The notes below the pieces were generated by a model. It ran no database searches, had not been told where the DNA came from, and saw nothing but the letters and a program-made list of their open reading frames with translations. The translations under genes were made by a program, and so were the position numbers. Below are positions 1-64,000 of a stretch of 64,000 nt of DNA, piece by piece; the first letter of the stretch is position 1, and each line of letters starts with the position of its first letter. The stretch is from positions 434,001 to 498,000 of the forward strand of contig SOPS01000004.1 of assembly GCA_005239175.1 (NCBI GenBank). The letters run 5' to 3'. The DNA is from a halophilic archaeon SHRA6. Lineage in GTDB: Archaea; Halobacteriota; Halobacteria; Halobacteriales; Haloferacaceae.

Positions 1-1
1 C

Positions 2-1468
2 AGCGGCAAGGTGATCGCCAACGCCTACGAAAAACACGAACAGATCTATCCCGAACCGGGATGGGTCGAACACGACGCGATGGAGATCTGGGAGAACACC
101 AAATCCGTCATCAACACAGCGCTTGACGACGCGCTGATCGAGCCCGATCAGCTCGAGGCGATCGGTGTCACAAACCAGCGTGAGACGACGGTGATGTGGG
201 ACGCAGAATCCGGCCGACCGATCGGAAATGCGATCGTTTGGCAAGACCGGCGGACCACGGACCGAATCGAAAAACTCGAAGCAGACGGCAAGAAAGACGA
301 TGTCCAACAGAAGACTGGACTCGAGCCGGATGCGTACTTCTCGGCAACCAAAGCTGAGTGGCTGCTCGATAACACGGATCCGATCAAACTGCAGCGCTCG
401 CGGCCCGAAGACGTTCGCGATCGCGCAGAGGACGGCGAAATCATGTTCGGGACGATCGACACGTGGGTGATCTACAACCTCACCGGGAATCACATCACCG
501 ACGTGACGAACGCCTCGCGGACGATGCTTTTCAACATCCACGACATGGACTGGGACGAAGAACTCCTCGAAGAGTTCAACGTCCCGGCAGCGACCCTGCC
601 AGAGGTTCGTCCATCGTCGGATGAAGAAACCTACGGCTCGACAGATCCGGACGGCTTCCTCGGCGCCGAAGTGCCCGTTGCGGGCGCGCTCGGTGACCAG
701 CAGGCAGCGCTGTTCGGCCAGACCTGTTTCGACGCCGGAGACGCGAAAAACACCTACGGCACCGGTTCGTTCATGCTCATGAACACCGGCGACGAGGCCG
801 TCATGAGCGAACACGGCCTGCTGACGACGGTCGGCTTCCAGCGATCCGGTGAGCCGGTCCAGTACGCATTGGAGGGCGCAATCTTCATCACTGGCGCGGC
901 AATCGAGTGGCTTGAAGATATGACGCTCATCGACAACGCGTCCGAGTCCGAAAAGCTCGCTCGCAGTGTTGATTCGACCGATGGCGTCTACTTTGTCCCA
1001 GCCTTCGCGGGGCTCGGTGCCCCACACTGGGATCAGCGCGCTCGCGGGACGATCGTCGGTATGACTCGTGGTACCCGCCGCGAGCACGTCGTCCGTGCAG
1101 TGCTCGAATCGATCGCATTCCAGACCCGCGACGTCGCCGAGGCGATGGTCGAAGACTCCGGCATCGAGCTGGGCAGCCTTCGCGTCGACGGCGGTGCGGT
1201 CAAGAACAACTTCCTGTGTCAGCTGCAGGCAAACATTATCGACACCGACATCGTTCGGCCGGTCGTCGACGAGACGACCGCGCTCGGCTCGGCATACGCC
1301 GCCGGGCTCGCGGTCGGCTACTGGGACACGGTTGACGAACTGCGGGACAACTGGCAGATCGATCGGAGCTTCGAAGCGAAATCCGGTGTGAATGCCGACG
1401 AGCGCTACGGACGCTGGAATGAGGCTGTCGAGCGGTCGCTTGACTGGGCCCGCGACGGAGGCGAATAA
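2..1468 (+). CDS. glpK: Glycerol kinase, 5'-truncated by the window edge
   Basis: FGGY-family kinase that phosphorylates glycerol to sn-glycerol 3-phosphate with ATP in the cytoplasm, the entry step of haloarchaeal glycerol catabolism. The reading frame is open from base 2, so the start and roughly the first 20 residues (including the N-terminal phosphate-binding loop) lie upstream of the window. Visible family signatures include IGVTNQRETTVMWD near the start, IVWQDRRT, the substrate-site segment GALGDQQAALFGQ, TYGTGSFMLMNTG, and the C-terminal DGGAVKNNFLCQLQAN of the FGGY signature. Length matches a full glycerol kinase of about 510 residues minus the missing end. It is followed after 2 bp by the GlpX-like membrane gene, so the two are almost certainly cotranscribed. 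Confidence 0.95.
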   Translation, partial: SGKVIANAYEKHEQIYPEPGWVEHDAMEIWENTKSVINTALDDALIEPDQLEAIGVTNQRETTVMWDAESGRPIGNAIVWQDRRTTDRIEKLEADGKKDDVQQKTGLEPDAYFSATKAEWLLDNTDPIKLQRSRPEDVRDRAEDGEIMFGTIDTWVIYNLTGNHITDVTNASRTMLFNIHDMDWDEELLEEFNVPAATLPEVRPSSDEETYGSTDPDGFLGAEVPVAGALGDQQAALFGQTCFDAGDAKNTYGTGSFMLMNTGDEAVMSEHGLLTTVGFQRSGEPVQYALEGAIFITGAAIEWLEDMTLIDNASESEKLARSVDSTDGVYFVPAFAGLGAPHWDQRARGTIVGMTRGTRREHVVRAVLESIAFQTRDVAEAMVEDSGIELGSLRVDGGAVKNNFLCQLQANIIDTDIVRPVVDETTALGSAYAAGLAVGYWDTVDELRDNWQIDRSFEAKSGVNADERYGRWNEAVERSLDWARDGGE

Positions 1469-1470
1469 GA

Positions 1471-2514
1471 ATGTACGATGCGCTCTTGCAGATCCCCATC
1501 ATCGGGATGGAAGTTGAGCCGTTCCTGGTGCTGTTTATTACAGCGCTTGCCGCTGGGGCATTCGGTGCCGCGATCGGTGCACTGCCGGCGTTCATCTTCA
1601 CGGGCTTTCTCGTCTTCCTCGGTGAGGGGCTTGCAATTGCCGGCGAACCAGCAGTCAGTGTGACCGGTGTCATTGGGTTCGGTGCGATCACCGGCCCACA
1701 CATTGCCTTCGCGGGTGGTGTTGCGGCGACCGCATACGCCGGGAAGAAGTATCCAGAACTCGAGCCAGATGGATGGGGATTCCACTTCGGAAAGAACATC
1801 CTTCGGGCATTCGGTCCACGACCGGATATCCTCGCAGTCGGGGCGATCTTTGGCGTGCTCGGGATGCTGATTACTCAAGTCGCAAACGGGGTCGGGGTTC
1901 CAACTGACAACATCGCGCTGTCGGTGTTCTTGACCGCGATGATCGCTCGGCCGGTCTTCGGTTACTCTGTTATCGGCACGCCGAAGGGATCCGGTTTCCT
2001 CGACATGTCTCCGTTCGAAAACGAGGAGCCGCACCCGAAGGCACAGGGCGACAACGTGCCCGAAGAACACGAAGGACGGGTCGCGACCGAGCCGTGGCTG
2101 CCCCACCAGTACAAGTGGAATCAGGTTGCTGCGATCGGTCTCGCGACGGGACTGCTCGCTGGCTACATCTGGCTGCAAACCGGGAGCATTTTCCTCGGCT
2201 ACGCGATCTCAGCGATGAGTTTGCTGTTCTTGCAACTCGGCGTTGAGGACATCCCAGTGACGCACCACATGACCCTCATTGGCTCGGCAGGGGCAGTCAT
2301 CGCAATGCCGATGTTTGGCAGTGCCGTGGCTGCGCTGCTGGTTGCAGGAATCTTCGGCGCAATCAGTGGCCTCTTCGGCGAGCTCACCCAGCGTATCTTC
2401 TACGCGCACGGTGGGACCCACGTTGACCCGCCGGCGATGGCGATCGCGTTGGCGATGCTCATCATTGCGATCCTCAACATGGTGGGTGTCATCCCGAACG
2501 CTGGGTACCTCTAA
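1471..2514 (+). CDS. glpX: GlpX-type membrane protein, putative glycerol facilitator
   Basis: A 347-residue, multi-spanning membrane protein with many glycine/alanine-rich hydrophobic segments and one long hydrophilic loop around residues 175-210. It has no aquaporin NPA motifs. Its start lies 2 bp after the glycerol kinase stop. In Haloferax volcanii a membrane protein in the same place beside glpK is called GlpX and is proposed to be a glycerol transporter; that assignment rests on position, and the name must not be confused with bacterial GlpX (fructose bisphosphatase). What is seen is the membrane topology and tight coupling to glpK. That it moves glycerol is inference. The ORF ends with a clean TAA and the next gene begins about 120 bp later. 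Confidence 0.7.
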   Translation: MYDALLQIPIIGMEVEPFLVLFITALAAGAFGAAIGALPAFIFTGFLVFLGEGLAIAGEPAVSVTGVIGFGAITGPHIAFAGGVAATAYAGKKYPELEPDGWGFHFGKNILRAFGPRPDILAVGAIFGVLGMLITQVANGVGVPTDNIALSVFLTAMIARPVFGYSVIGTPKGSGFLDMSPFENEEPHPKAQGDNVPEEHEGRVATEPWLPHQYKWNQVAAIGLATGLLAGYIWLQTGSIFLGYAISAMSLLFLQLGVEDIPVTHHMTLIGSAGAVIAMPMFGSAVAALLVAGIFGAISGLFGELTQRIFYAHGGTHVDPPAMAIALAMLIIAILNMVGVIPNAGYL

Positions 2515-2636
2515 ACGCCTACCCTCCCGTTTCACTGTCGGGACACGGTCGAATTATACTTGAGTAATCAACAGACTTCGGACCTACCGAACCGACAGAA
2601 CCGCTACACTTCGGACACGCAGACACATACCGACAT

Positions 2637-3812
2637 ATGGATATAGACGATCGAATCGCTCGCCGTAGACAACTCGGGACGGATCCTCAGTTGGTACTCG
2701 ACTATGAGCCGCTGAGTCCGTTGTATCATCCCGACGAGCCGACCGGTCAGGGGTCGATGCTCGAACAGCTCCTCGATGAATTGGATCCAGCACTGTCGGG
2801 GACAGTCCCGTCGGATCTCTACGTATGGGGGCCAAAAGGGAGTGGAAAAAGTGCTGTCATCACGTCGCTGTTTCAGGGATTCAATCGGATTCGAACCGCT
2901 CGAAACGAGCCGATCCACACGTCGACGCGGGTCGACTATGCCCGGGTGTTCGACTTCGTCTACGTCGACTCCCGGCAGGCAACGACCGCATTTTCCCTGT
3001 ACCGTTCGATCCTTGATCAGCTAGTCGACGAGTCGGTGCCGAAACACGGTATCGGTACCGAGTGGGTGAGAAACAGACTTGAGTCCGTGTTGGAACCCGT
3101 CCAGCGCGGGGCAGTGATCGCCGTCGATCACGTCGGCGAGCCAGAAACACAACCGTTTGACACACTTCGAGAGACACTCTCGTCGATCAGCGCAACCATA
3201 GCCGTTGTGCTGATCGGACGAGATCCACCTCAAATGGTCGACATCGACGAGGACGACCCGATCGAGATCAAACGCTTCGACGCCTATCGAAGCCACGCAC
3301 TTATCGAGATACTCACCACGCGGCTCTCGGATAGCCTCGTTCGGAACGCGATCGCACACGAACAGCTTCGGAGGGTCGCAACATGGGCCAACGGCGACGC
3401 ACACGACGCACTTTCGGCCGTTTTCACCGCAGTGATCGAAGCAGATCGATCGAACGCGGAGAACGTGACTGACCAACACCTCACGTCGGCGATGGAAAAC
3501 GTTCCACAGCCGTGTGTCTCGCTCGGTCGGGTACTCTCGCTGTCTGAAAGCCGCCTGGCAGTGTTACGCCGGCTGGTTGCACTGCCGCCGGCGTCACTCG
3601 ACAGCGTTGGCTCTGCGACTGAGGCGATCGTCGAAACTGACATCGAACTCTCTGCAGCGACAGTTGAGCGGCTCATCTATGAGCTCTCAGAGGCCGGCAT
3701 CACAGAACGAATTAAATCGGCCCACGATAGCGATATCGGCCGGCCTCCATCGCGGATCGAGTTTCAGTTCCCGACGGTTGCTTTCTCGTACCTCGTCGAT
3801 CGCGGCGTCTAA
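2637..3812 (+). CDS. Divergent Orc1/Cdc6-like AAA+ ATPase
   Basis: A 391-residue protein resembling the archaeal Orc1/Cdc6 initiator family. It has an N-terminal AAA+ domain with Walker A GPKGSGKS at residues 65-72, a lid-like helical part, and a C-terminal winged-helix-like region (about residues 300-390). The Walker B strand reads VIAVDH, so the usual catalytic Glu after the Asp is replaced by His. Sensor-region similarity to true initiators looks weak. This suggests a paralogue that may bind but not efficiently hydrolyse ATP. It sits alone between glpX and ptsH, and I could not find the long inverted origin repeats seen beside the orc1 gene at 30-32 kb. It could be a specialised initiator, a regulator, or a relic of a lost origin. 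Confidence 0.7.
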   Translation: MDIDDRIARRRQLGTDPQLVLDYEPLSPLYHPDEPTGQGSMLEQLLDELDPALSGTVPSDLYVWGPKGSGKSAVITSLFQGFNRIRTARNEPIHTSTRVDYARVFDFVYVDSRQATTAFSLYRSILDQLVDESVPKHGIGTEWVRNRLESVLEPVQRGAVIAVDHVGEPETQPFDTLRETLSSISATIAVVLIGRDPPQMVDIDEDDPIEIKRFDAYRSHALIEILTTRLSDSLVRNAIAHEQLRRVATWANGDAHDALSAVFTAVIEADRSNAENVTDQHLTSAMENVPQPCVSLGRVLSLSESRLAVLRRLVALPPASLDSVGSATEAIVETDIELSAATVERLIYELSEAGITERIKSAHDSDIGRPPSRIEFQFPTVAFSYLVDRGV

Positions 3813-3814
3813 CC

Positions 3815-3988
3815 CGGTCTGCTCAGAGAACAACTGTTCTCTGACGAGCCGGAAAACCCGCTTTGGGCGTAAGATTCCCGACGATCGTGGCCAATGCGTA
3901 CGCCGATGTCGAATCGATGGGCGTTGAGGCAGGGCTCGAGCGGCTCAATGCGCAGATCGAACAGCAACTGGAATCGTACACCGACTAG
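3815..3988 (+). pseudogene. Possible broken remnant of a small gene upstream of ptsH
   Basis: Two short protein-like stretches lie in different frames between the Orc-like gene and ptsH. One ends in LREQLFSDEPENPLWA at a TAA near 3872. The other runs from a GTG at 3887 to a TAG at 3988 and reads as an acidic helical tail ending QIEQQLESYTD. Composition is haloarchaeal-coding-like, but neither has a clear start or a recognisable family. It may be a frameshifted C-terminus of a lost gene, or a real 33-residue ORF from GTG 3887. The ptsH promoter follows directly. Confidence 0.25.
3824..3843. promoter_or_regulatory. Perfect 9+9 bp palindrome after the Orc-like gene
   Basis: The sequence CAGAGAACA, two bases, then TGTTCTCTG forms a perfect inverted repeat 11 bp after the stop of the Orc-like gene. 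It is too compact and lacks the T-run expected of an archaeal terminator, so it may be an operator for a dimeric regulator or a hairpin at the mRNA end. No function can be assigned. Confidence 0.4.
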
Positions 3989-4012
3989 CCACCCGGATCG
4001 ACCGTCGATCAA

Positions 4013-4020
4013 GTATAATT
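4013..4020 (+). promoter_or_regulatory. TATA box of the ptsH-ptsI operon
   Basis: GTATAATT is centred about 27 bp before the ATG at 4043, the spacing of leaderless haloarchaeal transcripts. It supports choosing 4043 rather than the earlier in-frame GTG-like start at 4019 for HPr. Confidence 0.6.
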
Positions 4021-4042
4021 GTCTCCCCGTCGTCGACTGAGT

Positions 4043-4312
4043 ATGGAACGAGTCGTAACCGTAGTTCCCGAAGATGGCCTCCACGCACGGCCGGCCGCGA
4101 AGTTCGTTGAAACCGCCGGCACGTATGATGCGACAGTGACGGTCAAGCCGGCCGACGGCGATCGATCGGCCGTCGCAGCCGACAGTATGCTCGCGGTGAC
4201 CGGCCTGGGGGTGAAAGGCGGCGACGATGTCGTGTTGACAGCCGAGGGCAGTGACGCCGAGGCCGCACTCGACGCGCTGGAGGCCATCCTCTCGAAAGCA
4301 GTCACGGAGTGA
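4043..4312 (+). CDS. ptsH: PTS phosphocarrier protein HPr
   Basis: An 89-residue HPr that carries phosphate from Enzyme I to downstream PTS acceptors. The active-site region EDGLHARPAAKF places the phosphorylated histidine at residue 14. Ser48 lies in the segment that corresponds to the regulatory Ser46 of bacterial HPr (DSMLAV), although no HPr kinase is visible here. The start at 4043 is supported by the TATA box at 4013. ptsI follows after 6 bp. No EIIB/EIIC permease is encoded nearby; the only evident phosphate acceptor in the neighbourhood is DhaM of the dihydroxyacetone kinase, so this HPr most likely serves that kinase. Fructose PTS components may exist elsewhere in the genome. Confidence 0.95.
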   Translation: MERVVTVVPEDGLHARPAAKFVETAGTYDATVTVKPADGDRSAVAADSMLAVTGLGVKGGDDVVLTAEGSDAEAALDALEAILSKAVTE

Positions 4313-4318
4313 CCTGAG

Positions 4319-6037
4319 ATGTCACGAACGCTCAACGGTATCGGGGCGACGCCACGGCGCGGTGTCGGAGCTGCCGTGTGGGTCGATCGCACCGATGGTG
4401 CGGTTGACTCAGACGGCACACCCCGCGAGGAAAAAGCACCCGAATCGCCAGAAGCAGCCCTCGATCGCTTCGAGGCGGCGAGAGACGCCGGGGTCACAGA
4501 GTTGGAGGCCGAGAGTGAACGGACGGCCGAGCGGGTCGGCGAGTCCGAAGCAGAGGTGTTCGACGCGCACAAACAGTTCCTGTTGGATCCGACGATCGAA
4601 GCAAGCGTCGAGGAAGCGATTGATACAGGCAAAAGCGCCGAGGCAGCGGTCAGGGCCGCATTCGCGGAGCCGATCGCGCAGTTCGAGGAGATGGACGGGA
4701 TGATGGCCGAGCGCGCCGATGACCTCAGAGATGTTCGTGATCGACTGCTTCGGCTCCTTTCGGGCGCTACTCGGGCGGATCTCTCGACGCTGCCGTCTGG
4801 GACGGTCGTACTCGCCGATCGGCTCACCCCAAGCGACACGGTCCAACTCGACCCAGAAGTGATTGCTGGCGTTGTTACCGCGAGAGGAGGGCGGACCTCC
4901 CACGCAGCAATCATCGCCCGATCGCTCGGGATCCCCGCTGTTGTCGGTGTCGGCGAGGCGCTGTTCGAGATTGACGACGGTGTGACCCTTGCGGTCGACG
5001 GCACAGCAGGGACAGTCCTGGTCGACCCCGACGATGAGGCGATCGAGGCCTACAGTGAGAACACAGCGGCCGCCGCAATCGACGACGCGGTTGAAACCGC
5101 GGACGGAACGCCGATCGAGGTGGCCGCAAACCTCGGATCATCAGCGGCGGCCGCCGCGGCGATCGACGCCGGCGCAGATGGTGTTGGGTTGTTTCGAACC
5201 GAGTTCCTCTTTCTCGATCGTGAAGAGCCCCCAAGCGAGGACGAACAGTATGAGGCGTACCACGAGGTCTGTGCAGCATTCGAAGACAGGTGTGCGAGCA
5301 GCGGGGGGCACGTCATTGTCAGAACCGCAGACATCGGCGGCGACAAGCCGATCGACTACCTCGATCTGGATTCGGTCGAAAACGGCTTCCTCGGCGCTCG
5401 GGGGATTCGACTCTCACTCGAAGAACACGCTGGGCTCTTCAAAACGCAGATCCGTGCCCTGTGTCGGGTCGCTGCCGAAGCCGTCGGCGAGCACCTTGCA
5501 GTTATGTTTCCGCTCGTCTCGACTGTCGAGGAGCTGGACGCGGCGATCGATCTAGTGGATGCGGCCGTTGCAGAGCTGAACGCTGAGGGCATCGACGCAG
5601 CGGCTCCGGAACTGGGGGTGATGATCGAAACGCCCGCCTCGGTCATGCTCGCAGACGCGTTCGCCGATCGGGTCGACTTCCTCAGCATCGGCACGAATGA
5701 TCTCACACAGTACGTGCTGGCCGCCCAGCGCGACCTCGATCGGATGGATAGCTATCACGATCCGCTTGCTCCGGCGGTGTTACGGGCGATCGATCAAACG
5801 GTACAGGCGTCTGGGGACGCGTGGGTCGGCATGTGCGGTGAGATGGCTGGCGATCCAGCGCTCACGGCGCTTCTGGTCGGACTTGGTATTGACGAACTGA
5901 GTATGAGTGCGGTGACGATTCCGGATGTCAAACGAGCCGTTCGAGACATCGATCGGACGGAAGCCGAAGCGCTCGCCGCTGACGTGCTCGCATGTGAGAC
6001 GCGTGGCGACGTGCGATCGGCGATAGGTCTTGAGTGA
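4319..6037 (+). CDS. ptsI: PTS Enzyme I (phosphoenolpyruvate-protein phosphotransferase)
   Basis: A 572-residue Enzyme I that takes phosphate from phosphoenolpyruvate and passes it to HPr. Domains in order: N-terminal HPr-binding helical part (to about residue 145), swivelling phosphohistidine domain with GGRTSHAAIIARSLG and active His195, then the PEP-binding barrel with GLFRTEFLFLDR, the GIRLSLE segment, MIETPASVMLAD, SIGTNDLTQYVLA and the C-terminal MCGEMAGDP motif bearing the catalytic Cys. Length and all key motifs are normal. It lies 6 bp after ptsH in the same operon. Presence of EI and HPr beside dhaKLM marks a complete PEP-driven phosphorelay, a mixture known from some haloarchaea and rare among archaea in general. 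Confidence 0.97.
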   Translation: MSRTLNGIGATPRRGVGAAVWVDRTDGAVDSDGTPREEKAPESPEAALDRFEAARDAGVTELEAESERTAERVGESEAEVFDAHKQFLLDPTIEASVEEAIDTGKSAEAAVRAAFAEPIAQFEEMDGMMAERADDLRDVRDRLLRLLSGATRADLSTLPSGTVVLADRLTPSDTVQLDPEVIAGVVTARGGRTSHAAIIARSLGIPAVVGVGEALFEIDDGVTLAVDGTAGTVLVDPDDEAIEAYSENTAAAAIDDAVETADGTPIEVAANLGSSAAAAAAIDAGADGVGLFRTEFLFLDREEPPSEDEQYEAYHEVCAAFEDRCASSGGHVIVRTADIGGDKPIDYLDLDSVENGFLGARGIRLSLEEHAGLFKTQIRALCRVAAEAVGEHLAVMFPLVSTVEELDAAIDLVDAAVAELNAEGIDAAAPELGVMIETPASVMLADAFADRVDFLSIGTNDLTQYVLAAQRDLDRMDSYHDPLAPAVLRAIDQTVQASGDAWVGMCGEMAGDPALTALLVGLGIDELSMSAVTIPDVKRAVRDIDRTEAEALAADVLACETRGDVRSAIGLE

Positions 6038-6097
6038 TAGTGATTAACGTAGATAGCCAGAGATTGTGAAGGGCACAGTTGAGTTACTTTTGACTAG

Positions 6098-6766
6098 TCA
6101 GTTCAGAAGACTAAGCGAACCGTAGCGTTCCTCGTTTTGAATGTGGGTACAGAATTGGGCACAGAGTCGACAGCAGTCTTCGACATCTGTAAACGTCCGA
6201 ACGCTCGCATCCCAGCGTGTGTTAACAGCACCGAGCATTGCACTTCGAACCGATGGTTCAGTCGCAACCATTACTCGTCGTGTGTCTTCAGGCGGAGTCG
6301 CGTCGGCCGCCGATCCATGCATTCCAGCTGTTGACAAGAGATCCTCGAGGACACTTCCGATTTCAATTCCGACACCGAGATTGTCGCCGACCTGTGGCGC
6401 AATAAAAATTGTTGCGTTACTCGCCTGTGCAAAGGCAATACTTTGGGTGGCTGCATCAATCTCTTCAAGCGGAATCCCGACGTCAATTGCCAGGAAGGCG
6501 TTGAATCCACGCTCACGGAGACAGTCTCGCGTCTCTTGGAGAAGGCGGAGGACTTCGTCCTCAGCGTACTCGCCGCTGGTTTCGTCCCACGTCGCAAACG
6601 ATGGCGTATCGGTTTCGACGTTGACATCCGCTGGGAGCAATGTGTCGACGTCGAATGTTCGGTATGGTCCCATCAGGTAGACGAGAAACTGTTCCCGACG
6701 GACTGGCGCGAGAGCGTCTGAATTATCGGCTTGGTGAGGGAGGTTATCGATAATTCGTTGCCGCAT
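6098..6766 (-). CDS. Haloarchaeal protein of unknown function, Rossmann-like (DUF7509-like)
   Basis: A 222-residue soluble protein. The segment QFLVYLMGPYRTFD near residue 27 resembles the first strand and loop of nucleoside 2-deoxyribosyltransferase or TIR-like folds (YLAGP-type), followed by an ETRDCLRERGFNAFLAID strand-helix and an acidic patch at IPLEEIDAA. The segment FAQASNATIFIAPQ and the GVGIEIGSVLEDLL helix fit the same layout. A cysteine cluster (CCRLCAQFC) lies near the C-terminus. I believe it belongs to a haloarchaeal domain family of unknown function (DUF7509), but cannot verify that. It is transcribed divergently from an ArsR-like regulator and has its own TATA box at 6792-6800, giving a leaderless start at 6766. 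Enzymatic activity on nucleotides is speculative. Confidence 0.7.
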   Translation of the reverse strand: MRQRIIDNLPHQADNSDALAPVRREQFLVYLMGPYRTFDVDTLLPADVNVETDTPSFATWDETSGEYAEDEVLRLLQETRDCLRERGFNAFLAIDVGIPLEEIDAATQSIAFAQASNATIFIAPQVGDNLGVGIEIGSVLEDLLSTAGMHGSAADATPPEDTRRVMVATEPSVRSAMLGAVNTRWDASVRTFTDVEDCCRLCAQFCTHIQNEERYGSLSLLN

Positions 6767-6791
6767 TCGACACAGTTGTTCGGAGCGACAG

Positions 6792-6800
6792 TATATAAAT
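6792..6800 (-). promoter_or_regulatory. TATA element between two divergent genes
   Basis: TATATAAAT lies about 30 bp before the minus-strand start at 6766. Being nearly symmetric, it could also position transcription of the plus-strand regulator that begins at 6845 or 6878, so both genes may share it. Confidence 0.5.
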
Positions 6801-6877
6801 ATCGGCTTTTTCAGGAATATTCTAGTTGAGAATGACTAAGTAGAGTGCACCCCAATAATGGAGCAGAGAGTTCCCAG

Positions 6878-7270
6878 ATGTCCGAAGCCGATCGCCATCA
6901 ACCAGATGACGTGCGCCAGCCGGAGCCGCCGCTGCCCGAAGAGAGCGGGCTAACGCTTGAAGAGTACCTCTCGATGCAACAGGCGATCGGTCACCCGACT
7001 CGATTTCGAATTCTGCGTACGCTTGTCGCCAACGATGAACTGAGCGCTGCTAAGCTCAAGGCCGCAGTGGATGTCGAATCTTCCAACTTCCACTATCATC
7101 TCGACGAACTGGTTAGTGTCGGACTCGTCGATAAGCGCCAGCGGCGGACCGCTGACAGCCAGGGTTTCTATACGTACTATCGACCGACAGGCATGGGTCG
7201 CGGTATCCTCGAACACGGCGTCGAGGAGCTCATGCGTCGGGAACGTGAGTTTGATAAGACATACGCGTGA
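6878..7270 (+). CDS. ArsR-type winged-helix regulator
   Basis: A 130-residue regulator with an acidic, proline-rich N-terminal tail and a winged helix: AIGHPTRFRILRTL (helix 1), NDELSAAKLKAAVDVESSNFHYHL (helix-turn-helix) and LVDKRQRRTADSQGFYTYYR (wing). The pattern is the haloarchaeal ArsR-like type in which recognition helices contain NFHYHLDEL. No metal-binding cysteines are seen. An in-frame GTG at 6845 would add 11 residues; the ATG at 6878 is preferred, but the TATA box at 6792 is closer to 6845, so the start is uncertain. It is divergent from the unknown protein at 6098-6766 and ends 17 bp from convergent dhaM. It may control either neighbour. Confidence 0.8.
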   Translation: MSEADRHQPDDVRQPEPPLPEESGLTLEEYLSMQQAIGHPTRFRILRTLVANDELSAAKLKAAVDVESSNFHYHLDELVSVGLVDKRQRRTADSQGFYTYYRPTGMGRGILEHGVEELMRREREFDKTYA

Positions 7271-7286
7271 GGTTGTTTCAGGACAG

Positions 7287-7667
7287 TCAGTTCACTTTGT
7301 GATAGTCCCGCGCATCTTCGGCTTTCTCGACGACGGAATCGATTGTCGCCGAAGGGTTGGTTGCTTCGACCGCTGCGTTGAGCGCGCCTTCAAGCACTGG
7401 AGCGTCCGCGATAACCGCGTCAGTGTCGCCCATTTCGATCGCCAATTCGGCGTTCATCACCGCGCTGCCAAGATCAACAAGCACGACCACGCCATCGCCG
7501 TCATCGACCGATTTGATTGCGTCCTTGATTGCCGTCACGTCGGTTCCGATCTCGCCGTCATCCCCGCCCGCGGGTTCGATCGGGGCGTCGCCACCCATCT
7601 GGGCGGCGATCTCACAGATCCCTTCGGCAGCCTTCTGGCTGTGTGAGACCACAACGAGTCCAATCAT
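7287..7667 (-). CDS. dhaM: PTS-dependent dihydroxyacetone kinase, phosphotransferase subunit DhaM
   Basis: A 126-residue EIIA-mannose-type domain that accepts phosphate from HPr and re-phosphorylates ADP bound to DhaL. The start GLVVVSHS places the phosphorylated His at residue 9, and VVVLVDLGSAVMNAELA is the second family signature. It contains only the EIIA domain, without the HPr and EI domains fused in E. coli DhaM, so it depends on the separate HPr and Enzyme I at 4.0-6.0 kb. Its ATG overlaps the end of dhaL by 4 bp, showing translational coupling. Confidence 0.95.
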   Translation of the reverse strand: MIGLVVVSHSQKAAEGICEIAAQMGGDAPIEPAGGDDGEIGTDVTAIKDAIKSVDDGDGVVVLVDLGSAVMNAELAIEMGDTDAVIADAPVLEGALNAAVEATNPSATIDSVVEKAEDARDYHKVN

Positions 7668-8383
7668 TCCTCGCCTCCGTCAACCTCGTCGGGATCAACG
7701 TCAGGCTCTGTCGGTGCGGCGGCGTCGACGTCCGTCTCGCCTTCGAGGTACTGCTCGGCGGTCGCGAGGAGTTCCTCCATAATGAAGAGCGTCGATGTTG
7801 CGCCGGGATCCTGGTGGCCGACCGATCGCCATCCCAGAAACGACGCGCGGCCCTTTTCGGCGCGCAGCGGTACGGTAAACGCGACTCCAGCCTCCGCGGC
7901 TTCGACTGCCTTCGCGAGCGCGGTCAGCGGCGGGAGGTCGTCGACCTCGATCGACTTCTTGTAGGTGTGGACCGCGGGGGTCAGCGCGTCGACCATCGTC
8001 TTCGCGCCCACGCGCGCGTCGCCGCGGTCGAGTACCTTCTCGAGATACGCTTCCCCAAAGGCGATCGACGTCTCAGCGGTGAGTCCGTCGTCGAGTTCCT
8101 GGCTCGCACTCATGATCGAGCCGCCGTACAGCGGCCCTGAGGCGCCACCGACTTTCGAGATGAGCGTGACGCCGATCGTTTTGACTATTTCGTCGACGTC
8201 GTCTTCGCTATTTTCGACCTCATCGGCGGCCGCACGGAACCCTCGAGAGAGGTTTGAGCCGTGATCGGCATCCCCGATCGCAGAATCGAGTTCGGTGAGA
8301 TAGGATCGTTCTTCCTCGAGGCGATCGGCAACGCGGTCGATCGCGGTTAACACAGCTTCGCGCTGCGTGTCGGCGTCTGCCAT
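7664..8383 (-). CDS. dhaL: Dihydroxyacetone kinase ADP-binding subunit DhaL
   Basis: A 239-residue subunit that holds ADP as a permanent cofactor and transfers phosphate from DhaM to dihydroxyacetone on DhaK. The Mg-binding signature DSAIGDADHGSNL gives Asp33, Asp38 and Asp40, and GGASGPLYGGSIMSAS and the DPGATSTLFIMEELL end match the family. It has an acidic C-terminal tail of about 20 residues rich in Asp/Glu. It overlaps dhaM by 4 bp but is separated from dhaK upstream by a 280-bp repeat-filled gap. Either the transcript runs through those repeats or dhaLM has its own promoter. Confidence 0.95.
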   Translation of the reverse strand: MADADTQREAVLTAIDRVADRLEEERSYLTELDSAIGDADHGSNLSRGFRAAADEVENSEDDVDEIVKTIGVTLISKVGGASGPLYGGSIMSASQELDDGLTAETSIAFGEAYLEKVLDRGDARVGAKTMVDALTPAVHTYKKSIEVDDLPPLTALAKAVEAAEAGVAFTVPLRAEKGRASFLGWRSVGHQDPGATSTLFIMEELLATAEQYLEGETDVDAAAPTEPDVDPDEVDGGEE

Positions 8384-8409
8384 ATCTGTTGGCTCGGCTG
8401 TTGGGGGTA

Positions 8410-8460
8410 AATCGTTTGCGCCCGGTAATCGTTTGCGCCTGGTAATCGTTTGCGCCCGGT
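8410..8460. repeat. Three 17-bp tandem repeats upstream of dhaL
   Basis: AATCGTTTGCGCCCGGT occurs three times in a row with period 17 (one copy with a single change), about 27 bp upstream of the dhaL start on the minus strand. This is within the region where a dhaL promoter would lie. Confidence 0.85.
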
Positions 8461-8510
8461 TGAACGCACACGAATGCGGCCAGTCGGAGCTAGCAATCAG
8501 GTTCGTAGAC

Positions 8511-8705
8511 CCAATCGCCAGCGGTTACAGAATCGATCGCCAGTAGTTACAGAATCGATCATTCACGTCTGGAAATCCGATCGCCTACGGCTACAGAACC
8601 GATCGTTCACGTCTGGAAATCCGATCGCTTGCGGTTACAGACCCGATCGTTCAAGACTGCAAATCCGATCGCCTACGGCTACAGAACCGATCGTTCACGT
8701 CTGTA
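8511..8705. repeat. 44-bp (2 x 22) tandem repeat array between dhaK and dhaL
   Basis: About four copies of a 44-bp unit, itself made of two similar 22-bp halves each opening with CGATCG (halves resemble CGATCGCCTACGGCTACAGA and CGATCGTTCACGTCTGGAAA). Unit starts are near 8533, 8577, 8621 and 8665, with a half unit before them. The last copy runs into the 3' end of dhaK and supplies its final codons and stop, so the array appears to have grown from or into the gene end. Confidence 0.85.
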
Positions 8706-9690
8706 ACGCGGGGGTATCAGCCGGCGCGGAGAGAAGCTCTTTGAGTTCTTCGTCGACTGCACAGACAGTGATCGAACAGCCCATCATATCCAGCGACGTC
8801 ATGTAATCGCCAACCCAGCTGTCCCAGGTTTCGAGGCCGTGCTCGTCCATAAGCTCTTGCAGCTTGCGGTTGACGACAAATAGCTCCATGAGCGGGGTGC
8901 CGCCCATCCCGTTGACGATCGTCATCACCTCCTGGCCTTCATCGAGAGCCAGATCCTCGAGAACGTTCTGGGTCAGTTCTTCGGTGATCTCGTCGGCGCT
9001 CATAATATCCACCCGTTCGGTTCCCGGCTCGCCGTGGATTCCGATCCCAAGTTCGATCTCGTCCTCACCGAGGTCGAAGGTGGGCTCACCTTTATCGGGA
9101 GTGACACACGAGGTGAGCGCGGTTCCCATCGTCCCAACGTTGTCGATCACCTTCTCGGCGACGGCTTTGACCTCGCTGAGATCTCCGCCTGCAGCCGCCT
9201 TCGCGCCAGCGGCCTTGTGGACGAGGATCGTTCCACAGACTCCACGGCGCCCGGAGGTGTACAGCGAATCCTCGACGGCCACGTCGTCGTTGACCACGAC
9301 CTGTTCGACCTCGATCCCCTCCATATCGGCCATCTCGGCGGCCGTCTCGAAGTTCATCACGTCGCCCTCGTAGTTTTTGACGATGTTGAGTACACCCTCA
9401 CCGGCGTCACAGGCTTGGATCATCTCGCTGAGTTGATCGGCTGTCGGCGAGGTGAACACCTGCCCGGCGGCCGCGCCGTCCAACATCCCATCGCCAATGT
9501 AGCCGGCGTGCGTCGGCTCGTGTCCACTGCCACCCCCAGAGACAAGCCCGACCTTCCCGTCGACTGGTGCGTCCGCCCGGACGAGTACTTCAGTGCCGTC
9601 AAGCCGCCGGAGTCGATCGGGATACGCCGCGAGCATCCCCTCGAGCATCTCGTCGACTACGTTTTCCGGATCGTTGATGAGTTTCTTCAT
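8695..9690 (-). CDS. dhaK: Dihydroxyacetone kinase substrate-binding subunit DhaK
   Basis: A 331-residue subunit that covalently binds dihydroxyacetone. The segment GIGIHGEPGTERVD holds His219, corresponding to the hemiaminal-forming His of bacterial DhaK, and SGGGSGHEPTHAG near residue 51 holds His57 of the substrate pocket. DVMNFETAAEMA and GRRGVCGTILVHK are further family blocks. Length is slightly short of 356 but complete. The C-terminus is encoded by a copy of the downstream repeat, which makes the last residues (ALQT) unlike other DhaK proteins. It is divergent from the HAD phosphatase at 9770. Confidence 0.96.
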   Translation of the reverse strand: MKKLINDPENVVDEMLEGMLAAYPDRLRRLDGTEVLVRADAPVDGKVGLVSGGGSGHEPTHAGYIGDGMLDGAAAGQVFTSPTADQLSEMIQACDAGEGVLNIVKNYEGDVMNFETAAEMADMEGIEVEQVVVNDDVAVEDSLYTSGRRGVCGTILVHKAAGAKAAAGGDLSEVKAVAEKVIDNVGTMGTALTSCVTPDKGEPTFDLGEDEIELGIGIHGEPGTERVDIMSADEITEELTQNVLEDLALDEGQEVMTIVNGMGGTPLMELFVVNRKLQELMDEHGLETWDSWVGDYMTSLDMMGCSITVCAVDEELKELLSAPADTPALQT

Positions 9691-9769
9691 GATCCATCGT
9701 GATATGGTCTCTCATCACAGATAGCTCTATTCCCAATGACGTTTGTATTTCCAGGGCCGATGTAACGGT

Positions 9770-10444
9770 ATGACCCCACCGCTTGCGCTTGATATTGACG
9801 GGACGTTGACGACGAGCGACCACACGATCGATCCACGGGTGTTCGACGTACTCTCTGGGTGGGACGGACCAGTTGTGATGGCGACAGGGAAGTCGTTTCC
9901 GTACCCTGTTGCACTGTGTCACTTTATCGGAATCGAAGAGCGTGTGATCGCGGAGAACGGCGGGGTCGTCTACGGCGACGACACGCTTCGGTTCACTGGC
10001 GATCCAGATCGGGCAGCCGCGGCGATCGAGGCGTTTGTCGATCGTGGTGGTGCGGTTGGGTATGGGACCGTTGACACGACGAATCGCTGGCGAGAGACCG
10101 AGATCGCGGTGTCAGTCGACGCTGACGAAGCCCTGCTTCGGGAGGTCGCTGCCGAGTTTGACCTCGCAGTCGTCGACACAGGCTACGCTTTCCACGTCAA
10201 AACACCCGGCGTTGAGAAGGGGGTGGGTCTGGAGACGATGGCCGAACTGCTGGAGGTTGACGTGTCGTCGTTCGTCGCGATCGGCGACAGCGAAAACGAC
10301 GCCTCAATGTTCGAGGTCGCCGGCGAATCCTACGCAGTTGCAAACGCAGACGAACGGGCGAAAGCCGCGGCAGATACCGTTCTCGAGCAGTCATACTTCG
10401 ATGGAACGCTTTCGGTGCTTCGATCGATAGACTCCTGTGTGTAG
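9770..10444 (+). CDS. HAD-family phosphoglycolate phosphatase-like hydrolase
   Basis: A 224-residue HAD hydrolase of the archaeal phosphoglycolate phosphatase (TA0175) type. Motif I is LALDIDGTLT with nucleophile Asp8 and acid Asp10; motif II is in VVMATGKS; the lysine lies in GVEKGVGLE; and motif IV is IGDSENDASMF. The C2-type cap lies between about residues 85 and 150. The ATG at 9770 is preferred over an ORF start at 9743 because it gives the normal family N-terminus. It is expected to remove phosphate from 2-phosphoglycolate or similar small sugar phosphates; the exact substrate cannot be told. It is divergent from dhaK with an 80-bp gap. Confidence 0.85.
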   Translation: MTPPLALDIDGTLTTSDHTIDPRVFDVLSGWDGPVVMATGKSFPYPVALCHFIGIEERVIAENGGVVYGDDTLRFTGDPDRAAAAIEAFVDRGGAVGYGTVDTTNRWRETEIAVSVDADEALLREVAAEFDLAVVDTGYAFHVKTPGVEKGVGLETMAELLEVDVSSFVAIGDSENDASMFEVAGESYAVANADERAKAAADTVLEQSYFDGTLSVLRSIDSCV

Positions 10445-10481
10445 GGAGTCGGCCAAAAGACAATATATATTAGTTTTGGAA

Positions 10482-10490
10482 ATAAATATA
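10482..10490 (+). promoter_or_regulatory. TATA box for the HTH/TumE-like pair
   Basis: ATAAATATA is centred 29 bp before the ATG at 10515, supporting a leaderless start there rather than the earlier in-frame start at 10437. Confidence 0.6.
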
Positions 10491-10514
10491 TGGGCCAACG
10501 TCGTTACTTCGAGT

Positions 10515-11033
10515 ATGGAAGAAACGCCTCGACCCGATGGGCCGCCGCCGTTTGATAGCCCATTCGAAGCCGAAGATACGAAACAGCGTGTGTACAGTGC
10601 GGTGTTGCACGCCCGAGAGCCGATGACTGCAGCCGAGATCGCCGAACGAGCAGAGTGTTCAGACGAGTCAGCGCGGACACATCTCTCTTTTTATACTGAC
10701 CTCGGAATCGTAATTCGACACAATGGCCGGCCGGTTCGATACGAGCGCAACGACGATTACTTTGAATGGCGCCGAGTGAATGAACTGGTACGGACACACA
10801 CTGTTGATGAGCTACAAGTCCGTGTAACGGAACTGACCAATACGATCGAAGCGTACCGTCGTGAGTACGACGGTGACTCACCCGCTGCGGTGACTGTCTT
10901 GGAGTTCGATCCAGAGCAAATCGACGATGTGTACGGGGACCTTAGCGATTGGGCGACTGCACTGGAGGAACGTCGGCTTCACGAACGTGCCCGACAAAAG
11001 GCCGCCAGCTCAACAGCACCATCTCATAGCTAA
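10515..11033 (+). CDS. Winged-helix DNA-binding protein (DUF7342-like), putative antitoxin partner
   Basis: A 172-residue protein with an N-terminal winged helix (TKQRVYSAVLHAREPMTAAE, then AERAECSDESARTHLSFYTD as the helix-turn-helix and GRPVRYERNDDYF as wing) followed by a charged coiled-coil-like C-terminal half (VDELQVRVTELTNTIEAYRR). I recall this architecture as a haloarchaeal family often paired with a small gene, as here: the next ORF begins 2 bp after its stop. DNA binding is well supported by the fold; an antitoxin or autoregulatory role is inferred from the pairing. Confidence 0.75.
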   Translation: MEETPRPDGPPPFDSPFEAEDTKQRVYSAVLHAREPMTAAEIAERAECSDESARTHLSFYTDLGIVIRHNGRPVRYERNDDYFEWRRVNELVRTHTVDELQVRVTELTNTIEAYRREYDGDSPAAVTVLEFDPEQIDDVYGDLSDWATALEERRLHERARQKAASSTAPSHS

Positions 11034-11035
11034 CG

Positions 11036-11467
11036 ATGGAGCCAGGAGATGATCGAGCACACCCCCCAGCGATAGACCGACCAATACTGGAGCGGATGCA
11101 ATCTCGATTCGCTGGAAGTCGTCTGGTCGATTCTGCAGCGATCGTTGACGAACCGCGAGTACATCTCTGTGTCACGTTGTCTGGAGATTATTATCCAAGC
11201 GCGGTCTCTGCTCGGCTGGAGATTCGATGGGACAGAAACGATGATTTCAGCCTTCAGTATCAAGAAACACGACAAGACGAAACGTGGGGATGTCGATGGA
11301 ATCGGCATCCAAACACGCATAACTCCCGTGAACATTTTCATCCGCCACCCACGGCTGATCATATCGGTGTGCAAGATGCTGTGTGGTCGAACGATCATCG
11401 AGAGATGTGCCAGCGTGTCTTGGGGTACGTGAAAGAACGAATCGAGGCCCTGTGGAGGCAAAAATAG
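11036..11467 (+). CDS. TumE-like (DUF6516-type) small protein, possible toxin partner
   Basis: A 143-residue protein with a beta-rich core that ends in a histidine-rich block: LEIRWDRNDDFSLQYQE, then WGCRWNRHPNTHNSREHFH and PPPTAD. Such a barrel with paired W-R-x-D and HNxxxHxH motifs recalls the TumE/DUF6516 family, which occurs as the toxin of two-gene modules beside an HTH protein. It begins 2 bp after the HTH gene, so the pair is translationally coupled. Family assignment is from motif memory only; toxicity is not shown. Alternatively this is a regulator/effector pair of unknown role. Confidence 0.55.
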   Translation: MEPGDDRAHPPAIDRPILERMQSRFAGSRLVDSAAIVDEPRVHLCVTLSGDYYPSAVSARLEIRWDRNDDFSLQYQETRQDETWGCRWNRHPNTHNSREHFHPPPTADHIGVQDAVWSNDHREMCQRVLGYVKERIEALWRQK

Positions 11468-11528
11468 TACTACGAGGACGGTCGATTGGAAGGGTTTACT
11501 GTGAGCAATTACTGAACCCCGATCGGCG

Positions 11529-11628
11529 GTTGACATCTTCCCGTACCTGAAGACGCCCCCAGAAATCGGAGATTTCTGGTGTGCGAACGAGACCTTCGGT
11601 CTCGTCAACGCGAAAATTCCAAGCGTTG
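11529..11628. mobile_element. Decayed IS200/IS605-like end with three consecutive hairpins
   Basis: TTGACATCTTCCCGTACCTG followed by AAGACG resembles the ends of haloarchaeal IS200/IS605 (OrfB-only) elements. Three perfect hairpins follow back to back: CCAGAAATC/GATTTCTGG at 11559-11579, ACGAGACC/GGTCTCGT at 11587-11605 with a TTC loop, and CAACGC/GCGTTG at 11606-11628. No transposase is present, so this is a solo end, a MITE, or a structured RNA. Confidence 0.4.
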
Positions 11629-11685
11629 GGATACTAATTTACAACAAGAGGTCGGATTACGGGTCGCCAGCCTATGCGGATCGAC

Positions 11686-11853
11686 TTAACTCTCGAATGG
11701 CGCGAATGAGCCGTTGATATCCCACTCGTGGATACAATAGATCTCTCCGGGTTCCTCGTCGACGACCCACGACTCGATGTCGTCGTCCCAGCGCTCAATT
11801 CTGCCGCACCGTTCACAGACACGATCGGTCGGAGTTCGCAAGGTGGCGGCCAT
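11686..11853 (-). CDS. HEWD-family small protein
   Basis: A 55-residue protein with one CxxC pair (VCERCGRIERWDD) and the motif IYCIHEWDINGSFAPFE at the C-terminus that names the haloarchaeal HEWD family of unknown function. The ATG at 11853 gives the usual length; a longer ORF start at 11946 adds a segment with no resemblance to the family. A single zinc or iron site from the two N-terminal Cys plus Cys/His of the HEWD block is plausible but unproven. Confidence 0.75.
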   Translation of the reverse strand: MAATLRTPTDRVCERCGRIERWDDDIESWVVDEEPGEIYCIHEWDINGSFAPFES

Positions 11854-12086
11854 GCGCAAAAATACGGGCGGGACCGAATTAAATATGCCTGTCTTGACTC
11901 TGTGTGGCCGCATTCGACCCGAAGTTGTTCCAAATCCAGCCAGCATTTGACAATCAGTGGTTCAAGCATATGGTTAATTATTCTACTTATCGTTAGAAAA
12001 TATAAATATTATCACCTTATATACTACCGTATGTGGCCACATTAGGGGCATAAAGACTCAATACGTTTCGAAATCTGCTGTGCTAT

Positions 12087-12242
12087 ATGGACACAAACTT
12101 CAGTGAGGTCGATCCGTACTCCCCAGCAGAGGGGTACTACGAATGTATTGAGTGTGGTCACCGCGAACACCGTACAGATTCGCCTGGGCGGTGTCCGAAC
12201 TGTGACGGTCACGTGCAAAACATCGCGGTCCCGCGCGAGTAA
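12087..12242 (+). CDS. Rubrerythrin-like small zinc-ribbon protein
   Basis: A 51-residue acidic protein with two knuckles, YECIECGHR and GRCPNCDGHV, forming a rubredoxin/rubrerythrin-type zinc ribbon (CxxC-x14-CxxC). It ends at TAA 12242, 6 bp before the convergent stop of the DUF368 gene. Proteins of this type (rubrerythrin-like domain, often annotated DUF7129) are common in haloarchaea; no role is established. It is too short for many gene finders, but the composition, stop and motif make it convincing. An unusually AT-rich stretch (about 11,975-12,050) precedes it and may hold its promoter. Confidence 0.8.
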   Translation: MDTNFSEVDPYSPAEGYYECIECGHREHRTDSPGRCPNCDGHVQNIAVPRE

Positions 12243-12248
12243 CCAGTT

Positions 12249-13193
12249 CTATACCTCGATCCCCGCGACCCGATCGAGTGCAAGCACCACAAGTGCCCCA
12301 AGTATTCCGAATACAGCAAACAGTCCAACAGCCGAGAGTGTCCACGCCTCCCCAGCCGCGAGGAGTCGTTCGTCAACCTGTTCGATCGGCGCTCGCAGCG
12401 CACCGACAATCAGGCTCACGAGAAACGCAACAGTCGCCGCACGGTAGCGCTCTAAAGCGTACCGGACGGCATACGCAATCGTGAAGACGCCGACGATCGC
12501 TCCAAGGATGAACGTGATAACCGGCGGAGCCGCTCCAACAAGTGCCTGCGGGTTGCCCGTCTTGAGGGTCTCGAGTATCCCGTCGACAAACGCTGACAGC
12601 GAGTTCGACATATACGCGTACTGACCAAGCAGCAACAACAGCAGCGATCCGGAGATCCCGGGGAGAATCATCGCGCTCACCGCAATCGCCCCTGAGACAA
12701 ACACAACCGCCGCCGATGGGGCAATCGCATTCGCCGTGACCCCGGACGCCACGAATGCGAGTACGAATCCGGCGATCGCCGCAGCGATCCGGCCCCGCGT
12801 GTCCAGTTCGACATCCTGATACAGGACGATCGCACTCGCGGCGATCAATCCAAAAAAGAATCCGAATGTTGCCACCGGTGCAACCGCAATCAGGGTTGAA
12901 ACGAGACTAAGCACGGCGACGATCGCGGTTGCGATCCCTGCCCCGAGCGTGAGCAGGAACGCGAGGTCAAGTTCGACCGCAGCTGCTTTCGCGCTCGATC
13001 GACCCGACGGACGCACACCGCCGAGCACTCGGAGAATCCGTCCGGGAGAGACCGCAGTGATCGCGGCGATGAGTCGTTCGTAGATGCCAGTGATGAGTGC
13101 GATCGTTCCGCCGGAGACGCCAGGGACAGCGTCGGCTGTACCCATACAGAGCCCGCGGAGATAGATTCCGAGGAGTTCGCGGGCGTCAATCAT
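12249..13193 (-). CDS. DUF368 membrane protein, PopT-like polyprenyl-phosphate transporter
   Basis: A 314-residue polytopic membrane protein with the DUF368 hallmark GTADAVPGVSGGTIALITG near residue 18 and its internal echo LPGISGSLLLLLLGQY, consistent with the inverted-repeat topology of the family. Bacterial DUF368 proteins (PopT) were recently identified as undecaprenyl-phosphate translocases that return the lipid carrier to the cytoplasmic face. Here the gene begins 3 bp after the stop of aglB, whose reaction releases dolichol pyrophosphate/phosphate on the outer face. That strongly suggests it recycles dolichol phosphate for N-glycosylation. The substrate is inference from family and context. 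Confidence 0.9.
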   Translation of the reverse strand: MIDARELLGIYLRGLCMGTADAVPGVSGGTIALITGIYERLIAAITAVSPGRILRVLGGVRPSGRSSAKAAAVELDLAFLLTLGAGIATAIVAVLSLVSTLIAVAPVATFGFFFGLIAASAIVLYQDVELDTRGRIAAAIAGFVLAFVASGVTANAIAPSAAVVFVSGAIAVSAMILPGISGSLLLLLLGQYAYMSNSLSAFVDGILETLKTGNPQALVGAAPPVITFILGAIVGVFTIAYAVRYALERYRAATVAFLVSLIVGALRAPIEQVDERLLAAGEAWTLSAVGLFAVFGILGALVVLALDRVAGIEV

Positions 13194-13196
13194 CGA

Positions 13197-16100
13197 TTAG
13201 GCGATCGCCTGGATTTCAGCGACTGCGCTGAGAGACTCGCGGTCGGAGCCGATTGGTTGGTTCTCAGGGTCGATCGATTCGTTTGCCGAGTCGTCGCTAT
13301 TTGTCTCAACTTCAGGCGTTTCGAGTTCAACAGTCACCGCCGAGTCGTCTTCGCCGACAACTTGGGCTTCTTCAACGGCAGCTTCTCCGACAAATTGGCC
13401 GGCGACGGGATTCTCAGAGGTGTTTGCGTCCTCGTCGATCGCGGTGAAGACATAGTCGTCTTCGGCGGTAACGCTCACGTTCGTGTAGCCGTTCTCGGGA
13501 CCGAACTCGTCGTAGCCGGTCGTCGAGTACGGCAGCGTCATCTCGAAGTTCCCATTCTCGTCGGCGGTCGCGTACTGGGTGTACGTGAACGTGGAATTCG
13601 TCGTCTGATCGCGCATCTGTACCTGTGCGGTGACCTCACTTTCCGCAGGCGCACCGCTTCCCTCAACGGTCGCGCCGGGGACCCGCTCAAACGTCTTGAC
13701 CCACTGTGGACTGGTTCGGGCGAGGTACTGCCCAGAGACGTTAGCCTGCTGCATCAACTGCACTTGCTGTTGGAAGTCCGAGTTGCTGAAGCTCGCCGGG
13801 CTCTCTGCGGATTTGACTAGTCGGTAGTGCTCTAAGGCTTCGACGCGTTCGGTCGGATTCGGACCAATCCCGCCCACCTCTGCGCCGGGATTTTCGTCTG
13901 CGTAGGCTTGAGCCTCTTCGAGGCTATCGAATTCCTGAACTCCCCCTTCGACATCGATCGCCTCGATCGTCACCTGGCCGCCCGCCTGCGTCTCGACGTT
14001 CTGCTGTTGGGTCTCGGTGACGATCGGCGCTGGATCGACCGCACTGCCGTGGAACTCGTAGAGTCGGACCATCTGGCTCTCGTAGTAACGCTGTTCGCGC
14101 AACGAGATCGGCTGGCCGAACTGCTCGCCCTGCTGTGGGTAGACCGATTGGATGAAGTCGCCCTGAGAGATGTCCTCCTCATCGTACCAGACGACTGGAG
14201 CGCTGAATTTCGAAGCCGGCGAAACCATCTGCCAGTCAACCATGACGTAGCGCGTTTCGCCGGATTCGCCCATCTTCTCTTCGAGGGCGCTCTCAGCGCG
14301 ATCCTCACTCGGTGCAAGGAGGTAGTTTGCAGCATCGGTTGCGCCCTGCTGGAACGGGTTCGCGTTCGGAATTCGCTCGCCCTGGGTGGTTATCCAGTGG
14401 CCGTAGTCCCACCAGGATTGGACGCCGTACGCACCGTCTGGGTAGTCGTGATCGCCCTCAGGGATCTCGTAAGTCCCGTAGTACTCCATGCGATTGTCGT
14501 GACCTTCGAGTTCGCCGGGGGCGGGCGTCTCCTCTTCGAGGAAGTCCATGCTATCCTCCCACGCGACGACCTCGCCGGGTTGGTTCGCCGACTCTGCGCC
14601 ACGGTCCCACGCGGTCGACGGGACCGCAAAGACGAGCGGCGCCGTGATGAGCAAGAATGCGGTGACGACCGCCATTACCTGCCAGCCTTCGATGCCGTCG
14701 ATGACCTCGCGCGGCGATCCGCGGAGGTCGAGGTAGCCGAGCACCTCCGCGATGAAGATCGCATTCAGGATCCCGACGACGATCGCCAGATAGTAGTTGA
14801 ACCGTGTCTGGGTGAACGCTGTGGCGGTGATGAAACCCGCCCACGTGAGGAGATAGAATGTGGCGGCGTCGTACTGGACGCGCAGCGCCGCGCCGATTAA
14901 TAGTGCGAGTGCGATCGCGAGTCCAAGTAATTGCCAGCTGATCCCGATCGTCTCGAAGGCGCCCGAGAAGGACGGGAACGCAGCGAGGACGAGGCCGATG
15001 AGGGCGACGCCCCCGGCGAGGTAGATGGTGTCGCTGGTGTCGTCACTTGTGTACAGCGGGCGACCGATAAGGTACAGTGCGGCAGCAACCGCGGTGATGA
15101 ACGCCAGTCCGTACTCGCTGAAAATGATCTGGAATGGACTGGCTCTCGGGTTGCTCGTGAGGAACGCTTGCGCCTCGCCGATCGTCTGAGTTGTGTCAGA
15201 GGCGCTGAACGCGATGATGTTCAGGACGTTGCCCTCGATCGTCCGGTAGAGGCTCGGAATCGCGAATCGGACGACGACAACAGAGGCCACGATCAGCCCG
15301 AAGACAGTCCCCACGTAGGCGGTCTCTGTCTGGTCTCTGGACTCCCACTCGCGGGCGAGGAACGCGAGGAAAACACAGCCGGCGGCAACGCCGATCGGGA
15401 GCAGCACCTGTAGGAGTGAGTAGCTCGTCGCGCCGCCGATCGAGAACTCGTTGAGCGGGACGAGCATCATGAGGCCGGTGACGGTCAGTGAGACCGCGCC
15501 GACGAACGCGATCGGCTCGGGGCTGTCACCGTGGTAGACATCTGTGGTGATCTTCAGCGCGAAGAAGATTCCAGTGAATCCGACCAGAAGGATGCCCGGT
15601 GGCCATGCCCACATGTACAATCCTGCTGCGACGCCCGCAAGAGCACTGTAGCCAACCGGGCGTTTGAGCGCCTCGACGTCGCGATCGATCACGAGCTCCC
15701 AGACGGGCTTTTCACGCTCAGCGACAGAGAGGGCAACAATAAACGCGAGGACCGCGATCGTCTGGAAGAACACCTCGAAGGCGTGGTGGTCATAAAAGCC
15801 TGCGAGGCTGTAGTTGAGGAAGGTACCGGGCAGGAGGGCGATCACGCTCACGCCGACAAGCGCGGGGAATTTGCCGGTGAATTGTCGGGCGAGCACGTAC
15901 GCTGGGATAATGGCGAGTGTTGCCATGATCGGCGCGGCGATCACCATCACGATCGCCGCCTGCTGGCTCGTAGGATCTCCGAGTCCCAGTGCGAGGATTG
16001 CGCCACCAGTTATTTGATCGACAAGCGTCCCAAACTGTTCGGGATTGTGTCCGGAGGGGTAGTTCGTCCACGGATCGAACGGCATCGTGAACGGGAAGTT

Positions 16101-16310
16101 TTCGACTACGTAGGAGGTCTCTCGGTAGTGATACCACGGATCGTTGCCGCCTAATAGCGGTTCGCCGTCTCTTATGAAGTTCCCGTAACTCTGTATGCGA
16201 ACCACGAGCATCAACGTCATTAATCCGACGAGGACGGGGATCTGATACCACCGTTCGATGATATCCAGGGCGGATCCCCCCAACCCGTCGCGATCGCTTC
16301 GCGTACTCAT
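13197..16310 (-). CDS. aglB: Oligosaccharyltransferase AglB (STT3 family)
   Basis: A 1037-residue membrane enzyme that transfers the dolichol-linked glycan to Asn of N-x-S/T sequons on S-layer and other proteins at the outer face of the membrane. An N-terminal part with about 13 membrane spans (to about residue 560) is followed by a large extracellular domain. GNDPWYHYRE near residue 60 carries the first metal-binding motif, and the catalytic WWDYG is at residues 633-637 (VQSWWDYGHWITTQ). The C-terminal 250 residues are Asp/Glu-rich and contain beta-sandwich-like segments. It heads an operon with the DUF368 gene. The glycan island with AglG- and flippase-like genes lies 2-13 kb away. Confidence 0.97.
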   Translation of the reverse strand: MSTRSDRDGLGGSALDIIERWYQIPVLVGLMTLMLVVRIQSYGNFIRDGEPLLGGNDPWYHYRETSYVVENFPFTMPFDPWTNYPSGHNPEQFGTLVDQITGGAILALGLGDPTSQQAAIVMVIAAPIMATLAIIPAYVLARQFTGKFPALVGVSVIALLPGTFLNYSLAGFYDHHAFEVFFQTIAVLAFIVALSVAEREKPVWELVIDRDVEALKRPVGYSALAGVAAGLYMWAWPPGILLVGFTGIFFALKITTDVYHGDSPEPIAFVGAVSLTVTGLMMLVPLNEFSIGGATSYSLLQVLLPIGVAAGCVFLAFLAREWESRDQTETAYVGTVFGLIVASVVVVRFAIPSLYRTIEGNVLNIIAFSASDTTQTIGEAQAFLTSNPRASPFQIIFSEYGLAFITAVAAALYLIGRPLYTSDDTSDTIYLAGGVALIGLVLAAFPSFSGAFETIGISWQLLGLAIALALLIGAALRVQYDAATFYLLTWAGFITATAFTQTRFNYYLAIVVGILNAIFIAEVLGYLDLRGSPREVIDGIEGWQVMAVVTAFLLITAPLVFAVPSTAWDRGAESANQPGEVVAWEDSMDFLEEETPAPGELEGHDNRMEYYGTYEIPEGDHDYPDGAYGVQSWWDYGHWITTQGERIPNANPFQQGATDAANYLLAPSEDRAESALEEKMGESGETRYVMVDWQMVSPASKFSAPVVWYDEEDISQGDFIQSVYPQQGEQFGQPISLREQRYYESQMVRLYEFHGSAVDPAPIVTETQQQNVETQAGGQVTIEAIDVEGGVQEFDSLEEAQAYADENPGAEVGGIGPNPTERVEALEHYRLVKSAESPASFSNSDFQQQVQLMQQANVSGQYLARTSPQWVKTFERVPGATVEGSGAPAESEVTAQVQMRDQTTNSTFTYTQYATADENGNFEMTLPYSTTGYDEFGPENGYTNVSVTAEDDYVFTAIDEDANTSENPVAGQFVGEAAVEEAQVVGEDDSAVTVELETPEVETNSDDSANESIDPENQPIGSDRESLSAVAEIQAIA

Positions 16311-16490
16311 TGGATTGAACGAGTAGCAAATCGGAAATAAGCCTTGTTATATTGTTATCTGCGCGGCGATCGGTGGCAGGGTATTTCGAGTGCGTTCGCT
16401 GGGTGTGTCATACGTAATAAAATAGAACCGCTCGAACTTACAAACTGCTCAAACTTGCGCGACTATCGATGCAGCACAATGCGTGGGATG

Positions 16491-16988
16491 TTAAAGCCAG
16501 TCCGGCGACGGCCGGTGTTCGTACGCTTCGATCGCAGCGATCGTAACCGATCGCTCATCACAATCTGGGAGCTCTAACTCGGCAGCCTCGTACATATCAT
16601 AGAGAACCCCGATCTGTTCATAGAGGTTCACCTGTTTCAACAGGTCGATTCCGTACGCAGTGACCGCGTAGTATTTTCTCGGAATTCCGTTGGGAACTGG
16701 TGAGGCATCGGCCTCAAGCACCGCCACAATCTCCGGGTCTCGATTGTTGAGATCACGCAAATGATCGCGGATCGTACTTTCAGTAATCCTGTTCCGTGCC
16801 GCTAACTCCACGGCACTCAGTGCTCCCGTGGGACTGGCTAAAATTTGCTGGAGGAGCCGGGCCTTCGGCTCAACCAAGATTGCCCGCAGATCAGCGAGAC
16901 GATCGGGATCCACGTCATGGTCTACCAACTGGTCTGCCCCGCCCTCTCCTCCGGGACGTGTTGCAGCCGAGGAAGCATTCTGTGACAT
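16491..16988 (-). CDS. Winged-helix transcriptional regulator, divergent from an unknown gene
   Basis: A 165-residue regulator. After a low-complexity acidic start, DLRAILVEPKARLLQQILAS and GALSAVELAARNRITESTIR form the helix-turn-helix of a winged-helix domain, with a wing at IPRKYYAVTAYGIDLL and a helical C-terminus that could dimerise. The ATG at 16988 is chosen because a TATA-like AACATATGT element lies about 27 bp upstream; an ORF start at 17039 would place the promoter inside the gene. It shares a 96-bp divergent promoter region with the gene at 17085, the typical arrangement of a regulator and its target. Confidence 0.75.
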   Translation of the reverse strand: MSQNASSAATRPGGEGGADQLVDHDVDPDRLADLRAILVEPKARLLQQILASPTGALSAVELAARNRITESTIRDHLRDLNNRDPEIVAVLEADASPVPNGIPRKYYAVTAYGIDLLKQVNLYEQIGVLYDMYEAAELELPDCDERSVTIAAIEAYEHRPSPDWL

Positions 16989-17011
16989 ACACACAGATTC
17001 AACGCCCAGCC

Positions 17012-17060
17012 ACATATGTTTTGCGACGGTCATCGACAATCATAATCTTCAACGTATAAC
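17012..17060. promoter_or_regulatory. Divergent promoter pair
   Basis: Two TATA-like elements lie back to back: CATATGTT around 17013-17021 read leftward (27 bp before the regulator start 16988) and CGTATAAC around 17052-17059 read rightward (28 bp before the start at 17085). Both genes would be leaderless. Confidence 0.5.
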
Positions 17061-17084
17061 CCGCCAATCATACCTCTCACAGCC

Positions 17085-17699
17085 ATGGCAAACACGGATG
17101 CGCCACCACATATCCAAGATACCCCTCGGCTCGGAGACGCTGACTTCATCTATAGTGGCCTTACTGGTCCTGCGGTTCAAACGATCCACGACAACGCCCT
17201 CTCACTCTTTACTGAACTCGAATTGAAAACCATCTCCGACAGCATTTACTTTATTCTCGGTAGTTACGACACCCTGTCAGGCGACCGTGACGGCCCGAAA
17301 GACCGTCTTGAAGATACACGTGACATCATCAACGACAGTCCGCTCCCTGCTAGCGCCATTCTGCTTGACGATCTCGACGAGACAAACGAACACTGGTCGA
17401 ACTTCTACCTCAAATTCCGTTACACGCTCATCGGTACAGACTACACGCTACTTATTGCTGAAGACAACGACGGCGGCCACGAACTAGAGCTGGGCGAAGC
17501 CCCGCTCGAAACCACCTTCATATTCAAGGGCGACTACGTCGATCTGGCTATCGACGCCGATCTTGAGTATCAAAAATATGATGCCATGATGACAACGCTC
17601 TTCGACATCATGGATGAAAAGGGCCACCTCGACACGTGGACGACGCCTGAAGAACTTCGAACTGACGTCATGAACATCGTTGAGCAAACTCACTACTAA
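17085..17699 (+). CDS. Haloarchaeal protein of unknown function
   Basis: A 204-residue acidic soluble protein without signal peptide or membrane segments. It looks alpha/beta, with a repeated strand pattern in the middle (FYLKFRYTLIGTDYTLLIAE and TTFIFKGDYVDLAIDADL) and a helical C-terminus. I recognise no catalytic motif. It is divergent from the winged-helix regulator and immediately precedes the decayed origin, so it may be a leftover of an integrated plasmid carrying that origin. Codon use looks haloarchaeal but is less GC-rich than the aglB operon. Confidence 0.6.
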   Translation: MANTDAPPHIQDTPRLGDADFIYSGLTGPAVQTIHDNALSLFTELELKTISDSIYFILGSYDTLSGDRDGPKDRLEDTRDIINDSPLPASAILLDDLDETNEHWSNFYLKFRYTLIGTDYTLLIAEDNDGGHELELGEAPLETTFIFKGDYVDLAIDADLEYQKYDAMMTTLFDIMDEKGHLDTWTTPEELRTDVMNIVEQTHY

Positions 17700-17713
17700 C
17701 TCGCCGAACCGCT

Positions 17714-17802
17714 ACCCCAGTGGTTCCGCTGTTAATTGAGGGCAAAGTCCTCGATCTCACGCGTACAGTCTACTCACCCACCCCAGTGGTTCCGCTGTTA
17801 AT
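17714..17802 (+). repeat. Two direct ORB-like repeats left of the cdc6 remnant
   Basis: ACCCCAGTGGTTCCGCTGTT plus AAT occurs twice, at 17714-17735 and 17780-17802. The core with a G-run edge and a TTCC...CTG block resembles haloarchaeal origin recognition boxes. A third copy in opposite orientation lies at 18386-18406, so the set brackets the cdc6 remnant. Confidence 0.75.
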
Positions 17803-18308
17803 CGAGACGAAATCCTTCGAGCTTATCCACGCGTGTACTGCCGACGGCGCGAAAGATTCGGGAGACGCGAGACAGGTACTCGATTTGCTTCTTGAGAGTG
17901 ACGACATTGCAAGGGAACGAAACGCCGATCGGGTTACCGAAGACCACGTCCAGGAGGCGCACTCGCGACTACAGACGGACCAGGTCGTACAGGGGATCAC
18001 AAATTATCCAACAACACGGAAAACTGGTCCTGTTAGCGTTAACTGTGCTCGCAGAGCGCGATCAGACTCCTGCCCGAACGCGTGAGGTCAGACCGGCATA
18101 CGAGTCAATCTGTTCACAGGAGGGAACGAACCCGATATCCAACAGGGCAATCCGTGAGTACCTCTCGAAACTGGAGACGCTGGATATCGTTTCTTCGATC
18201 GAAAAAAACCACGGCAAACGCGGCGGAAAAAACAAACTACATGAGCTTGCACAGTTCACGGAGAGCGTTCGACGTGGACTGACAGATCTACTCAAGCCAT
18301 CGGCGTAG
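17803..18308 (+). pseudogene. Truncated, frameshifted orc1/cdc6 remnant
   Basis: Only the C-terminal part of an Orc1/Cdc6 initiator remains. In one frame GDARQVLDLLLESDDIARER, then NADRVTEDHVQEAH, is the sensor-2/lid region; at about 17990-18020 the match jumps to a second frame that continues KLVLLALTVLAERDQTPART and the winged helix up to GLTDLLKPSA at the TAG. The AAA+ part with Walker A and B is missing, so it cannot act as an initiator. It lies between inverted ORB-like repeats, which identifies the whole 17.7-18.4 kb stretch as a dead origin. Confidence 0.85.
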
Positions 18309-18385
18309 TGGTAGTGATCGCTTCTTTAATCATCGAGCGATCGAGACCATTCTGTTGGCACAGATCACCACCTACTTCACATGCG

Positions 18386-18406
18386 TTTACAGCGGAACCA
18401 GTGGGG
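18386..18406 (-). repeat. Inverted ORB-like repeat right of the cdc6 remnant
   Basis: TTTACAGCGGAACCAGTGGG plus GT is the reverse complement of the two repeats at 17714 and 17780, with two differences over 22 bp. The inverted arrangement is that expected of a haloarchaeal origin. Confidence 0.75.
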
Positions 18407-18496
18407 TGTGTCACCCACTTCGACTCAGAAATGACCACACAGCCGGCGCATTGATGAAACACAATCCTTATTCGCCGTTTGCGTCAACGCTCGAGC

Positions 18497-19432
18497 ATGA
18501 AAGTTTCCGTCGTCGTCTGCACGTATACGATGGACCGATATGACGTGTTCACGGAGGCAGTCGAAAGCGTGCTCGCACAGACCTACGACCCGATCGAGGT
18601 CATTCTTGTGATCGACGGTAATACCGAGGTGTACGAGCGGGTGGTTGACGACTTCGGCGATCTGGAGAACGTCGTGGTTCACAACAATGAAGAGAATCGT
18701 GGGATCTCCTACAGCCGGACAAGGGGTGCCGAGTTGGCCTCCGGCGAGATCGTCGCGTTCATCGACGATGATGGGCTGGCCGAGCCGGACTGGATCGTGA
18801 AACACGTTGAGACCTACGAAGAGACGAACGCGATTGCAGTGGGTGGATACGTCGCACCCAACTGGGTCGGTGAGAAACCGGACTTCTTCCCGGAAGAGTT
18901 CTACTGGCTGGTTGGCTGTACCGAGAAAGGATTCGCCGAGCACGGCGAAGAGATTCGTAACGGATACGGATCGAACGTCTCCTACAAGCGTGACCTCTTC
19001 CTTGATGTCGGCGGCTATGATGTTAATACTGGCCGAAAGGGTGATCGGCACATCCAGGCGCACGAAGCACCCGTCGGGATCCGAATTCGGGAGGAATATG
19101 GACAGGGCGTGGTATATGTCGAGGACGCAGTCGTCCATCATAAGTTGTTCGAGTACCGTGGCGATTTTCGATGGCTCGTGTTTCGATCTTTCTGGCAGGG
19201 TTTTTCGAAGCGGATTATGGGAATATTGCTTCCAGAATCAAAAGGTGATGAAAGTGAGTATCTACAAAATCTTGTATTCCAATTCATTCCCGGTCGAATT
19301 AAACAAATAATTCGTAGACCTTCTCCTAGTAAAATCAAACAACTTATATCAATTTTTGTGTTTACTATTTCAGTTGCTACCGGGTATTTATACGGATACA
19401 TTACAGTTGATAGTGAAAAGTATGAAAACTGA
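18497..19432 (+). CDS. aglG: Family 2 glycosyltransferase, AglG-like (dolichyl-phosphate-glucose glucuronosyltransferase)
   Basis: A 311-residue GT-A transferase. It starts MKVSVVVCTYTMDRYDVF as haloarchaeal AglG does, with the nucleotide-binding IDGN segment, the DxD-like FIDDDGLAEPDW near residue 90 and the acceptor-side GYGSNVSYKR and GGYDVNTGRKGDR. AglG of Haloferax adds the second sugar (a glucuronic acid) to dolichol phosphate. The ATG at 18497 is chosen over 18479. From about 19,200 the base composition drops sharply to AT-rich and the C-terminal 80 residues become Lys/Ile/Ser-rich (RIKQIIRRPSPSKIKQLI), so the gene looks mosaic. It overlaps the next gene by 11 bp. Confidence 0.85.
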   Translation: MKVSVVVCTYTMDRYDVFTEAVESVLAQTYDPIEVILVIDGNTEVYERVVDDFGDLENVVVHNNEENRGISYSRTRGAELASGEIVAFIDDDGLAEPDWIVKHVETYEETNAIAVGGYVAPNWVGEKPDFFPEEFYWLVGCTEKGFAEHGEEIRNGYGSNVSYKRDLFLDVGGYDVNTGRKGDRHIQAHEAPVGIRIREEYGQGVVYVEDAVVHHKLFEYRGDFRWLVFRSFWQGFSKRIMGILLPESKGDESEYLQNLVFQFIPGRIKQIIRRPSPSKIKQLISIFVFTISVATGYLYGYITVDSEKYEN

Positions 19433-20831
19433 TATTGACAGAAGTGCGTTTGAGCAAATTGAACGTGAATTGGATCTATTCGACTTAAAGATTCAAGACG
19501 TCCCGATTTGGGAACGGATCCGAGTAGATCTATTCAAAGATCTACGCGAAAAATCGGGTCTTAATCAGTCACGTCCTAAACCTAAAAAAAATTTTGTTAC
19601 CGGAATAAAAGCTGGAAAGCTGTGGATGAAGAATCTATTCCACAAAAGCCCATTCCAAGCGCCTAGTGCCGAAATAATGTTTGTTGGCCATCCACGCCGT
19701 CAATTAGAATCTAACCAGACTTGGTGGGATATATATTGCGATCCAATTCACAATCAGTGTAATTACGATTACGTCCATTTTGAACATTCATATTATTTCT
19801 CTCATAAAACCCCTGCTCAAACAGAGAATCTATATTATTTAGATCTTATTGGTGTACCAGGAATAATTGCTAGCCAGATACATTTTCCCTCAGTACCGTT
19901 AGACAAAAATCACCGCCATTTACTAGAAGAAACTAGAACGAGAATTTATCAGATGTATGATATTGATGTAGATGTTATTAGCTATGTAAAAGAAGAGTTA
20001 TGTGAACGTAAGACAACGTACAAATTATATAAGAAATTATTAAAAAAGATCAACCCGCAAGTAGTAATTATAATTGTTAGTTACGGTCGACAAATGGAAA
20101 CGCTCATTGAAGTGTGTAAATCTGAGAATATTCCTGTTGTGGAACTTCAACATGGAATTATTGATTCGGACCATTTGGGTTACTCATATCCAGAAGATAT
20201 AAATAAGCATACATTTCCAGATTATGTATTCACCTTTGGAGATTTTTGGGGTGACAACATAAATTATCCAATAAAAAAAGAAAGAGTCATCTCTATTGGA
20301 TACCCCTATTTGGAACAAAAATTAGAAGAATTAGAAATCAACACTAAAAAACACCAAATCGTATTTATTTCGCAAGGACCAGTTGGTAAAGAGCTCTCAA
20401 AATTTGCCGTAGACGTCAGTGAAAAATTAGATGACAAATATCAGATAATATATAAACTTCATCCCAACGAATACGATTGGTGGCAAAAATCATATCCCTG
20501 GCTTAAGCGCTCACAGATGACGGTTATAGATGATAGCAACAGATCCCTCTATAGCTTATTCACCGAGTCAGGTATTCAGGTAGGTGTTTATTCAACTGCG
20601 ATTTACGAAGGGATAAATTTTGGACTAGACACATATATAATAGACCTACCTGGATCTGATCGTCTTGATCCACTAATTGAAACAGGAATCGCTAAAAAAA
20701 TAGCAACACCAGAAGAGTTTATAAAACAATGTCGACAATCAAATAATGGTAGATCGTTTGACAAAGAGTATTTTTTTAAATCAGATCCAATATCGAATTT
20801 TAAAAGAGAACTAAATCATATTGTTCAATAA
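19422..20831 (+). CDS. Capsule-type glycosyltransferase of the AT-rich island
   Basis: A 469-residue protein of the broad surface-polysaccharide transferase class (GT-B-like, CDP-glycerol/sialyl or Kdo-type). Features are VELQHGIIDSDHLGYSYP around residue 245, VFISQGPVGKE as the start of the second Rossmann domain, IIYKLHPNEYDWW (the K-x-HP motif used by such enzymes) and a C-terminal STAIYEGINFGLDT with the Ser-x-x-x-x-Glu nucleotide site. It is encoded in very AT-rich DNA unlike the flanks. The ATG at 19422 lies inside the end of the aglG-like gene (11-bp overlap). With neuCAB downstream it is a candidate nonulosonic-acid transferase; donor and acceptor are unknown. Confidence 0.65.
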   Translation: MKTDIDRSAFEQIERELDLFDLKIQDVPIWERIRVDLFKDLREKSGLNQSRPKPKKNFVTGIKAGKLWMKNLFHKSPFQAPSAEIMFVGHPRRQLESNQTWWDIYCDPIHNQCNYDYVHFEHSYYFSHKTPAQTENLYYLDLIGVPGIIASQIHFPSVPLDKNHRHLLEETRTRIYQMYDIDVDVISYVKEELCERKTTYKLYKKLLKKINPQVVIIIVSYGRQMETLIEVCKSENIPVVELQHGIIDSDHLGYSYPEDINKHTFPDYVFTFGDFWGDNINYPIKKERVISIGYPYLEQKLEELEINTKKHQIVFISQGPVGKELSKFAVDVSEKLDDKYQIIYKLHPNEYDWWQKSYPWLKRSQMTVIDDSNRSLYSLFTESGIQVGVYSTAIYEGINFGLDTYIIDLPGSDRLDPLIETGIAKKIATPEEFIKQCRQSNNGRSFDKEYFFKSDPISNFKRELNHIVQ

Positions 20832-20845
20832 ATTGCTACAGTGTT

Positions 20846-22366
20846 CTAATTAATATATTCACAGAGGGACTTATATAATGCTTGAACATTTTGTTCGTAC
20901 CCAATTGTAGATGTTGAGGTCGTCTGATTAAGATATCCCTTTTCACTTACTTCAAGTATTGCTTGAGAAAAATATCTAACAGTGTTTTTTGGAATAGTTA
21001 TGGAACCTTCAACCAAGTCATTGATAACAGACTCAAGTTCTTCTTTTGATTTAATGGAAAATGTACCAGAGCAAGTCCGATACCAGGGATTACCAAAAAT
21101 AATAGAAGGTACTTGCCTTGCGATGGCCTCCCACCCCGCGGTACCTGTGATTGTTGCAACAGCTTCTGCATTATCTATCAACTCAGTTTGACTTTCGGAA
21201 AGAGGAACAAGTGTAACATTTTTACTGGATGCTATATCATGATAAAATTGTTTATTTCGTCCCCGTTCACCATAAAGTGAATCAAAAAACTGAGACGGGT
21301 GTTCTTTGACAAGAAGGGACCAACCCTGAGGAATACAGATAGATAATAGTTTTACGACTAAGCGTTGATGAACAAATAAACCTCCTTCTGGAGACGTCGT
21401 CCGTTCGGGTTGATAATGCAACGGATAATAAATATATTTTTGACTGTAGTCGACAGAATCAGTGAATGACTGATACTCAATTTTTAACTGTCGTTTAATA
21501 TAAGAAGCACGAATACGTTGAAGCAAATATCTCCCAACGGTTATTTGACTTTCTTCAAGCGAAGAATATCTCGATTTAAGATAACTTTGCTTTCGTGTGC
21601 GAATCGGATTTACTTCTAAAGAACTATTATATATTTTTGATAAATATTGAATCCAATTGAGTGGATTTGATAATTTTTTGACTATCTTAATATATTGATT
21701 ATCTCTGTGTGACTCCATTCGATCAGGTTCCATCTCATCGCTCGTACTCCGCAATGATTGTATATAGGACTCGATTTCGCTTTCCAATTCAATATTAGAC
21801 AAGCCACGTGTTTTTTCAGCAGTTTCGAGAAGTTTAGGAGATACACCTTCAACAGTAGTACGGGTGTAGAATCGGTTGGGTAATCTGGTTGGAGTAAATA
21901 TGATCGTATCAATGTCCCTGCGATCACACAATGAATAAAGTACATAATCGGTTACTACGTGGGGAGTACTAGAAAATACAACAAAATCTGGACCAATCTC
22001 ATCTAGTACAGTACTCCAATGCTCTAAAAGACGGTGATAATGTCTAAAACGCTCTGTATAATTAAACATGTGTCCGGGATCCATACGATCCATCATTTTG
22101 ATTGCTATTGTCTGACTGTACAATAGATCAGAAATCAATTGATGGTCAATTGGGTACGAGTTCTGATCACGATATTCTTTTGGAGGAATACCTCGAGTGG
22201 CATCCCAATAGGGATGAAAAACAACATCTGAAAATGTAGACGTTATCTTCTCCTGATCTCCCATAGACATCCAATAGACAGGTTTCCACCCGTGTTCAGT
22301 CTCCATTTTGTCTGCTACATCTATCCATTCATCTAAACTAGAAACAGAATATATTACATCTGTCAT
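20846..22366 (-). CDS. Capsule polysaccharide biosynthesis-type glycosyltransferase
   Basis: A 506-residue protein, opposite in strand to its neighbours. The C-terminal half has a KpsS/KpsC-like (PF05159-type) pattern: YIYYPLHYQPERTTSPEGG, a helix with SLLVKEHPSQF (the KEHP motif) and ATITGTAGWEAIARQVPSII, which together resemble a CMP-Kdo/CMP-sugar transferase site. The N-terminal half (IGPDFVVFSSTPHVVTDYVL) fits the acceptor domain. It is AT-rich like 19,422-20,831 and ends 15 bp from it, convergently. A role in adding the CMP-activated sugar made by neuCAB is an attractive inference. Confidence 0.65.
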   Translation of the reverse strand: MTDVIYSVSSLDEWIDVADKMETEHGWKPVYWMSMGDQEKITSTFSDVVFHPYWDATRGIPPKEYRDQNSYPIDHQLISDLLYSQTIAIKMMDRMDPGHMFNYTERFRHYHRLLEHWSTVLDEIGPDFVVFSSTPHVVTDYVLYSLCDRRDIDTIIFTPTRLPNRFYTRTTVEGVSPKLLETAEKTRGLSNIELESEIESYIQSLRSTSDEMEPDRMESHRDNQYIKIVKKLSNPLNWIQYLSKIYNSSLEVNPIRTRKQSYLKSRYSSLEESQITVGRYLLQRIRASYIKRQLKIEYQSFTDSVDYSQKYIYYPLHYQPERTTSPEGGLFVHQRLVVKLLSICIPQGWSLLVKEHPSQFFDSLYGERGRNKQFYHDIASSKNVTLVPLSESQTELIDNAEAVATITGTAGWEAIARQVPSIIFGNPWYRTCSGTFSIKSKEELESVINDLVEGSITIPKNTVRYFSQAILEVSEKGYLNQTTSTSTIGYEQNVQALYKSLCEYIN

Positions 22367-22832
22367 AATCTGGTATATTATATATTCTCACACTAGCTAA
22401 ATTATTTTCCGGTTGTTCCGTTCACTTCGCCATAGGGAAACTTGTTCCAAATCAAATGTGACGACTGCTGTACAAGTCTTAATATTAGAGTACGTGTGCA
22501 CCTCAATAATCATCACGTATTCAGTTAAAATTTACAGTGTGGAATTTCCCTATCACCGGTTCTGTCATTGCTGCCCTAGATTTATAAATTCAGTCACTTC
22601 CCTAATAATTTCAGATATAATTGGTACTTATCAAATAAATCTTTACAGCACAGCCTCATCGTCGAGAACACATCGCTTGCTTTACTATTCCAAAGCGAGC
22701 TTCTGTGTTCCTCGGTCAGGACCAACGTGGGAAACGAACTAAACAATCACAGCAGCAAGACGGCCAATTTCGGATAGGCACAGGGCAAAGGTTCCGCTGA
22801 CAACTCCATAATAACAAGCCGAGGTCTGGCCA
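22367..22832. other. AT-rich gap, no gene seen
   Basis: About 470 bp between the capsule-type transferase and the IS remnant. Short ORFs exist (one on the plus strand at 22413-22742) but have no family features or haloarchaeal amino-acid bias. The first 40 bp probably contain the promoter of the minus-strand gene. Confidence 0.4.
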
Positions 22833-23560
22833 GAGTGGTCAGCGTAACGTTTGAACATCTAGAATGAACTTTTTAACCCAGCTACTTGCGAACCCAAGAA
22901 GGTTCGAAAGCTCTTGGAAGGTGTCAGTAACTAATTATTTGCAGTAATCTTTGTCCTCGAATATTTCTGACAAAATCTTCCGATTAAGGCACTTCCAGAA
23001 CGTTCAATTGCATTAAAATTCGGTGAATAAAGCATAGTAAGACGAGTTCGGTATATAATTCGTCGGCACTTTGTTGGGTGAGTTTTGCGTGGTGACCACC
23101 ATCCTTGTCAGTAATAATCAGAATCCGCTCAATCAAGTTCTGCTCTCAAATCGCCACTAACGACACATAAAACGTCTCTTTCGTAGCACGTAGAATCCGA
23201 TCGCTTTCTAAGGAACATTAACCAGTGGCTTGTCGATTTCCACGGTCCGATCATATGACCACATCACTGGGAGTTCTCGAACGGTTGTAGCCATAATACG
23301 TCAAGGAAGTCCAGCGAAAGTGGCTAATCACTGTTGTCTTTTATAAGCGTCTCTCCCAGGGGTTCGCAAAAATTCGCCTCTGCATCGGGTAATGTCGTGG
23401 ATTGATTGGGCGTGTTTCTGCGTACCGCATGCCGTCCGCACGAAGAATAACGAGAGAGACGCGCTCGGTTGTAGGCTGTGTTATCGACTTCGAACCGACA
23501 TCTTGTCGTCATAATCTTCTCTCAGGCGCTCTGAAAACACAAGCATAACGCTGACCACTC
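22833..23560 (-). mobile_element. Collapsed IS630-family element with terminal inverted repeats
   Basis: GAGTGGTCAGCGTAACGTTT at 22833-22852 and the complementary AAGCATAACGCTGACCACTC at 23541-23560 form an imperfect terminal inverted repeat (13 bp perfect). Between them, minus-strand fragments in several frames read as a DDE transposase: WSYDRTVEIDKPLV, then ITDKDGGHHAKLTQQSAD, then LYSPNFNAIERSGSAL, the last being the typical IS630 PYSPxxNPIE block. Stops and frameshifts interrupt all of it and about 730 bp remain of an expected 1 kb or more. It is not mobile on its own. Confidence 0.75.
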
Positions 23561-23697
23561 GGGTGAAGCAGCGAGTGCAGATCGCTCGAAAAGGAGCAAA
23601 TAGAATTGAAGTTTCCGAGGCTCAGTGCTCCTGTTGACAGCCGGTCTACTGAATTGAAATGGACAAACATCAGGTCGTCACTACCGTTTCACGCTGG

Positions 23698-23709
23698 TTT
23701 TAAATATTC
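23698..23709 (+). promoter_or_regulatory. TATA box of the neu operon
   Basis: TTTTAAATATTC is centred 27 bp before the ATG of neuC at 23731, the spacing of a leaderless transcript. It lies just outside the IS remnant, so the operon has its own promoter. Confidence 0.6.
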
Positions 23710-23730
23710 TAAACACAAGGACTCAAATCA

Positions 23731-24918
23731 ATGACGACTTCTGTTGCAACTGTGATCACCACTCGATCGCAATATGCCCGTGTAAAAACTGTATTAGAGC
23801 ATCTGCATAATGACGGTCGAACGGACCTCTCAATTATTCTCTCCGGTGGTTCGCTTGTCCACCGCTTTGGCGACATCTCGGACATCATCGAAGACTCTGG
23901 ATTAGAGATCGACCGAAAGATCCACACCCTCCTAGAAGCAGGAGATCCGATTGCACAAGCGAAAACAACTGGAATAGGTCTTATTGAATACGCGACAGCG
24001 TTCGAAGAAATTGATCCGGATCTATTGCTTGCAAGCGGTGATCGATACGAAACGATGGCCAGCACGCTTGCTGCGTCCTATCTTAATATTCCGGTTGTTC
24101 ATCTGGAAGGTGGCGAGATTACGGGCTCTATCGATGATAAGGTCCGTCACGCGACGACAAAGCTTTCCGACTACCACCTCGTCTCGACAGAGCGAAGCAA
24201 GGAGATCGTGTGTAGCCTCGGAGAGTCTAATAGTCGAGTATACCGGACGGGATGTCCCTCAATAGATCTCGCTGAACAGATTGTTAAAGACGGGAACGAT
24301 CAATACGATCCACAACAAGAATACGGTGGTGTTGGAGACACTGTGGATGTCACTAAAGAATATATCATCGTTCAGTATCATCCGCTTCCGACAGAATACG
24401 AATCGAATTACGAAAAAGTCCAACAACTCATCTCGGCATTCGATCGTCTCAATGTCCAAGCATTCTGGTTCTGGCCGAATATGGATGCAGGTACTGACCA
24501 AGTCTCGAAAGCAATCCGCGAGTATCGAGAAGACACTGATCCAGATGGGGTTCACTTCTTCATTAGTTTAAATCCCTATGATTATCTGACCCTAGTGAAG
24601 AACTCAGCGTGTCTGGTTGGGAACTCGAGTGTCGGAATTCGTGAATGTTCGTACTTTGGTGTTCCTGCCGTCAATATTGGTCCACGGCAGCAATCACGAG
24701 AGCGAGGACCAAACGTGCAAGATGTTGAGTGTGATGCCGATGAGATCGAAACTGCAATCAGGGAACAGTTTGATAACGGGTCCTACTCACGATCAACAAT
24801 TTATGGGGACGGAAACGCGGCAAAAACGATCACAGATCTGATCGCAGAATTAGAGCCAGAATTGAAGTCACCGATGACACCAAATTTACTGGATTACAAG
24901 TCGCAACTGTTACAATGA
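23731..24918 (+). CDS. neuC: UDP-N-acetylglucosamine 2-epimerase (hydrolysing), NeuC/LegG type
   Basis: A 395-residue GT-B-fold enzyme that converts a UDP-HexNAc (UDP-GlcNAc in NeuC, a diacetamido sugar in LegG) into free ManNAc-type sugar and UDP, the first step of sialic-acid-like synthesis. Signatures are LLASGDRYETMASTLAASYL, the catalytic VHLEGGEITGSIDDKVRHA, the hydrolysing-type SDYHLVSTE, VQYHPLPTEY and the C-terminal NSSVGIRECSYFGVPAVNIG of the UDP site. It starts the neuC-neuA-neuB operon and overlaps neuA by 4 bp (ATGA). Because no LegB/LegC dehydratase or aminotransferase is visible, UDP-GlcNAc is the more likely substrate. Confidence 0.93.
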   Translation: MTTSVATVITTRSQYARVKTVLEHLHNDGRTDLSIILSGGSLVHRFGDISDIIEDSGLEIDRKIHTLLEAGDPIAQAKTTGIGLIEYATAFEEIDPDLLLASGDRYETMASTLAASYLNIPVVHLEGGEITGSIDDKVRHATTKLSDYHLVSTERSKEIVCSLGESNSRVYRTGCPSIDLAEQIVKDGNDQYDPQQEYGGVGDTVDVTKEYIIVQYHPLPTEYESNYEKVQQLISAFDRLNVQAFWFWPNMDAGTDQVSKAIREYREDTDPDGVHFFISLNPYDYLTLVKNSACLVGNSSVGIRECSYFGVPAVNIGPRQQSRERGPNVQDVECDADEIETAIREQFDNGSYSRSTIYGDGNAAKTITDLIAELEPELKSPMTPNLLDYKSQLLQ

Positions 24919-25601
24919 CTGATCCTCGTGTTCTCGGGATAATTCCAGCTCGTGGTGGGTCGAAGGGAGTCCCAAGAAAGAACATTCGAAACTTGAACGG
25001 AAAACCACTTATTGCACACACGATTCAAGCGGGCCTCAATACAAGTGTGGTCGATTCGGTTGTTGTGTCTACTGACGATGAAGAAATCGCACAGGTCGCC
25101 GAGGAGTATGGAGCTCGAGTTCCGTTTATTCGACCGGCCAATTTGGCAACCGACGAAGCTTCGACAGCGCCTGTAATAACTCATACGCTGGAGGAGTTAC
25201 AAAACTTGGGGGAAGAATATGAGACGTTTGTGCTTCTCCAGCCGACATCGCCATTACGGACAAAAGAACACATCAAGGAAGCGTATGTTCTTTATCGGGA
25301 TTCAGATTGTGACTCGGTGATATCCGTCTACCCGACGTACGATACGAGGTGGAAACGAACACCAGATGGGGCTAAAAAGATCAATTATACAGACGCCGCA
25401 AAACGGCGACAAGACCGGGATCCGGAATATGTGATTAATGGAGCAATCTACATAACGAACGTCAACCAGTTTCTCAAAACTGGAAAAATAATCATTGGTA
25501 AAACGGAACTATATGAAATGAATGAGATGAACTCGATTGATATTGACACACCGTTTGATTTATGGCTCGCTGAAAAAATCTTCAGGAAGAAAAAGCGATG
25601 A
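24915..25601 (+). CDS. neuA: CMP-sialic-acid synthetase (acylneuraminate cytidylyltransferase)
   Basis: A 228-residue nucleotidyltransferase that couples a nonulosonic acid to CMP. It opens with the signature IIPARGGSKGVPRKNIRNL, followed by LIAHTIQAGL, VSTDDEEIAQVAEEYGA, and LQPTSPLRTKEHI. The Mg-binding DIDTPFDLWLAE motif is at the C-terminus. Length is typical of the catalytic domain without the C-terminal SGNH hydrolase found in some bacterial forms. It overlaps neuC and neuB by 4 bp each, so all three proteins are translationally coupled. The product would be the donor for the capsule-type transferases at 19.4-22.4 kb. Confidence 0.95.
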   Translation: MTDPRVLGIIPARGGSKGVPRKNIRNLNGKPLIAHTIQAGLNTSVVDSVVVSTDDEEIAQVAEEYGARVPFIRPANLATDEASTAPVITHTLEELQNLGEEYETFVLLQPTSPLRTKEHIKEAYVLYRDSDCDSVISVYPTYDTRWKRTPDGAKKINYTDAAKRRQDRDPEYVINGAIYITNVNQFLKTGKIIIGKTELYEMNEMNSIDIDTPFDLWLAEKIFRKKKR

Positions 25602-26626
25602 TTCAAATCAATGGTTCAAATATCGATTCAGATGAACGACCATATCTGATTGCAGAAGTTGGGATTAATGCGCGGAATGACATAACACTCGCAAAACAGT
25701 TCATCAAGATCGCCGCAAAATTTGGCGCAGACGCAGTAAAATTCCAGACACATCTAGCAGATAATGAGATGGTCGAATCAGAGATGAGGTCCATCGGTGC
25801 GGGCGAAGTATACGATACGGTTGCTGAATGTGAGTGGTCTATCGGGGAACACCGCGAACTGCAATCCTACGCAGAAACACACAATGTAACGTTCCTTTCC
25901 ACGCCGTTTTCAACGGAAGCAGTCGATCTACTCGAAGAACTCGACGTTCCAGCAATTAAAATTGGTTCAGGTGAGATGAATAATCATCATCTGCTCGAAT
26001 ACGCTGCCAATACGGGAAAGCCATTATTGGTCTCAACAGGTATGAACACACTTGAAGATATTAAGACGGCGTGCGAGCTGCTTGATGATCTGAGTACAGA
26101 TTATGCACTGTTTTACTGTGTATCTGAATATCCGACAACAGCGGAAGACTTCGACTTCCAAACGATTTCCTTACTCAAAGATTTCGCTGGCGTCCCAGTT
26201 GGACTGTCTGACCATTCGACCGGGGTTGAGGCTGCCAAGGTAGCTATTGGCAACGGCGCGTCACTTATTGAAAAGCATTTCACGATCGATCGACGATTAC
26301 CGGGACCCGATCAAGAAGTATCGATTGAACCGGATGAGTTGTCAGATCTTCGTGAATTCGCCGAACTCTATAACAAGACATCCTCAAAAAAGGATGAATT
26401 ACATGAACAAGAAAAAGAGATCCAAAAGTGGGCAAAACATAGTATCGTCGCGAAGAACACGATTCAAAAAGGAGAATCATTAACGAGAAAAAATACGACG
26501 ACGAAACGACCTGGTGTCGGGATTTCAGCAGATGATTACTTCAAAATGCTAGGACGAAAATCGAAGCAGATCATACAGGCAGGCGAAATTATTTACGAAG
26601 ATCAGATATCTCGGGACGAAAATTAA
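25598..26626 (+). CDS. neuB: N-acetylneuraminate (nonulosonic acid) synthase
   Basis: A 342-residue enzyme condensing phosphoenolpyruvate with ManNAc or a related sugar to a nine-carbon sialic-acid-like sugar. The TIM barrel has YLIAEVGINARNDITLAKQF, AVKFQTHLADNEMV, FLSTPFSTEAVDLLEEL, KIGSGEMNNHHLLEYAA, LVSTGMNTLEDI and GLSDHSTGVEAAKVAIGNGA ending in IEKHFTIDR. A C-terminal antifreeze-like SAF domain (SIVAKNTIQKGESLTRKNTT) completes the normal architecture. Whether the product is Neu5Ac, legionaminic or pseudaminic acid cannot be decided from sequence alone. Confidence 0.95.
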   Translation: MIQINGSNIDSDERPYLIAEVGINARNDITLAKQFIKIAAKFGADAVKFQTHLADNEMVESEMRSIGAGEVYDTVAECEWSIGEHRELQSYAETHNVTFLSTPFSTEAVDLLEELDVPAIKIGSGEMNNHHLLEYAANTGKPLLVSTGMNTLEDIKTACELLDDLSTDYALFYCVSEYPTTAEDFDFQTISLLKDFAGVPVGLSDHSTGVEAAKVAIGNGASLIEKHFTIDRRLPGPDQEVSIEPDELSDLREFAELYNKTSSKKDELHEQEKEIQKWAKHSIVAKNTIQKGESLTRKNTTTKRPGVGISADDYFKMLGRKSKQIIQAGEIIYEDQISRDEN

Positions 26627-26627
26627 T

Positions 26628-27806
26628 ATGAATAATAGTAATCAAATAAGCGTCCTCCACGTTGCAAGTTTCACCGGTAACGTTGGGGACAACGCCAACC
26701 ACAACGGAACACGAACAACTCTCGAAGAAAATACATCGTATAAGTATCAATATACTGAAAACGAGATACGGAAATATTATCAAAATTACAATAAGGCCGA
26801 TGAATTACATTTCGATGACGAATTCGTTCGGCAAGCAAACGAACACGATCTCGTGATGATAGGCAGTGGGAATTTCTTCGAGCTCTGGATCGAGGACTCA
26901 AAAACTGGGACAACGATCGATATTGAGACCGATAGAATCGAGGAAATAAAATCTCCAATCGTTTTTTACGGGCTTGGATGTGATCCATATAAAGGAATCC
27001 CTGGGAACAACGCGGAAAAATTCCAAAATTTCTTAGATTGTATTCTTGAACAAGATCACTGTTTAGTTTCAGTTCGAAACGATGGATCGATCAATCATAT
27101 TAAAGAACATTTCGGACAAGAATATGCAAGTCAGGTACATAAAGTACCGGACGGAGGATTCTTTACCGAAGTAGATGATAATTATCATCCAGAGTTAGAT
27201 GGAAGCGGACCGCTTATTGCAGTAAACGTCGCAAAAGATATGGCTGATTTGCGATTTCCGAATGCTAGAACAGAGCAACATAGTTATACGAGCTTCACGT
27301 CGGAGTTCGCAGACACCCTCGATCAGATTCTTTCTTCATATCCTGAATCAAAAATTGTTTTTATACCACACATATACCGGGATTTAGAAGCAATTTCTGA
27401 CGTATTGAACAATATGGAGACGATGAATCAGAGAAGTCGAGTGACAGCAGCGCCATATTTGAACGGCGAGGGTTCTGAGCGCTATATTTTCGATACGTAC
27501 AATAAGTGTGATTTAGCATTTGGAATGCGGTTTCATACGAATGTTTGTTCTATCGGTCAGATCACGCCGTCGCTCGGATTAGTGAGTTATCCGAAGGTCG
27601 GAGATCTATACAAAGAGTTGGATTTGGTAGAACGAACTATTGATTTGAAACAAAAAGGATTCAAATACGAACTGCTCGATAAGGTCGAACAAACATTCGA
27701 TAATAGTCCGAATATTACAACAGAATATAAAGAAATAAATGAAAATCTTCGGATTTCTGTAAAAGATTTCCACAAAAAAATCGAAACAGTGGTGACAAAG
27801 AATTAA
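26628..27806 (+). CDS. Polysaccharide pyruvyltransferase family protein
   Basis: A 392-residue protein of the CsaB/pyruvyltransferase family (PF04230). GNVGDNANHNGTRTTLEE near the N-terminus is the conserved GNxGD block, followed by VFYGLGCDPYKGIP, a central SVRNDGSINHIKEHF (the SvRD/N-type segment), IVFIPHIYRD and the C-terminal FGMRFHTNVCSIGQITPSLGL, the family's R-x-H-x5-A/G signature. Such enzymes form a pyruvate ketal on glycan sugars or act as glycosyltransferases in the same fold. It begins 1 bp after neuB, so it is the fourth gene of the operon, and may decorate the nonulosonic acid or the glycan that carries it. Confidence 0.8.
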   Translation: MNNSNQISVLHVASFTGNVGDNANHNGTRTTLEENTSYKYQYTENEIRKYYQNYNKADELHFDDEFVRQANEHDLVMIGSGNFFELWIEDSKTGTTIDIETDRIEEIKSPIVFYGLGCDPYKGIPGNNAEKFQNFLDCILEQDHCLVSVRNDGSINHIKEHFGQEYASQVHKVPDGGFFTEVDDNYHPELDGSGPLIAVNVAKDMADLRFPNARTEQHSYTSFTSEFADTLDQILSSYPESKIVFIPHIYRDLEAISDVLNNMETMNQRSRVTAAPYLNGEGSERYIFDTYNKCDLAFGMRFHTNVCSIGQITPSLGLVSYPKVGDLYKELDLVERTIDLKQKGFKYELLDKVEQTFDNSPNITTEYKEINENLRISVKDFHKKIETVVTKN

Positions 27807-27909
27807 CCACTTTTGTTTCACAGACATGGAGCCAAATTGCAAGAGTAGACTTCGTCACCAGAAAGTAACAGTATCTTAAAATAATACCCGATTAATCAGT
27901 TTCTACAGA

Positions 27910-29373
27910 ATGCGCATCGGCCAAACATCGTTCGTTTACTTTCTTTCGAAGATTGTCGTTTCCGTTGTCGGTTTGCTTGCAACGCTCTACTTCGCCCGAA
28001 AACTCGGCGCGGGTGTGCTCGGCGTCTATTTTCTGATATTGGCGCTCGTCTCTTGGCTCAAGTTAGCTGGCGAGATGGGTATCGGTGGTGCGCTTTCAAA
28101 ACGGATCAGCGAAGGCACCGAACCAAACGCCTACATCGTGACTGGCGCGATTGTGGTCGGAACGCTAACCACCGCGATGTTGGTCGGGCTCGCCGTCTTC
28201 AGTCCTTGGATCGTCTCCTATGTCGGCCATCCGGACGCTCCCATCTTTCTTGCCGCATTGGTCGTCGTCAATCTCCTTTACGGATACACCGCAGCCGTAT
28301 TGAAAGGCCAACGATTAGTCCATCTCGTTGCGGGGATTTCGACGACGCAAACGGTGAGTAGGGTTACCTTTCAGATCGCTGCGGTTTTTATTGGCTACCA
28401 GCTCCTGGGACTGATCGTAGGCCTGATTATGGGGTCGATATTGGCTTCGGTTCTCGGGCTCGTAGTAGTGATCCGCTCACTCGACGATCGACCATCTCCA
28501 CGGCAGTGGAGCTATCGACACGTCAAAAGTCTCGTTTCCTACGCGAAGTACTCCTGGCTTGGAGGGGTACGTGGGCGCTCGTTTAGTTGGGTCGATGTGC
28601 TCGTCCTCGGGCTGTTCGTGCCGTCGAACCTCATCGGCGTCTACTCAATCGCTTGGAACATCGCGTCATTTTTAAATATTTTCGGGGCGGCGATTCGAAA
28701 TTCAGTATTCCCCGAAATCAGCAAGATCGCTGCCGATGATGATACCGAGCGTGTAAGTGGCCTGATCACCGACGCACTCTCGTTTGGCGGATTAATCTTG
28801 ATACCTGGACTCATCGGGGGCGTACTCATCGGCGATCGCCTGCTTCGTATTTACGGTTCTGAGTTCGTGCAAGGGACCACCGTGCTAGGGTTGCTCATTC
28901 TCTCCGTCCTCATTTACGACTATCAGATGCAGTTCACCAACGCCCTCAACGCAATCGACCGGCCGGATCTCTCTTTTCGCGTAAACGCGGTTTTTATCGG
29001 CGGTAACGCTGTATTGAACGTTGGCCTAATCTATTTGTACGGGTGGATCGGGGCGGCGATTGCGACAGTCTGTTCGGCGATTATCGGTCTGATCGGTGCC
29101 GTCTACTACCTTCGCTGTGAGATCGACTTTCGCATTCCGGTTCATGAGATCACGCTACAGTGGATCGCCGCAATCCTGATGGGAGGTGTGGTGTATACAG
29201 CCCTTCAAATCGCCCAGACGTATCAGCTGTTTACGTACAACGTCGTCGAGGTACTCACGATCGCGGGCTTAGGCGCAGTCGTCTACTTCACCGTCCTCCT
29301 CGCAATTTCTTCGCAGTTCCGGACCGTTGTCCGAAACAACTCGCCGGTAGAGATCCCCGGCCTGGCACCGTGA
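27910..29373 (+). CDS. Wzx-type oligosaccharide flippase (AglR-like)
   Basis: A 487-residue integral membrane protein with about 12-14 hydrophobic segments of the MOP/polysaccharide-transport superfamily. It starts TSFVYFLSKIVVSVVGLLAT as in haloarchaeal AglR and bacterial Wzx, with VFPEISKIA near the middle and FTNALNAIDRPDLSFRVNAV as conserved repeats. It would move the lipid-linked glycan from the cytoplasmic to the outer face, where AglB acts. Its DNA is again GC-richer than that of the neu genes, so the island ends near 27.9 kb. A TATA-like ATAATACCC stretch lies about 28 bp before the ATG. Confidence 0.88.
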   Translation: MRIGQTSFVYFLSKIVVSVVGLLATLYFARKLGAGVLGVYFLILALVSWLKLAGEMGIGGALSKRISEGTEPNAYIVTGAIVVGTLTTAMLVGLAVFSPWIVSYVGHPDAPIFLAALVVVNLLYGYTAAVLKGQRLVHLVAGISTTQTVSRVTFQIAAVFIGYQLLGLIVGLIMGSILASVLGLVVVIRSLDDRPSPRQWSYRHVKSLVSYAKYSWLGGVRGRSFSWVDVLVLGLFVPSNLIGVYSIAWNIASFLNIFGAAIRNSVFPEISKIAADDDTERVSGLITDALSFGGLILIPGLIGGVLIGDRLLRIYGSEFVQGTTVLGLLILSVLIYDYQMQFTNALNAIDRPDLSFRVNAVFIGGNAVLNVGLIYLYGWIGAAIATVCSAIIGLIGAVYYLRCEIDFRIPVHEITLQWIAAILMGGVVYTALQIAQTYQLFTYNVVEVLTIAGLGAVVYFTVLLAISSQFRTVVRNNSPVEIPGLAP

Positions 29374-30356
29374 GCACTTCTTGAATCGACAATTCCGAAA
29401 CCCTATTGCCGATTCCTCAAAACCAAACTGAGCTAAATATCTTCGACACACACTCAGTCACTTCTTATCCTCCTGGGACTGTTTGTCTGACACCTCGCTG
29501 TAGACTCAACGAAAAACCACGTTTCAGGCAACCATGAACTCACTGTTGACCATCTCACACCGGGCGATCGGTTCCAGGATATCCCAATCAGGTGCGTTTA
29601 CCACTATGATCCTGCTTGCACACACGGAATATTCGATCGCGACCGTCGAACTGGGCGATCGGGTCAACGTCAACCGATCTGAAGATATCAATCGGGCCGA
29701 AACGCTGCTCTCGTGAGTTCGCACCCACAATGAACTCCGTCCGATCGAATAGCGAGATACCCCTCATTTCGTCTGTTCTTTGATCAGTGAAGTTGCAAGT
29801 ATCTGAACTGGTTCTACGAACGAGTAGCTAGGTGGAAGGACTCCCAGAAAGCGATCGAAGGACAGTCCACAAGACGCAGATTGAGAATTCCACACAGAGA
29901 GTACATTTCGTCTGTCTCCCAACCGAATACGCTTTCAGCGGGAACCAGTACGACTAAATTTGATCGAGAGAGAGAGAGTGCACTTCGTCTGTCTTTTTAG
30001 GCAGACCAGAGTCAACCTAACTGTACAGACAAGAAACTGAGGCAGAAGCTGCCCTTTGATATTTGATATTGCCAGTCGCAACCACGTAGCGGCCGATCGC
30101 CACGAATTCCGTGGTTGATCCAGGAGTCCTCTCAAGTGGACCACACCGAACGCCGCAAAGACAGACGAAACGTACTGTCTCTCACGGCGCAGAAATAGAT
30201 CGAACCCGCCGTGATCGGCAGCGACCCTACGAGCTTTCGGGTCGAAAACAGACGAAATGAGGTTTGTGTCTTCACGGTCCCGAACACCATTGACGTGAAA
30301 GAGTCGTCGATCGCAGCCCAACGATCATCTCCTCGAACCGATCGATCGACCAGCGA
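29374..30356. other. Gap with scattered TTCGTCTGT repeats and gene fragments
   Basis: No convincing intact gene. Repeats sharing TTCGTCTGT lie at 29762-29777 (exact 16-mer CCTCATTTCGTCTGTT), 29902-29915, 29981-29994, and inverted at 30160-30174 and 30247-30262. A short plus-strand ORF (29534-29716) and its overlapping frames read like a frameshifted fragment, but I recognise no family. At 30309-30350 there is a copy of part of the gene at 32593-33015. The stretch looks like the decayed flank of the neighbouring origin. Confidence 0.5.
30309..30350 (-). pseudogene. Fragment of the 32.6-33.0 kb gene
   Basis: Forty-two bases match 32639-32680 with only about five differences and, on the minus strand, encode IDRFEEMIVGLRST against IDRFEELTVGLRSA of the intact gene. 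It is a tail fragment separated from the intact copy by the orc1 gene and origin. Confidence 0.7.
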
Positions 30357-31709
30357 TCATGAGTCCAAAAGCGATCGTCGTGCTATCGAGCGAACATCAG
30401 ACACCGAAATATCAGCAAACGCATCATCCTCAACGAGCGTCTCAATAACGGCGTCAACCGGTTCGGTAAACGTGAACATGAGATGGACACCAGTTTTGAA
30501 TCCACCACTCGTCCGTGTGCTGTTGAGCACGCCGTATGTCCCTGCCTTGTTGAGGTGGCTATTGACGGTCTCTTGGGTATATACGTCGCGATCAGTGCTG
30601 CGACAAATTGCTCGATACACTGAATAAACCGCTGGGCTCGGTGCGTTGCCGTCGTTGATATCCGCAACGACAGCCGCAGCGTACAGCGAGAGCTTCTTTT
30701 GCAACGACATTCCCCCAACGATCTCCAAGACGCGGTTTTTCACGACTGAATCGTTGGCTGCGTGGACGTGCTGTTCTGTCACAACGGTTTCGCCGTTCCT
30801 GTTCGCAATTTCTCCTGCGTCCCGCAAGAGGTCGATCGCCCGTCGGGCGTCACCCTCGTTTTTTGCCCCATATGCAGCAACCAACTCGAGAACGCCATCA
30901 TCCAATGCGCCCTCTCTAAAGGCGTCACGCCGTCGACTGAGAATCTCGATGAGTTCGTTGGCATCGTAGTCAGAAAAATGGATTCCGGTTGGATTGTACG
31001 AGCTATCGGTTCGGCTATCCAGGTTCTCACGGAACTTCGGATGGTTCGTAATGACAACTGTTGAAACGAGTGTGTCCACATGCTGTTCGGCCATGACCCG
31101 GCTCAAACTGTAGAGAAGCCTCGAATACGCCGGTTCATCTTCACCAGCTCGACCGGTAAGCGTATCAATTTCATCGAGAAGAAACACGAGTGCATCGAAA
31201 TGCCGATCAACTATGTCATAGAGGCGGACGTATTTTGCATCGGTTGAGACGCCTTTCTGTGGAATATCCCAGGCGACACCGGCTTTTTTCGCAGTTTGAT
31301 GTCCGAGTTTCCAGACGGCACGATCCAGCGTGTGCGATTCCATCGTCTTGAAATTGACCGCAACAAAATCAAACCGAATCTCGTTTCGCTCAGCACGCTC
31401 TTTTACTTTCTCGGCAACTGATTTCACCGTGAGCGTTTTTCCAGTTCCACTCGGTCCATAGAGCAAAAGATCCGGTGGGCGTTCACCCTCAAGTGTATCG
31501 CGGAACGCGCGTGCCTCAGCTGCTAACTGTTCGTCGCGGCCGTATATCCGATTGTGGTCAACGATCGTATTTGAATCAACGAGTTGCTTGTTTTCAAAAA
31601 CCGACGTTCGCTCACCGTCCAGAATACTATCGACGATCGATGGCTCACGAGAGGTTCCTGAGTCAGTGGTGGCTTTGCCACCCTGCGAATCTGACGAATC
31701 GTAATCCAT
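30357..31709 (-). CDS. orc1: Orc1/Cdc6 replication initiator
   Basis: A 450-residue AAA+ initiator that binds origin repeats and loads MCM. Domains: Walker A GPSGTGKT at residues 85-92, Walker B ALVFLLDEIDTL, sensor-1 STVVITNH, sensor-2 region EGDARRAIDLLRDAGEIANR and a C-terminal winged helix (from about residue 340, GGMSLQKKLSLYAAAVVAD). The ATG at 31709 (MDYDSSDSQ) is chosen; a longer ORF to 31877 runs into origin repeats and has no family resemblance. Transcription comes from a TATA-like GGTATAC about 30 bp upstream. Inverted origin repeats begin 190 bp upstream, so this is an initiator with its own origin. Its number among the strain's Orc paralogues is unknown. Confidence 0.95.
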   Translation of the reverse strand: MDYDSSDSQGGKATTDSGTSREPSIVDSILDGERTSVFENKQLVDSNTIVDHNRIYGRDEQLAAEARAFRDTLEGERPPDLLLYGPSGTGKTLTVKSVAEKVKERAERNEIRFDFVAVNFKTMESHTLDRAVWKLGHQTAKKAGVAWDIPQKGVSTDAKYVRLYDIVDRHFDALVFLLDEIDTLTGRAGEDEPAYSRLLYSLSRVMAEQHVDTLVSTVVITNHPKFRENLDSRTDSSYNPTGIHFSDYDANELIEILSRRRDAFREGALDDGVLELVAAYGAKNEGDARRAIDLLRDAGEIANRNGETVVTEQHVHAANDSVVKNRVLEIVGGMSLQKKLSLYAAAVVADINDGNAPSPAVYSVYRAICRSTDRDVYTQETVNSHLNKAGTYGVLNSTRTSGGFKTGVHLMFTFTEPVDAVIETLVEDDAFADISVSDVRSIARRSLLDS

Positions 31710-31894
31710 TGGCGGTACTGGGTACGTGTCCCGTATACCTTTTTCGAAATGAAGGAACCAAGATCTAAATGAGTCGGGTGTTGTCGATATGAAGACACTA
31801 CAATCTAAATGAAACCAGGGATTTTCGATCGCAAGCTGGTCGGGACAATCAGCAGACTCAAAGAGATCAGACTTCATTCAGTCGAGACGCAGAG

Positions 31895-32096
31895 ACACCG
31901 TGATCGAAATGAATTCACATCTCCTGTGTAGAGTGCCCGAAAAGCCATGTTCACACACCGTAATCGAGATGAAATCGTGAATTGAGGTGAACAACTACAG
32001 TGGACTAGCGATCAAAATTCATTTCGAATACGTTGTGTGAGTGTCGCTCGATAGTACCCATATTTTGGTGGATTTCATTTCGAACACGGTGTGTGT
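31895..32096. other. Probable replication origin: four ORB-like repeats in two inverted pairs
   Basis: Repeats at 31895-31914 (CACCGTGATCGAAATGAATT) and 31953-31976 (core CACCGTAATCGAGATGAAAT) read in one direction; those at 32018-32041 (core ATTCATTTCGAATACGTTGT) and 32073-32096 (core ATTTCATTTCGAACACGGTG, ending in a TG run) read in the other. Weaker relatives (CTAAATGA, CGAAATGAAGG) occur at 31742-31820. Inverted boxes next to an orc1 gene are the standard layout of a haloarchaeal origin. No gene is seen between 31,710 and 32,592. Confidence 0.8.
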
Positions 32097-32481
32097 ATGA
32101 ATTCGGCCACTTATTTGAGAAACGATCGAAACAGTGGTGTACAGATCGAAGTCGATTAGCTGTTGCGGCGTGAGTCGCTTTTGATACTCGATCACTTCAG
32201 TTGTAGATGCTTATGTCTGTGCCCGTACTGTCTCAAGATACGTGACGCCGAGATCGAGACTCGTCGCGGTGGCGGACTTGTCTCCAACGTCGAGGTGGCT
32301 GGCTTGTCTCCAAGATACTCCTTTTGAGCTTTTGGAGGTAGTTTCTGGTTCGAAAACAGGGATGCTCTGTTCACGGGCCATGATTCGGGCGTTCATTTTC
32401 GACTGCGTGTACGCTCGGATGTATTCGATTGTTGTTGGGAGTCTACTGATACCGTGGCGATCGATCAATGCCACAACTGAG

Positions 32482-32497
32482 AACAGACGAAATGAGG
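32482..32497. repeat. 16-bp exact repeat shared across the origin
   Basis: AACAGACGAAATGAGG is identical to 30247-30262 and, inverted, to 29762-29777. The three copies flank the orc1 gene and origin and could be secondary initiator sites or the trace of a duplication. Confidence 0.7.
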
Positions 32498-32592
32498 GGT
32501 GTATACTAATCCAACACAACCGTATTGTGTTTCTCAGGGACTCAGCATCCACCGATCGAGCCAATCTACAGCTCCCACCACAAATCCCGAAA

Positions 32593-33015
32593 TCACTCCT
32601 GGCGAGCTTCAATTCCGTTCCGGACTTCTTCGAGCGCCGATCGCAGCCCAACGGTCAACTCCTCAAATCGATCGATCGACATCGAATCTGTCGTGATCCA
32701 GACCCCCTGACTGAACTCATCATCATCGCCCTCGTCGATCACGCGGGTTAAAAACCCGTTTTCGAACATGCGGATCGTCGCCTCGTACGATCCGAGCTGA
32801 GTGTTGCGGTAGTACGCCTGGGAGTGAAAGCCCGATCGCTCGTGTTCGGCGAAGCCAATCAAATCAGCAGTGCGTTCGAGATCGTCACGCAAATACAGCT
32901 GTTCGACTGTATCTTCAGTAAAGTACGTCACGCTACGGAGTTCGTCGCCGACGGCCGTTCGGCATACGCTCACCAACTGATCAGTAGCAGCCTCCGAAAG
33001 CATCCGATTTGACAT
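32593..33015 (-). CDS. Small haloarchaeal protein of unknown function (DUF7522-like)
   Basis: A 140-residue acidic protein predicted to be alpha/beta. LVSVCRTAVGDELRSVTYFT and QLYLRDDLERTADLIGFAEH form the N-terminal half, and QAYYRNTQLGSYEATIRMFE plus GVWITTDSMSIDRFEELTVG the rest. I recall this pattern as a family of unknown function common in haloarchaea (annotated DUF7522), often near regulatory or light-sensing genes. No catalytic residues can be named. A fragment of this gene is repeated at 30309-30350 on the other side of orc1. Confidence 0.7.
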   Translation of the reverse strand: MSNRMLSEAATDQLVSVCRTAVGDELRSVTYFTEDTVEQLYLRDDLERTADLIGFAEHERSGFHSQAYYRNTQLGSYEATIRMFENGFLTRVIDEGDDDEFSQGVWITTDSMSIDRFEELTVGLRSALEEVRNGIEARQE

Positions 33016-33053
33016 GGGTAGTTTCGACGTGAAGGGTTTGCTGGAAGTGCCGT

Positions 33054-33326
33054 TTACGACTCGTCCTCTGAGCCGTGCGGATCTTCGCTCACGTGATCGT
33101 CAAGCACGTTCTTTATTTCAGTCAACTTAATGTATGTCGCAAGCGCGAGGATCGACGAGGGCCACAACCCGACAAACTGGCCGCGCTGTTCGTCTCCTTT
33201 CACATAGTAGTAGTACAGCGCGAGCATGACCGACCCAACCGACGCTAACACTACTGGGCCGATACCGTTATCATCAAGCTCCTGTGCTATTCCACTAACT
33301 TCGTCAACGTCCGTTGTATCGGACAT
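33054..33326 (-). CDS. Small membrane protein
   Basis: A 90-residue protein with two hydrophobic segments (GPVVLASVGSVMLALYYYYV and FVGLWPSSILALATYIKLTE) between acidic tails, a usual form of haloarchaeal small membrane proteins. The ATG at 33326 is supported by a TATA-like ATATATG element centred 29 bp upstream at 33351-33357; an ORF start at 33497 would be upstream of that promoter. No function can be assigned. Confidence 0.7.
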   Translation of the reverse strand: MSDTTDVDEVSGIAQELDDNGIGPVVLASVGSVMLALYYYYVKGDEQRGQFVGLWPSSILALATYIKLTEIKNVLDDHVSEDPHGSEDES

Positions 33327-33515
33327 ATGCTTTGTTATGTCTTCACACCCATATATGTTGCCTGAAACCCTCGAAATCGGGACTATCACGGAGTCAACTC
33401 TGATCGCAAACGGGGCAGCCACGATCCACATGGTGTGACCGCGATCGCATCCTGACGGATCGCCCATGACGACCGAGACGCATTTACGCCCCCCCAATGA
33501 ATCGCCTGTTATTGA

Positions 33516-34889
33516 ATGACGCGCGATGAGTATCTTCGGTCTCAGGATGACGCCGAGCAGTCTGGACCGCGAGTCCGATCAGACAGACGAGCATTTCTCG
33601 CCGCAGCGGGCGCGATCGGAACCACTGCCCTGGCCGGCTGTGCGGCGGTCCCGCCGGGGACGCCGACCTATGACAAGACCCAAAGCGAATTCAACCCCGA
33701 TATCCCCCCGTACGATCGGACCTACCCCGACGATCCAGCGATCACCATGTTCCGTCGTGGGCTCCGACGACTCGGCTACTACCCTGAGGCAACGGTCCCC
33801 GACGCAGTCGAGGTCAACTGGCAACTCCCCGTGAACTACATCGGCCACACCGCCGCCAAATCGAGTCCGATCGTGACGCCGGACGGCGAGACCGTGATCA
33901 TCGCTGCGGACACCGGACGAGTCCACGCAGTCTCAACAACCGGGGAGCACCGCTGGGTCACACAGACCGGCGCAACGAACCTTGGAATTCACGGGACGCC
34001 GACGATCGTCGATGGGGTCGCCTACATCGGCGGCTACGACGGCCACCTCTACGCGATCAACGTCCACACCGGCGAGTACGTGTGGCACACCCACCGCCGA
34101 GAGCTTGATTGGGCGATCGCGATCGGCTCCAGTCCGGCGTACCTCGACGGCGTACTCTATCTCATGGCCGAGTACAACCATCCGCCGTCGGGGGCGATGT
34201 GGGCGATCGACGCCGAGACGGGGACACCGCTCGAAAGCGACCACCGGCCGGTCGGGATGCCCCATCCGTCGATGGCGATCGACCCAGAAACCGAGCGCAT
34301 GGTTTCGGGATCGAACGACGGCGTCTGTTATTGCTGGGAGTTTCCTTCTCTCGAACCTGCCTGGGAGTTCCAGACAGACGGAGAGATCAAGGGGACACCG
34401 CCAGTGTACGAGGGCAAGACGTTCGTTGGATCGTGGGATGGGACGTTCTACTGTTTGGATCTCGAAGACGGCGAGGAACTGTGGACGTTTGAGACCGGCC
34501 AGATCATCATGTCGAACCCTGGCGTCGACCCAGATGCCGGCATGGTGTACGTCGGCAGCGACGATCGACAGATCCACGCGCTCGATACTGAGACCGGCGA
34601 ACAGCTGTGGTCCCAGGACGTTGGTGGCAGCGTGATCGGGTCGGTGACGGTCACACCCGACACGGTGCTTGTCGGCTCTTACGATACCCACATGTACGCG
34701 ATCGACTCGGAGAGCGGCGACGTCCGCTGGCGGGTTGGAGGCAATGGACACGCAACGAGTGAGGTCGCGATCCACGACGGCAAACTCTACTACGCTGAGC
34801 GCGGCGATATTTCTGGGTACTGGGACGACGATGCCGAGGAGACGGTCAACGCACCGGGACACGCGTACTGTCTCGTCGCTGACGAGTAG
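33516..34889 (+). CDS. Tat-exported lipoprotein with PQQ-like beta-propeller
   Basis: A 457-residue secreted protein. The N-terminus has a twin-arginine signal (SDRRAFLAAAG, Arg24-Arg25) followed by a lipobox LAGC with Cys42 as the probable lipid anchor. The mature part is a seven- or eight-bladed propeller built from repeats of the form YVGSDDRQIHALDTETGEQL, typical of BamB/PQQ_2 domains that bind other proteins or, more rarely, quinone. The dehydrogenase active-site loop of PQQ enzymes is not evident, so a scaffold or assembly role at the outer membrane face is more likely than catalysis. It precedes trmB by 110 bp in the same direction. Confidence 0.9.
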   Translation: MTRDEYLRSQDDAEQSGPRVRSDRRAFLAAAGAIGTTALAGCAAVPPGTPTYDKTQSEFNPDIPPYDRTYPDDPAITMFRRGLRRLGYYPEATVPDAVEVNWQLPVNYIGHTAAKSSPIVTPDGETVIIAADTGRVHAVSTTGEHRWVTQTGATNLGIHGTPTIVDGVAYIGGYDGHLYAINVHTGEYVWHTHRRELDWAIAIGSSPAYLDGVLYLMAEYNHPPSGAMWAIDAETGTPLESDHRPVGMPHPSMAIDPETERMVSGSNDGVCYCWEFPSLEPAWEFQTDGEIKGTPPVYEGKTFVGSWDGTFYCLDLEDGEELWTFETGQIIMSNPGVDPDAGMVYVGSDDRQIHALDTETGEQLWSQDVGGSVIGSVTVTPDTVLVGSYDTHMYAIDSESGDVRWRVGGNGHATSEVAIHDGKLYYAERGDISGYWDDDAEETVNAPGHAYCLVADE

Positions 34890-34966
34890 TCGATGTGTAC
34901 TGTTCGTCGGCGATGACTGATTGGATCGACCGCGAGGCGCTCTGGGCCCGTCGATCAGAGTCCGGT

Positions 34967-34976
34967 AATTAATTAT
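34967..34976 (+). promoter_or_regulatory. TATA box of trmB
   Basis: AATTAATTAT is centred 28 bp before the ATG at 34999, which decides for that start over the in-frame ATG at 34975. Confidence 0.6.
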
Positions 34977-34998
34977 GATACCCCTCGAAGGTCCGGGT

Positions 34999-36099
34999 AT
35001 GGATACGGCTACGCTTCGGGACACCCTCGAGGACGCAGGACTCTCGCAGTATCAATCTGAGGCGTACATTACACTCCTGCGGATGGGATCGGCCAGCGCG
35101 ACCGAGATCTCCGACGGCTGTTCGGTCCCCCCCGCGCGGATCTACGACGTGATTCGAGACCTTGAGCGTAAAGGCTACGTCGAAACCTATGAACAAGACA
35201 GCCTCCACGCCCGGGCGGTCGAACCCGGGACTGTCCTCTCAGAGCTCCGATCGCGGGCGGATCTGCTCTCCTCGGCCGCCGAAGAGATCGAGACCCGCTG
35301 GGAGGCACCCGCGGTCGACAGACACAAAATTAGCATCGTGAAACGGTTTCGAACCGTGTTCGACCGTGCCGCAGAGGCGATTGCCAACGCCGAAGACGAG
35401 GTCCAGCTGTCGGTCTCCGAGTCGAATCTCGAGGAACTTCACGAGGTCCTTTCGGATGCAGTCGATCGCGGCGTAATCGTGAAGATTAGCCTCAACGCGG
35501 ACACCCGCGACGAGCCCGCCCCGCCATCGGCCGATCGCTTCGAAGGCGTGGCAACCGAAGTCCGCTACCGGCCGCTACCAACGCCGTTCATTGCGCTTGT
35601 CGATCGAACCAATGCCTGCTTCGCGCCGACGCGCGGGTCGCTCAACGAGTACGGCGTGTTGATCCACGATCGATCGCTCACGTATATTTTTCACTGGTAC
35701 TTCCTCACCTGCCTGTGGGAGGCGTGGGATGAGCTCTACAGCGTTAGATCTGCGGAGCCGCCGATTATTTACACCGACATCAGGCGGTGTCTCAGAGACA
35801 TCGAGCCCCTGTTTGCCGCGGGCGAGAAAGTACTGCTCACCGTCGAGGGGTACGACACCACGACGGGCGATCGAGTCACCCGGAAGGGACAAGTCACCGA
35901 CCTGGCGTACGCGGGCGCATCAAATCACGGCGATCCCGTTCCGTTGGCGCAGTTGGCCGGACAGGTGACGATCTACATTTCGGATGAAGACGGCAAAACG
36001 ACGAGCGTTGGGGGCTGGGGAGCTGTGCTCGAGGACATCGAGGCAACCCGGCTGACCGTCACTGAGGTGGTCGCCGCTGAGGATCGCAAAGACACGTAG
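34999..36099 (+). CDS. trmB: TrmB-family sugar-responsive transcriptional regulator
   Basis: A 366-residue regulator. The N-terminal winged helix (LSQYQSEAYITLLRMGSASA, SVPPARIYDVIRDLERKGYV) is followed by a coiled coil and a PLD-like sugar-sensing domain (KFRT...AIANAEDEVQLSVSESNLEEL) and a C-terminal beta-rich cap. TrmB of Halobacterium controls gluconeogenesis and cofactor genes and responds to glucose; this protein has the same domain order and length. Whether it is the global TrmB or one of its several haloarchaeal paralogues cannot be settled here. Confidence 0.85.
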   Translation: MDTATLRDTLEDAGLSQYQSEAYITLLRMGSASATEISDGCSVPPARIYDVIRDLERKGYVETYEQDSLHARAVEPGTVLSELRSRADLLSSAAEEIETRWEAPAVDRHKISIVKRFRTVFDRAAEAIANAEDEVQLSVSESNLEELHEVLSDAVDRGVIVKISLNADTRDEPAPPSADRFEGVATEVRYRPLPTPFIALVDRTNACFAPTRGSLNEYGVLIHDRSLTYIFHWYFLTCLWEAWDELYSVRSAEPPIIYTDIRRCLRDIEPLFAAGEKVLLTVEGYDTTTGDRVTRKGQVTDLAYAGASNHGDPVPLAQLAGQVTIYISDEDGKTTSVGGWGAVLEDIEATRLTVTEVVAAEDRKDT

Positions 36100-36224
36100 A
36101 CGCGATCGACCACAGTCACTCGAACGAGATAGCACAATGACAAAGCCTTTGTCGGATCGAAGAGGTATTTTATTATACGCTGGCCCGCCATAATGACACA
36201 TAACGTGAGAGGTAGACCGGGAAC

Positions 36225-36836
36225 ATGAGTGAAGATCCTCCAGTCGTGTTGATCGTCGAAGACGAGCCAGATCTCGCGGATCTATACGCCGCCTGGCTCA
36301 GCGGCGACTACGATGTCCGAACCGCGTACGGCGGTCGTGAAGCACTTGATCAGCTCGATGACGATCTCGACGTGGTACTGCTCGACCGACGAATGCCCGG
36401 TCTTTCGGGGGACGAGGTGCTCGTTGCCCTCCGCGATCGCGGGATCAACTGCAAGGTTGCGATGGTCACTGCCGTCGAGCCAGACTTCGACATCATCGCG
36501 ATGGGTTTCGACGATTACCTGGTCAAGCCGGTCACGAGAGAAGGGCTCAAAGAGACCGTCACAGAGCTTCTCACACGGAATGAATACGACAAAGGAGTGC
36601 AGGAGCTGTTTAGCCTCTCTTCGAAAAAGGCGCTCTTGGAGGCAGAGAAGGGAACGACGACGCTCGAAACAAACGAAGAGTATCAAGAGCTCACCCGTCG
36701 GATCGCCGAACTTCGCGAGGAACTCGACCAGTCGATCGGATCGTTTTCCGAACACGACGACTTTGTTAACATGTTCCGCGAGTTCGACTCGCCGGATGAG
36801 GAAGACGAGTCGATCGAGTATCCGGAAGACAAATAA
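36225..36836 (+). CDS. Response regulator with HalX domain
   Basis: A 203-residue two-component receiver. The acidic pocket is VEDEP near residue 11, phosphoacceptor Asp54 lies in VVLLDRRMPGLSGDE, and Lys101 in DDYLVKPVT. After the receiver comes the haloarchaeal HalX domain (TRNEYDKGVQELFSLSSKKA) with a coiled coil (EYQELTRRIAELREELDQ) and acidic tail. HalX regulators lack a known DNA-binding domain and their partner kinase is not in this window. The gene end is followed by four copies of a 32-bp repeat. Confidence 0.93.
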   Translation: MSEDPPVVLIVEDEPDLADLYAAWLSGDYDVRTAYGGREALDQLDDDLDVVLLDRRMPGLSGDEVLVALRDRGINCKVAMVTAVEPDFDIIAMGFDDYLVKPVTREGLKETVTELLTRNEYDKGVQELFSLSSKKALLEAEKGTTTLETNEEYQELTRRIAELREELDQSIGSFSEHDDFVNMFREFDSPDEEDESIEYPEDK

Positions 36837-36840
36837 TCTG

Positions 36841-36966
36841 CTCTTGGCGGGGTTGTACTCGAACCGCCACTCTCCTTGGCGGGGTTATACTCGAATCGCC
36901 ACTCTCCTTGGCGGGGTTATACTCGAATCGCCACTCTCCTTGGCGGGGTTATACTCGAATCGCCAC
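36841..36966. repeat. Four 32-bp tandem repeats after the response regulator
   Basis: Copies starting near 36843, 36875, 36907 and 36939 have period 32, the first with two changes. Each contains TTGGCGGGGTTATACTCGAA followed by TCGCCACTCTC; GGCG and CGCC can pair as a small stem. The array fills the gap between two convergent genes. Confidence 0.9.
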
Positions 36967-37082
36967 ACACAACCCGCGTTTCAGTTTGTATCTCTCTTCG
37001 GAGTCACTATCAAAATTTTCAGCGACGGCATTGTCCGACGACGCTGTTGACTCACTGAACATCGAGTGAACCGCACGGGCCG

Positions 37083-38060
37083 CTACAGCGATATCGTCTG
37101 CCCGACATCCGCGTCGCGCGCAGCCTCAAAAACGATCGCCGCCGCTGCCGCGTCCAACGCAGCCGTCCCGACAGATTTCACCACGACAATACCCTCGGAT
37201 CGGCCTCTACTCGCCGATCGATCTCGCTTCTCACTCGTGAGCGCGCTGCCGAGCGGTTCGAGCGCATCCGCGTACTCGGGGGGAATATCCCCGGTCTCAG
37301 CCGCTTCGTCTGGCACATCGGCATACAGCGCCGACGCACGTTCTACTGTCCGATTGTCGAGTTCGCGCATCTCCGGGGTGAACGCACCGATCGCAACGAC
37401 AAGCGCATCCCCAGCCAAATCGTCTCCGTCGAACGTCGGTTCCGTGCTCGTCGTCGCTGTCACGACAACGTCAGCACCAGCAACCGCCGCAGTCGGTGAG
37501 TCGACCGCAACCGCGTCGATGGATTCATCACGGAGGTCTGCCGCACACCGATCGCGGGACGCACTCGGCGAGTAGATCCGGACGCGTTCGACCGAACAGG
37601 CCGCGGCGATCGCTCTGGTCTGCCATCGAGCCTGTGTGCCAGCACCGAGTACGCCCACTGTGAGTTCGCCCTCGGTGAAGGCGTCCGCAGCAACCCCGCC
37701 GATACACCCGGTTCGGGCGTTCGTGATCTGCTGACCGTCCATGTAGGCCATGGGCTGGCCCGTCTCGGCGTCCGTGACAGCGATCGTTGCGTGGACGGTC
37801 GGGAGCCCGCGATCGGGATTGTCCTCGTGGACTGTAGCGAGTTTCGTCACGGCGTAGGGCGACCCCTTGATGTAGGCTGGCATGACGAGCCCGGTTCCGA
37901 TCGGGTCGTCGCCGTGTAGTCCCGCACCGATCGGATAGTGGGGCCGATCGGGCCGGACGACCCGGCCGCGAAACTGGTCGATCAATGCGTCACGGGTCGA
38001 CTCGAGCAACGCGTCAAGATCGAGCACCGCCGAGACGTCCTCATCCGAAAGTACACGCAT
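37083..38060 (-). CDS. Ornithine cyclodeaminase/mu-crystallin family protein
   Basis: A 325-residue NAD(P)-binding protein of the ornithine cyclodeaminase / archaeal alanine dehydrogenase (Ala-DH) family. The active-site lysine region is VTKLATVHEDNPDRGLP, the nucleotide-binding turn is VGVLGAGTQARWQTRAIAA, and GAFTPEMRELDNRTVERA with the acidic DVPDEAAETGDIPPE completes the pattern. The ATG at 38060 (MRVLSDEDVSAV) gives the family length; the ORF stays open upstream only because a 24-bp in-frame repeat lies there. It could deaminate ornithine or alanine or reduce an imino acid such as pyrroline-2-carboxylate. A DAO-type oxidase is encoded divergently, so amino-acid metabolism is the likely theme. 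Confidence 0.88.
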   Translation of the reverse strand: MRVLSDEDVSAVLDLDALLESTRDALIDQFRGRVVRPDRPHYPIGAGLHGDDPIGTGLVMPAYIKGSPYAVTKLATVHEDNPDRGLPTVHATIAVTDAETGQPMAYMDGQQITNARTGCIGGVAADAFTEGELTVGVLGAGTQARWQTRAIAAACSVERVRIYSPSASRDRCAADLRDESIDAVAVDSPTAAVAGADVVVTATTSTEPTFDGDDLAGDALVVAIGAFTPEMRELDNRTVERASALYADVPDEAAETGDIPPEYADALEPLGSALTSEKRDRSASRGRSEGIVVVKSVGTAALDAAAAAIVFEAARDADVGQTISL

Positions 38061-38086
38061 ACCCGAGTAGTCGTCTCGAGCGATCG

Positions 38087-38182
38087 AATAATCACCGGTC
38101 AACCCCGTCGAATAGTCATCGACCAGCCCAGCTGAATAGTCATCGATCAGCCCAGCCGAATAGTCATCGACCAGCCCAGCCG
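38087..38182. repeat. Four 24-bp tandem repeats upstream of the ornithine cyclodeaminase-like gene
   Basis: AATAGTCATCGACCAGCCCA plus GCCG is repeated with period 24 at 38111, 38135 and 38159, with a degenerate copy at 38087. As 24 is a multiple of three, the minus-strand frame remains open and would encode YSAGLVDD repeats, but these lie before the true start. Confidence 0.9.
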
Positions 38183-38233
38183 AATACCAGCAATCACCGA
38201 TCGCTTTTTGCCTGTGCTGTGTGACCCTCAGCC

Positions 38234-39400
38234 ATGGTCGCACCGGTGGTTGTGATTGGTGGCGGGATCGTAGGGCTGTCGTGCGCACATGCGCTCGCCG
38301 AGCGCGGCCGCGACGTTGTGGTCTGTGAAAAGTCCAGCCTTGGTGCGGGCAGCACCGCCCGCGCAGCCGGTGGGATACGAACCCAATTTTCCACGCGTGT
38401 CAACGTCGAACTATCACTGGCGAGCCTGCCAACGTGGGAAGCGTTCGAAGCGCAGTTCGGCGTCGATATCGGCTTCAGACAGGTCGGGTATCTCTTTCTC
38501 GCACGCGAGGCGACGACCGCCGATCGCTTTGAGGAGACAGTCGCGATGCAGCGCGAGGCGGGTGCGACGGTCGAACTGCTCTCGCCAGCGGATGCAACTG
38601 ACCGCTGCCCCGAACTCCATGCCGATCGGTTCCGCGCGGCAACGTACGCGGGCAGTGACGGCTTCGCGGACCCATACCTCGCACTGCAGGGATACGCCCG
38701 CGCCGCCCGAGCAGCCGGCGTTGACATCCGAACACACACGACTGTGACCGATATCGATCGCACCGACGCAGGAATTGATACGGTTACGATCGACAGCGAT
38801 GAGGGAACCGAACGACTCGAACCGAGCGCGGTCGTCAACGCCGCCGGGCCGTGGGCGAGCGCGATCGCGTCACTGGCAGACATTGAGATTCCTGTCGTTC
38901 CACGGCGTCGACAGGCACTCGTCGCAGCCCCCGAGACACCGATCGACGAGACCGTCCCGCTGACAATTGATTTAGACACCGGGGTGTACTTCCGGCCCGA
39001 GCGGGAGGGCGCAGCGATTGTCGGTGGACAGTTCGACACAGACGATCCCGCAGCGGACCCAGACCGCTACAGCGAGTCGATGGATCTCGACTGGGCGGCG
39101 ACTGCGATCGAACGGGCCGCTGACGTGGCTGGATACTTCGGCCCGGAAACACAGCTCAAACGCGGCTGGGCAGGCCTATATGCGGTGACACCAGATCACC
39201 ATCCGATTATCGAGGAGACCGAACCCGGGTTCGTCAACGCGGTCGGGTTCTCCGGACACGGGTTTCAACACGCACCGGCGACTGGACAGGTCGTCGCAGA
39301 ACTGCTCACCGAGGGCAGGGCCTCCACTGTCGACATCTCGGGGCTTTCGAGCGATCGATTCGATCGCGACGAGCAGCTAATTGAACGACACGTCGCCTGA
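38234..39400 (+). CDS. FAD-dependent oxidoreductase, DAO family
   Basis: A 388-residue flavoenzyme of the D-amino-acid/sarcosine oxidase family. The dinucleotide fold is VVVIGGGIVGLSCAHALAER with the GxGxxG motif at the N-terminus, then the ARAAGGIRTQF FAD loop, VNAAGPWAS near residue 200 and the C-terminal FSGHGFQHAPATGQVVAELL that closes the FAD site. Substrate-pocket residues do not identify whether it acts on a D-amino acid, sarcosine, dimethylglycine or proline. It is divergent from the ornithine cyclodeaminase-like gene. The last codons (ERHVA and TGA) are the first copy of a 27-bp repeat that continues beyond the stop. Confidence 0.88.
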   Translation: MVAPVVVIGGGIVGLSCAHALAERGRDVVVCEKSSLGAGSTARAAGGIRTQFSTRVNVELSLASLPTWEAFEAQFGVDIGFRQVGYLFLAREATTADRFEETVAMQREAGATVELLSPADATDRCPELHADRFRAATYAGSDGFADPYLALQGYARAARAAGVDIRTHTTVTDIDRTDAGIDTVTIDSDEGTERLEPSAVVNAAGPWASAIASLADIEIPVVPRRRQALVAAPETPIDETVPLTIDLDTGVYFRPEREGAAIVGGQFDTDDPAADPDRYSESMDLDWAATAIERAADVAGYFGPETQLKRGWAGLYAVTPDHHPIIEETEPGFVNAVGFSGHGFQHAPATGQVVAELLTEGRASTVDISGLSSDRFDRDEQLIERHVA

Positions 39401-39460
39401 TCGATCGTCGAACGACACGTCGTCTGAGCGATCGTCGAACGGCACGTCGCCTGAGCGATC
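39383..39460. repeat. 27-bp tandem repeat grown from the 3' end of the DAO gene
   Basis: Three copies, 39383-39409, 39410-39436 and a partial 39437-39460, with core GAACGACACGTCGCCTGAGC then GATCGTC. The first copy includes the end and stop codon of the DAO gene, so the array has been produced by duplication of a coding end. Confidence 0.9.
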
Positions 39461-39507
39461 GAGTTCGCTCAACTGGCGGATCGATTGGGATTGTGTGCCT
39501 ATCGACG

Positions 39508-40662
39508 TCACATCCCCTTGCCGAGAAGCTCTCTTGCGATGATGTTCTTTTGAATCTCGGTTGTCCCCTCGTAGATCTGAGTGATCTTCGCGTCCCGATA
39601 GAACCGCCCGACATCGAAGTCGTCAACGTAGCCTGCTCCGCCGTGGATCTGTACCGCCTCGTCAGCCACGTCCGTTGCAACGCGGGAGGCGTACTCTTTC
39701 GCCATCGACGCGAGCGTCGTCACGTCCTCAGATTCGTTGTCCACGCTCCAGGCCGATTTGTACGTCAATCCCCGCGCTGCTTCGGTCCGGGTGTACATGT
39801 CGGCTAGTTTGTGTTGGATCGCCTGGAACTCAGAGATCGATCGCCCGAACTGCTCGCGCTCCTGGGCATACTCGAGAGCTCGCTGAGCGGCGCCTTTCGC
39901 GATCCCGACACCCTGGGCGGCGACCGCGGTTCGGGTCTCATCGAAGAACTGCATGACCTGCAGAAAGCCCATTCCGCGGGTGCCGACGAGGTTCTCCTCG
40001 GGCACGCGAACGTCGTCAAGGACTAGTTCGGCGGTGTCACTCGCACGAATTCCGAGCTTCCCGGTGATCTTTTCAGCCGAAAAGCCGTCGCGATCGCTCT
40101 CGATGATAATCTGTGAGAAGCCGGCGTAGCGATCCTCGACTTCGGGATCAGTCTCACAGACAACGACGAAATAGTCGCCGACAGAGCCGTTTGTAATCCA
40201 CATCTTGTTGCCGTTGATAACCCACTCGTCGCCGTCTTTCTCCGCGCGAGTCGAGACGGAACTCACATCCGAGCCGGCGTGTGGCTCGCTGATCGCTGCG
40301 CCCATGACCGACTCGCCGGTGGTCAACGGCGGCAGGTACCGCTCTTTTTGTTCCTCAGTGCCGAAGGCCATGATCGCCTCCGCACCGAAGCCAGCACTCG
40401 CGATACACAGGCCAATTCCGGGATCGGCCGCGAACAGCTCTTCGGTCAAGAGCGCAGTCTCGAGCGTTGAGTAGCCGACTCCGCCGTAGTCGATCGGAAT
40501 GTGCGGCGCCAATAGCCCCATATCCGCAGCGGCGTCCATCACGTCGTGGGGGTATTTTTCCTCGCGGTCGTACTCGGCGGCGACCGGTTCGATCTCGTTT
40601 TCAGCAAAGCGGGCTACTTCCTCGCGGAGTGCCTGCTGTTCGTCTGATAATGCGAAGTCCAT
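39508..40662 (-). CDS. Acyl-CoA dehydrogenase
   Basis: A 384-residue flavoprotein that introduces the 2,3-trans double bond into acyl-CoA. It has all three family regions: the N-terminal helical domain (FALSDEQQALREEVARF), the middle beta domain with ISEPHAGSDVSSVSTRAEKD and WITNGSVGDYFVV, and the C-terminal four-helix domain with YAQEREQFGRSISEFQAIQH and AVQIHGGAGYVDDFDVGRFY. The catalytic base is Glu365 in IYEGTTEIQ. No electron-transfer flavoprotein gene is nearby. Chain-length preference cannot be read from sequence. Repeats occupy the gap upstream of it. Confidence 0.95.
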   Translation of the reverse strand: MDFALSDEQQALREEVARFAENEIEPVAAEYDREEKYPHDVMDAAADMGLLAPHIPIDYGGVGYSTLETALLTEELFAADPGIGLCIASAGFGAEAIMAFGTEEQKERYLPPLTTGESVMGAAISEPHAGSDVSSVSTRAEKDGDEWVINGNKMWITNGSVGDYFVVVCETDPEVEDRYAGFSQIIIESDRDGFSAEKITGKLGIRASDTAELVLDDVRVPEENLVGTRGMGFLQVMQFFDETRTAVAAQGVGIAKGAAQRALEYAQEREQFGRSISEFQAIQHKLADMYTRTEAARGLTYKSAWSVDNESEDVTTLASMAKEYASRVATDVADEAVQIHGGAGYVDDFDVGRFYRDAKITQIYEGTTEIQKNIIARELLGKGM

Positions 40663-40753
40663 GCTGGGTGGTCACAATCTACACAATTATATATTTGGAA
40701 ATGACGAATGCGGTGAAACGAGTTTCTTTCGACACGGGGTTTTAATTGAAATG

Positions 40754-40914
40754 CCGATCGGCAAGAAGCGTATTTTGACTGGGAAGGCGATCGGCAAGGA
40801 GCCAATCTTGGCTGGAACCAATCGACAAGGAGCGTATCCTGGCTGGCTAGGCGATCAGCAAGAAGCGCATCTTGGCTGGAACCAATCGACAAGGAGCGTA
40901 TCCTGACAGGGTTA
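40754..40914. repeat. About five 32-33 bp tandem repeats upstream of the acyl-CoA dehydrogenase
   Basis: Units beginning near 40754, 40787, 40819, 40851 and 40883 have the form GCGATCGGCAAGAAGCGTAT followed by CTTGGCTGGAAC, with alternating CAATCGACAAGG variants (a two-unit 64-bp pattern). The array ends at the stop codon of the aminotransferase gene, whose final codons contain a related GCGATCGTCCAGG. Confidence 0.85.
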
Positions 40915-42051
40915 GCGATCGTCCAGGAACGTCTCCATCCGATTCATCGCTTCCTTCAGGTCACGCATCCCCGTGGCGTATGAGACCCGAAGATGGCCCC
41001 GTCCTCCCTCCCCAAATACACTTCCAGGAACGACCGCGACGCCCTGAGATTCGAGTAACTCCTCGGCGAAGGCTTCGTCGTCACCGCCCGGTTCGGGAAA
41101 GGCATAAAACGCCCCACGCGCCTCGAAGCAGTCGAGGCCCATCTCTGAAAACCGTGAGAGAACGAATCGCCGTCGGCGGTTGTACGCCGATCGCATCTCC
41201 TCGACCGCATCACCACAGCTTCGCAGCGCCTCGATCGCCGCGAACTGCGCCGTTGTGGGTGCTGAAAGCATGGTGTACTGGTGGACGCGGTTCATGGCGT
41301 CGATGCCCTCTGGTGGTCCCATGGCATAGCCGAGCCGCAACCCGGTCATTGCGAACGCCTTCGAGAAGCCGTTGATGACGATCGTCCGCTCGCGCATGCC
41401 AGGCAACGTCGCAATTGACACGTGCTCACGGCCGTATGTCAGCGCCGCGTATATCTCGTCGGCAATCACGGTGATGTCGTTATCGACACAAAAGTCAGCA
41501 ACCGCTGACAACTCTCGTTCGGTCATCACTGCTCCGGTCGGGTTATTCGGATAACAGAGAATCAGCACCTCCGCATCGCCGGCTCCCGACTTCTGCAACG
41601 AGTCGACAGTCAACTTGAAGTCGTCCGCTGCGTAGGTTGGTACCCCCAGCGGCTCGCCACCGGCAAACCGAACCCCGGGGACGTATGAGATGTAACTTGG
41701 CTCGTGGACTGCGACCGTGTCTCCGGGATCGACGAACGCCCGCAGCGCAAGATCGACGGCTTCGCTCGCCCCAGTCGTCACGAGAATCTCTTCGTCAGGA
41801 CTGTACTCCAGGCCCCACCTGGCGACATCTGCGGCGATGTACTCACGGAGTTCGCGCTTCCCCCGGTTCGAAGTGTACGAGGTGCGTCCCCGCTCGAGGG
41901 AATCGATCGCCGCTGTTCGTGCGGCCCAGGGTGCCGAAAAGTCTGGTTCACCGACTCCGAGTGAGATCACGTCGTCGCGCTCTTCGGCAAGCTCGAAGAA
42001 CTTCCGGATGCCCGATTCAGGGACACTGCGGACTCGCTCAGCGATCCGCAT
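40912..42051 (-). CDS. Class I/II pyridoxal-phosphate aminotransferase (aspartate-type)
   Basis: A 379-residue fold-type I transaminase. Conserved features are SLGVGEPDF near residue 31, YTSNRGKRELREYIA, the cofactor-phosphate segment TGASEAVDLALRAF, YPNNPTGAVMTERELSAVAD with the Asn contacting PLP, IADEIYAALTYG and the Schiff-base lysine in INGFSKAFAMTGLRLGYAMG. Such archaeal enzymes transfer amino groups among aspartate, alanine or aromatic acids and 2-oxoglutarate. The ATG at 42051 is chosen over the adjacent GTG at 42054. It follows an Lrp gene by 61 bp, so the two probably form a regulator-enzyme operon. Confidence 0.93.
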   Translation of the reverse strand: MRIAERVRSVPESGIRKFFELAEERDDVISLGVGEPDFSAPWAARTAAIDSLERGRTSYTSNRGKRELREYIAADVARWGLEYSPDEEILVTTGASEAVDLALRAFVDPGDTVAVHEPSYISYVPGVRFAGGEPLGVPTYAADDFKLTVDSLQKSGAGDAEVLILCYPNNPTGAVMTERELSAVADFCVDNDITVIADEIYAALTYGREHVSIATLPGMRERTIVINGFSKAFAMTGLRLGYAMGPPEGIDAMNRVHQYTMLSAPTTAQFAAIEALRSCGDAVEEMRSAYNRRRRFVLSRFSEMGLDCFEARGAFYAFPEPGGDDEAFAEELLESQGVAVVPGSVFGEGGRGHLRVSYATGMRDLKEAMNRMETFLDDR

Positions 42052-42112
42052 CACGTCTCACCTGCCGGTCGGTCCGTCAGTTTCAGGTCAAACAGTGAAC
42101 GGTTCTCGCCGT

Positions 42113-42601
42113 TCATGGTGACACAGAGAGTCGATCGTCACGATCGCGATCACCGAACTCCATCCCGCCGTCCTTGTAGGTATCCATAATGAAGTGCGTC
42201 ACCGTTTGGGTGACTTCGGGGATCGGAGCGATCTGTTCGGAGATGAACCGCGAGACGTCCTGCATTGACTCGCCGGTAACCTCGATCGCGAAGTCGTAAT
42301 CTCCGGAAACTAACCGCAGCGACTGTACCGTTGGGAACTTCACAATTCGATCGGCGATCTCCTCGTAGCCGGTCTCTCGATCGAGTTCGACGTTCAACTC
42401 CACGAACGCCGAGACGTGACTGTCGTTGATGCTGTCCCAGTCGATGACCGCCTGGTAGCCGTGGATGACTCCGTCAGCCTCGAGTTCATCGATCAGCTCC
42501 TCAACGGTTTCGGGGTCAAGATCCAGTTGTCGGGACAGGTCGGTGACGCTTTCTCTCGCGTCTGTCGACAACACCGCAAGCAGTTCGCGTTTCGCATCCA
42601 T
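42113..42601 (-). CDS. Lrp/AsnC-family transcriptional regulator
   Basis: A 162-residue regulator. The N-terminal helix-turn-helix is RELLAVLSTDARESVTDLSR followed by LDPETVEELIDELEADGVIH, and a C-terminal RAM/AsnC ligand-binding domain (VSAFVELNVELDRETGYEEI, LRLVSGDYDFAIEVTGESMQ) that oligomerises and senses amino acids. It precedes the aminotransferase and probably regulates it, perhaps with itself. About 770 bp of AT-rich sequence lies upstream, enough for a complex promoter. Confidence 0.93.
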   Translation of the reverse strand: MDAKRELLAVLSTDARESVTDLSRQLDLDPETVEELIDELEADGVIHGYQAVIDWDSINDSHVSAFVELNVELDRETGYEEIADRIVKFPTVQSLRLVSGDYDFAIEVTGESMQDVSRFISEQIAPIPEVTQTVTHFIMDTYKDGGMEFGDRDRDDRLSVSP

Positions 42602-43368
42602 ACTCGACAGTCACGGTTCACGGGGCAAAGTAGTTCCTCATTGTGAGTGAATACACCGCACGGTAGCGGTTCATTTTATTTATTGGAGGCGGCTTCTACG
42701 AACAGAATTCTCCCTCGACTACAAGCGCTTATCTCGGTGCACCCATTCGGTGACTGATGTCGGTGCTTTCGCTAATAGATAATATATCCAGTATACATAT
42801 AAATTTGATATGAGTACGAATACAATTTGATTATCCGGCTCGATCGGCCAAGTGTGCGCAGAAGGACAATAGGTACTGAGGATCGCGGCACACAACGTTC
42901 TTATGGCTGTATTAGCCCGTCATTCACCAATTGGACTAATCTACTGAAATAGCACACTGTTTCGATTGGTGTGCCTGTTCACTTTGCCCGCAAATTTCTG
43001 CCTACCAGCAATACAAAGAGAGTAGTCTATCGGTTTCTTTTGTAACATGGTGACACAGTGTATATTTTCCAGTTGTATTTAACCGAATGATCTGTTTGTC
43101 ATCTGGCACGGTCCGACTCTGGCTACCAAAGGTAGATATACTACAATTATATATTGGATTAGTTATATTATCTAAATCTACTCAGCACATTGGTACGCTG
43201 AAAAATTAGTCGAAATGACCCAGCGATGACGCTCGACAACCTGAATCACGAAGACCCCGATCGTCCCAAATACCATCCACGCACACTGCTCGCAGATCTA
43301 TTGACTGGTGCCTTTCCCCGGGAAGACAAAATTACACTCATAGATACGTAATGAATTGAACGAAAATA
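42602..43368. other. Long AT-rich gap
   Basis: About 770 bp between lrp and the IclR gene, clearly AT-richer than its neighbours (for example around 42,780-42,830 and 43,130-43,180). Apart from a 41-codon ORF at 43226-43351 I see no gene, tRNA or clear repeat. It may hold the lrp promoter and decayed sequence. Confidence 0.4.
43226..43351 (+). CDS. Possible small ORF of unknown function
   Basis: Forty-one codons, ATG to TAA, encoding MTLDNLNHEDPDRPKYHPRT and an LLADLLTGAFPREDK continuation. The acidic, proline-containing composition resembles real haloarchaeal protein and contrasts with the AT-rich surroundings. It could be a leftover N-terminus or a small protein. No family is recognised and it has no clear TATA box. 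Confidence 0.3.
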   Translation: MTLDNLNHEDPDRPKYHPRTLLADLLTGAFPREDKITLIDT

Positions 43369-44133
43369 TCAGGAGTGCTGGAGGTTTAGTTCAATGACGT
43401 TGGCAAAGCCGAGCACCTGTTCGGGCAGTTCACTTCGGAAGCGCTCGCCCTGCATACGGTGGGTTGGACCGGCAACACTGATCGCCCCGATAACGGACTG
43501 CTCGCCGTCGAAGATCGGCGCAGCGGTGCTTCGAAGTCCGGGCAGTCGCTCCTCATCATCGAAGGCGACCTGCTGTTCGCGGACAGTTTCGAGCTCCGAG
43601 TATAATTGCTCTCGATCGGTGATCGTCTGGGGTGTGAACCCAGGGAGTCCGTGGCGATCGATGCTGCGATCGCGCTTTTCGGGCGGTAAGAACGCCAGAA
43701 TTGCCTTGCCGAGAGCGGTGCAATGCAGCGGTATCCGATCGCCGATCTGCGTGTCGATATGGGCCGCCTCCGACCCTCGACCGCGGTGGATAAACACACC
43801 CTCTCCGTGCTCTTCGACCATCAGGCCCGAAATCTCGCCTGTCGTCGCGGCGAGTTTATCCACCTGTGACTGGGCGACACTGTAGAGCGTGTGCTCGTTT
43901 CGGACCGCCTCACCGATGTACAGAAATTTCAAACCCGGGCGATATGTCCCATCCTCGGCCACGACGTATCCCGCCTGTTCGAGGGTGGTGAGGTGGTTGT
44001 GGACGGTGCTCTTTGGGAGGTCAACCTCCCGTGCGATCGCAGACACGCCCGCACCGCCGAGTTCGTTCAATGCTTCAACGATACGGAACGCTCGAAACAA
44101 CGCGTTTACGCCGGTTCCGTTCGCTTTGTCCAT
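43369..44133 (-). CDS. IclR-family transcriptional regulator
   Basis: A 254-residue regulator. The N-terminal winged helix (LFRAFRIVEALNELGGAGVS, DLPKSTVHNHLTTLEQAGYV) is followed by the IclR effector domain (SGLMVEEHGEGVFIHRGRGS; PLHCTALGKAILAFLPPEKR; the terminal GAISVAGPTHRMQGERFRSE). IclR proteins bind small organic acids and control catabolic operons. It lies just downstream of the cyclic amidohydrolase gene on the same strand (272-bp gap) at the edge of the 43-59 kb catabolic region and is the only specific regulator in it, so control of the molybdenum hydroxylase and amidohydrolase is likely. Confidence 0.93.
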   Translation of the reverse strand: MDKANGTGVNALFRAFRIVEALNELGGAGVSAIAREVDLPKSTVHNHLTTLEQAGYVVAEDGTYRPGLKFLYIGEAVRNEHTLYSVAQSQVDKLAATTGEISGLMVEEHGEGVFIHRGRGSEAAHIDTQIGDRIPLHCTALGKAILAFLPPEKRDRSIDRHGLPGFTPQTITDREQLYSELETVREQQVAFDDEERLPGLRSTAAPIFDGEQSVIGAISVAGPTHRMQGERFRSELPEQVLGFANVIELNLQHS

Positions 44134-44405
44134 AGAATACGTGTGAAGATCGATCCTATTAAATGTTCAGTATAGTGGAACAATAAATGATTAGTAAAAT
44201 TATATATTGAAAGTTAATGTATGTTGTTTCTCTGTTATTCTATCTTTTATTTTATTCTTCGAGTGAATGTACAGCTTTTTTTGCGGGAATACATCGAACA
44301 ATACTCCAATAGGGACAGTCGTTCCATACTATGAAACGAATTCTGTGACTAGGTAACCGCTGAGTTGGTCACGTGGCCCAGAGCGGTTGCTCGGTCGGAT
44401 TCTGC

Positions 44406-45836
44406 TTATTCGAGCGTGACACCCTCAGGTCCACGGGCGAGATAGGTCTGTCCACCCGGCTCTGCAAGCAGTTCGCCGTCCCCGACTGCGACCTCACCGC
44501 CGACGATCGTGTGCGTCGGCAGTCCCGTGAGTTCCATGCCGTGGAACGTCGAGTACTTCGGCTCCATCGTGTGGTAGAAGTCATCGTCGACTACGGCGCT
44601 TTTGTCAAGATCGACAATCACGATATCCGCATCCGATCCTTCCGCGATCGCCCCCTTCCGTGGGTACAATCCCCACCGCTTGGCGTTATTTGTCGAGCAG
44701 ACCTCAACCAGTCGTTCCATACTGATCCGGTTTTTGTTCATGCCTTCGCTCATCATCACTGGGAGGAAATACTCAATCCCGTTGTTGTCACCGGGAATTG
44801 CGTCCCAGATATCGCCGTGTTTGCCAGTGTCTTTTTCTTTGAATTCGATTTTGTGCGGACAGTGATCCGTCCCAACGTAGTCGACGACGCCGGTTCTGAG
44901 CCCTTCCCACAGCCTGGATCGACTCGCGTCGCCGCGAAGCGGCGGCGAGATCTTCCCCCACGTTCCGAGTTCCTCCTTTTCATAGGTGTGTGACAAGAAG
45001 GCGGGGAGCGTCTCCGCATGGAGGTTCACGCCCTGGTTTTGATACCGCTCGCAGATGTCGACACCCTCGCCGGTACTCATGTGGACAATGTAGGCCCGCG
45101 AGTCGGTGTACTTAGTGAGTTGACCGATCTGTTCGATCTGCATCGCCTCACAGATATTCGGCGCGGACTCCGACCACGCGGCGAGGTCGTTTCGGCCCTC
45201 AGCCTGCAGCTCTTTCCGTCGCTCGATCGCTAAATCTTCGTTTTCCGCATGGAACATCACGACGCCGCCGGGGATCTCCGAAACTCGATCGAGCACTTTG
45301 TACGTCCGGCCTGCGTCAGAGTGATCGATTCCAAGCTCCGGGGAGGCGTGTTTGTACCAGTTGAAAAAGACCTTGTACGATCGGATGCCCGCCTCGGCGA
45401 GGTCGTCTATCTCATCAACGTGATGGTCCTGATGGATGATTGCGTGGTACGCGAAATCGATGTAGGAGTTCTCCTCACCGGCGCGTTTGAAAAACTCCAT
45501 GTCGGGCGTGTACGGTTCTTTTTGAAGCAGGAAGTTGACCACACTCGTTACACCGCCGTGGATTGCTCCTCGCGTTTCGGTTTCGAAGTCGTGTTCGAGC
45601 CCGTCGTGGTATTCGTATTCGTATCGTGAGAGTCCCCAGTGAACGTGCGGATCGATGAATCCCGGTATTACGTAGTTGCCTTCAGCATCGATTTCCTCGG
45701 TAGCGTCAGGGAGGTTGGTCTCGGTGCCAACGTGGGTGATCACGCCATCGCGCGCAGCCACGCCGCCACGGATTGTCCCGCTTGGGGTCACTACGCGGCC
45801 ATTTACCACTCGCAGGTCTGCAGTCGTGTCGACCAT
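44406..45836 (-). CDS. Cyclic amidohydrolase (dihydropyrimidinase/hydantoinase/allantoinase type)
   Basis: A 476-residue binuclear-metal amidohydrolase. HVH at residues 64-66 (PGFIDPHVHWG) gives the first metal ligands, SYKVFFNWYK holds the likely carboxylated lysine, further His are in FHAENED and YIVHMSTGEG, and the catalytic Asp is in VDYVGTDHCPH. These enzymes open cyclic amide rings of hydantoins, dihydropyrimidines or allantoin. The order of motifs does not discriminate among these. Its neighbours, a molybdenum hydroxylase and a uracil/xanthine permease, make purine or pyrimidine breakdown the best guess. Confidence 0.85.
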   Translation of the reverse strand: MVDTTADLRVVNGRVVTPSGTIRGGVAARDGVITHVGTETNLPDATEEIDAEGNYVIPGFIDPHVHWGLSRYEYEYHDGLEHDFETETRGAIHGGVTSVVNFLLQKEPYTPDMEFFKRAGEENSYIDFAYHAIIHQDHHVDEIDDLAEAGIRSYKVFFNWYKHASPELGIDHSDAGRTYKVLDRVSEIPGGVVMFHAENEDLAIERRKELQAEGRNDLAAWSESAPNICEAMQIEQIGQLTKYTDSRAYIVHMSTGEGVDICERYQNQGVNLHAETLPAFLSHTYEKEELGTWGKISPPLRGDASRSRLWEGLRTGVVDYVGTDHCPHKIEFKEKDTGKHGDIWDAIPGDNNGIEYFLPVMMSEGMNKNRISMERLVEVCSTNNAKRWGLYPRKGAIAEGSDADIVIVDLDKSAVVDDDFYHTMEPKYSTFHGMELTGLPTHTIVGGEVAVGDGELLAEPGGQTYLARGPEGVTLE

Positions 45837-45898
45837 ACCTCACAGATTACCCGATAGTACTTGAGTGTAACCGTGGATTAACAAGCCGCCTCGTCACC

Positions 45899-46010
45899 GA
45901 TCGTAGCGTCTCCTCAGCGGCATTTCGATTGGCGATCGTAGCGTCTCCTCAGCGGCCCTTTGATCGGCGATCGTAGCGTCTGCTCAGCGGCCCTTTGATC
46001 GGCGATCGGC
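45899..46010. repeat. 35-bp tandem repeat in a divergent promoter region
   Basis: GATCGTAGCGTCTCCTCAGC followed by GGCCCTTTGATCGGC is repeated at 45899, 45934 and 45969 with a partial copy at 46004. Unlike most other arrays here it lies between two gene starts, where it may affect regulation of both. Confidence 0.9.
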
Positions 46011-46083
46011 CCCGCTCGAATCGCCCAACAGGTCCAGGCAACACAACGTTTAACATGTCTTCAGTACAACGCTACGTATCCGC

Positions 46084-46596
46084 ATGAGTACTGATAGCAT
46101 GAATGAAGAGGGTGGTCCCACTACCACCGAAATCACGGTTACTGTTAACGGAACACAGGTAACCGCGGATGTCGAACCACGGCTCAAACTCTCAGACTTT
46201 CTCCGATACCACTGTGACCTCCGCGGGGTCCGAGTTGGCTGTGAGCACGGCGTCTGTGGAGCGTGTACGGTTGAGCAGGACGGCGCATCGATCAAGAGCT
46301 GTCTGTCGTACGCCGTACAGGCCGACGGTGCCAAAATCGAGACTGTTGAGGGCCTCACCAATGATGACGGGAGTCTGCATCCAATTCAGGAGGCGTTCCA
46401 CGAGTCACACGCACTCCAGTGTGGCTTTTGCACCAGCGGCTTTGTCATGGCGACAAAAGAGTTGCTCGAGGAGAACCCTTCGCCGACGCGCGAGGAGATC
46501 GAGACCGGGCTTGAAGACAACATCTGTCGGTGCACCGGCTACCAGAACATCTACAAGGCGGTCGAGTCCGCGGCTGCAAAGATGGAGGACGACTGA
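46084..46596 (+). CDS. Molybdenum hydroxylase small subunit ([2Fe-2S])
   Basis: A 170-residue electron-transfer subunit of the xanthine/CO dehydrogenase family. The N-terminal plant-type ferredoxin cluster is bound by VGCEHGVCGACTVEQDG with a later Cys in IKSCLSYA; the C-terminal cluster by HALQCGFCTSGFVMATKELL and NICRCTGYQNIYKAV. All eight cysteines are present. An internal ATG at 46099 could serve as start, but 46084 is used. Its stop overlaps the ATG of the large subunit (TGATG). Confidence 0.95.
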   Translation: MSTDSMNEEGGPTTTEITVTVNGTQVTADVEPRLKLSDFLRYHCDLRGVRVGCEHGVCGACTVEQDGASIKSCLSYAVQADGAKIETVEGLTNDDGSLHPIQEAFHESHALQCGFCTSGFVMATKELLEENPSPTREEIETGLEDNICRCTGYQNIYKAVESAAAKMEDD

Positions 46597-49094
46597 TGTC
46601 GACATCCCGATCGACCGAGGCCGAGGGAGCCGCACACTCGGCCGACGGCACAGACGAAGAATCTGAGTCGTTCACTGGCCAGGGCCTCCCACGCGTCGAA
46701 GACCACCGCATCCTCACCGGCGAGGCAGAGTACATCCACGACATCACGCCGGAAAACTGCCTGCACATGGCGCTGGTCCGGAGCATGCACGCCCACGCGG
46801 AGATCACCGATATCGATACGTCTGAGGCCGAAGCGCACCCTGACTGCGAGTTGGTGTTGACCGCCGAGGACGTCAAAGCCGACTACAACCCGATGCCGAC
46901 GGGAATCACTGAGGTCCACACCGACGAGGGGACCGGTACAATCACAGAGTGGTCACTCGCGGACGATCGCGCGCGCTTCGTCGGCGAGCCAGTCGTTGCG
47001 GTCGTCGCCTCGAACCGGTACGCCGCAGAGGACGTGGCGGACCTCGTCAACGTAACCTACGAGTCGCTCGATCCGGTCACTGACGGAATGACCGCCCGGG
47101 AAGACGAGACGATCGTCCACGACTCCGCCGGTACGAACATCGTCGACAGCGAGCACCTCACCTTCGGGGACGTCGACGAGGCGTTCGCGGACGCCGATCA
47201 GGTTGTCGAGGGCGAGTACTTCTGGGGACGGATCTCCGGGGTGCCCCTCGAGACCGCCGGTGTCGTTGCACAGTATGACGCTGATACCGACTCGTTCGAC
47301 ATCGACTGTAACATCCAGTTGCACACACTCGTCGACGATACGATCTACGACACGCTCGGGTACGATCCAGACGACGTGCGGGTGAGTGTCCCGCCTGACG
47401 TCGGCGGCAGCTACGGGACGAAGATCGCGATTCACCGCTACTGCTGTCTGGCGGCGATGGCGAGCCAGAAGCTCGATCGCCCGGTCAAGTTCGAAGAGGA
47501 CCGAATCGAGAACCTCCAGGGCGGGGACATGCACTGTTCAGAGCGCAACTACAAGATGCGCCTTGCGGTCGACGACGATGGCACGATGCGCGGCCTCGAC
47601 GTGTGGTTCGTCGACGACTTTGGCGCGTACCCGCGGTACCCGGTCAACCAGGTGCTCAAGCCACTGTCGGTCGTCACGAACTCCTATGACCTCCAGAACG
47701 TCTCCTACGAGTACGAACTGGCGTTGACGAACAAAACATCCCAGACTGCCTACCGCGGGTTCGGCGTTGACCCGCACATCTACGCCCTGGAGATGGTCGT
47801 CGACAAAGCCGCCCGGGAGCTGGACATTGACCCAACTGAGTTCCGGCGCCGCAACCTCATCGACGAATCGGACATGCCGTACACGCTGGCCACAAACAAC
47901 ATCTACGACTCGGGGAACTACGCGGCGACGCTCGATCGGATTGAGGAGATCATCGAAGACGAACGCGACGGCGGCTACCTCGATCCCGAGATCGTCGAGG
48001 AGAAACGCGCCGAAGGGAAGTACCGCGGCGTCCAGCCAAGTGTCATCATCGAACCCGGCGTGAGCGGCTCCGACTGGACCGATCGCCAGCGCAGCGACCG
48101 TGACGCGCTGGCCGATCGCGATCGCGAGGACGTCACAGAACTCCCCGAGCACCTTCGCGCCCGTGTCGAGTCCGACGGCACAGTGACCGCGTTCCTCGCA
48201 ACCGACTCCTCCGGTCAAGGCCATCAGACACTCGTCTCGCAGTTGCTCGCCGACGAGCTGTCGCTGCTGCCCAGCGACATCGAAGTCGACTACCTGAACA
48301 GCGCGGACGCGCCCACTGAGTACGGCAGCGCCGCCTCGCGGATGGCTGTGATGCTCTCAGGTGCAACCGTCGGTGTTGCTGACGAGCTCAAGGCGAGCGT
48401 TGAATCCACAGCCGCAGCGCACTGGGGTGTCGACTCCGAGGACGTGGTCTATCGAGAGGGTCACGTCGAACGGATCGAAACCGGCGAGTGGCTATCGCTC
48501 GGTGATATCAGCGCGATCGAATCCGAAAGAGACGGGTCACCGACGCAGGTCAGCTACGACTACGAGCATCCCGCCACGGCGTTTGAGGAGTTCGACGACG
48601 CGTTCGTCGAGAAGCTCCCAGTGTACCCGACTGCGGCGTTCGGTGCCAACGCGCCGATCGTCGAGGTGGATATCAACACCGGCGAGGTGGACATCCTCGT
48701 ATTCCACACGGTCCGTGACTGTGGGACGATGCTCAACCCCATGATCGTCGAAGGGCAGGCACACGGTGGCATCGCTCAAGGGATTGGCGCGGCACTGATG
48801 GAGGAGTTCGGCTACGACGAAGACGGCCAACCGCAGGCGATCACGCTGTTCGATTACCTCCTCCCGTCGATCAAAAATATCCCACACATCGAGATGGAAC
48901 ACACCGAAACGCCCTCACCGTTCACCGTGACTGGGGCGAAGGGCGTCGGCGAGGGCGGGATGATCGACGCGCCCGCGAGCATCGCCACGTCCATCAACGC
49001 GGCGCTTGACCCGCTAGACGTTGACGAACCCGCCGATCGGATTCCAGTCTCGCCTGCACATCTCCGGAAACGGCTCCGGACTTTAGAAGAGTAG
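46596..49094 (+). CDS. Molybdenum hydroxylase large subunit (xanthine/aldehyde oxidase family)
   Basis: An 832-residue subunit holding molybdopterin cofactor. Family markers are LPRVEDHRILTGEAEYIHDI at the N-terminus, VGEPVVAVVA, GVVAQYD, TSQTAYRGFGVDPHIYALEM (the AFRGFG-type loop, against CoxL's AYRCSFR, so not a form-I CO dehydrogenase), GQGHQTLVSQLLADELSL, and GAKGVGEGGMIDAPASIATS with the catalytic Glu. Such enzymes hydroxylate purines, N-heterocycles or aldehydes. With the permease and amidohydrolase, xanthine or a related purine is the leading candidate. The start overlaps the preceding stop. Confidence 0.93.
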   Translation: MSTSRSTEAEGAAHSADGTDEESESFTGQGLPRVEDHRILTGEAEYIHDITPENCLHMALVRSMHAHAEITDIDTSEAEAHPDCELVLTAEDVKADYNPMPTGITEVHTDEGTGTITEWSLADDRARFVGEPVVAVVASNRYAAEDVADLVNVTYESLDPVTDGMTAREDETIVHDSAGTNIVDSEHLTFGDVDEAFADADQVVEGEYFWGRISGVPLETAGVVAQYDADTDSFDIDCNIQLHTLVDDTIYDTLGYDPDDVRVSVPPDVGGSYGTKIAIHRYCCLAAMASQKLDRPVKFEEDRIENLQGGDMHCSERNYKMRLAVDDDGTMRGLDVWFVDDFGAYPRYPVNQVLKPLSVVTNSYDLQNVSYEYELALTNKTSQTAYRGFGVDPHIYALEMVVDKAARELDIDPTEFRRRNLIDESDMPYTLATNNIYDSGNYAATLDRIEEIIEDERDGGYLDPEIVEEKRAEGKYRGVQPSVIIEPGVSGSDWTDRQRSDRDALADRDREDVTELPEHLRARVESDGTVTAFLATDSSGQGHQTLVSQLLADELSLLPSDIEVDYLNSADAPTEYGSAASRMAVMLSGATVGVADELKASVESTAAAHWGVDSEDVVYREGHVERIETGEWLSLGDISAIESERDGSPTQVSYDYEHPATAFEEFDDAFVEKLPVYPTAAFGANAPIVEVDINTGEVDILVFHTVRDCGTMLNPMIVEGQAHGGIAQGIGAALMEEFGYDEDGQPQAITLFDYLLPSIKNIPHIEMEHTETPSPFTVTGAKGVGEGGMIDAPASIATSINAALDPLDVDEPADRIPVSPAHLRKRLRTLEE

Positions 49095-49212
49095 TATCGA
49101 TACCGAGCGCTCTGTCGTCCTATTTTATTTACCGATCGCTTCGGCCCGCCTCCGTACCGTACGGATTGATGAAAAGGTGTTTTCGGCGATCGCCAGCGTG
49201 GGTCGTCGTCGA

Positions 49213-49725
49213 TCAGCCGACCTGCACGTCGAGGTCTGCCTCGTCCTCGGGAGCTGCCTGGAGCTTCGATTCTGCGCCCTCACCCGCCTCGATAACCGCT
49301 TGCATGTCCGAGAAATACTTGCTCACGAGCCGGTTGGTGACGCTTTTGAGCGCCCGGCTGCCAAGGCTGACGATCGTTCCCGAGACGTCCGCGTTCGCAC
49401 TCCACTTGACGATCGTGCCGTCGTCATCAGTCTCGACCATCTCCATCGTGGCAGTCATTTCGAACTCGTTTCTGGGGGCGTGTCCCGTCGCCGCCAACTC
49501 GAGAACCTCGGGATACTCAAGTCGCGTGACTACCGCATCGACCTCAAACTCGGGTTTCACGCTGCCGACGCCGACCGCGAGTACCGCAGTGATTTCGTGA
49601 GGAGATTCGAGGATCATCTCTTTGCAGCCCGGCGCACATTCGGCGAGTACGTCGGGATCGGTAAAGTATGGCCACAATTCTTCTCTGGACTGTTCCATCT
49701 CGTTTTCGCCGTTGAATTCTAACAT
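49213..49725 (-). CDS. CoxG-like SRPBCC protein
   Basis: A 170-residue START/SRPBCC-fold protein of the CoxG family. MLEFNGENEMEQSREELWPY is the typical opening, then ADPDVLAECAPGC-type segment (DPDVLAECAPGCKEM), and the C-terminal LGSRALKSVTNRLVSKYFSD helix. CoxG in CO dehydrogenase clusters anchors or helps mature the enzyme. The ATG at 49725 is chosen because the ORF extension to 50067 lies inside the FAD-subunit gene in another frame. It is 37 bp downstream of the FAD subunit and convergent with the large subunit. Confidence 0.88.
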   Translation of the reverse strand: MLEFNGENEMEQSREELWPYFTDPDVLAECAPGCKEMILESPHEITAVLAVGVGSVKPEFEVDAVVTRLEYPEVLELAATGHAPRNEFEMTATMEMVETDDDGTIVKWSANADVSGTIVSLGSRALKSVTNRLVSKYFSDMQAVIEAGEGAESKLQAAPEDEADLDVQVG

Positions 49726-49762
49726 TGGTGTCTCGTGTATTCCGTCTCTGCGTTCTCGGTTC

Positions 49763-50662
49763 TTAGTCGTCTGCTGCGTCGATTGCCCGTTCGTGTGCGG
49801 TCCGGATCGATCGTTTCGCATACTCGCCGGCGACCTCGGCTTTGTACTCGCGATCGGCGTGCATCTCTCCTTCGGGTGTGACCGACTCGGTGACAATATC
49901 TGCGACCTCATCAAGTGCGGCCGCTGAAAGCGGCTCGCCCTCAAGGACTGCCTCTGCGTCTGGAACCCGAAGCGGGATGTCTGCGGCGTTCGCCATCGCG
50001 ATTCGGGCAGTCTCGATCGTCGGCTCGCTTTCACCGGGATCGTCAACCCGGATCGCACCCGCAGCACTCACCGTCGGCCACGTCTGGGCGGCGCGTTTGA
50101 GCTCGACGAATGCCATTCCGGTCCGATCGACAGGGTACGCCTCTCGGGGGATCGACACCGCTTCGATGATCTCGTTCTCCCGGAGGTCGGTGAACATGTA
50201 CGCAATGAAGTAGTCTTCGACGGGGACTGTTCGTTCGCCCTCGGCCGATCGAAGGTGCAACGTTCCGCCAAGCGCGGCCAGCGCGGTTGGGTAGTTCCCC
50301 GCTGGGTCAGCCTCGCCAATACTCCCGCCGATCGTCCCTTTGTTTCGGACGGCTGGCCCCGCGATTTGTTCTGCGGCCTCAGGGAGCATCGGGAGAACCT
50401 CTGCGAGGCGGTCGGAGCGCTCGATCGTCCGGTGGGTCGTCATCGCGCCAATTTCGACCGCTGCGTCCGTCACTGTGATACCTGAGAGTGAATCGACGCC
50501 GCTGAGGTCGATCAGATGGTCTGGCGTCGCGAGACGGTTTGCCATCACGATCCCAAGCGACTGGTTCCCGGCAAGCAACTCGGCATCGTCAAGGGATTCG
50601 AGCAGTTCAACCACCGCTTGGACCGTCTCAGGACGGTGATAGTCAAACGCTGCTGGCTTCAT
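49763..50662 (-). CDS. Molybdenum hydroxylase FAD-binding subunit
   Basis: A 299-residue FAD subunit of the CoxM/XdhB family. DAELLAGNQSLGIVMANRLA is the first FAD loop, AGPAVRNKGTIGGSIGEADP with its TIGGSI motif the second, and the C-terminal domain holds SAAGAIRVDDPG. The ATG at 50662 is preferred over 50674. With the Fe-S and Mo subunits it makes the three-part enzyme, but the genes are split into two convergent groups (small-large on the plus strand, FAD-CoxG on the minus strand). Confidence 0.92.
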   Translation of the reverse strand: MKPAAFDYHRPETVQAVVELLESLDDAELLAGNQSLGIVMANRLATPDHLIDLSGVDSLSGITVTDAAVEIGAMTTHRTIERSDRLAEVLPMLPEAAEQIAGPAVRNKGTIGGSIGEADPAGNYPTALAALGGTLHLRSAEGERTVPVEDYFIAYMFTDLRENEIIEAVSIPREAYPVDRTGMAFVELKRAAQTWPTVSAAGAIRVDDPGESEPTIETARIAMANAADIPLRVPDAEAVLEGEPLSAAALDEVADIVTESVTPEGEMHADREYKAEVAGEYAKRSIRTAHERAIDAADD

Positions 50663-50888
50663 GGCTGCCCGCAACTGCGTCGATCCGTCGATTCAATCGT
50701 CGATTCGATCCGACGAAACAACCGTTGGTGAATGCATCTCGGTGTCATTTGCGGGTGATACTCCACGTTCGGACCACCAGTATTAATATGTATTGTTGAA
50801 TCATACCACGATCTCGCCGATCGGCCAATGCTTTGCCTACCGAACCGACGAGAGGGCGAGGGACAAGCCACCGGAGGGCGGGTACATA

Positions 50889-50897
50889 CTTTTAAGT
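50889..50897 (+). promoter_or_regulatory. TATA box of the cyclase-family gene
   Basis: CTTTTAAGT is centred 28 bp before the ATG at 50921 and supports that start over an upstream in-frame ATG at 50828. Confidence 0.55.
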
Positions 50898-50920
50898 GGG
50901 CGTGTCGTGACGATCGAAGT

Positions 50921-51679
50921 ATGCTCGATGGTTACGAGATGCACGACCTGACACAGCCGTGGTCGGTAGATACGCCCGCGTGGCCGACATATGACAACCC
51001 GAAGGTGTGGTACGAAAAAAGCCTCGACACCGAGAAGGTCAACGGCCAGAAGATCGAGTTTATGAATCACACCGGGACGCACTTGGACGGCGAGAAACAC
51101 TTCGTCGCCCACGGCCGCGACATCGAGGAAGTCGGCCTCGACGAACTCGTCGGTGACGCCGTCGTCGCAGACATTTCCGATAAGGTCGGCGACTACGACA
51201 TCTACACCAGCGAGATGATAGAGGACGTCTGCGACGTCCAGGACGGCGATATCCTCTTTATCCACACTGGCTATCAGAAGTACGCGTGGTACCGCGACAC
51301 GGCAGATCCACACCGTTACTTCTGCAAACACCCCGGTCCAAACGCCGAGTTCGCCGACTGGTGCAAAGAGCGAGACATCAACTATCTCATCCTCGATTGC
51401 GGTAGCGCCGATCACCCGATGAACACAGTTATCCGCGATGTCCGTCCAGAACTGGCCGCAGAGGCCAGAGAGCATTTCGGCGTCGACGATCTTGATGAAA
51501 TCTTCCCGCCGGAAGGCTACCAGCTCATGCACACCGAACTGTTCCCAGAGGGGACGATCCACGTCGAAAATGCACGAGTTCCAGCAGAGTTGCTCAACGA
51601 GCGTGTCCAGATTGGCACCTTCCCGTGGCGGTTCCGCGGCGGCGAGTCGAGTGTCTGTCGGTGTGTCGCGTTCAAATAA
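50921..51679 (+). CDS. Cyclase-family metal-dependent hydrolase (kynurenine formamidase-like)
   Basis: A 252-residue enzyme of the cyclase family (PF04199). MHDLTQPWSVDTPAWPTYDN is the typical start and FMNHTGTHLDGEKHF gives metal ligands His50, His54 and Asp56. GDILFIHTGYQKY and ILDCGSADHPMNTVI are further conserved blocks. Members hydrolyse formylkynurenine, isatin or other cyclic amides, and the exact substrate is unknown. Its place among the molybdenum hydroxylase, amidohydrolase and permease suggests a step in breakdown of a heterocycle. Confidence 0.88.
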   Translation: MLDGYEMHDLTQPWSVDTPAWPTYDNPKVWYEKSLDTEKVNGQKIEFMNHTGTHLDGEKHFVAHGRDIEEVGLDELVGDAVVADISDKVGDYDIYTSEMIEDVCDVQDGDILFIHTGYQKYAWYRDTADPHRYFCKHPGPNAEFADWCKERDINYLILDCGSADHPMNTVIRDVRPELAAEAREHFGVDDLDEIFPPEGYQLMHTELFPEGTIHVENARVPAELLNERVQIGTFPWRFRGGESSVCRCVAFK

Positions 51680-51717
51680 GGAAATTGCGTTCGTCTCCGT
51701 CGATCACGTCTCTCCAG

Positions 51718-52143
51718 TTACCGGACGACGACAACTGGAACCGGCGATCGGCGGACAACCTTTTCTGCGACGCTGCCGAGCAGAACCCTCGCTAATCCGT
51801 CGCGGCCGTGGCTGCCGATGACGATCGCGTCGTAGTCATCATCTTCGGCTCGCTTGACGATCACGCGATCGGGTCGCCCCCGACCGAGCACCGTTTCTAC
51901 CTCCCCGGCGTGATCGGCAGTCAACGCTCGAGCGGATTCAAACACTTCGTCAGCGTGTTCGCGTTCTGCTTCCTCGTCTAGGGGCTCACCCGTCATTCCC
52001 GAGAACGTGCCCAATCCACCGCTCGATCCTTCGAGCACGTGCAACACCGTGATGTCTGCGTCTGGGTATGTTTCCATGGCGTATTCGAGCGCCTGTTCGG
52101 ACTGTGCTGAACTGTCGACTGGTACCAGAATGCGCTGTGGCAT
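51718..52143 (-). CDS. Universal stress protein (UspA family)
   Basis: A 141-residue ATP-binding UspA-type protein. RILVPVDSSAQSEQALEYAM is the N-terminal strand and helix, and IVIGSHGRDGLARVLLGSVA with its G-2x-G-9x-G(S/T) ATP-binding motif precedes VVRRSPVPVVVVR at the C-terminus. The ATG at 52143 gives the normal start; an upstream one at 52170 does not. Cells commonly have several paralogues, and a role specific to this locus is not evident. Confidence 0.93.
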   Translation of the reverse strand: MPQRILVPVDSSAQSEQALEYAMETYPDADITVLHVLEGSSGGLGTFSGMTGEPLDEEAEREHADEVFESARALTADHAGEVETVLGRGRPDRVIVKRAEDDDYDAIVIGSHGRDGLARVLLGSVAEKVVRRSPVPVVVVR

Positions 52144-52298
52144 ACCTGACAGTTCGAGTGGTAGCAACATATTCTTTGGCAGCGTTCTCCGCTCGTGGGA
52201 ACCGCATATCCCGGCCTGCTACAGTTTTGTTCGACGACCGACGCCCGAGGTTCTGGGCGACGACGAGATTAAATAGCGGCTGATCGATATCGAGAGAC

Positions 52299-53342
52299 AT
52301 GAACACGATGACCGCGTGTGTCCTTGACAAGTGGGGTGGATCACTGTCTGTTGAGAGTGTTGACACACCACAGCCAGGGCCAACGGAGGTTCGGGTGGAT
52401 GTACGGGCCTGCGGCGTGACCAGAACGATCGAGAATGCGATCGGCGGTGGACTCGCGGATGATCCATCGCTGACCCCACGAATTCCAGGTCACGAGTTCG
52501 CCGGAGTGGTCGAATCGGTCGGCGAGCACGTCGAACACCTCACGCCTGGCGATCGGATCCTCGCGTACTTCTATCTCGTCTGTGGGCACTGCCCAGCCTG
52601 TCGCCGAGGCGAGTCGAATCAGTGTGAGTCATTTGGTGGCTGGTACGGCGTCAACTGCGACGGCGCATACGCCGAAACGGCGGTGATCCCCGCCGCAAAT
52701 GCATTGGCACTCCCGGATGGAGCAACCTTTGCGGAGGGTGCGATCGCAACCGACGGGCTCGCAACGCCGCTGCACGTCTGTGAGCGAACCGGCGTTGACG
52801 ATACTGACACGGTACTCATCATTGGTGCGGCCGGACGGATCGGCGTTCACCTTGCCCAGCTCGCCGAACGCCGCGGGGCTCGCGTGCTCGCAGCCGAGAT
52901 CACCGACGATCGACTCGATCACGTCGACGCAGTCACTGGCCCTGCAGTTGTGCCGATCGACGCCCGCGGCGATAACGTCGCCGAACGAGTACGCGACGCG
53001 ACAACTGGTGACGGGCCGACAGTGGTCGTGGACACAGTCGGTGATGTGGATATGTTGCGCGCTGGCTGGGAAGCGCTCGCGATCGGTGGACAGGTCGTCT
53101 CGTTGACGACACACCACGAGCGAACCTTCGATCCACCGCTGCGTGAGTTCGTCGAAAAAGAAGCCTCGATACTCGGGTCGCGATATGCGACGAAAGACGA
53201 GGTTGTCCGTGCCGCTGCGCTTTTTGCCGACGGACGGATCGATCCCGTCGTAACGGATCGCATTGGGCTCGAAGATGTACCTGCAGCCCACGATCGGATC
53301 AGACATGGCGAAAGCCACGGGATGGTAATCGTTGAACCCTAA
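52299..53342 (+). CDS. Zinc-dependent alcohol dehydrogenase (MDR family)
   Basis: A 347-residue medium-chain dehydrogenase. Catalytic zinc ligands appear as Cys38 (RACGVTRT) and His65-Glu66 (PGHEFAG), and the structural zinc by Cys95, 98, 101 and 109 (VCGHCPACRRGESNQCES). The NAD(P) fold is VLIIGAAGRIGVHLAQLAE. The position usually His after the first Cys motif (CGVCHTD) is Arg here, so the proton relay may differ. Substrate unknown; alcohol, aldehyde or cyclic oxidation product are all possible. It starts 155 bp after the UspA gene start, in divergent orientation. Confidence 0.9.
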   Translation: MNTMTACVLDKWGGSLSVESVDTPQPGPTEVRVDVRACGVTRTIENAIGGGLADDPSLTPRIPGHEFAGVVESVGEHVEHLTPGDRILAYFYLVCGHCPACRRGESNQCESFGGWYGVNCDGAYAETAVIPAANALALPDGATFAEGAIATDGLATPLHVCERTGVDDTDTVLIIGAAGRIGVHLAQLAERRGARVLAAEITDDRLDHVDAVTGPAVVPIDARGDNVAERVRDATTGDGPTVVVDTVGDVDMLRAGWEALAIGGQVVSLTTHHERTFDPPLREFVEKEASILGSRYATKDEVVRAAALFADGRIDPVVTDRIGLEDVPAAHDRIRHGESHGMVIVEP

Positions 53343-53447
53343 ATACAGTCCACCAAAGCGATTGGTGATTCTTGGCAGATCGATGTGGTAGCGGACAACG
53401 GCAAGAATGGTTCGAGAAGATTCAGCTTCAACTACACAAACGAGCGG

Positions 53448-55343
53448 TCAGTTTGGCTGGACTGGGAGCTCGATGTGGGTCGCGTACTCGGCGTTGTGGT
53501 GGACGGTGTTTCTGGCGACCTCGTACTCCCGATCGCCGTACAACGGACCGCCAGTGTTGTGGTTGACGTCGTAGCGGGGATAATTGGACGAGGAGATATC
53601 GAGCCGAATCCGATGACCCGGTTTGAAGACGTTTGCCGTCGGGTACGGCTCCATGTAGAACTCGTAAACCTCGCCGGGGTCGAGCATATCCGGCTCGTCA
53701 CGGTAGCCACGATAGCGACCGCGACTGATCGAATCACAGAGATTGACCGCAAAGCCGTTCGGGTACGCCTCACTCGGCGGGTATTCGTCGATCAGTTTTG
53801 CGGTGAAGTCGGTGTCGACTGCATCCGTCTCGCCGTAGACCCGAACACGGATCGGCCCGGTAATTTCGAGTGGTTCTGTGAGGGGTGCGGTCCGGTACAC
53901 TAACACGTCGTTTCGGTCTTCGAGCGGCCCATACGGCGGCTCGGCACCAAACGTGTCCGGACGGGTCCGCTGATCGAAGCCGCCACGACCGGTGATATCC
54001 TGGAGTTTTCGTTCACTCAACGGGTACTCGAGAATCGGCTCTTCGCGAGGTTCGTAGGTGATGTACGACGAGCAGTTGCCGCCGATCGTCGGCACTGGAT
54101 CCGTTGGGTCGAACGTGTATGTCGTCGAGGCGTCATCGTCGGTCGGCTGTTCGGTCGTGAGTTCGCCCGAACCGTGGATGTAGTACGTCCGCATCTCCGT
54201 GTCAGCAGGCGGCCACGCGGTTGCTTCGCGCCACTCGCCGCCATGGTGGAGTCGATCGCCCGATCGCGATCCGTCGCCAGTGCCCATCTGGAAGTACTGG
54301 ACGGTCGGCTGCTCGTTCCAGGTGTCTTTCCCTTTGAGATAGTGGTCGAAAAACCGCAGTCGCGTCTCTTGGTAGTCCATGAGTGCCTCCTCGCCAAACG
54401 CGAGCTCGCCAGAGTATGGCTTGTTCCAGGACGGAAGCGGGTACGTGTTCCACCCGTGAGTCCACGGGCCGACAAGCAGGAAGTGGTCGCTATCTTTCTT
54501 TTCGGCGAGACCGAGGAAGTTGTCACAGGTCGCTTTGGTGTACGAGTCGTACCACCCACCAGCGTAGACGGTCGGCACGTCAGCAGACTCCTCGTAGTAT
54601 GCCTCGAAGTTGAACCCGGGCTCTTGCCAGATATCGTCGCTCGAAGCTCCCTGCATCATGATGTCGAACGTCCACTCCTCGTATTCCGGAATGTGTCGGA
54701 GCGGCGACTGTCCAGGAAGCACTGGCCCGTTTTCGAGAATATCTCTGACGTCCACATTCGCGAGCCGTTGTTGAATATCAGGGTCTTCGAGCGCTTGCTT
54801 CGCAAACCCGCCGCCGAGCGTGTAGGCCCAACAGAGCCACCGAAGTTCAAATGCTCCGTTGTGTCTGAACGTCGCCTCTCGAGCGTTGGCCGCACCCTGA
54901 TTGACGAACATCGCTTCAAGATGTGGTGGATCTTGCGTGGCGAGCGCACTTTGGACCCACGCGCCGTAGGAGGTCCCGAACGTCCCCACCTGTCCGTCAC
55001 AGTACGGTTGTTTCGCCAGCCACTCCACGGTGTCGTAGCCGTCTTCGGGCTCGTCACGAAAGATGTAGAACTCGCCGTCACTGTCAAACCGCCCACGACA
55101 GTCCTGTATCGCAACAACGTAGCCACGCTTTGCGTACCACTCGCCGTGTCGTTCCATTCGACCACGTTTGCCGTACGGGGTGCGATCCAAGAGGACGGGC
55201 ATCGGTTCGTCGATCGGTTCGCCGGTTTCGGGATCTGCAGGTCGGTATATGTCCGTCGCCAGCGACAGGCCGTCGCGGGTTTCGATCGAAACGTTCAGTT
55301 CTGCAGCGACCGCATACGCTGGTTCCGCTGTCATCGTCCACAT
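53448..55343 (-). CDS. CocE/NonD-family hydrolase (X-Pro dipeptidyl-peptidase-like)
   Basis: A 631-residue alpha/beta hydrolase. The nucleophile elbow GTFGTSYGAWV carries Ser125; NVSIETRDGLSLATDIYRPA is the typical N-terminus; GWYDSYTKATCDNFLGL and LVGPWTHGWNTY (catalytic His region) follow, and the C-terminal jelly-roll has HRIRLDISSSNYPRYDVNHN. Relatives cleave cocaine-type esters, beta-lactam side chains or X-Pro peptides. A start at 55334 is equally possible: the upstream TATA-like ATACACTCTT lies between the optimal distances. It sits between the dehydrogenase and the permease on the opposite strand. Confidence 0.9.
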   Translation of the reverse strand: MWTMTAEPAYAVAAELNVSIETRDGLSLATDIYRPADPETGEPIDEPMPVLLDRTPYGKRGRMERHGEWYAKRGYVVAIQDCRGRFDSDGEFYIFRDEPEDGYDTVEWLAKQPYCDGQVGTFGTSYGAWVQSALATQDPPHLEAMFVNQGAANAREATFRHNGAFELRWLCWAYTLGGGFAKQALEDPDIQQRLANVDVRDILENGPVLPGQSPLRHIPEYEEWTFDIMMQGASSDDIWQEPGFNFEAYYEESADVPTVYAGGWYDSYTKATCDNFLGLAEKKDSDHFLLVGPWTHGWNTYPLPSWNKPYSGELAFGEEALMDYQETRLRFFDHYLKGKDTWNEQPTVQYFQMGTGDGSRSGDRLHHGGEWREATAWPPADTEMRTYYIHGSGELTTEQPTDDDASTTYTFDPTDPVPTIGGNCSSYITYEPREEPILEYPLSERKLQDITGRGGFDQRTRPDTFGAEPPYGPLEDRNDVLVYRTAPLTEPLEITGPIRVRVYGETDAVDTDFTAKLIDEYPPSEAYPNGFAVNLCDSISRGRYRGYRDEPDMLDPGEVYEFYMEPYPTANVFKPGHRIRLDISSSNYPRYDVNHNTGGPLYGDREYEVARNTVHHNAEYATHIELPVQPN

Positions 55344-55500
55344 ACAGTCGGGGCGTTCTCAAGAGTGTATCCCCTCTGCGCGAATCGATCGTGATCAATC
55401 ACGACTGAAAATGCCGGTACATTTATCAATACTTAGCATAATTGTGGCACATATCTGTGTGAGTGTGAACAGCTTGCATGGGCAGCGACAACACTAATAT

Positions 55501-57072
55501 ATGACAAACGAAGATACCGCAAAAACTGAATTACAAACGGACGGAGGCACGTCCGTTCGTGAGGAGGCATCGTTCGTCGAGTACGGCATTGAGGACAAAC
55601 CACCGATAGGAACGTCGATCTTTCTTGGCATTCAACACTACCTGACGATGATCGGGGCGACTGTCGCGATCCCGCTTATTCTCGCGGGCGCGATGGGGAT
55701 GCCGGCCGCCGAAACCGCAAAGTTGGTTGGGACGTTCTTTGTCGTCTCCGGAATCGCGACGCTGCTGCAGACCACCGCAGGGAATCGGTATCCGATCGTA
55801 CAGGGCGGGACGTTTGCACTACTCGCTCCGGCGCTTGCGATTATCGGGGCCCTCGGCGCACAGGAGGTTGGCTGGCAGGTAACGATCCTTGAGCTTCAGG
55901 GTGCGATTATCGCGTCGACGCTCGTGCAGGTATTCCTCGGGTATTCGGGGCTCGTCGGGAAGGTCAAAAAGTACCTCTCGCCGGTCGTAATTGCCCCAGT
56001 CATTGTGCTGATTGGGTTGTCGTTGATTGGTGTCCAAGACGTCACGCGGCCGGATCAAAACTGGTGGCTACTCGGCTTCACGTTGCTGTTGATCGTCCTG
56101 TTCTCACAGTACCTCGACCAGTACAGTCGTTACGCAAAGCTGTTTCCTGTCCTTCTTGGAGTCGCCATCGCGTGGATTACTGCCGCAGTGCTGTCGGTGA
56201 CTGGAATCTATACATCTGACACGCTTGGATACGTTGACCTCGGAGCGATCGGCGATGCATCACTCATTCAGGTTATTACGCCGCTACAGTGGGGGATGCC
56301 TGAATTTACCCTCGCGTTCATCATCGGAATGTTTGCTGGCGTCTTGGCATCGATGATCGAGAGCATTGGCGATTACTTCGCCGTGGCTCGGATCGCCGGC
56401 GTCGCAGCTCCGAGCGAAAAGCGAATCAACCACGGTATCGGCATGGAGGGAGTCGGCGGCGTGATTGCCGGAATTATGGGGACTGGAAACGGGACCACCT
56501 CCTACGGTGAGAACATCGGGGCAATCGGAATTACTGGCGTTGCCTCGCGGTACGTGGTTCAGATCGGCGCAATTGTCATGTTGATCGTCGGCTTTATTGG
56601 GCCGTTTGGCGCGCTTATTACGACTATTCCGACGCCGATCGTCGGCGCGTTGTACATTTCGATGTTCGGGCAGATTGCAGCGGTCGGGCTCTCGAATCTG
56701 AAGTACGTCGATCTCGATCAGTCGAGAAACGTCTTCATCATCGGGCTGTCGCTGTTCCTGGGGCTTGCAGTCCCTGAATACATGGCGAACGTCGGCAGCG
56801 CGGCTGATTTCCAGGCAATTACGTCGGGTGCCGCGGTAATTGGGCCCGTGCTTGGTCAAAAGATCGTCTCAGATACGATCTTCGTCATTGGATCGACCAC
56901 CATGGCTGTTGGTGGGCTCGTCGCGTTCATTCTGGATAACACTGTCTCGGGGACCCGCGAAGGGCGTGGGCTCACCGACTGGGAGGAACTCTCCGAAGAC
57001 GAGACGGAGTTCGTAACCCTCTTTGAGAGCATGCGTGGCTCTGACGGCGCGAGCCCTGAGAAAGCAGACTGA
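55501..57072 (+). CDS. NCS2 uracil/xanthine permease
   Basis: A 523-residue nucleobase:cation symporter-2 protein with about 14 membrane spans. FLGIQHYLTMIGATVAIPLI is the family opening, YPIVQGGTFALLAPAL the substrate-loop region, and GIGMEGVGGVIAGIMGTGNG with TTSYGENIGAIGITGV is the conserved segment that binds the base. The motif is closer to uracil/xanthine carriers than to ascorbate ones. It is the likely entry point for the purine or pyrimidine handled by the molybdenum hydroxylase and amidohydrolase. Confidence 0.92.
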   Translation: MTNEDTAKTELQTDGGTSVREEASFVEYGIEDKPPIGTSIFLGIQHYLTMIGATVAIPLILAGAMGMPAAETAKLVGTFFVVSGIATLLQTTAGNRYPIVQGGTFALLAPALAIIGALGAQEVGWQVTILELQGAIIASTLVQVFLGYSGLVGKVKKYLSPVVIAPVIVLIGLSLIGVQDVTRPDQNWWLLGFTLLLIVLFSQYLDQYSRYAKLFPVLLGVAIAWITAAVLSVTGIYTSDTLGYVDLGAIGDASLIQVITPLQWGMPEFTLAFIIGMFAGVLASMIESIGDYFAVARIAGVAAPSEKRINHGIGMEGVGGVIAGIMGTGNGTTSYGENIGAIGITGVASRYVVQIGAIVMLIVGFIGPFGALITTIPTPIVGALYISMFGQIAAVGLSNLKYVDLDQSRNVFIIGLSLFLGLAVPEYMANVGSAADFQAITSGAAVIGPVLGQKIVSDTIFVIGSTTMAVGGLVAFILDNTVSGTREGRGLTDWEELSEDETEFVTLFESMRGSDGASPEKAD

Positions 57073-57141
57073 TTGCCAGTCGGGACTGTTTTTGTTTTTT
57101 GGCTGGGAAACGTTGAATAGCCACGGGGAATACTCACACCC

Positions 57142-57588
57142 ATGGACAAACCCGCGTTCGATCGCGACCCCGGTGAGCGGGTTCGGTACACTGGCGAGTT
57201 GCGGCCGGGAGGAGCGATCACAGTTACGGACAGTCGGGTACTCGTAGCGTCGAACGAGGAAACGGTGAGCGTGCCGTACACCAACGTCCAGGAGATCAAC
57301 AACGAGTCGTTCGACTGGTTTCTCGCCGTTCTCAGCGGCGCGTTAGCCCTATTCGGTGTGTACTCATTGACGGAGAACCCGTTGTTAGCAGTCGTGTTCA
57401 TTCTCGGAGGACTGTGGAGCATTCGGCGAACGTACCGTCATCGCGATCGCGTTCGAATTCACACGCACACCCAGCCAAAGCCGATCGAGGTATTTCCACA
57501 CGATGTTGAGGCGCTATACGCTGAACTCGATCCAGCGATCGAACGGGTCCGTGCTCGTACGGCCGATCATCTCGAGCAGGCAGGGTGA
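57142..57588 (+). CDS. Small membrane protein with PH-like N-terminal domain
   Basis: A 148-residue protein. Residues 1-50 form a beta-rich part (ELRPGGAITVTDSRVLVASN) resembling bacterial PH domains, residues 58-90 two adjacent hydrophobic segments (FDWFLAVLSGALALFGVYSL), and the rest an acidic tail that would lie in the cytoplasm (HTQPKPIEVFPHDVEALYAE). Such proteins are found in many haloarchaea; their function is unknown. It starts 69 bp after the permease stop on the same strand. Confidence 0.7.
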   Translation: MDKPAFDRDPGERVRYTGELRPGGAITVTDSRVLVASNEETVSVPYTNVQEINNESFDWFLAVLSGALALFGVYSLTENPLLAVVFILGGLWSIRRTYRHRDRVRIHTHTQPKPIEVFPHDVEALYAELDPAIERVRARTADHLEQAG

Positions 57589-57647
57589 TAGAGTTCGTCC
57601 CGGTCTGCCCGGAACGCTTTTGACTGCCCGAGGGGACTACGTATCAT

Positions 57648-58868
57648 ATGACAGACGGGAGCCGCATTCTCGAGGATATCACTGTCGTCGATCTGACGAC
57701 GTTCGTCACCGGGGGGTTCTGTTCGCTGATGCTCGCGAACCAGGGAGCGGACGTGATCAAAGTCGAACGTCCAGGGGTCGGCGACGACAACCGTCACTCG
57801 GGGCCGCCGTTTCTCAACGGTGAGTCTCCGTACTTTTGGACCGTCAACTACGACAAACGCAGCGTCGAATTGAACCTCAAACACGAGGCTGGTCGACAGG
57901 CACTGTACGACCTCGTCGCCGAGGCGGACGTGTTCATTCAGAACTACCGGCCGGGGACCGCTGCAAAACTGGATGTCGACGAGGAGGCGATCCGATCGCA
58001 CAATGAGGATATCATCTACTGTGCGATCTCGGCGTTCGGCCAGACTGGACCCTGGCAGCACCGTCCCGGATACGACCTGATGATCCAGGGAATGAGCGGA
58101 ATAATGAGCGTAACGGGCGGAGAAGACGGTCGTCCAGTCAAGGTCGGCGTTCCGATGACGGACCTCATCACTGCGATGTGGGCGGCGTTCGGGATCTCGA
58201 ACGCGCTGTATCGCCGCGAACGGACCGGCGAGGGCGAGTACATCGACCTCGGGATGCTCGAATCGGTCCTCCCGTGGCTCACAAAACAGGCCGGAAAGGT
58301 CTTTGCCGGCGAAGAGCCCGAACCGATGGGAACGAAGGATCCAGTCCTCGCGCCGTATCAGACGTTCGAAACCGCTGACGGCTATCTGAACGTGGCCTGT
58401 CTCAACCAGAAGCTCTGGGGCGGGCTCTGTGAGGCGATCGATCGCCCTGACCTCGCGTCAGATCCGCGTTTCGAAACCAATGCCGATCGCGTCGAACACA
58501 TGGACGAACTCGAGGCGGAACTCGAAGCGACGTTTACACAGTTAACGACCGACGAGTGGATGACCCTGTTGGTGGAGGAGGCGGGAATCCCCGCCGGACC
58601 TGTGCTCGACGTCGAAGATGCACTATACAACGAACAGACCGACGCCAGAGGGGCAACGGACACCGTGTCGCACCCGGAGTGGGGTGACGTGCCGGTGATC
58701 GAACACCCACTGCACTACGGCCGTTCGAAAAGCGGCTTCCGATCGCCACCGCCAGCGCTCGGCGAACACACTCGATCGGTACTCGCAGAGGTTGGATACG
58801 CTCCGGAAGAACTCGATCGGCTCGAGGCTGATGGGGCGATCGGGAGTGAACCGGATGTAGATACCTGA
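57648..58868 (+). CDS. CaiB/BaiF family CoA transferase (class III)
   Basis: A 406-residue class III CoA transferase, moving CoA between carboxylic acids. The nucleophile Asp172 is in GVPMTDLITAMWAAFG; the N-terminal Rossmann part starts VDLTTFVTGGFCSLMLANQG and GADVIKVERPG, and VEKPGYDLMIQG-like GYDLMIQGMSGIMSVTGG is the glycine loop. The C-terminal part (AGIPAGPVLDVEDALYNEQT) is normal. A TATA-like CTTTTGAC lies about 28 bp upstream. It could activate the acid made by the preceding pathway; substrate not determinable. Confidence 0.93.
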   Translation: MTDGSRILEDITVVDLTTFVTGGFCSLMLANQGADVIKVERPGVGDDNRHSGPPFLNGESPYFWTVNYDKRSVELNLKHEAGRQALYDLVAEADVFIQNYRPGTAAKLDVDEEAIRSHNEDIIYCAISAFGQTGPWQHRPGYDLMIQGMSGIMSVTGGEDGRPVKVGVPMTDLITAMWAAFGISNALYRRERTGEGEYIDLGMLESVLPWLTKQAGKVFAGEEPEPMGTKDPVLAPYQTFETADGYLNVACLNQKLWGGLCEAIDRPDLASDPRFETNADRVEHMDELEAELEATFTQLTTDEWMTLLVEEAGIPAGPVLDVEDALYNEQTDARGATDTVSHPEWGDVPVIEHPLHYGRSKSGFRSPPPALGEHTRSVLAEVGYAPEELDRLEADGAIGSEPDVDT

Positions 58869-59259
58869 GTAGAAATGTATTAGATAGTATAGTATTTTTA
58901 TTGTACAAATAATCGTATATTTGCAAATAACTCGACTCGAACCCAATTTCGAACCATAACGGCCGAAATTGACGATCAAAATCGAGTTAAATAATTGGTT
59001 TCAGGTACATACAGTGAGTAATTTCCGGGGAAGCTACTAGTGTTGCAGATCTTTGAATGCAAAATTAAAATACACTTGGTAAATTCCGAAGCCTGCTGGG
59101 AGACAACGCTAATTAACAGGGGCACGTTTCTCTAGTATCTAGTTCATTGTATCAATCAAAATTATATCCTATGAAATTGGTAATATTGTGGTAATCACGA
59201 TCGGTTAGTGACGATCGTCTGAAAGAGCGTTTATTTATGTCGGGGGCGAACCGTCAAAT
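58869..59259. other. AT-rich gap without gene
   Basis: About 390 bp, AT-rich at both ends. No ORF with haloarchaeal composition is seen. The last 60 bp should contain the promoter of the following gene. Confidence 0.4.
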
Positions 59260-59823
59260 ATGGTACTCAAAGAGTCCGAGTCCGAACTCGACCGCGGCGA
59301 TGTCGCGCCAGATTTCGATCTCCGCGGAACCGACGGTGAACAGTACTCGTTGGCCTCGTTCGACGACTACGAGGCGTTGCTTGTCGTTTTTACGTGCAAT
59401 CACTGTCCGTACGCGAAGGCGAAGTTCGACCTCCTCAACGAGGTAGCCGCGGAGTACGACGACGCAGCAGTTGTCGGGATCAACCCCAACGCAAACGAGG
59501 AGTATCCCGAAGACAACTACGATCGAATGGTCGAACTCGTCGAAGATGGGACGATCGACTACGACGCGTACCTCTATGACGAGACACAGTCAGTCGCGGC
59601 CGAGTACGGTGCGGTGTGTACTCCAGATCCATTCCTCTTCGAACAGTCCGACGGCGAGTGGACGCTTGCCTACCACGGCCGGCTTGACGACGCACTCAGC
59701 CCTGACGAAGAGGCCTCGGAGTACTACATCCGCGACGCGATCGATGCCGTTCTGGCTGGAGAGCCAGTCGAACACCCTGATCGACCCTCCCAAGGCTGTT
59801 CGATCAAGTGGACTGACGAGTGA
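59260..59823 (+). CDS. Thioredoxin-fold peroxiredoxin/AhpC-like protein
   Basis: A 187-residue redox protein. FDLRGTDGEQYSLASFDDYE precedes the active site VVFTCNHCPYAKAKF, with Cys46 and Cys49 in a CxxC. The segment VVGINPNANEEYPEDNYDRM and CTPDPFLFEQ (cis-Pro loop) are typical of the thiol-disulfide/AhpC-TSA group. A further Cys in SQGCSIKW near the C-terminus is conserved in this family. It probably reduces peroxides or disulfides in the cytoplasm; no signal peptide is seen. Confidence 0.88.
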   Translation: MVLKESESELDRGDVAPDFDLRGTDGEQYSLASFDDYEALLVVFTCNHCPYAKAKFDLLNEVAAEYDDAAVVGINPNANEEYPEDNYDRMVELVEDGTIDYDAYLYDETQSVAAEYGAVCTPDPFLFEQSDGEWTLAYHGRLDDALSPDEEASEYYIRDAIDAVLAGEPVEHPDRPSQGCSIKWTDE

Positions 59824-59854
59824 GCAGGGAGCTGACTGTCGCCCACTCGTGACA

Positions 59855-60286
59855 CTATGCGCCGGCGCGTTCCAGCGCCGTCGTTGCGTTTGCGACTGCC
59901 TTCTCGTGTTTTGCGGGGTAGGCTTCGACCTTCGCTCGGAGCGTGATCCCCTCACCGAGTTCGATCGAATCCGAGAACGCCTGTTGTTTGTCGAGCCGCA
60001 AAAAGAACGAACAGTTGTCGTCGATCCGCTCGTCCAGCTCTTCGATGATCGTGTCGATGTTCGAGAGTTCGCTGAGCCGGTCCAACACGTGTCGCATCTC
60101 GTCAGCCCGTTCGACCCGCGCAGACAGGATCACGATTCGATCGCCGTGGTGGCCGGTGTTTTCGACGCGATCGATCGCAAACTCCTCGGGTAACAAGTTT
60201 CTGAGCGCAGCCTCTACGCGCTTTTCATCCTCTGTCGCATAACAGAAGGTCCGCAGATCAATGTAGTGAAAGGGTACACTCGCCAT
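59855..60286 (-). CDS. RNA-binding, exosome-associated protein (COG1325 type)
   Basis: A 143-residue protein matching the archaeal family of predicted exosome subunits. Pattern: FHYIDLRTFCYATEDEKRVE, LPEEFAIDRVENTGHHGDRI, FFLRLDKQQAFSDSIELGEG and RAKVEAYPAKHEKAV. The ATG at 60286 gives the standard start. These proteins are conserved in euryarchaea and are inferred to bind RNA; direct evidence is limited. A KOW-like gene lies 51 bp upstream on the same strand. Confidence 0.88.
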   Translation of the reverse strand: MASVPFHYIDLRTFCYATEDEKRVEAALRNLLPEEFAIDRVENTGHHGDRIVILSARVERADEMRHVLDRLSELSNIDTIIEELDERIDDNCSFFLRLDKQQAFSDSIELGEGITLRAKVEAYPAKHEKAVANATTALERAGA

Positions 60287-60337
60287 GCTGGGAGAAACGA
60301 GCGGCGCAGGCAAAAACGGCGCGATCGAACCGAAAGA

Positions 60338-60571
60338 TTACGCGTCGTCTTCGGCTTCAGTATCAGCGTCCTCGGCTTCGGCGTCGTCAACGTCCTCCGC
60401 GGGGGTCAATGAATCTCCGGGGATTCCAGCCTCCTGGCCGTCTTCGAAGCTAATCGTGTACGTAGCGTCGCCGAACATCGTCTCGACGACCTGAGTAATC
60501 GTGCCAGTCTCGCCGTCGTATTCGCTGTGTTTGTCCGAGAGCACGACTTTGTCGTCTTTTTCGAAGCTCAT
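60338..60571 (-). CDS. Small acidic KOW/SH3-like protein
   Basis: A 77-residue protein. The first 55 residues (DDKVVLSDKHSEYDGETGTI and TYTISFEDGQEAGIPGDSL) have the small beta-barrel pattern with a conserved GETGTI turn typical of KOW-like or SH3-like domains that bind RNA, DNA or protein. The last 20 are almost all Asp, Glu and Ala, a low-complexity halophilic tail. Located before the exosome-associated gene, with which it may be cotranscribed. Confidence 0.75.
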   Translation of the reverse strand: MSFEKDDKVVLSDKHSEYDGETGTITQVVETMFGDATYTISFEDGQEAGIPGDSLTPAEDVDDAEAEDADTEAEDDA

Positions 60572-60724
60572 ACCCGACGTTGGCGAAGCGACGCTAAAAG
60601 GGCCGTGGATTCGATCGAGCTGTCAGCGAAGCCTTTTGTAGCGTTCGAGTGAACGATGATACTAACAGTGTCTGCGGCGTGCTTGAACCGATCACTTTGC
60701 CGGCAGACACACCCACTCGCGACA

Positions 60725-61291
60725 ATGACGACGGTAAACGACCTGTGGTTCCTCGCCGACCGCGCCGCCCAACGGGCCGAACAGCGGTATCACCGTCTGC
60801 GTCGTGAGTATGGCGAGTATCATACCTCCGAACGAGTCGACACGGTACCACGCCGACGATTTCGGACGCTCGCAACGCGGATCGTTGACTCGGGTGCGCC
60901 CTACGGCGCACACACCATCGTCACACCCAGCGACGACCGATCGGTCCTGCTCGTGAGACACGATGGCGTCGACAAGTGGGTGCTTCCCGGTGGCGGTGTC
61001 CAAAGCGACGAGACATACAAACACGCCGCGGTTCGTGAACTGCATGAGGAGGCAGGAATCGACGCACAGTACGAGGGACTTGCCTCACTCACCCGCGTGC
61101 GAATTCGCTCTGGGGACTACAATACGTGGGGAATCCTCCCGGTGTTCGAAGCGCAGACAGACGCGACAGCGCTCTCGGTTGCGGACCCGGACGACGAGAT
61201 CTCCGATGCCCAGTGGTTTCGGCCAGACTCACTTCCGGAGGATACACGCGATCGAGCCCAGCTCAAACGACTTCTCGATCGGACCTGCTAA
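60725..61291 (+). CDS. Nudix hydrolase
   Basis: A 188-residue Nudix enzyme. The Nudix box GGVQSDETYKHAAVRELHEE continues AGI and matches GX5EX7REUXEEXGU. An N-terminal helical extension of about 55 residues (NDLWFLADRAAQRAEQRYHR) precedes the core, as in haloarchaeal members of unknown substrate. The ATG at 60725 gives this length. It likely hydrolyses a nucleoside diphosphate linked to some other group. The gene ends just before a 23-bp repeat array. Confidence 0.92.
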   Translation: MTTVNDLWFLADRAAQRAEQRYHRLRREYGEYHTSERVDTVPRRRFRTLATRIVDSGAPYGAHTIVTPSDDRSVLLVRHDGVDKWVLPGGGVQSDETYKHAAVRELHEEAGIDAQYEGLASLTRVRIRSGDYNTWGILPVFEAQTDATALSVADPDDEISDAQWFRPDSLPEDTRDRAQLKRLLDRTC

Positions 61292-61300
61292 CAAGTGGGC

Positions 61301-61480
61301 GTTTGCCACCGCAGTGGACGATCGTTTGTCACCGCAGTGGACGATCGTTTGTCACCGCAGTGGACGATCGTTTGTCACCGCAGTGGACGATCGTTTGTCA
61401 CCGCAGTGGACGGGCCTTTGTCACCGCAGTGAATGAGCGTTGCCGCCTTGGCGGGCATTTGTCACCACAGTGGCTGAACG
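61301..61480. repeat. 23-bp tandem repeat array between convergent genes
   Basis: GTTTGTCACCGCAGTGGACG followed by ATC is repeated with period 23 at 61301, 61324, 61347, 61370 and 61393, with degenerate copies at 61416, 61439 and 61458, in total about eight. It fills the gap between the Nudix hydrolase and the 3' end of the squalene/phytoene synthase gene. Confidence 0.92.
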
Positions 61481-61484
61481 CCTA

Positions 61485-62570
61485 TTACTGCGACTGCGGG
61501 TTCGAAATCGCGAGGTGGAACGGCTGATCGGCGATCTGTCGTCGCAGCTCAGATACCGACTCGCGACCGGTCGAACTCATCGCGGCGACGACGGCGTACA
61601 CCTCCTCTCTGGAGACTTTGACGCCGCGCTCAGTGAGCGCATCTTCGGGCCGCGCAGCGAGCTCTCGAAGTGTCCCGACCGCGAGCAAGAACGGTACACC
61701 CCACGCCGCCAGGGTGTTGCCGTGTTTCAGCGGCATTGCGGTGAGATACGCTTCTGCGTCGTCTAGGAACGATCGGGCGTGGTCGGCCGTTCGATCGACG
61801 ACCGCAGCGGCCTCGTCGCGGTTTGCGGGGTCAACAAGCGCGTCGTGGTCGATACCTTCCTCGTCAAGCCACTCCGCTGGCAGATAGACGTTGTTCTCTT
61901 CGGTGTAATCGTCGTACACATCTTTCGAGATGTTGACGAGTTGTAACAGCAGGCCAAAGTCTTCGGCCGTTTCATAGAGGATCCGTCGCTTCTCTGCGGC
62001 GAGTTCGCCGCGCGTCAGGAGGTTCGTGATGAGGTTTCCGACCGTCCCAGCCGCGTAGTAGCAGTACTCCTCAAGCTCTTCGCGCGAGGAAATCCGTAGC
62101 CCACCGTTTCCGGCGTGGCGTTCGACGAACATCGCCATTCCGCTGACAAGCTCTGAGACTGGCGGGACGATCGCTGCCTGAACGTCCTCAGGGAGGGTTT
62201 CGAACGCAGCGAGTACGCGATCGGCGTTGGCAACGACAGTCCAGTCGGCCGAGCGGTCGGGCTCCGGTGGGAGCCACGGTTCGATCTCGGTCAGAAAGGC
62301 GTCGATCGATACATCGCTTTCCGGATCAATTGCTTCATCGTAGGTTTCGAGGGCTGCGGCCTGCGCTTCGGGCGGGATGTGGCCGGCGTCCTCAACAGTG
62401 TCTGCGATACGGCACAAAAGATACCCCAAGCAGATATGCGTCGACATCGGTTCTTCCAACACATCGACGGTCAGCGCGAACGTCCGCGAAACGTCCTGGA
62501 CGGCGTCGCGACACCACGCGAGGTCGGCTTCAGCGTCGGCCCCGGGCGGGCGGGATTCGTGTCCATTCAT
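61485..62570 (-). CDS. Squalene/phytoene synthase family enzyme (squalene-synthase-like)
   Basis: A 361-residue head-to-head prenyltransferase. The first Asp-rich motif is RIADTVEDAG (Asp57-Asp61), the second NISKDVYDDYTEE around residue 215, and the active-site segment SRTFALTVDVL is near residue 28. The DTVED form and total length resemble squalene synthase more than haloarchaeal CrtB (which has DxVVD-type and about 320 residues), so condensation of two farnesyl diphosphates to squalene is the better guess. Squalene and its reduced derivatives are abundant lipids in haloarchaea. Phytoene synthase remains an alternative. Confidence 0.85.
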   Translation of the reverse strand: MNGHESRPPGADAEADLAWCRDAVQDVSRTFALTVDVLEEPMSTHICLGYLLCRIADTVEDAGHIPPEAQAAALETYDEAIDPESDVSIDAFLTEIEPWLPPEPDRSADWTVVANADRVLAAFETLPEDVQAAIVPPVSELVSGMAMFVERHAGNGGLRISSREELEEYCYYAAGTVGNLITNLLTRGELAAEKRRILYETAEDFGLLLQLVNISKDVYDDYTEENNVYLPAEWLDEEGIDHDALVDPANRDEAAAVVDRTADHARSFLDDAEAYLTAMPLKHGNTLAAWGVPFLLAVGTLRELAARPEDALTERGVKVSREEVYAVVAAMSSTGRESVSELRRQIADQPFHLAISNPQSQ

Positions 62571-62727
62571 TCAAGTATCCTATCGTAAGGCAGCGGGGAT
62601 AAAAAGTCTCTTGGGGTTTGCTCGGTGCCGGGATTGACACGAGCCAAGCCGCTGTCGATCGATTGTCACAGAAATGCATGAACAACCGTGTGGAAACGCA
62701 TAAGAGCGGTCGGCCGAAGGACAAAAC

Positions 62728-63870
62728 ATGGATTTCAGCCTCTCTGCGGAACAACGACAGATCAAGGATATGGTTGCAGAGTTCGTCGACAAGGAGGTCA
62801 AACCGCGCGCGGCCGAGATCGACGAAACCGACGAGTTTCCAGCAGAGCTGATCGACGAGATGGCCGAGCTTGGCCTCATGGGAATGCCGTTCCCGGAGGA
62901 ATACGGCGGCGCAGGGTTGGATTACCACAGCTACGCGCTTGGACTGGCAGAACTCTCTCGAGGATCGGGTGGGCTGGGGACGATCGTGGCCGCGCACACG
63001 AGCCTCGCGGGAAACATGCTCTACGCGTTCGGCAGCCAAGAGCAAAAAGAAACGTACCTCACGCCGCTGAACCTCGGTGACGATATCGGCGCATTCGCGC
63101 TCTCTGAGCCAGGTGCGGGCAGCGACGTCCCGGCCATGGAGACGACCGCTCAACAAGACGGCGACGAGTATGTGATCGACGGCGGCAAGCTCTGGATCTC
63201 GAACGGTTCTGTCGCAGACACGGTCACACTGTTCGCAAAAACCGATCCTGACGCGGGGCGGAAAGGGATCTCCTCATTCGTCGTCCGACCCAACGAGGAC
63301 GACGGCTTCATCGTCGAGGGGACCGAGCACAAACTTGGTGATAAGGGGTGTCCGACCGCAGAGCTTCGCTTCGACGAGATGCGGATCCCGGCCGATCGAC
63401 GTCTTGGCGAGGAAGGCGATGGCTTCATCCACGCGTTGAAGACGCTCAACGGCGGCCGGATTACGATCGCCGCGCGATCGGTTGGGATCGCCCAGGCAGC
63501 CCTCGACGACGCGCTTGAATACAGCCAACAGCGCGAGCAGTTCGACCAGCCAATCTCTGGGTTCCAGTCGATCCAACACAAGCTCGCGGACATGGATACC
63601 AAACTCGAGTGTGCTCGCTTGCTGATGCATCAGGCCGCCGATAAGAAGATGCGCGGAGAGACGTTCATCAAAGAGGCCGCACAGGCGAAGCTGTACGCCA
63701 GCGAGATCTCCCGAGAGGTCGCAAACGAAGCGATCCAGATCCACGGCGGCTACGGCTACACGAAGGACTTCCCGGTCGAACGCTACTACCGCGACGCCAA
63801 ACTCAACGAGATCTACGAGGGGACGAGCGAGATTCTGCGGAACACGATCGCTGCACAGTTGCTCGATTGA
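62728..63870 (+). CDS. Acyl-CoA dehydrogenase
   Basis: A 380-residue flavoprotein of the acyl-CoA dehydrogenase family with N-terminal LSAEQRQIKDMVAEFVDKEV, the middle domain ALSEPGAGSDVPAMETTAQQ and LWISNGSVADTVTLFAKTD, and C-terminal QQREQFDQPISGFQSIQHKL and AIQIHGGYGYTKDFPVERYY. The catalytic Glu364 is in IYEGTSEIL. Compared with the enzyme at 39.5 kb it is closer to short/branched-chain types, but preference cannot be fixed. Gene ends at 63870. Confidence 0.95.
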   Translation: MDFSLSAEQRQIKDMVAEFVDKEVKPRAAEIDETDEFPAELIDEMAELGLMGMPFPEEYGGAGLDYHSYALGLAELSRGSGGLGTIVAAHTSLAGNMLYAFGSQEQKETYLTPLNLGDDIGAFALSEPGAGSDVPAMETTAQQDGDEYVIDGGKLWISNGSVADTVTLFAKTDPDAGRKGISSFVVRPNEDDGFIVEGTEHKLGDKGCPTAELRFDEMRIPADRRLGEEGDGFIHALKTLNGGRITIAARSVGIAQAALDDALEYSQQREQFDQPISGFQSIQHKLADMDTKLECARLLMHQAADKKMRGETFIKEAAQAKLYASEISREVANEAIQIHGGYGYTKDFPVERYYRDAKLNEIYEGTSEILRNTIAAQLLD

Positions 63871-63890
63871 ACCTCGGAGTCAGTACAGAA

Positions 63891-64000
63891 GGACTGGCTC
63901 TGTTGAAACCCGTTCATCCTGACAAGAAGTACGTGCTGAATACAGAGCGCATATGCAGCAGATCACGACCCGGAAACGCATCATAGCACGGGAACAAATG
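63891..64000 (+). mobile_element. Possible left end of an IS element with a truncated ORF
   Basis: GGCTCTGTTGAAACC near 63895 resembles the terminal repeats of some haloarchaeal IS elements, and an ORF starts at ATG 63953 (MQQITTRKRIIAREQM) and stays open to the window edge. No transposase motif is yet visible in 16 codons, so this is tentative. Confidence 0.25.

Follow-up and report, generated by a model that had tools for sequence, protein, structure and literature searches.

The window analysed here is a 64,000-nt stretch of the genome of the haloarchaeon SHRA6 (contig SOPS01000004.1), on the minus strand of which two genes follow each other closely: aglB, encoding the archaeal oligosaccharyltransferase (13197-16310, 1037 aa, assigned by profiles and motif), and a gene for a polytopic membrane protein of the DUF368 family (PF04018; VCA0040-like, PopT-like; 12249-13193, 314 aa), which is a candidate dolichol-phosphate transporter. 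The TAA stop codon of aglB and the ATG start codon of the DUF368 gene are separated only by TCG (13194-13196, minus strand), thus the 3-bp distance given in the first-pass annotation agreed with both the ORF coordinates and the junction sequence. Since such a junction is too short to contain a promoter of its own, the two genes are presumably co-transcribed. The region upstream of aglB (16311-16490, minus strand) contains the A/T-rich element CTTATTT, which ends 24 bases ahead of the start codon and could be the TATA box of a leaderless bicistronic transcript. At the other side, a small convergent ORF (12087-12242, plus strand) encoding a zinc-ribbon-like protein of 51 aa, with paired CxxC cysteines in its translation, would mark the limit of the operon 3′ of the DUF368 gene. 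Both aglB and DUF368 gave one profile match each in the 3.36-Mb genome.

For AglB, the Pfam profiles PF02516, PF22627, and PF18079 (STT3 N-terminal, AglB_core, and AglB_L1 domains) all matched above their cut-offs, TIGR04154 was hit with 881.8 bits (cut-off 450), and the translation contains the oligosaccharyltransferase motif WWDYG in the context GVQSWWDYGHW. The DUF368 protein matched PF04018 with 205.6 bits (cut-off 26, E = 1.2e-60), the alignment covering residues 17-270 of the protein and positions 1-229 of the 246 of the profile. It carries two PGxSG motifs, and PG-SG was invariant at both sites in an alignment of 36 sequences, all of them haloarchaeal members, from which we read the repeat as probably family-defining. 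The NCBIfam models of the PopT/VCA0040 equivalogs, NF052563 and NF052564, gave 89.1 and 175.9 bits, respectively, below the cut-off of 400, so by these models the protein is classed as a family relative rather than as an equivalog. The undecaprenyl-phosphate translocases VCA0040 of V. cholerae and PopT of S. aureus (SAOUHSC_00846) share with it the Pfam family and the predicted polytopic helical build, but the window protein differs from them in its presumed substrate (dolichol phosphate), in its operon with an oligosaccharyltransferase, and in remaining under the equivalog cut-offs. The AlphaFold2 model was all-helical (mean pLDDT 91.3), and the PDB yielded neither a solved relative by sequence nor a significant fold match, thus the structure is silent on the substrate.

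The 3-bp spacing had been taken in the first-pass annotation as a sign of one function. Spacing in a single genome proves little, but the neighbourhood survey that it proposed, in which a lack of conserved linkage would speak against the idea, revealed linkage throughout the class. Of 392 Halobacteria genomes, 387 had a match to PF04018 and 388 one to AglB_L1. In three fragmented assemblies of the Halorubrum group (G186, G205, and G306) AglB_L1 and DUF368 were both undetected, probably because the region is missing. Among 106 evenly drawn genomes with near-complete position lists, DUF368 lay directly downstream of aglB on the same strand in 70, the two genes were within 2.2-2.7 kb in three, and they were apart in 32 (approximately 30% without linkage), while DUF368 was undetected in the remaining one (G021), which does have AglB. 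The 73 linked cases span 31 of 45 genera and eight of nine families, that is, the same-strand adjacency is conserved well beyond the genus. Chance adjacency, for which we estimated an expectation of about one in several thousand per genome for two random genes, was ruled out by the same order and strand in 70 of 106 genomes. In 80 named loci, aglB was upstream on the same strand in 65, including seven of the eight Haloferax loci, and Halorubrum, Natrinema, Halococcus, and Haladaptatus are also represented among the linked ones. Detailed inspection of 43 linked loci, with start codons chosen mechanically, showed a spacing of ≤10 bp in 26 and overlaps in 12. These 3-bp or overlapping junctions point to a single aglB-DUF368 transcript. 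AglB-DUF368 fusion proteins were absent from the loci examined, and the long frame seen in one of them (L012) proved to be a shifted reading of aglB.

The conserved synteny stops right after DUF368, where the largest family of following genes occurred in only 5 of 43 loci. A frozen gene order would have preserved this next gene as well, thus its variability indicates that the order of aglB and DUF368 is not merely frozen. On the other side, the upstream neighbour of aglB belonged to one family, the AglG-type glycosyltransferases, in 20 of 40 loci, and 15 of these 20 matched the protein encoded at 18479-19432 (plus strand, divergent from aglB) of the window, itself an aglG-type glycosyltransferase (glucosyl-dolichyl phosphate glucuronosyltransferase, NF041394, 519.6 bits vs. 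440). Unlike in the window, aglB and DUF368 are separated in most Haloferax loci examined, and in some relatives, by an aglM-type gene for a UDP-glucose dehydrogenase, which in most cases lies on the opposite strand. In Halobellus there is no aglB nearby, yet DUF368 still adjoins the aglM-type gene. In H. volcanii, the published agl cluster extends from aglJ (HVO_1517) to aglM (HVO_1531) (PMC3871713), and the position of DUF368 just past aglM in related Haloferax may explain why the gene was passed over. The H. volcanii DUF368 gene, HVO_RS12060, is predicted to lie beside an aglM-type gene, as in most Haloferax loci.

In a tree of 81 DUF368 proteins, 32 of the 37 unlinked copies formed a single clade, B (98/99 support), while the remaining five sit among linked copies as later detachments. 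With copies from outside the class as the root, and SH-aLRT as the only support measure, clade B was nested within the linked copies, so linkage is most likely the original condition in the class, and the unlinked paralogue (found in Haloarcula and many Natrialbaceae) most likely derived from linked copies, which it largely replaced. By our count, 74 genomes carry only the linked clade (A), 27 only clade B, four both, and one neither; Haloarcula belongs to the carriers of clade B, and Haladaptatus litoreus has one linked and one clade B copy. This near-exclusive pattern, in counts uncorrected for the relatedness of the genomes, suggests that a clade B protein can do the work of a clade A protein. 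Clade B loci include L069, L094, and L095, and in the two genomes scanned for clade B neighbours, these had no connection with glycosylation. The Haloferax DUF368 proteins also fell in the linked clade, and HVO_RS12060 has been tested heterologously (Sit et al., 2022). Outside the class, 166 genomes of the phylum were sampled, and DUF368 occurred in 28 of them; AglB was not found within approximately 6 kb of DUF368 at 20 such loci with the haloarchaeal AglB profile, which a divergent AglB of <600 aa could escape, and the six largest ORFs beside these loci belonged to other families. L203 and L217, from metagenome bins labelled Actinomycetota, and L195, labelled Nanohaloarchaea, encode DUF368 proteins approximately 48-49% identical to the Haloferax-type query, which grouped among the haloarchaeal sequences in the tree, reflecting either binning error or transfer.

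The lipid on which archaea carry their N-glycans is generally dolichol monophosphate, although dolichol pyrophosphate has also been proposed as a carrier in Halobacterium (PMC4476749). With the monophosphate as carrier, AglB would release free dolichol phosphate, and no phosphatase would be necessary. In bacteria, DUF368 proteins bring undecaprenyl phosphate back (PMC9876793; PMC12826051), and when DedA and DUF368 proteins are lost there, Und-P stays on the outer leaflet (PMC12826051). Sit et al. (2022, PMC9876793) showed that HVO_RS12060 of H. volcanii gives at least partial complementation of a V. cholerae strain mutated in its DUF368 gene. Considering these data along with the linkage, we propose, with a probability of roughly 0.7, that aglB and DUF368 form a two-gene N-glycosylation operon, in which the DUF368 protein recycles the dolichol phosphate that AglB sets free. 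At the outer face of the membrane, AglB would take the glycan off dolichol monophosphate and attach it to asparagine, leaving free dolichol phosphate there; the DUF368 protein would carry this lipid back to the cytoplasmic leaflet, where it would be reloaded by the first glycosyltransferases. Here dolichol phosphate as the substrate, the inward direction, the co-transcription, and the partnership with AglB are what we infer. The narrower version, according to which the aglB-linked clade is a dedicated recycler of dolichol phosphate for N-glycosylation, perhaps within an AglB complex, and thus provides the missing return step, is attractive but tentative, and we give it slightly less than an even chance. 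The first-pass annotation had named the gene a strong candidate for dolichol-phosphate recycling; with the conserved linkage this is still the most economical reading, and DUF368 appears to be the leading candidate for the return of the spent carrier lipid in haloarchaea, but the claim is tempered by the DedA proteins present in every genome of the sample and by the unlinked paralogue found in about a quarter of them.

The same two facts also speak for a broader role, in which DUF368 would be a general polyprenyl-phosphate recycler serving N-glycans, exopolysaccharide, and lipid-linked sugars, largely redundant with DedA and located beside aglB because AglB frees more carrier than any other enzyme. 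DedA proteins occurred in 106 of 106 genomes in 1-6 copies, which makes redundancy with DUF368 likely, and clade B replaces the linked copies in 27 of 105 DUF368-bearing genomes; conditional and overlapping roles of DUF368 and DedA were also described by Sit et al. (PMC9876793). The DedA/UptA undecaprenyl-phosphate flippases (PF09335) have the same proposed chemistry as DUF368, but they belong to a different Pfam family and show no consistent linkage to aglB, with only a handful of copies within approximately 20 kb of it by inspection, whereas the aglB-DUF368 junction is very persistent across the class and often overlapping. We therefore regard a general recycler as unlikely, although it deserves consideration. 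The idea that haloarchaeal DUF368 has some other task, such as handling another lipid phosphate or ion/pH homeostasis at high salt, and is merely co-expressed with aglB, could draw on the sodium and pH dependence and the enrichment in halophiles noted by Sit et al. (PMC9876793), and no solved structure or PDB sequence relative fixes the substrate. However, an archaeal protein complements the V. cholerae mutant at least in part, and the gene is coupled to precisely the enzyme expected to free its presumed substrate, which makes this highly improbable. Outward flipping of glycan-charged dolichol phosphate as the donor of AglB is the least probable reading: a position beside AglB suits supply as well as recycling, and for the H. 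volcanii tetrasaccharide the flippase has been described only in the passive (PMC3871713), but the known activity of the family concerns free polyprenyl phosphate, the window has a MOP/Wzx-type flippase gene of its own at 27910-29373, a weak MOP-type match lies near the Haloferax aglB, and AglR and Agl15 are already the proposed haloarchaeal flippases (PMC3871713). AglR and Agl15, proposed in H. volcanii for dolichol-phosphate-linked mannose and tetrasaccharide, respectively, share the lipid carrier and the pathway with DUF368 (PMC3871713), but they are described as flippases of another kind, for which outward movement of the charged carrier is proposed.

The class-wide operon with AglB points to a candidate gene for the recovery of the carrier lipid and makes this step testable in H. 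volcanii. Dolichol phosphate recycling matters for eukaryotic N-glycosylation as well. The first-pass annotation treated the assignment as new. What appears new is the class-wide coupling, as the aglB-DUF368 linkage went unmentioned in the open-access literature searched. A transport role for archaeal DUF368, on the other hand, had already been proposed, the transporter function of the haloarchaeal protein having been raised by Sit et al., who mentioned dolichol phosphate in their discussion with regard to DedA proteins in eukaryotes (PMC9876793).

Elsewhere, the window contains further genes of glycan synthesis. The segment 23731-29373 (plus strand) encodes enzymes for nonulosonic (sialic-acid-like) sugars, namely a NeuC-type UDP-GlcNAc 2-epimerase (347.5 bits vs. 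235.9), a cytidylyltransferase, a NeuB family protein, and a polysaccharide pyruvyl transferase, and ends with the Wzx/MOP-type flippase, suggesting that a surface glycan contains a nonulosonic acid. The G+C content drops to 35-47% between 18001 and 28000, compared with approximately 60% elsewhere, and this part, which coincides with the glycan gene cluster, looks like an acquired island adjoining aglB. An Orc1/Cdc6 replication initiator gene is located near the island (30357-31877, minus strand). Farther away, PTS enzyme I, a probable HPr, DhaK, DhaL, and a probable DhaM, encoded at 4019-9690, make up an archaeal dihydroxyacetone kinase system.
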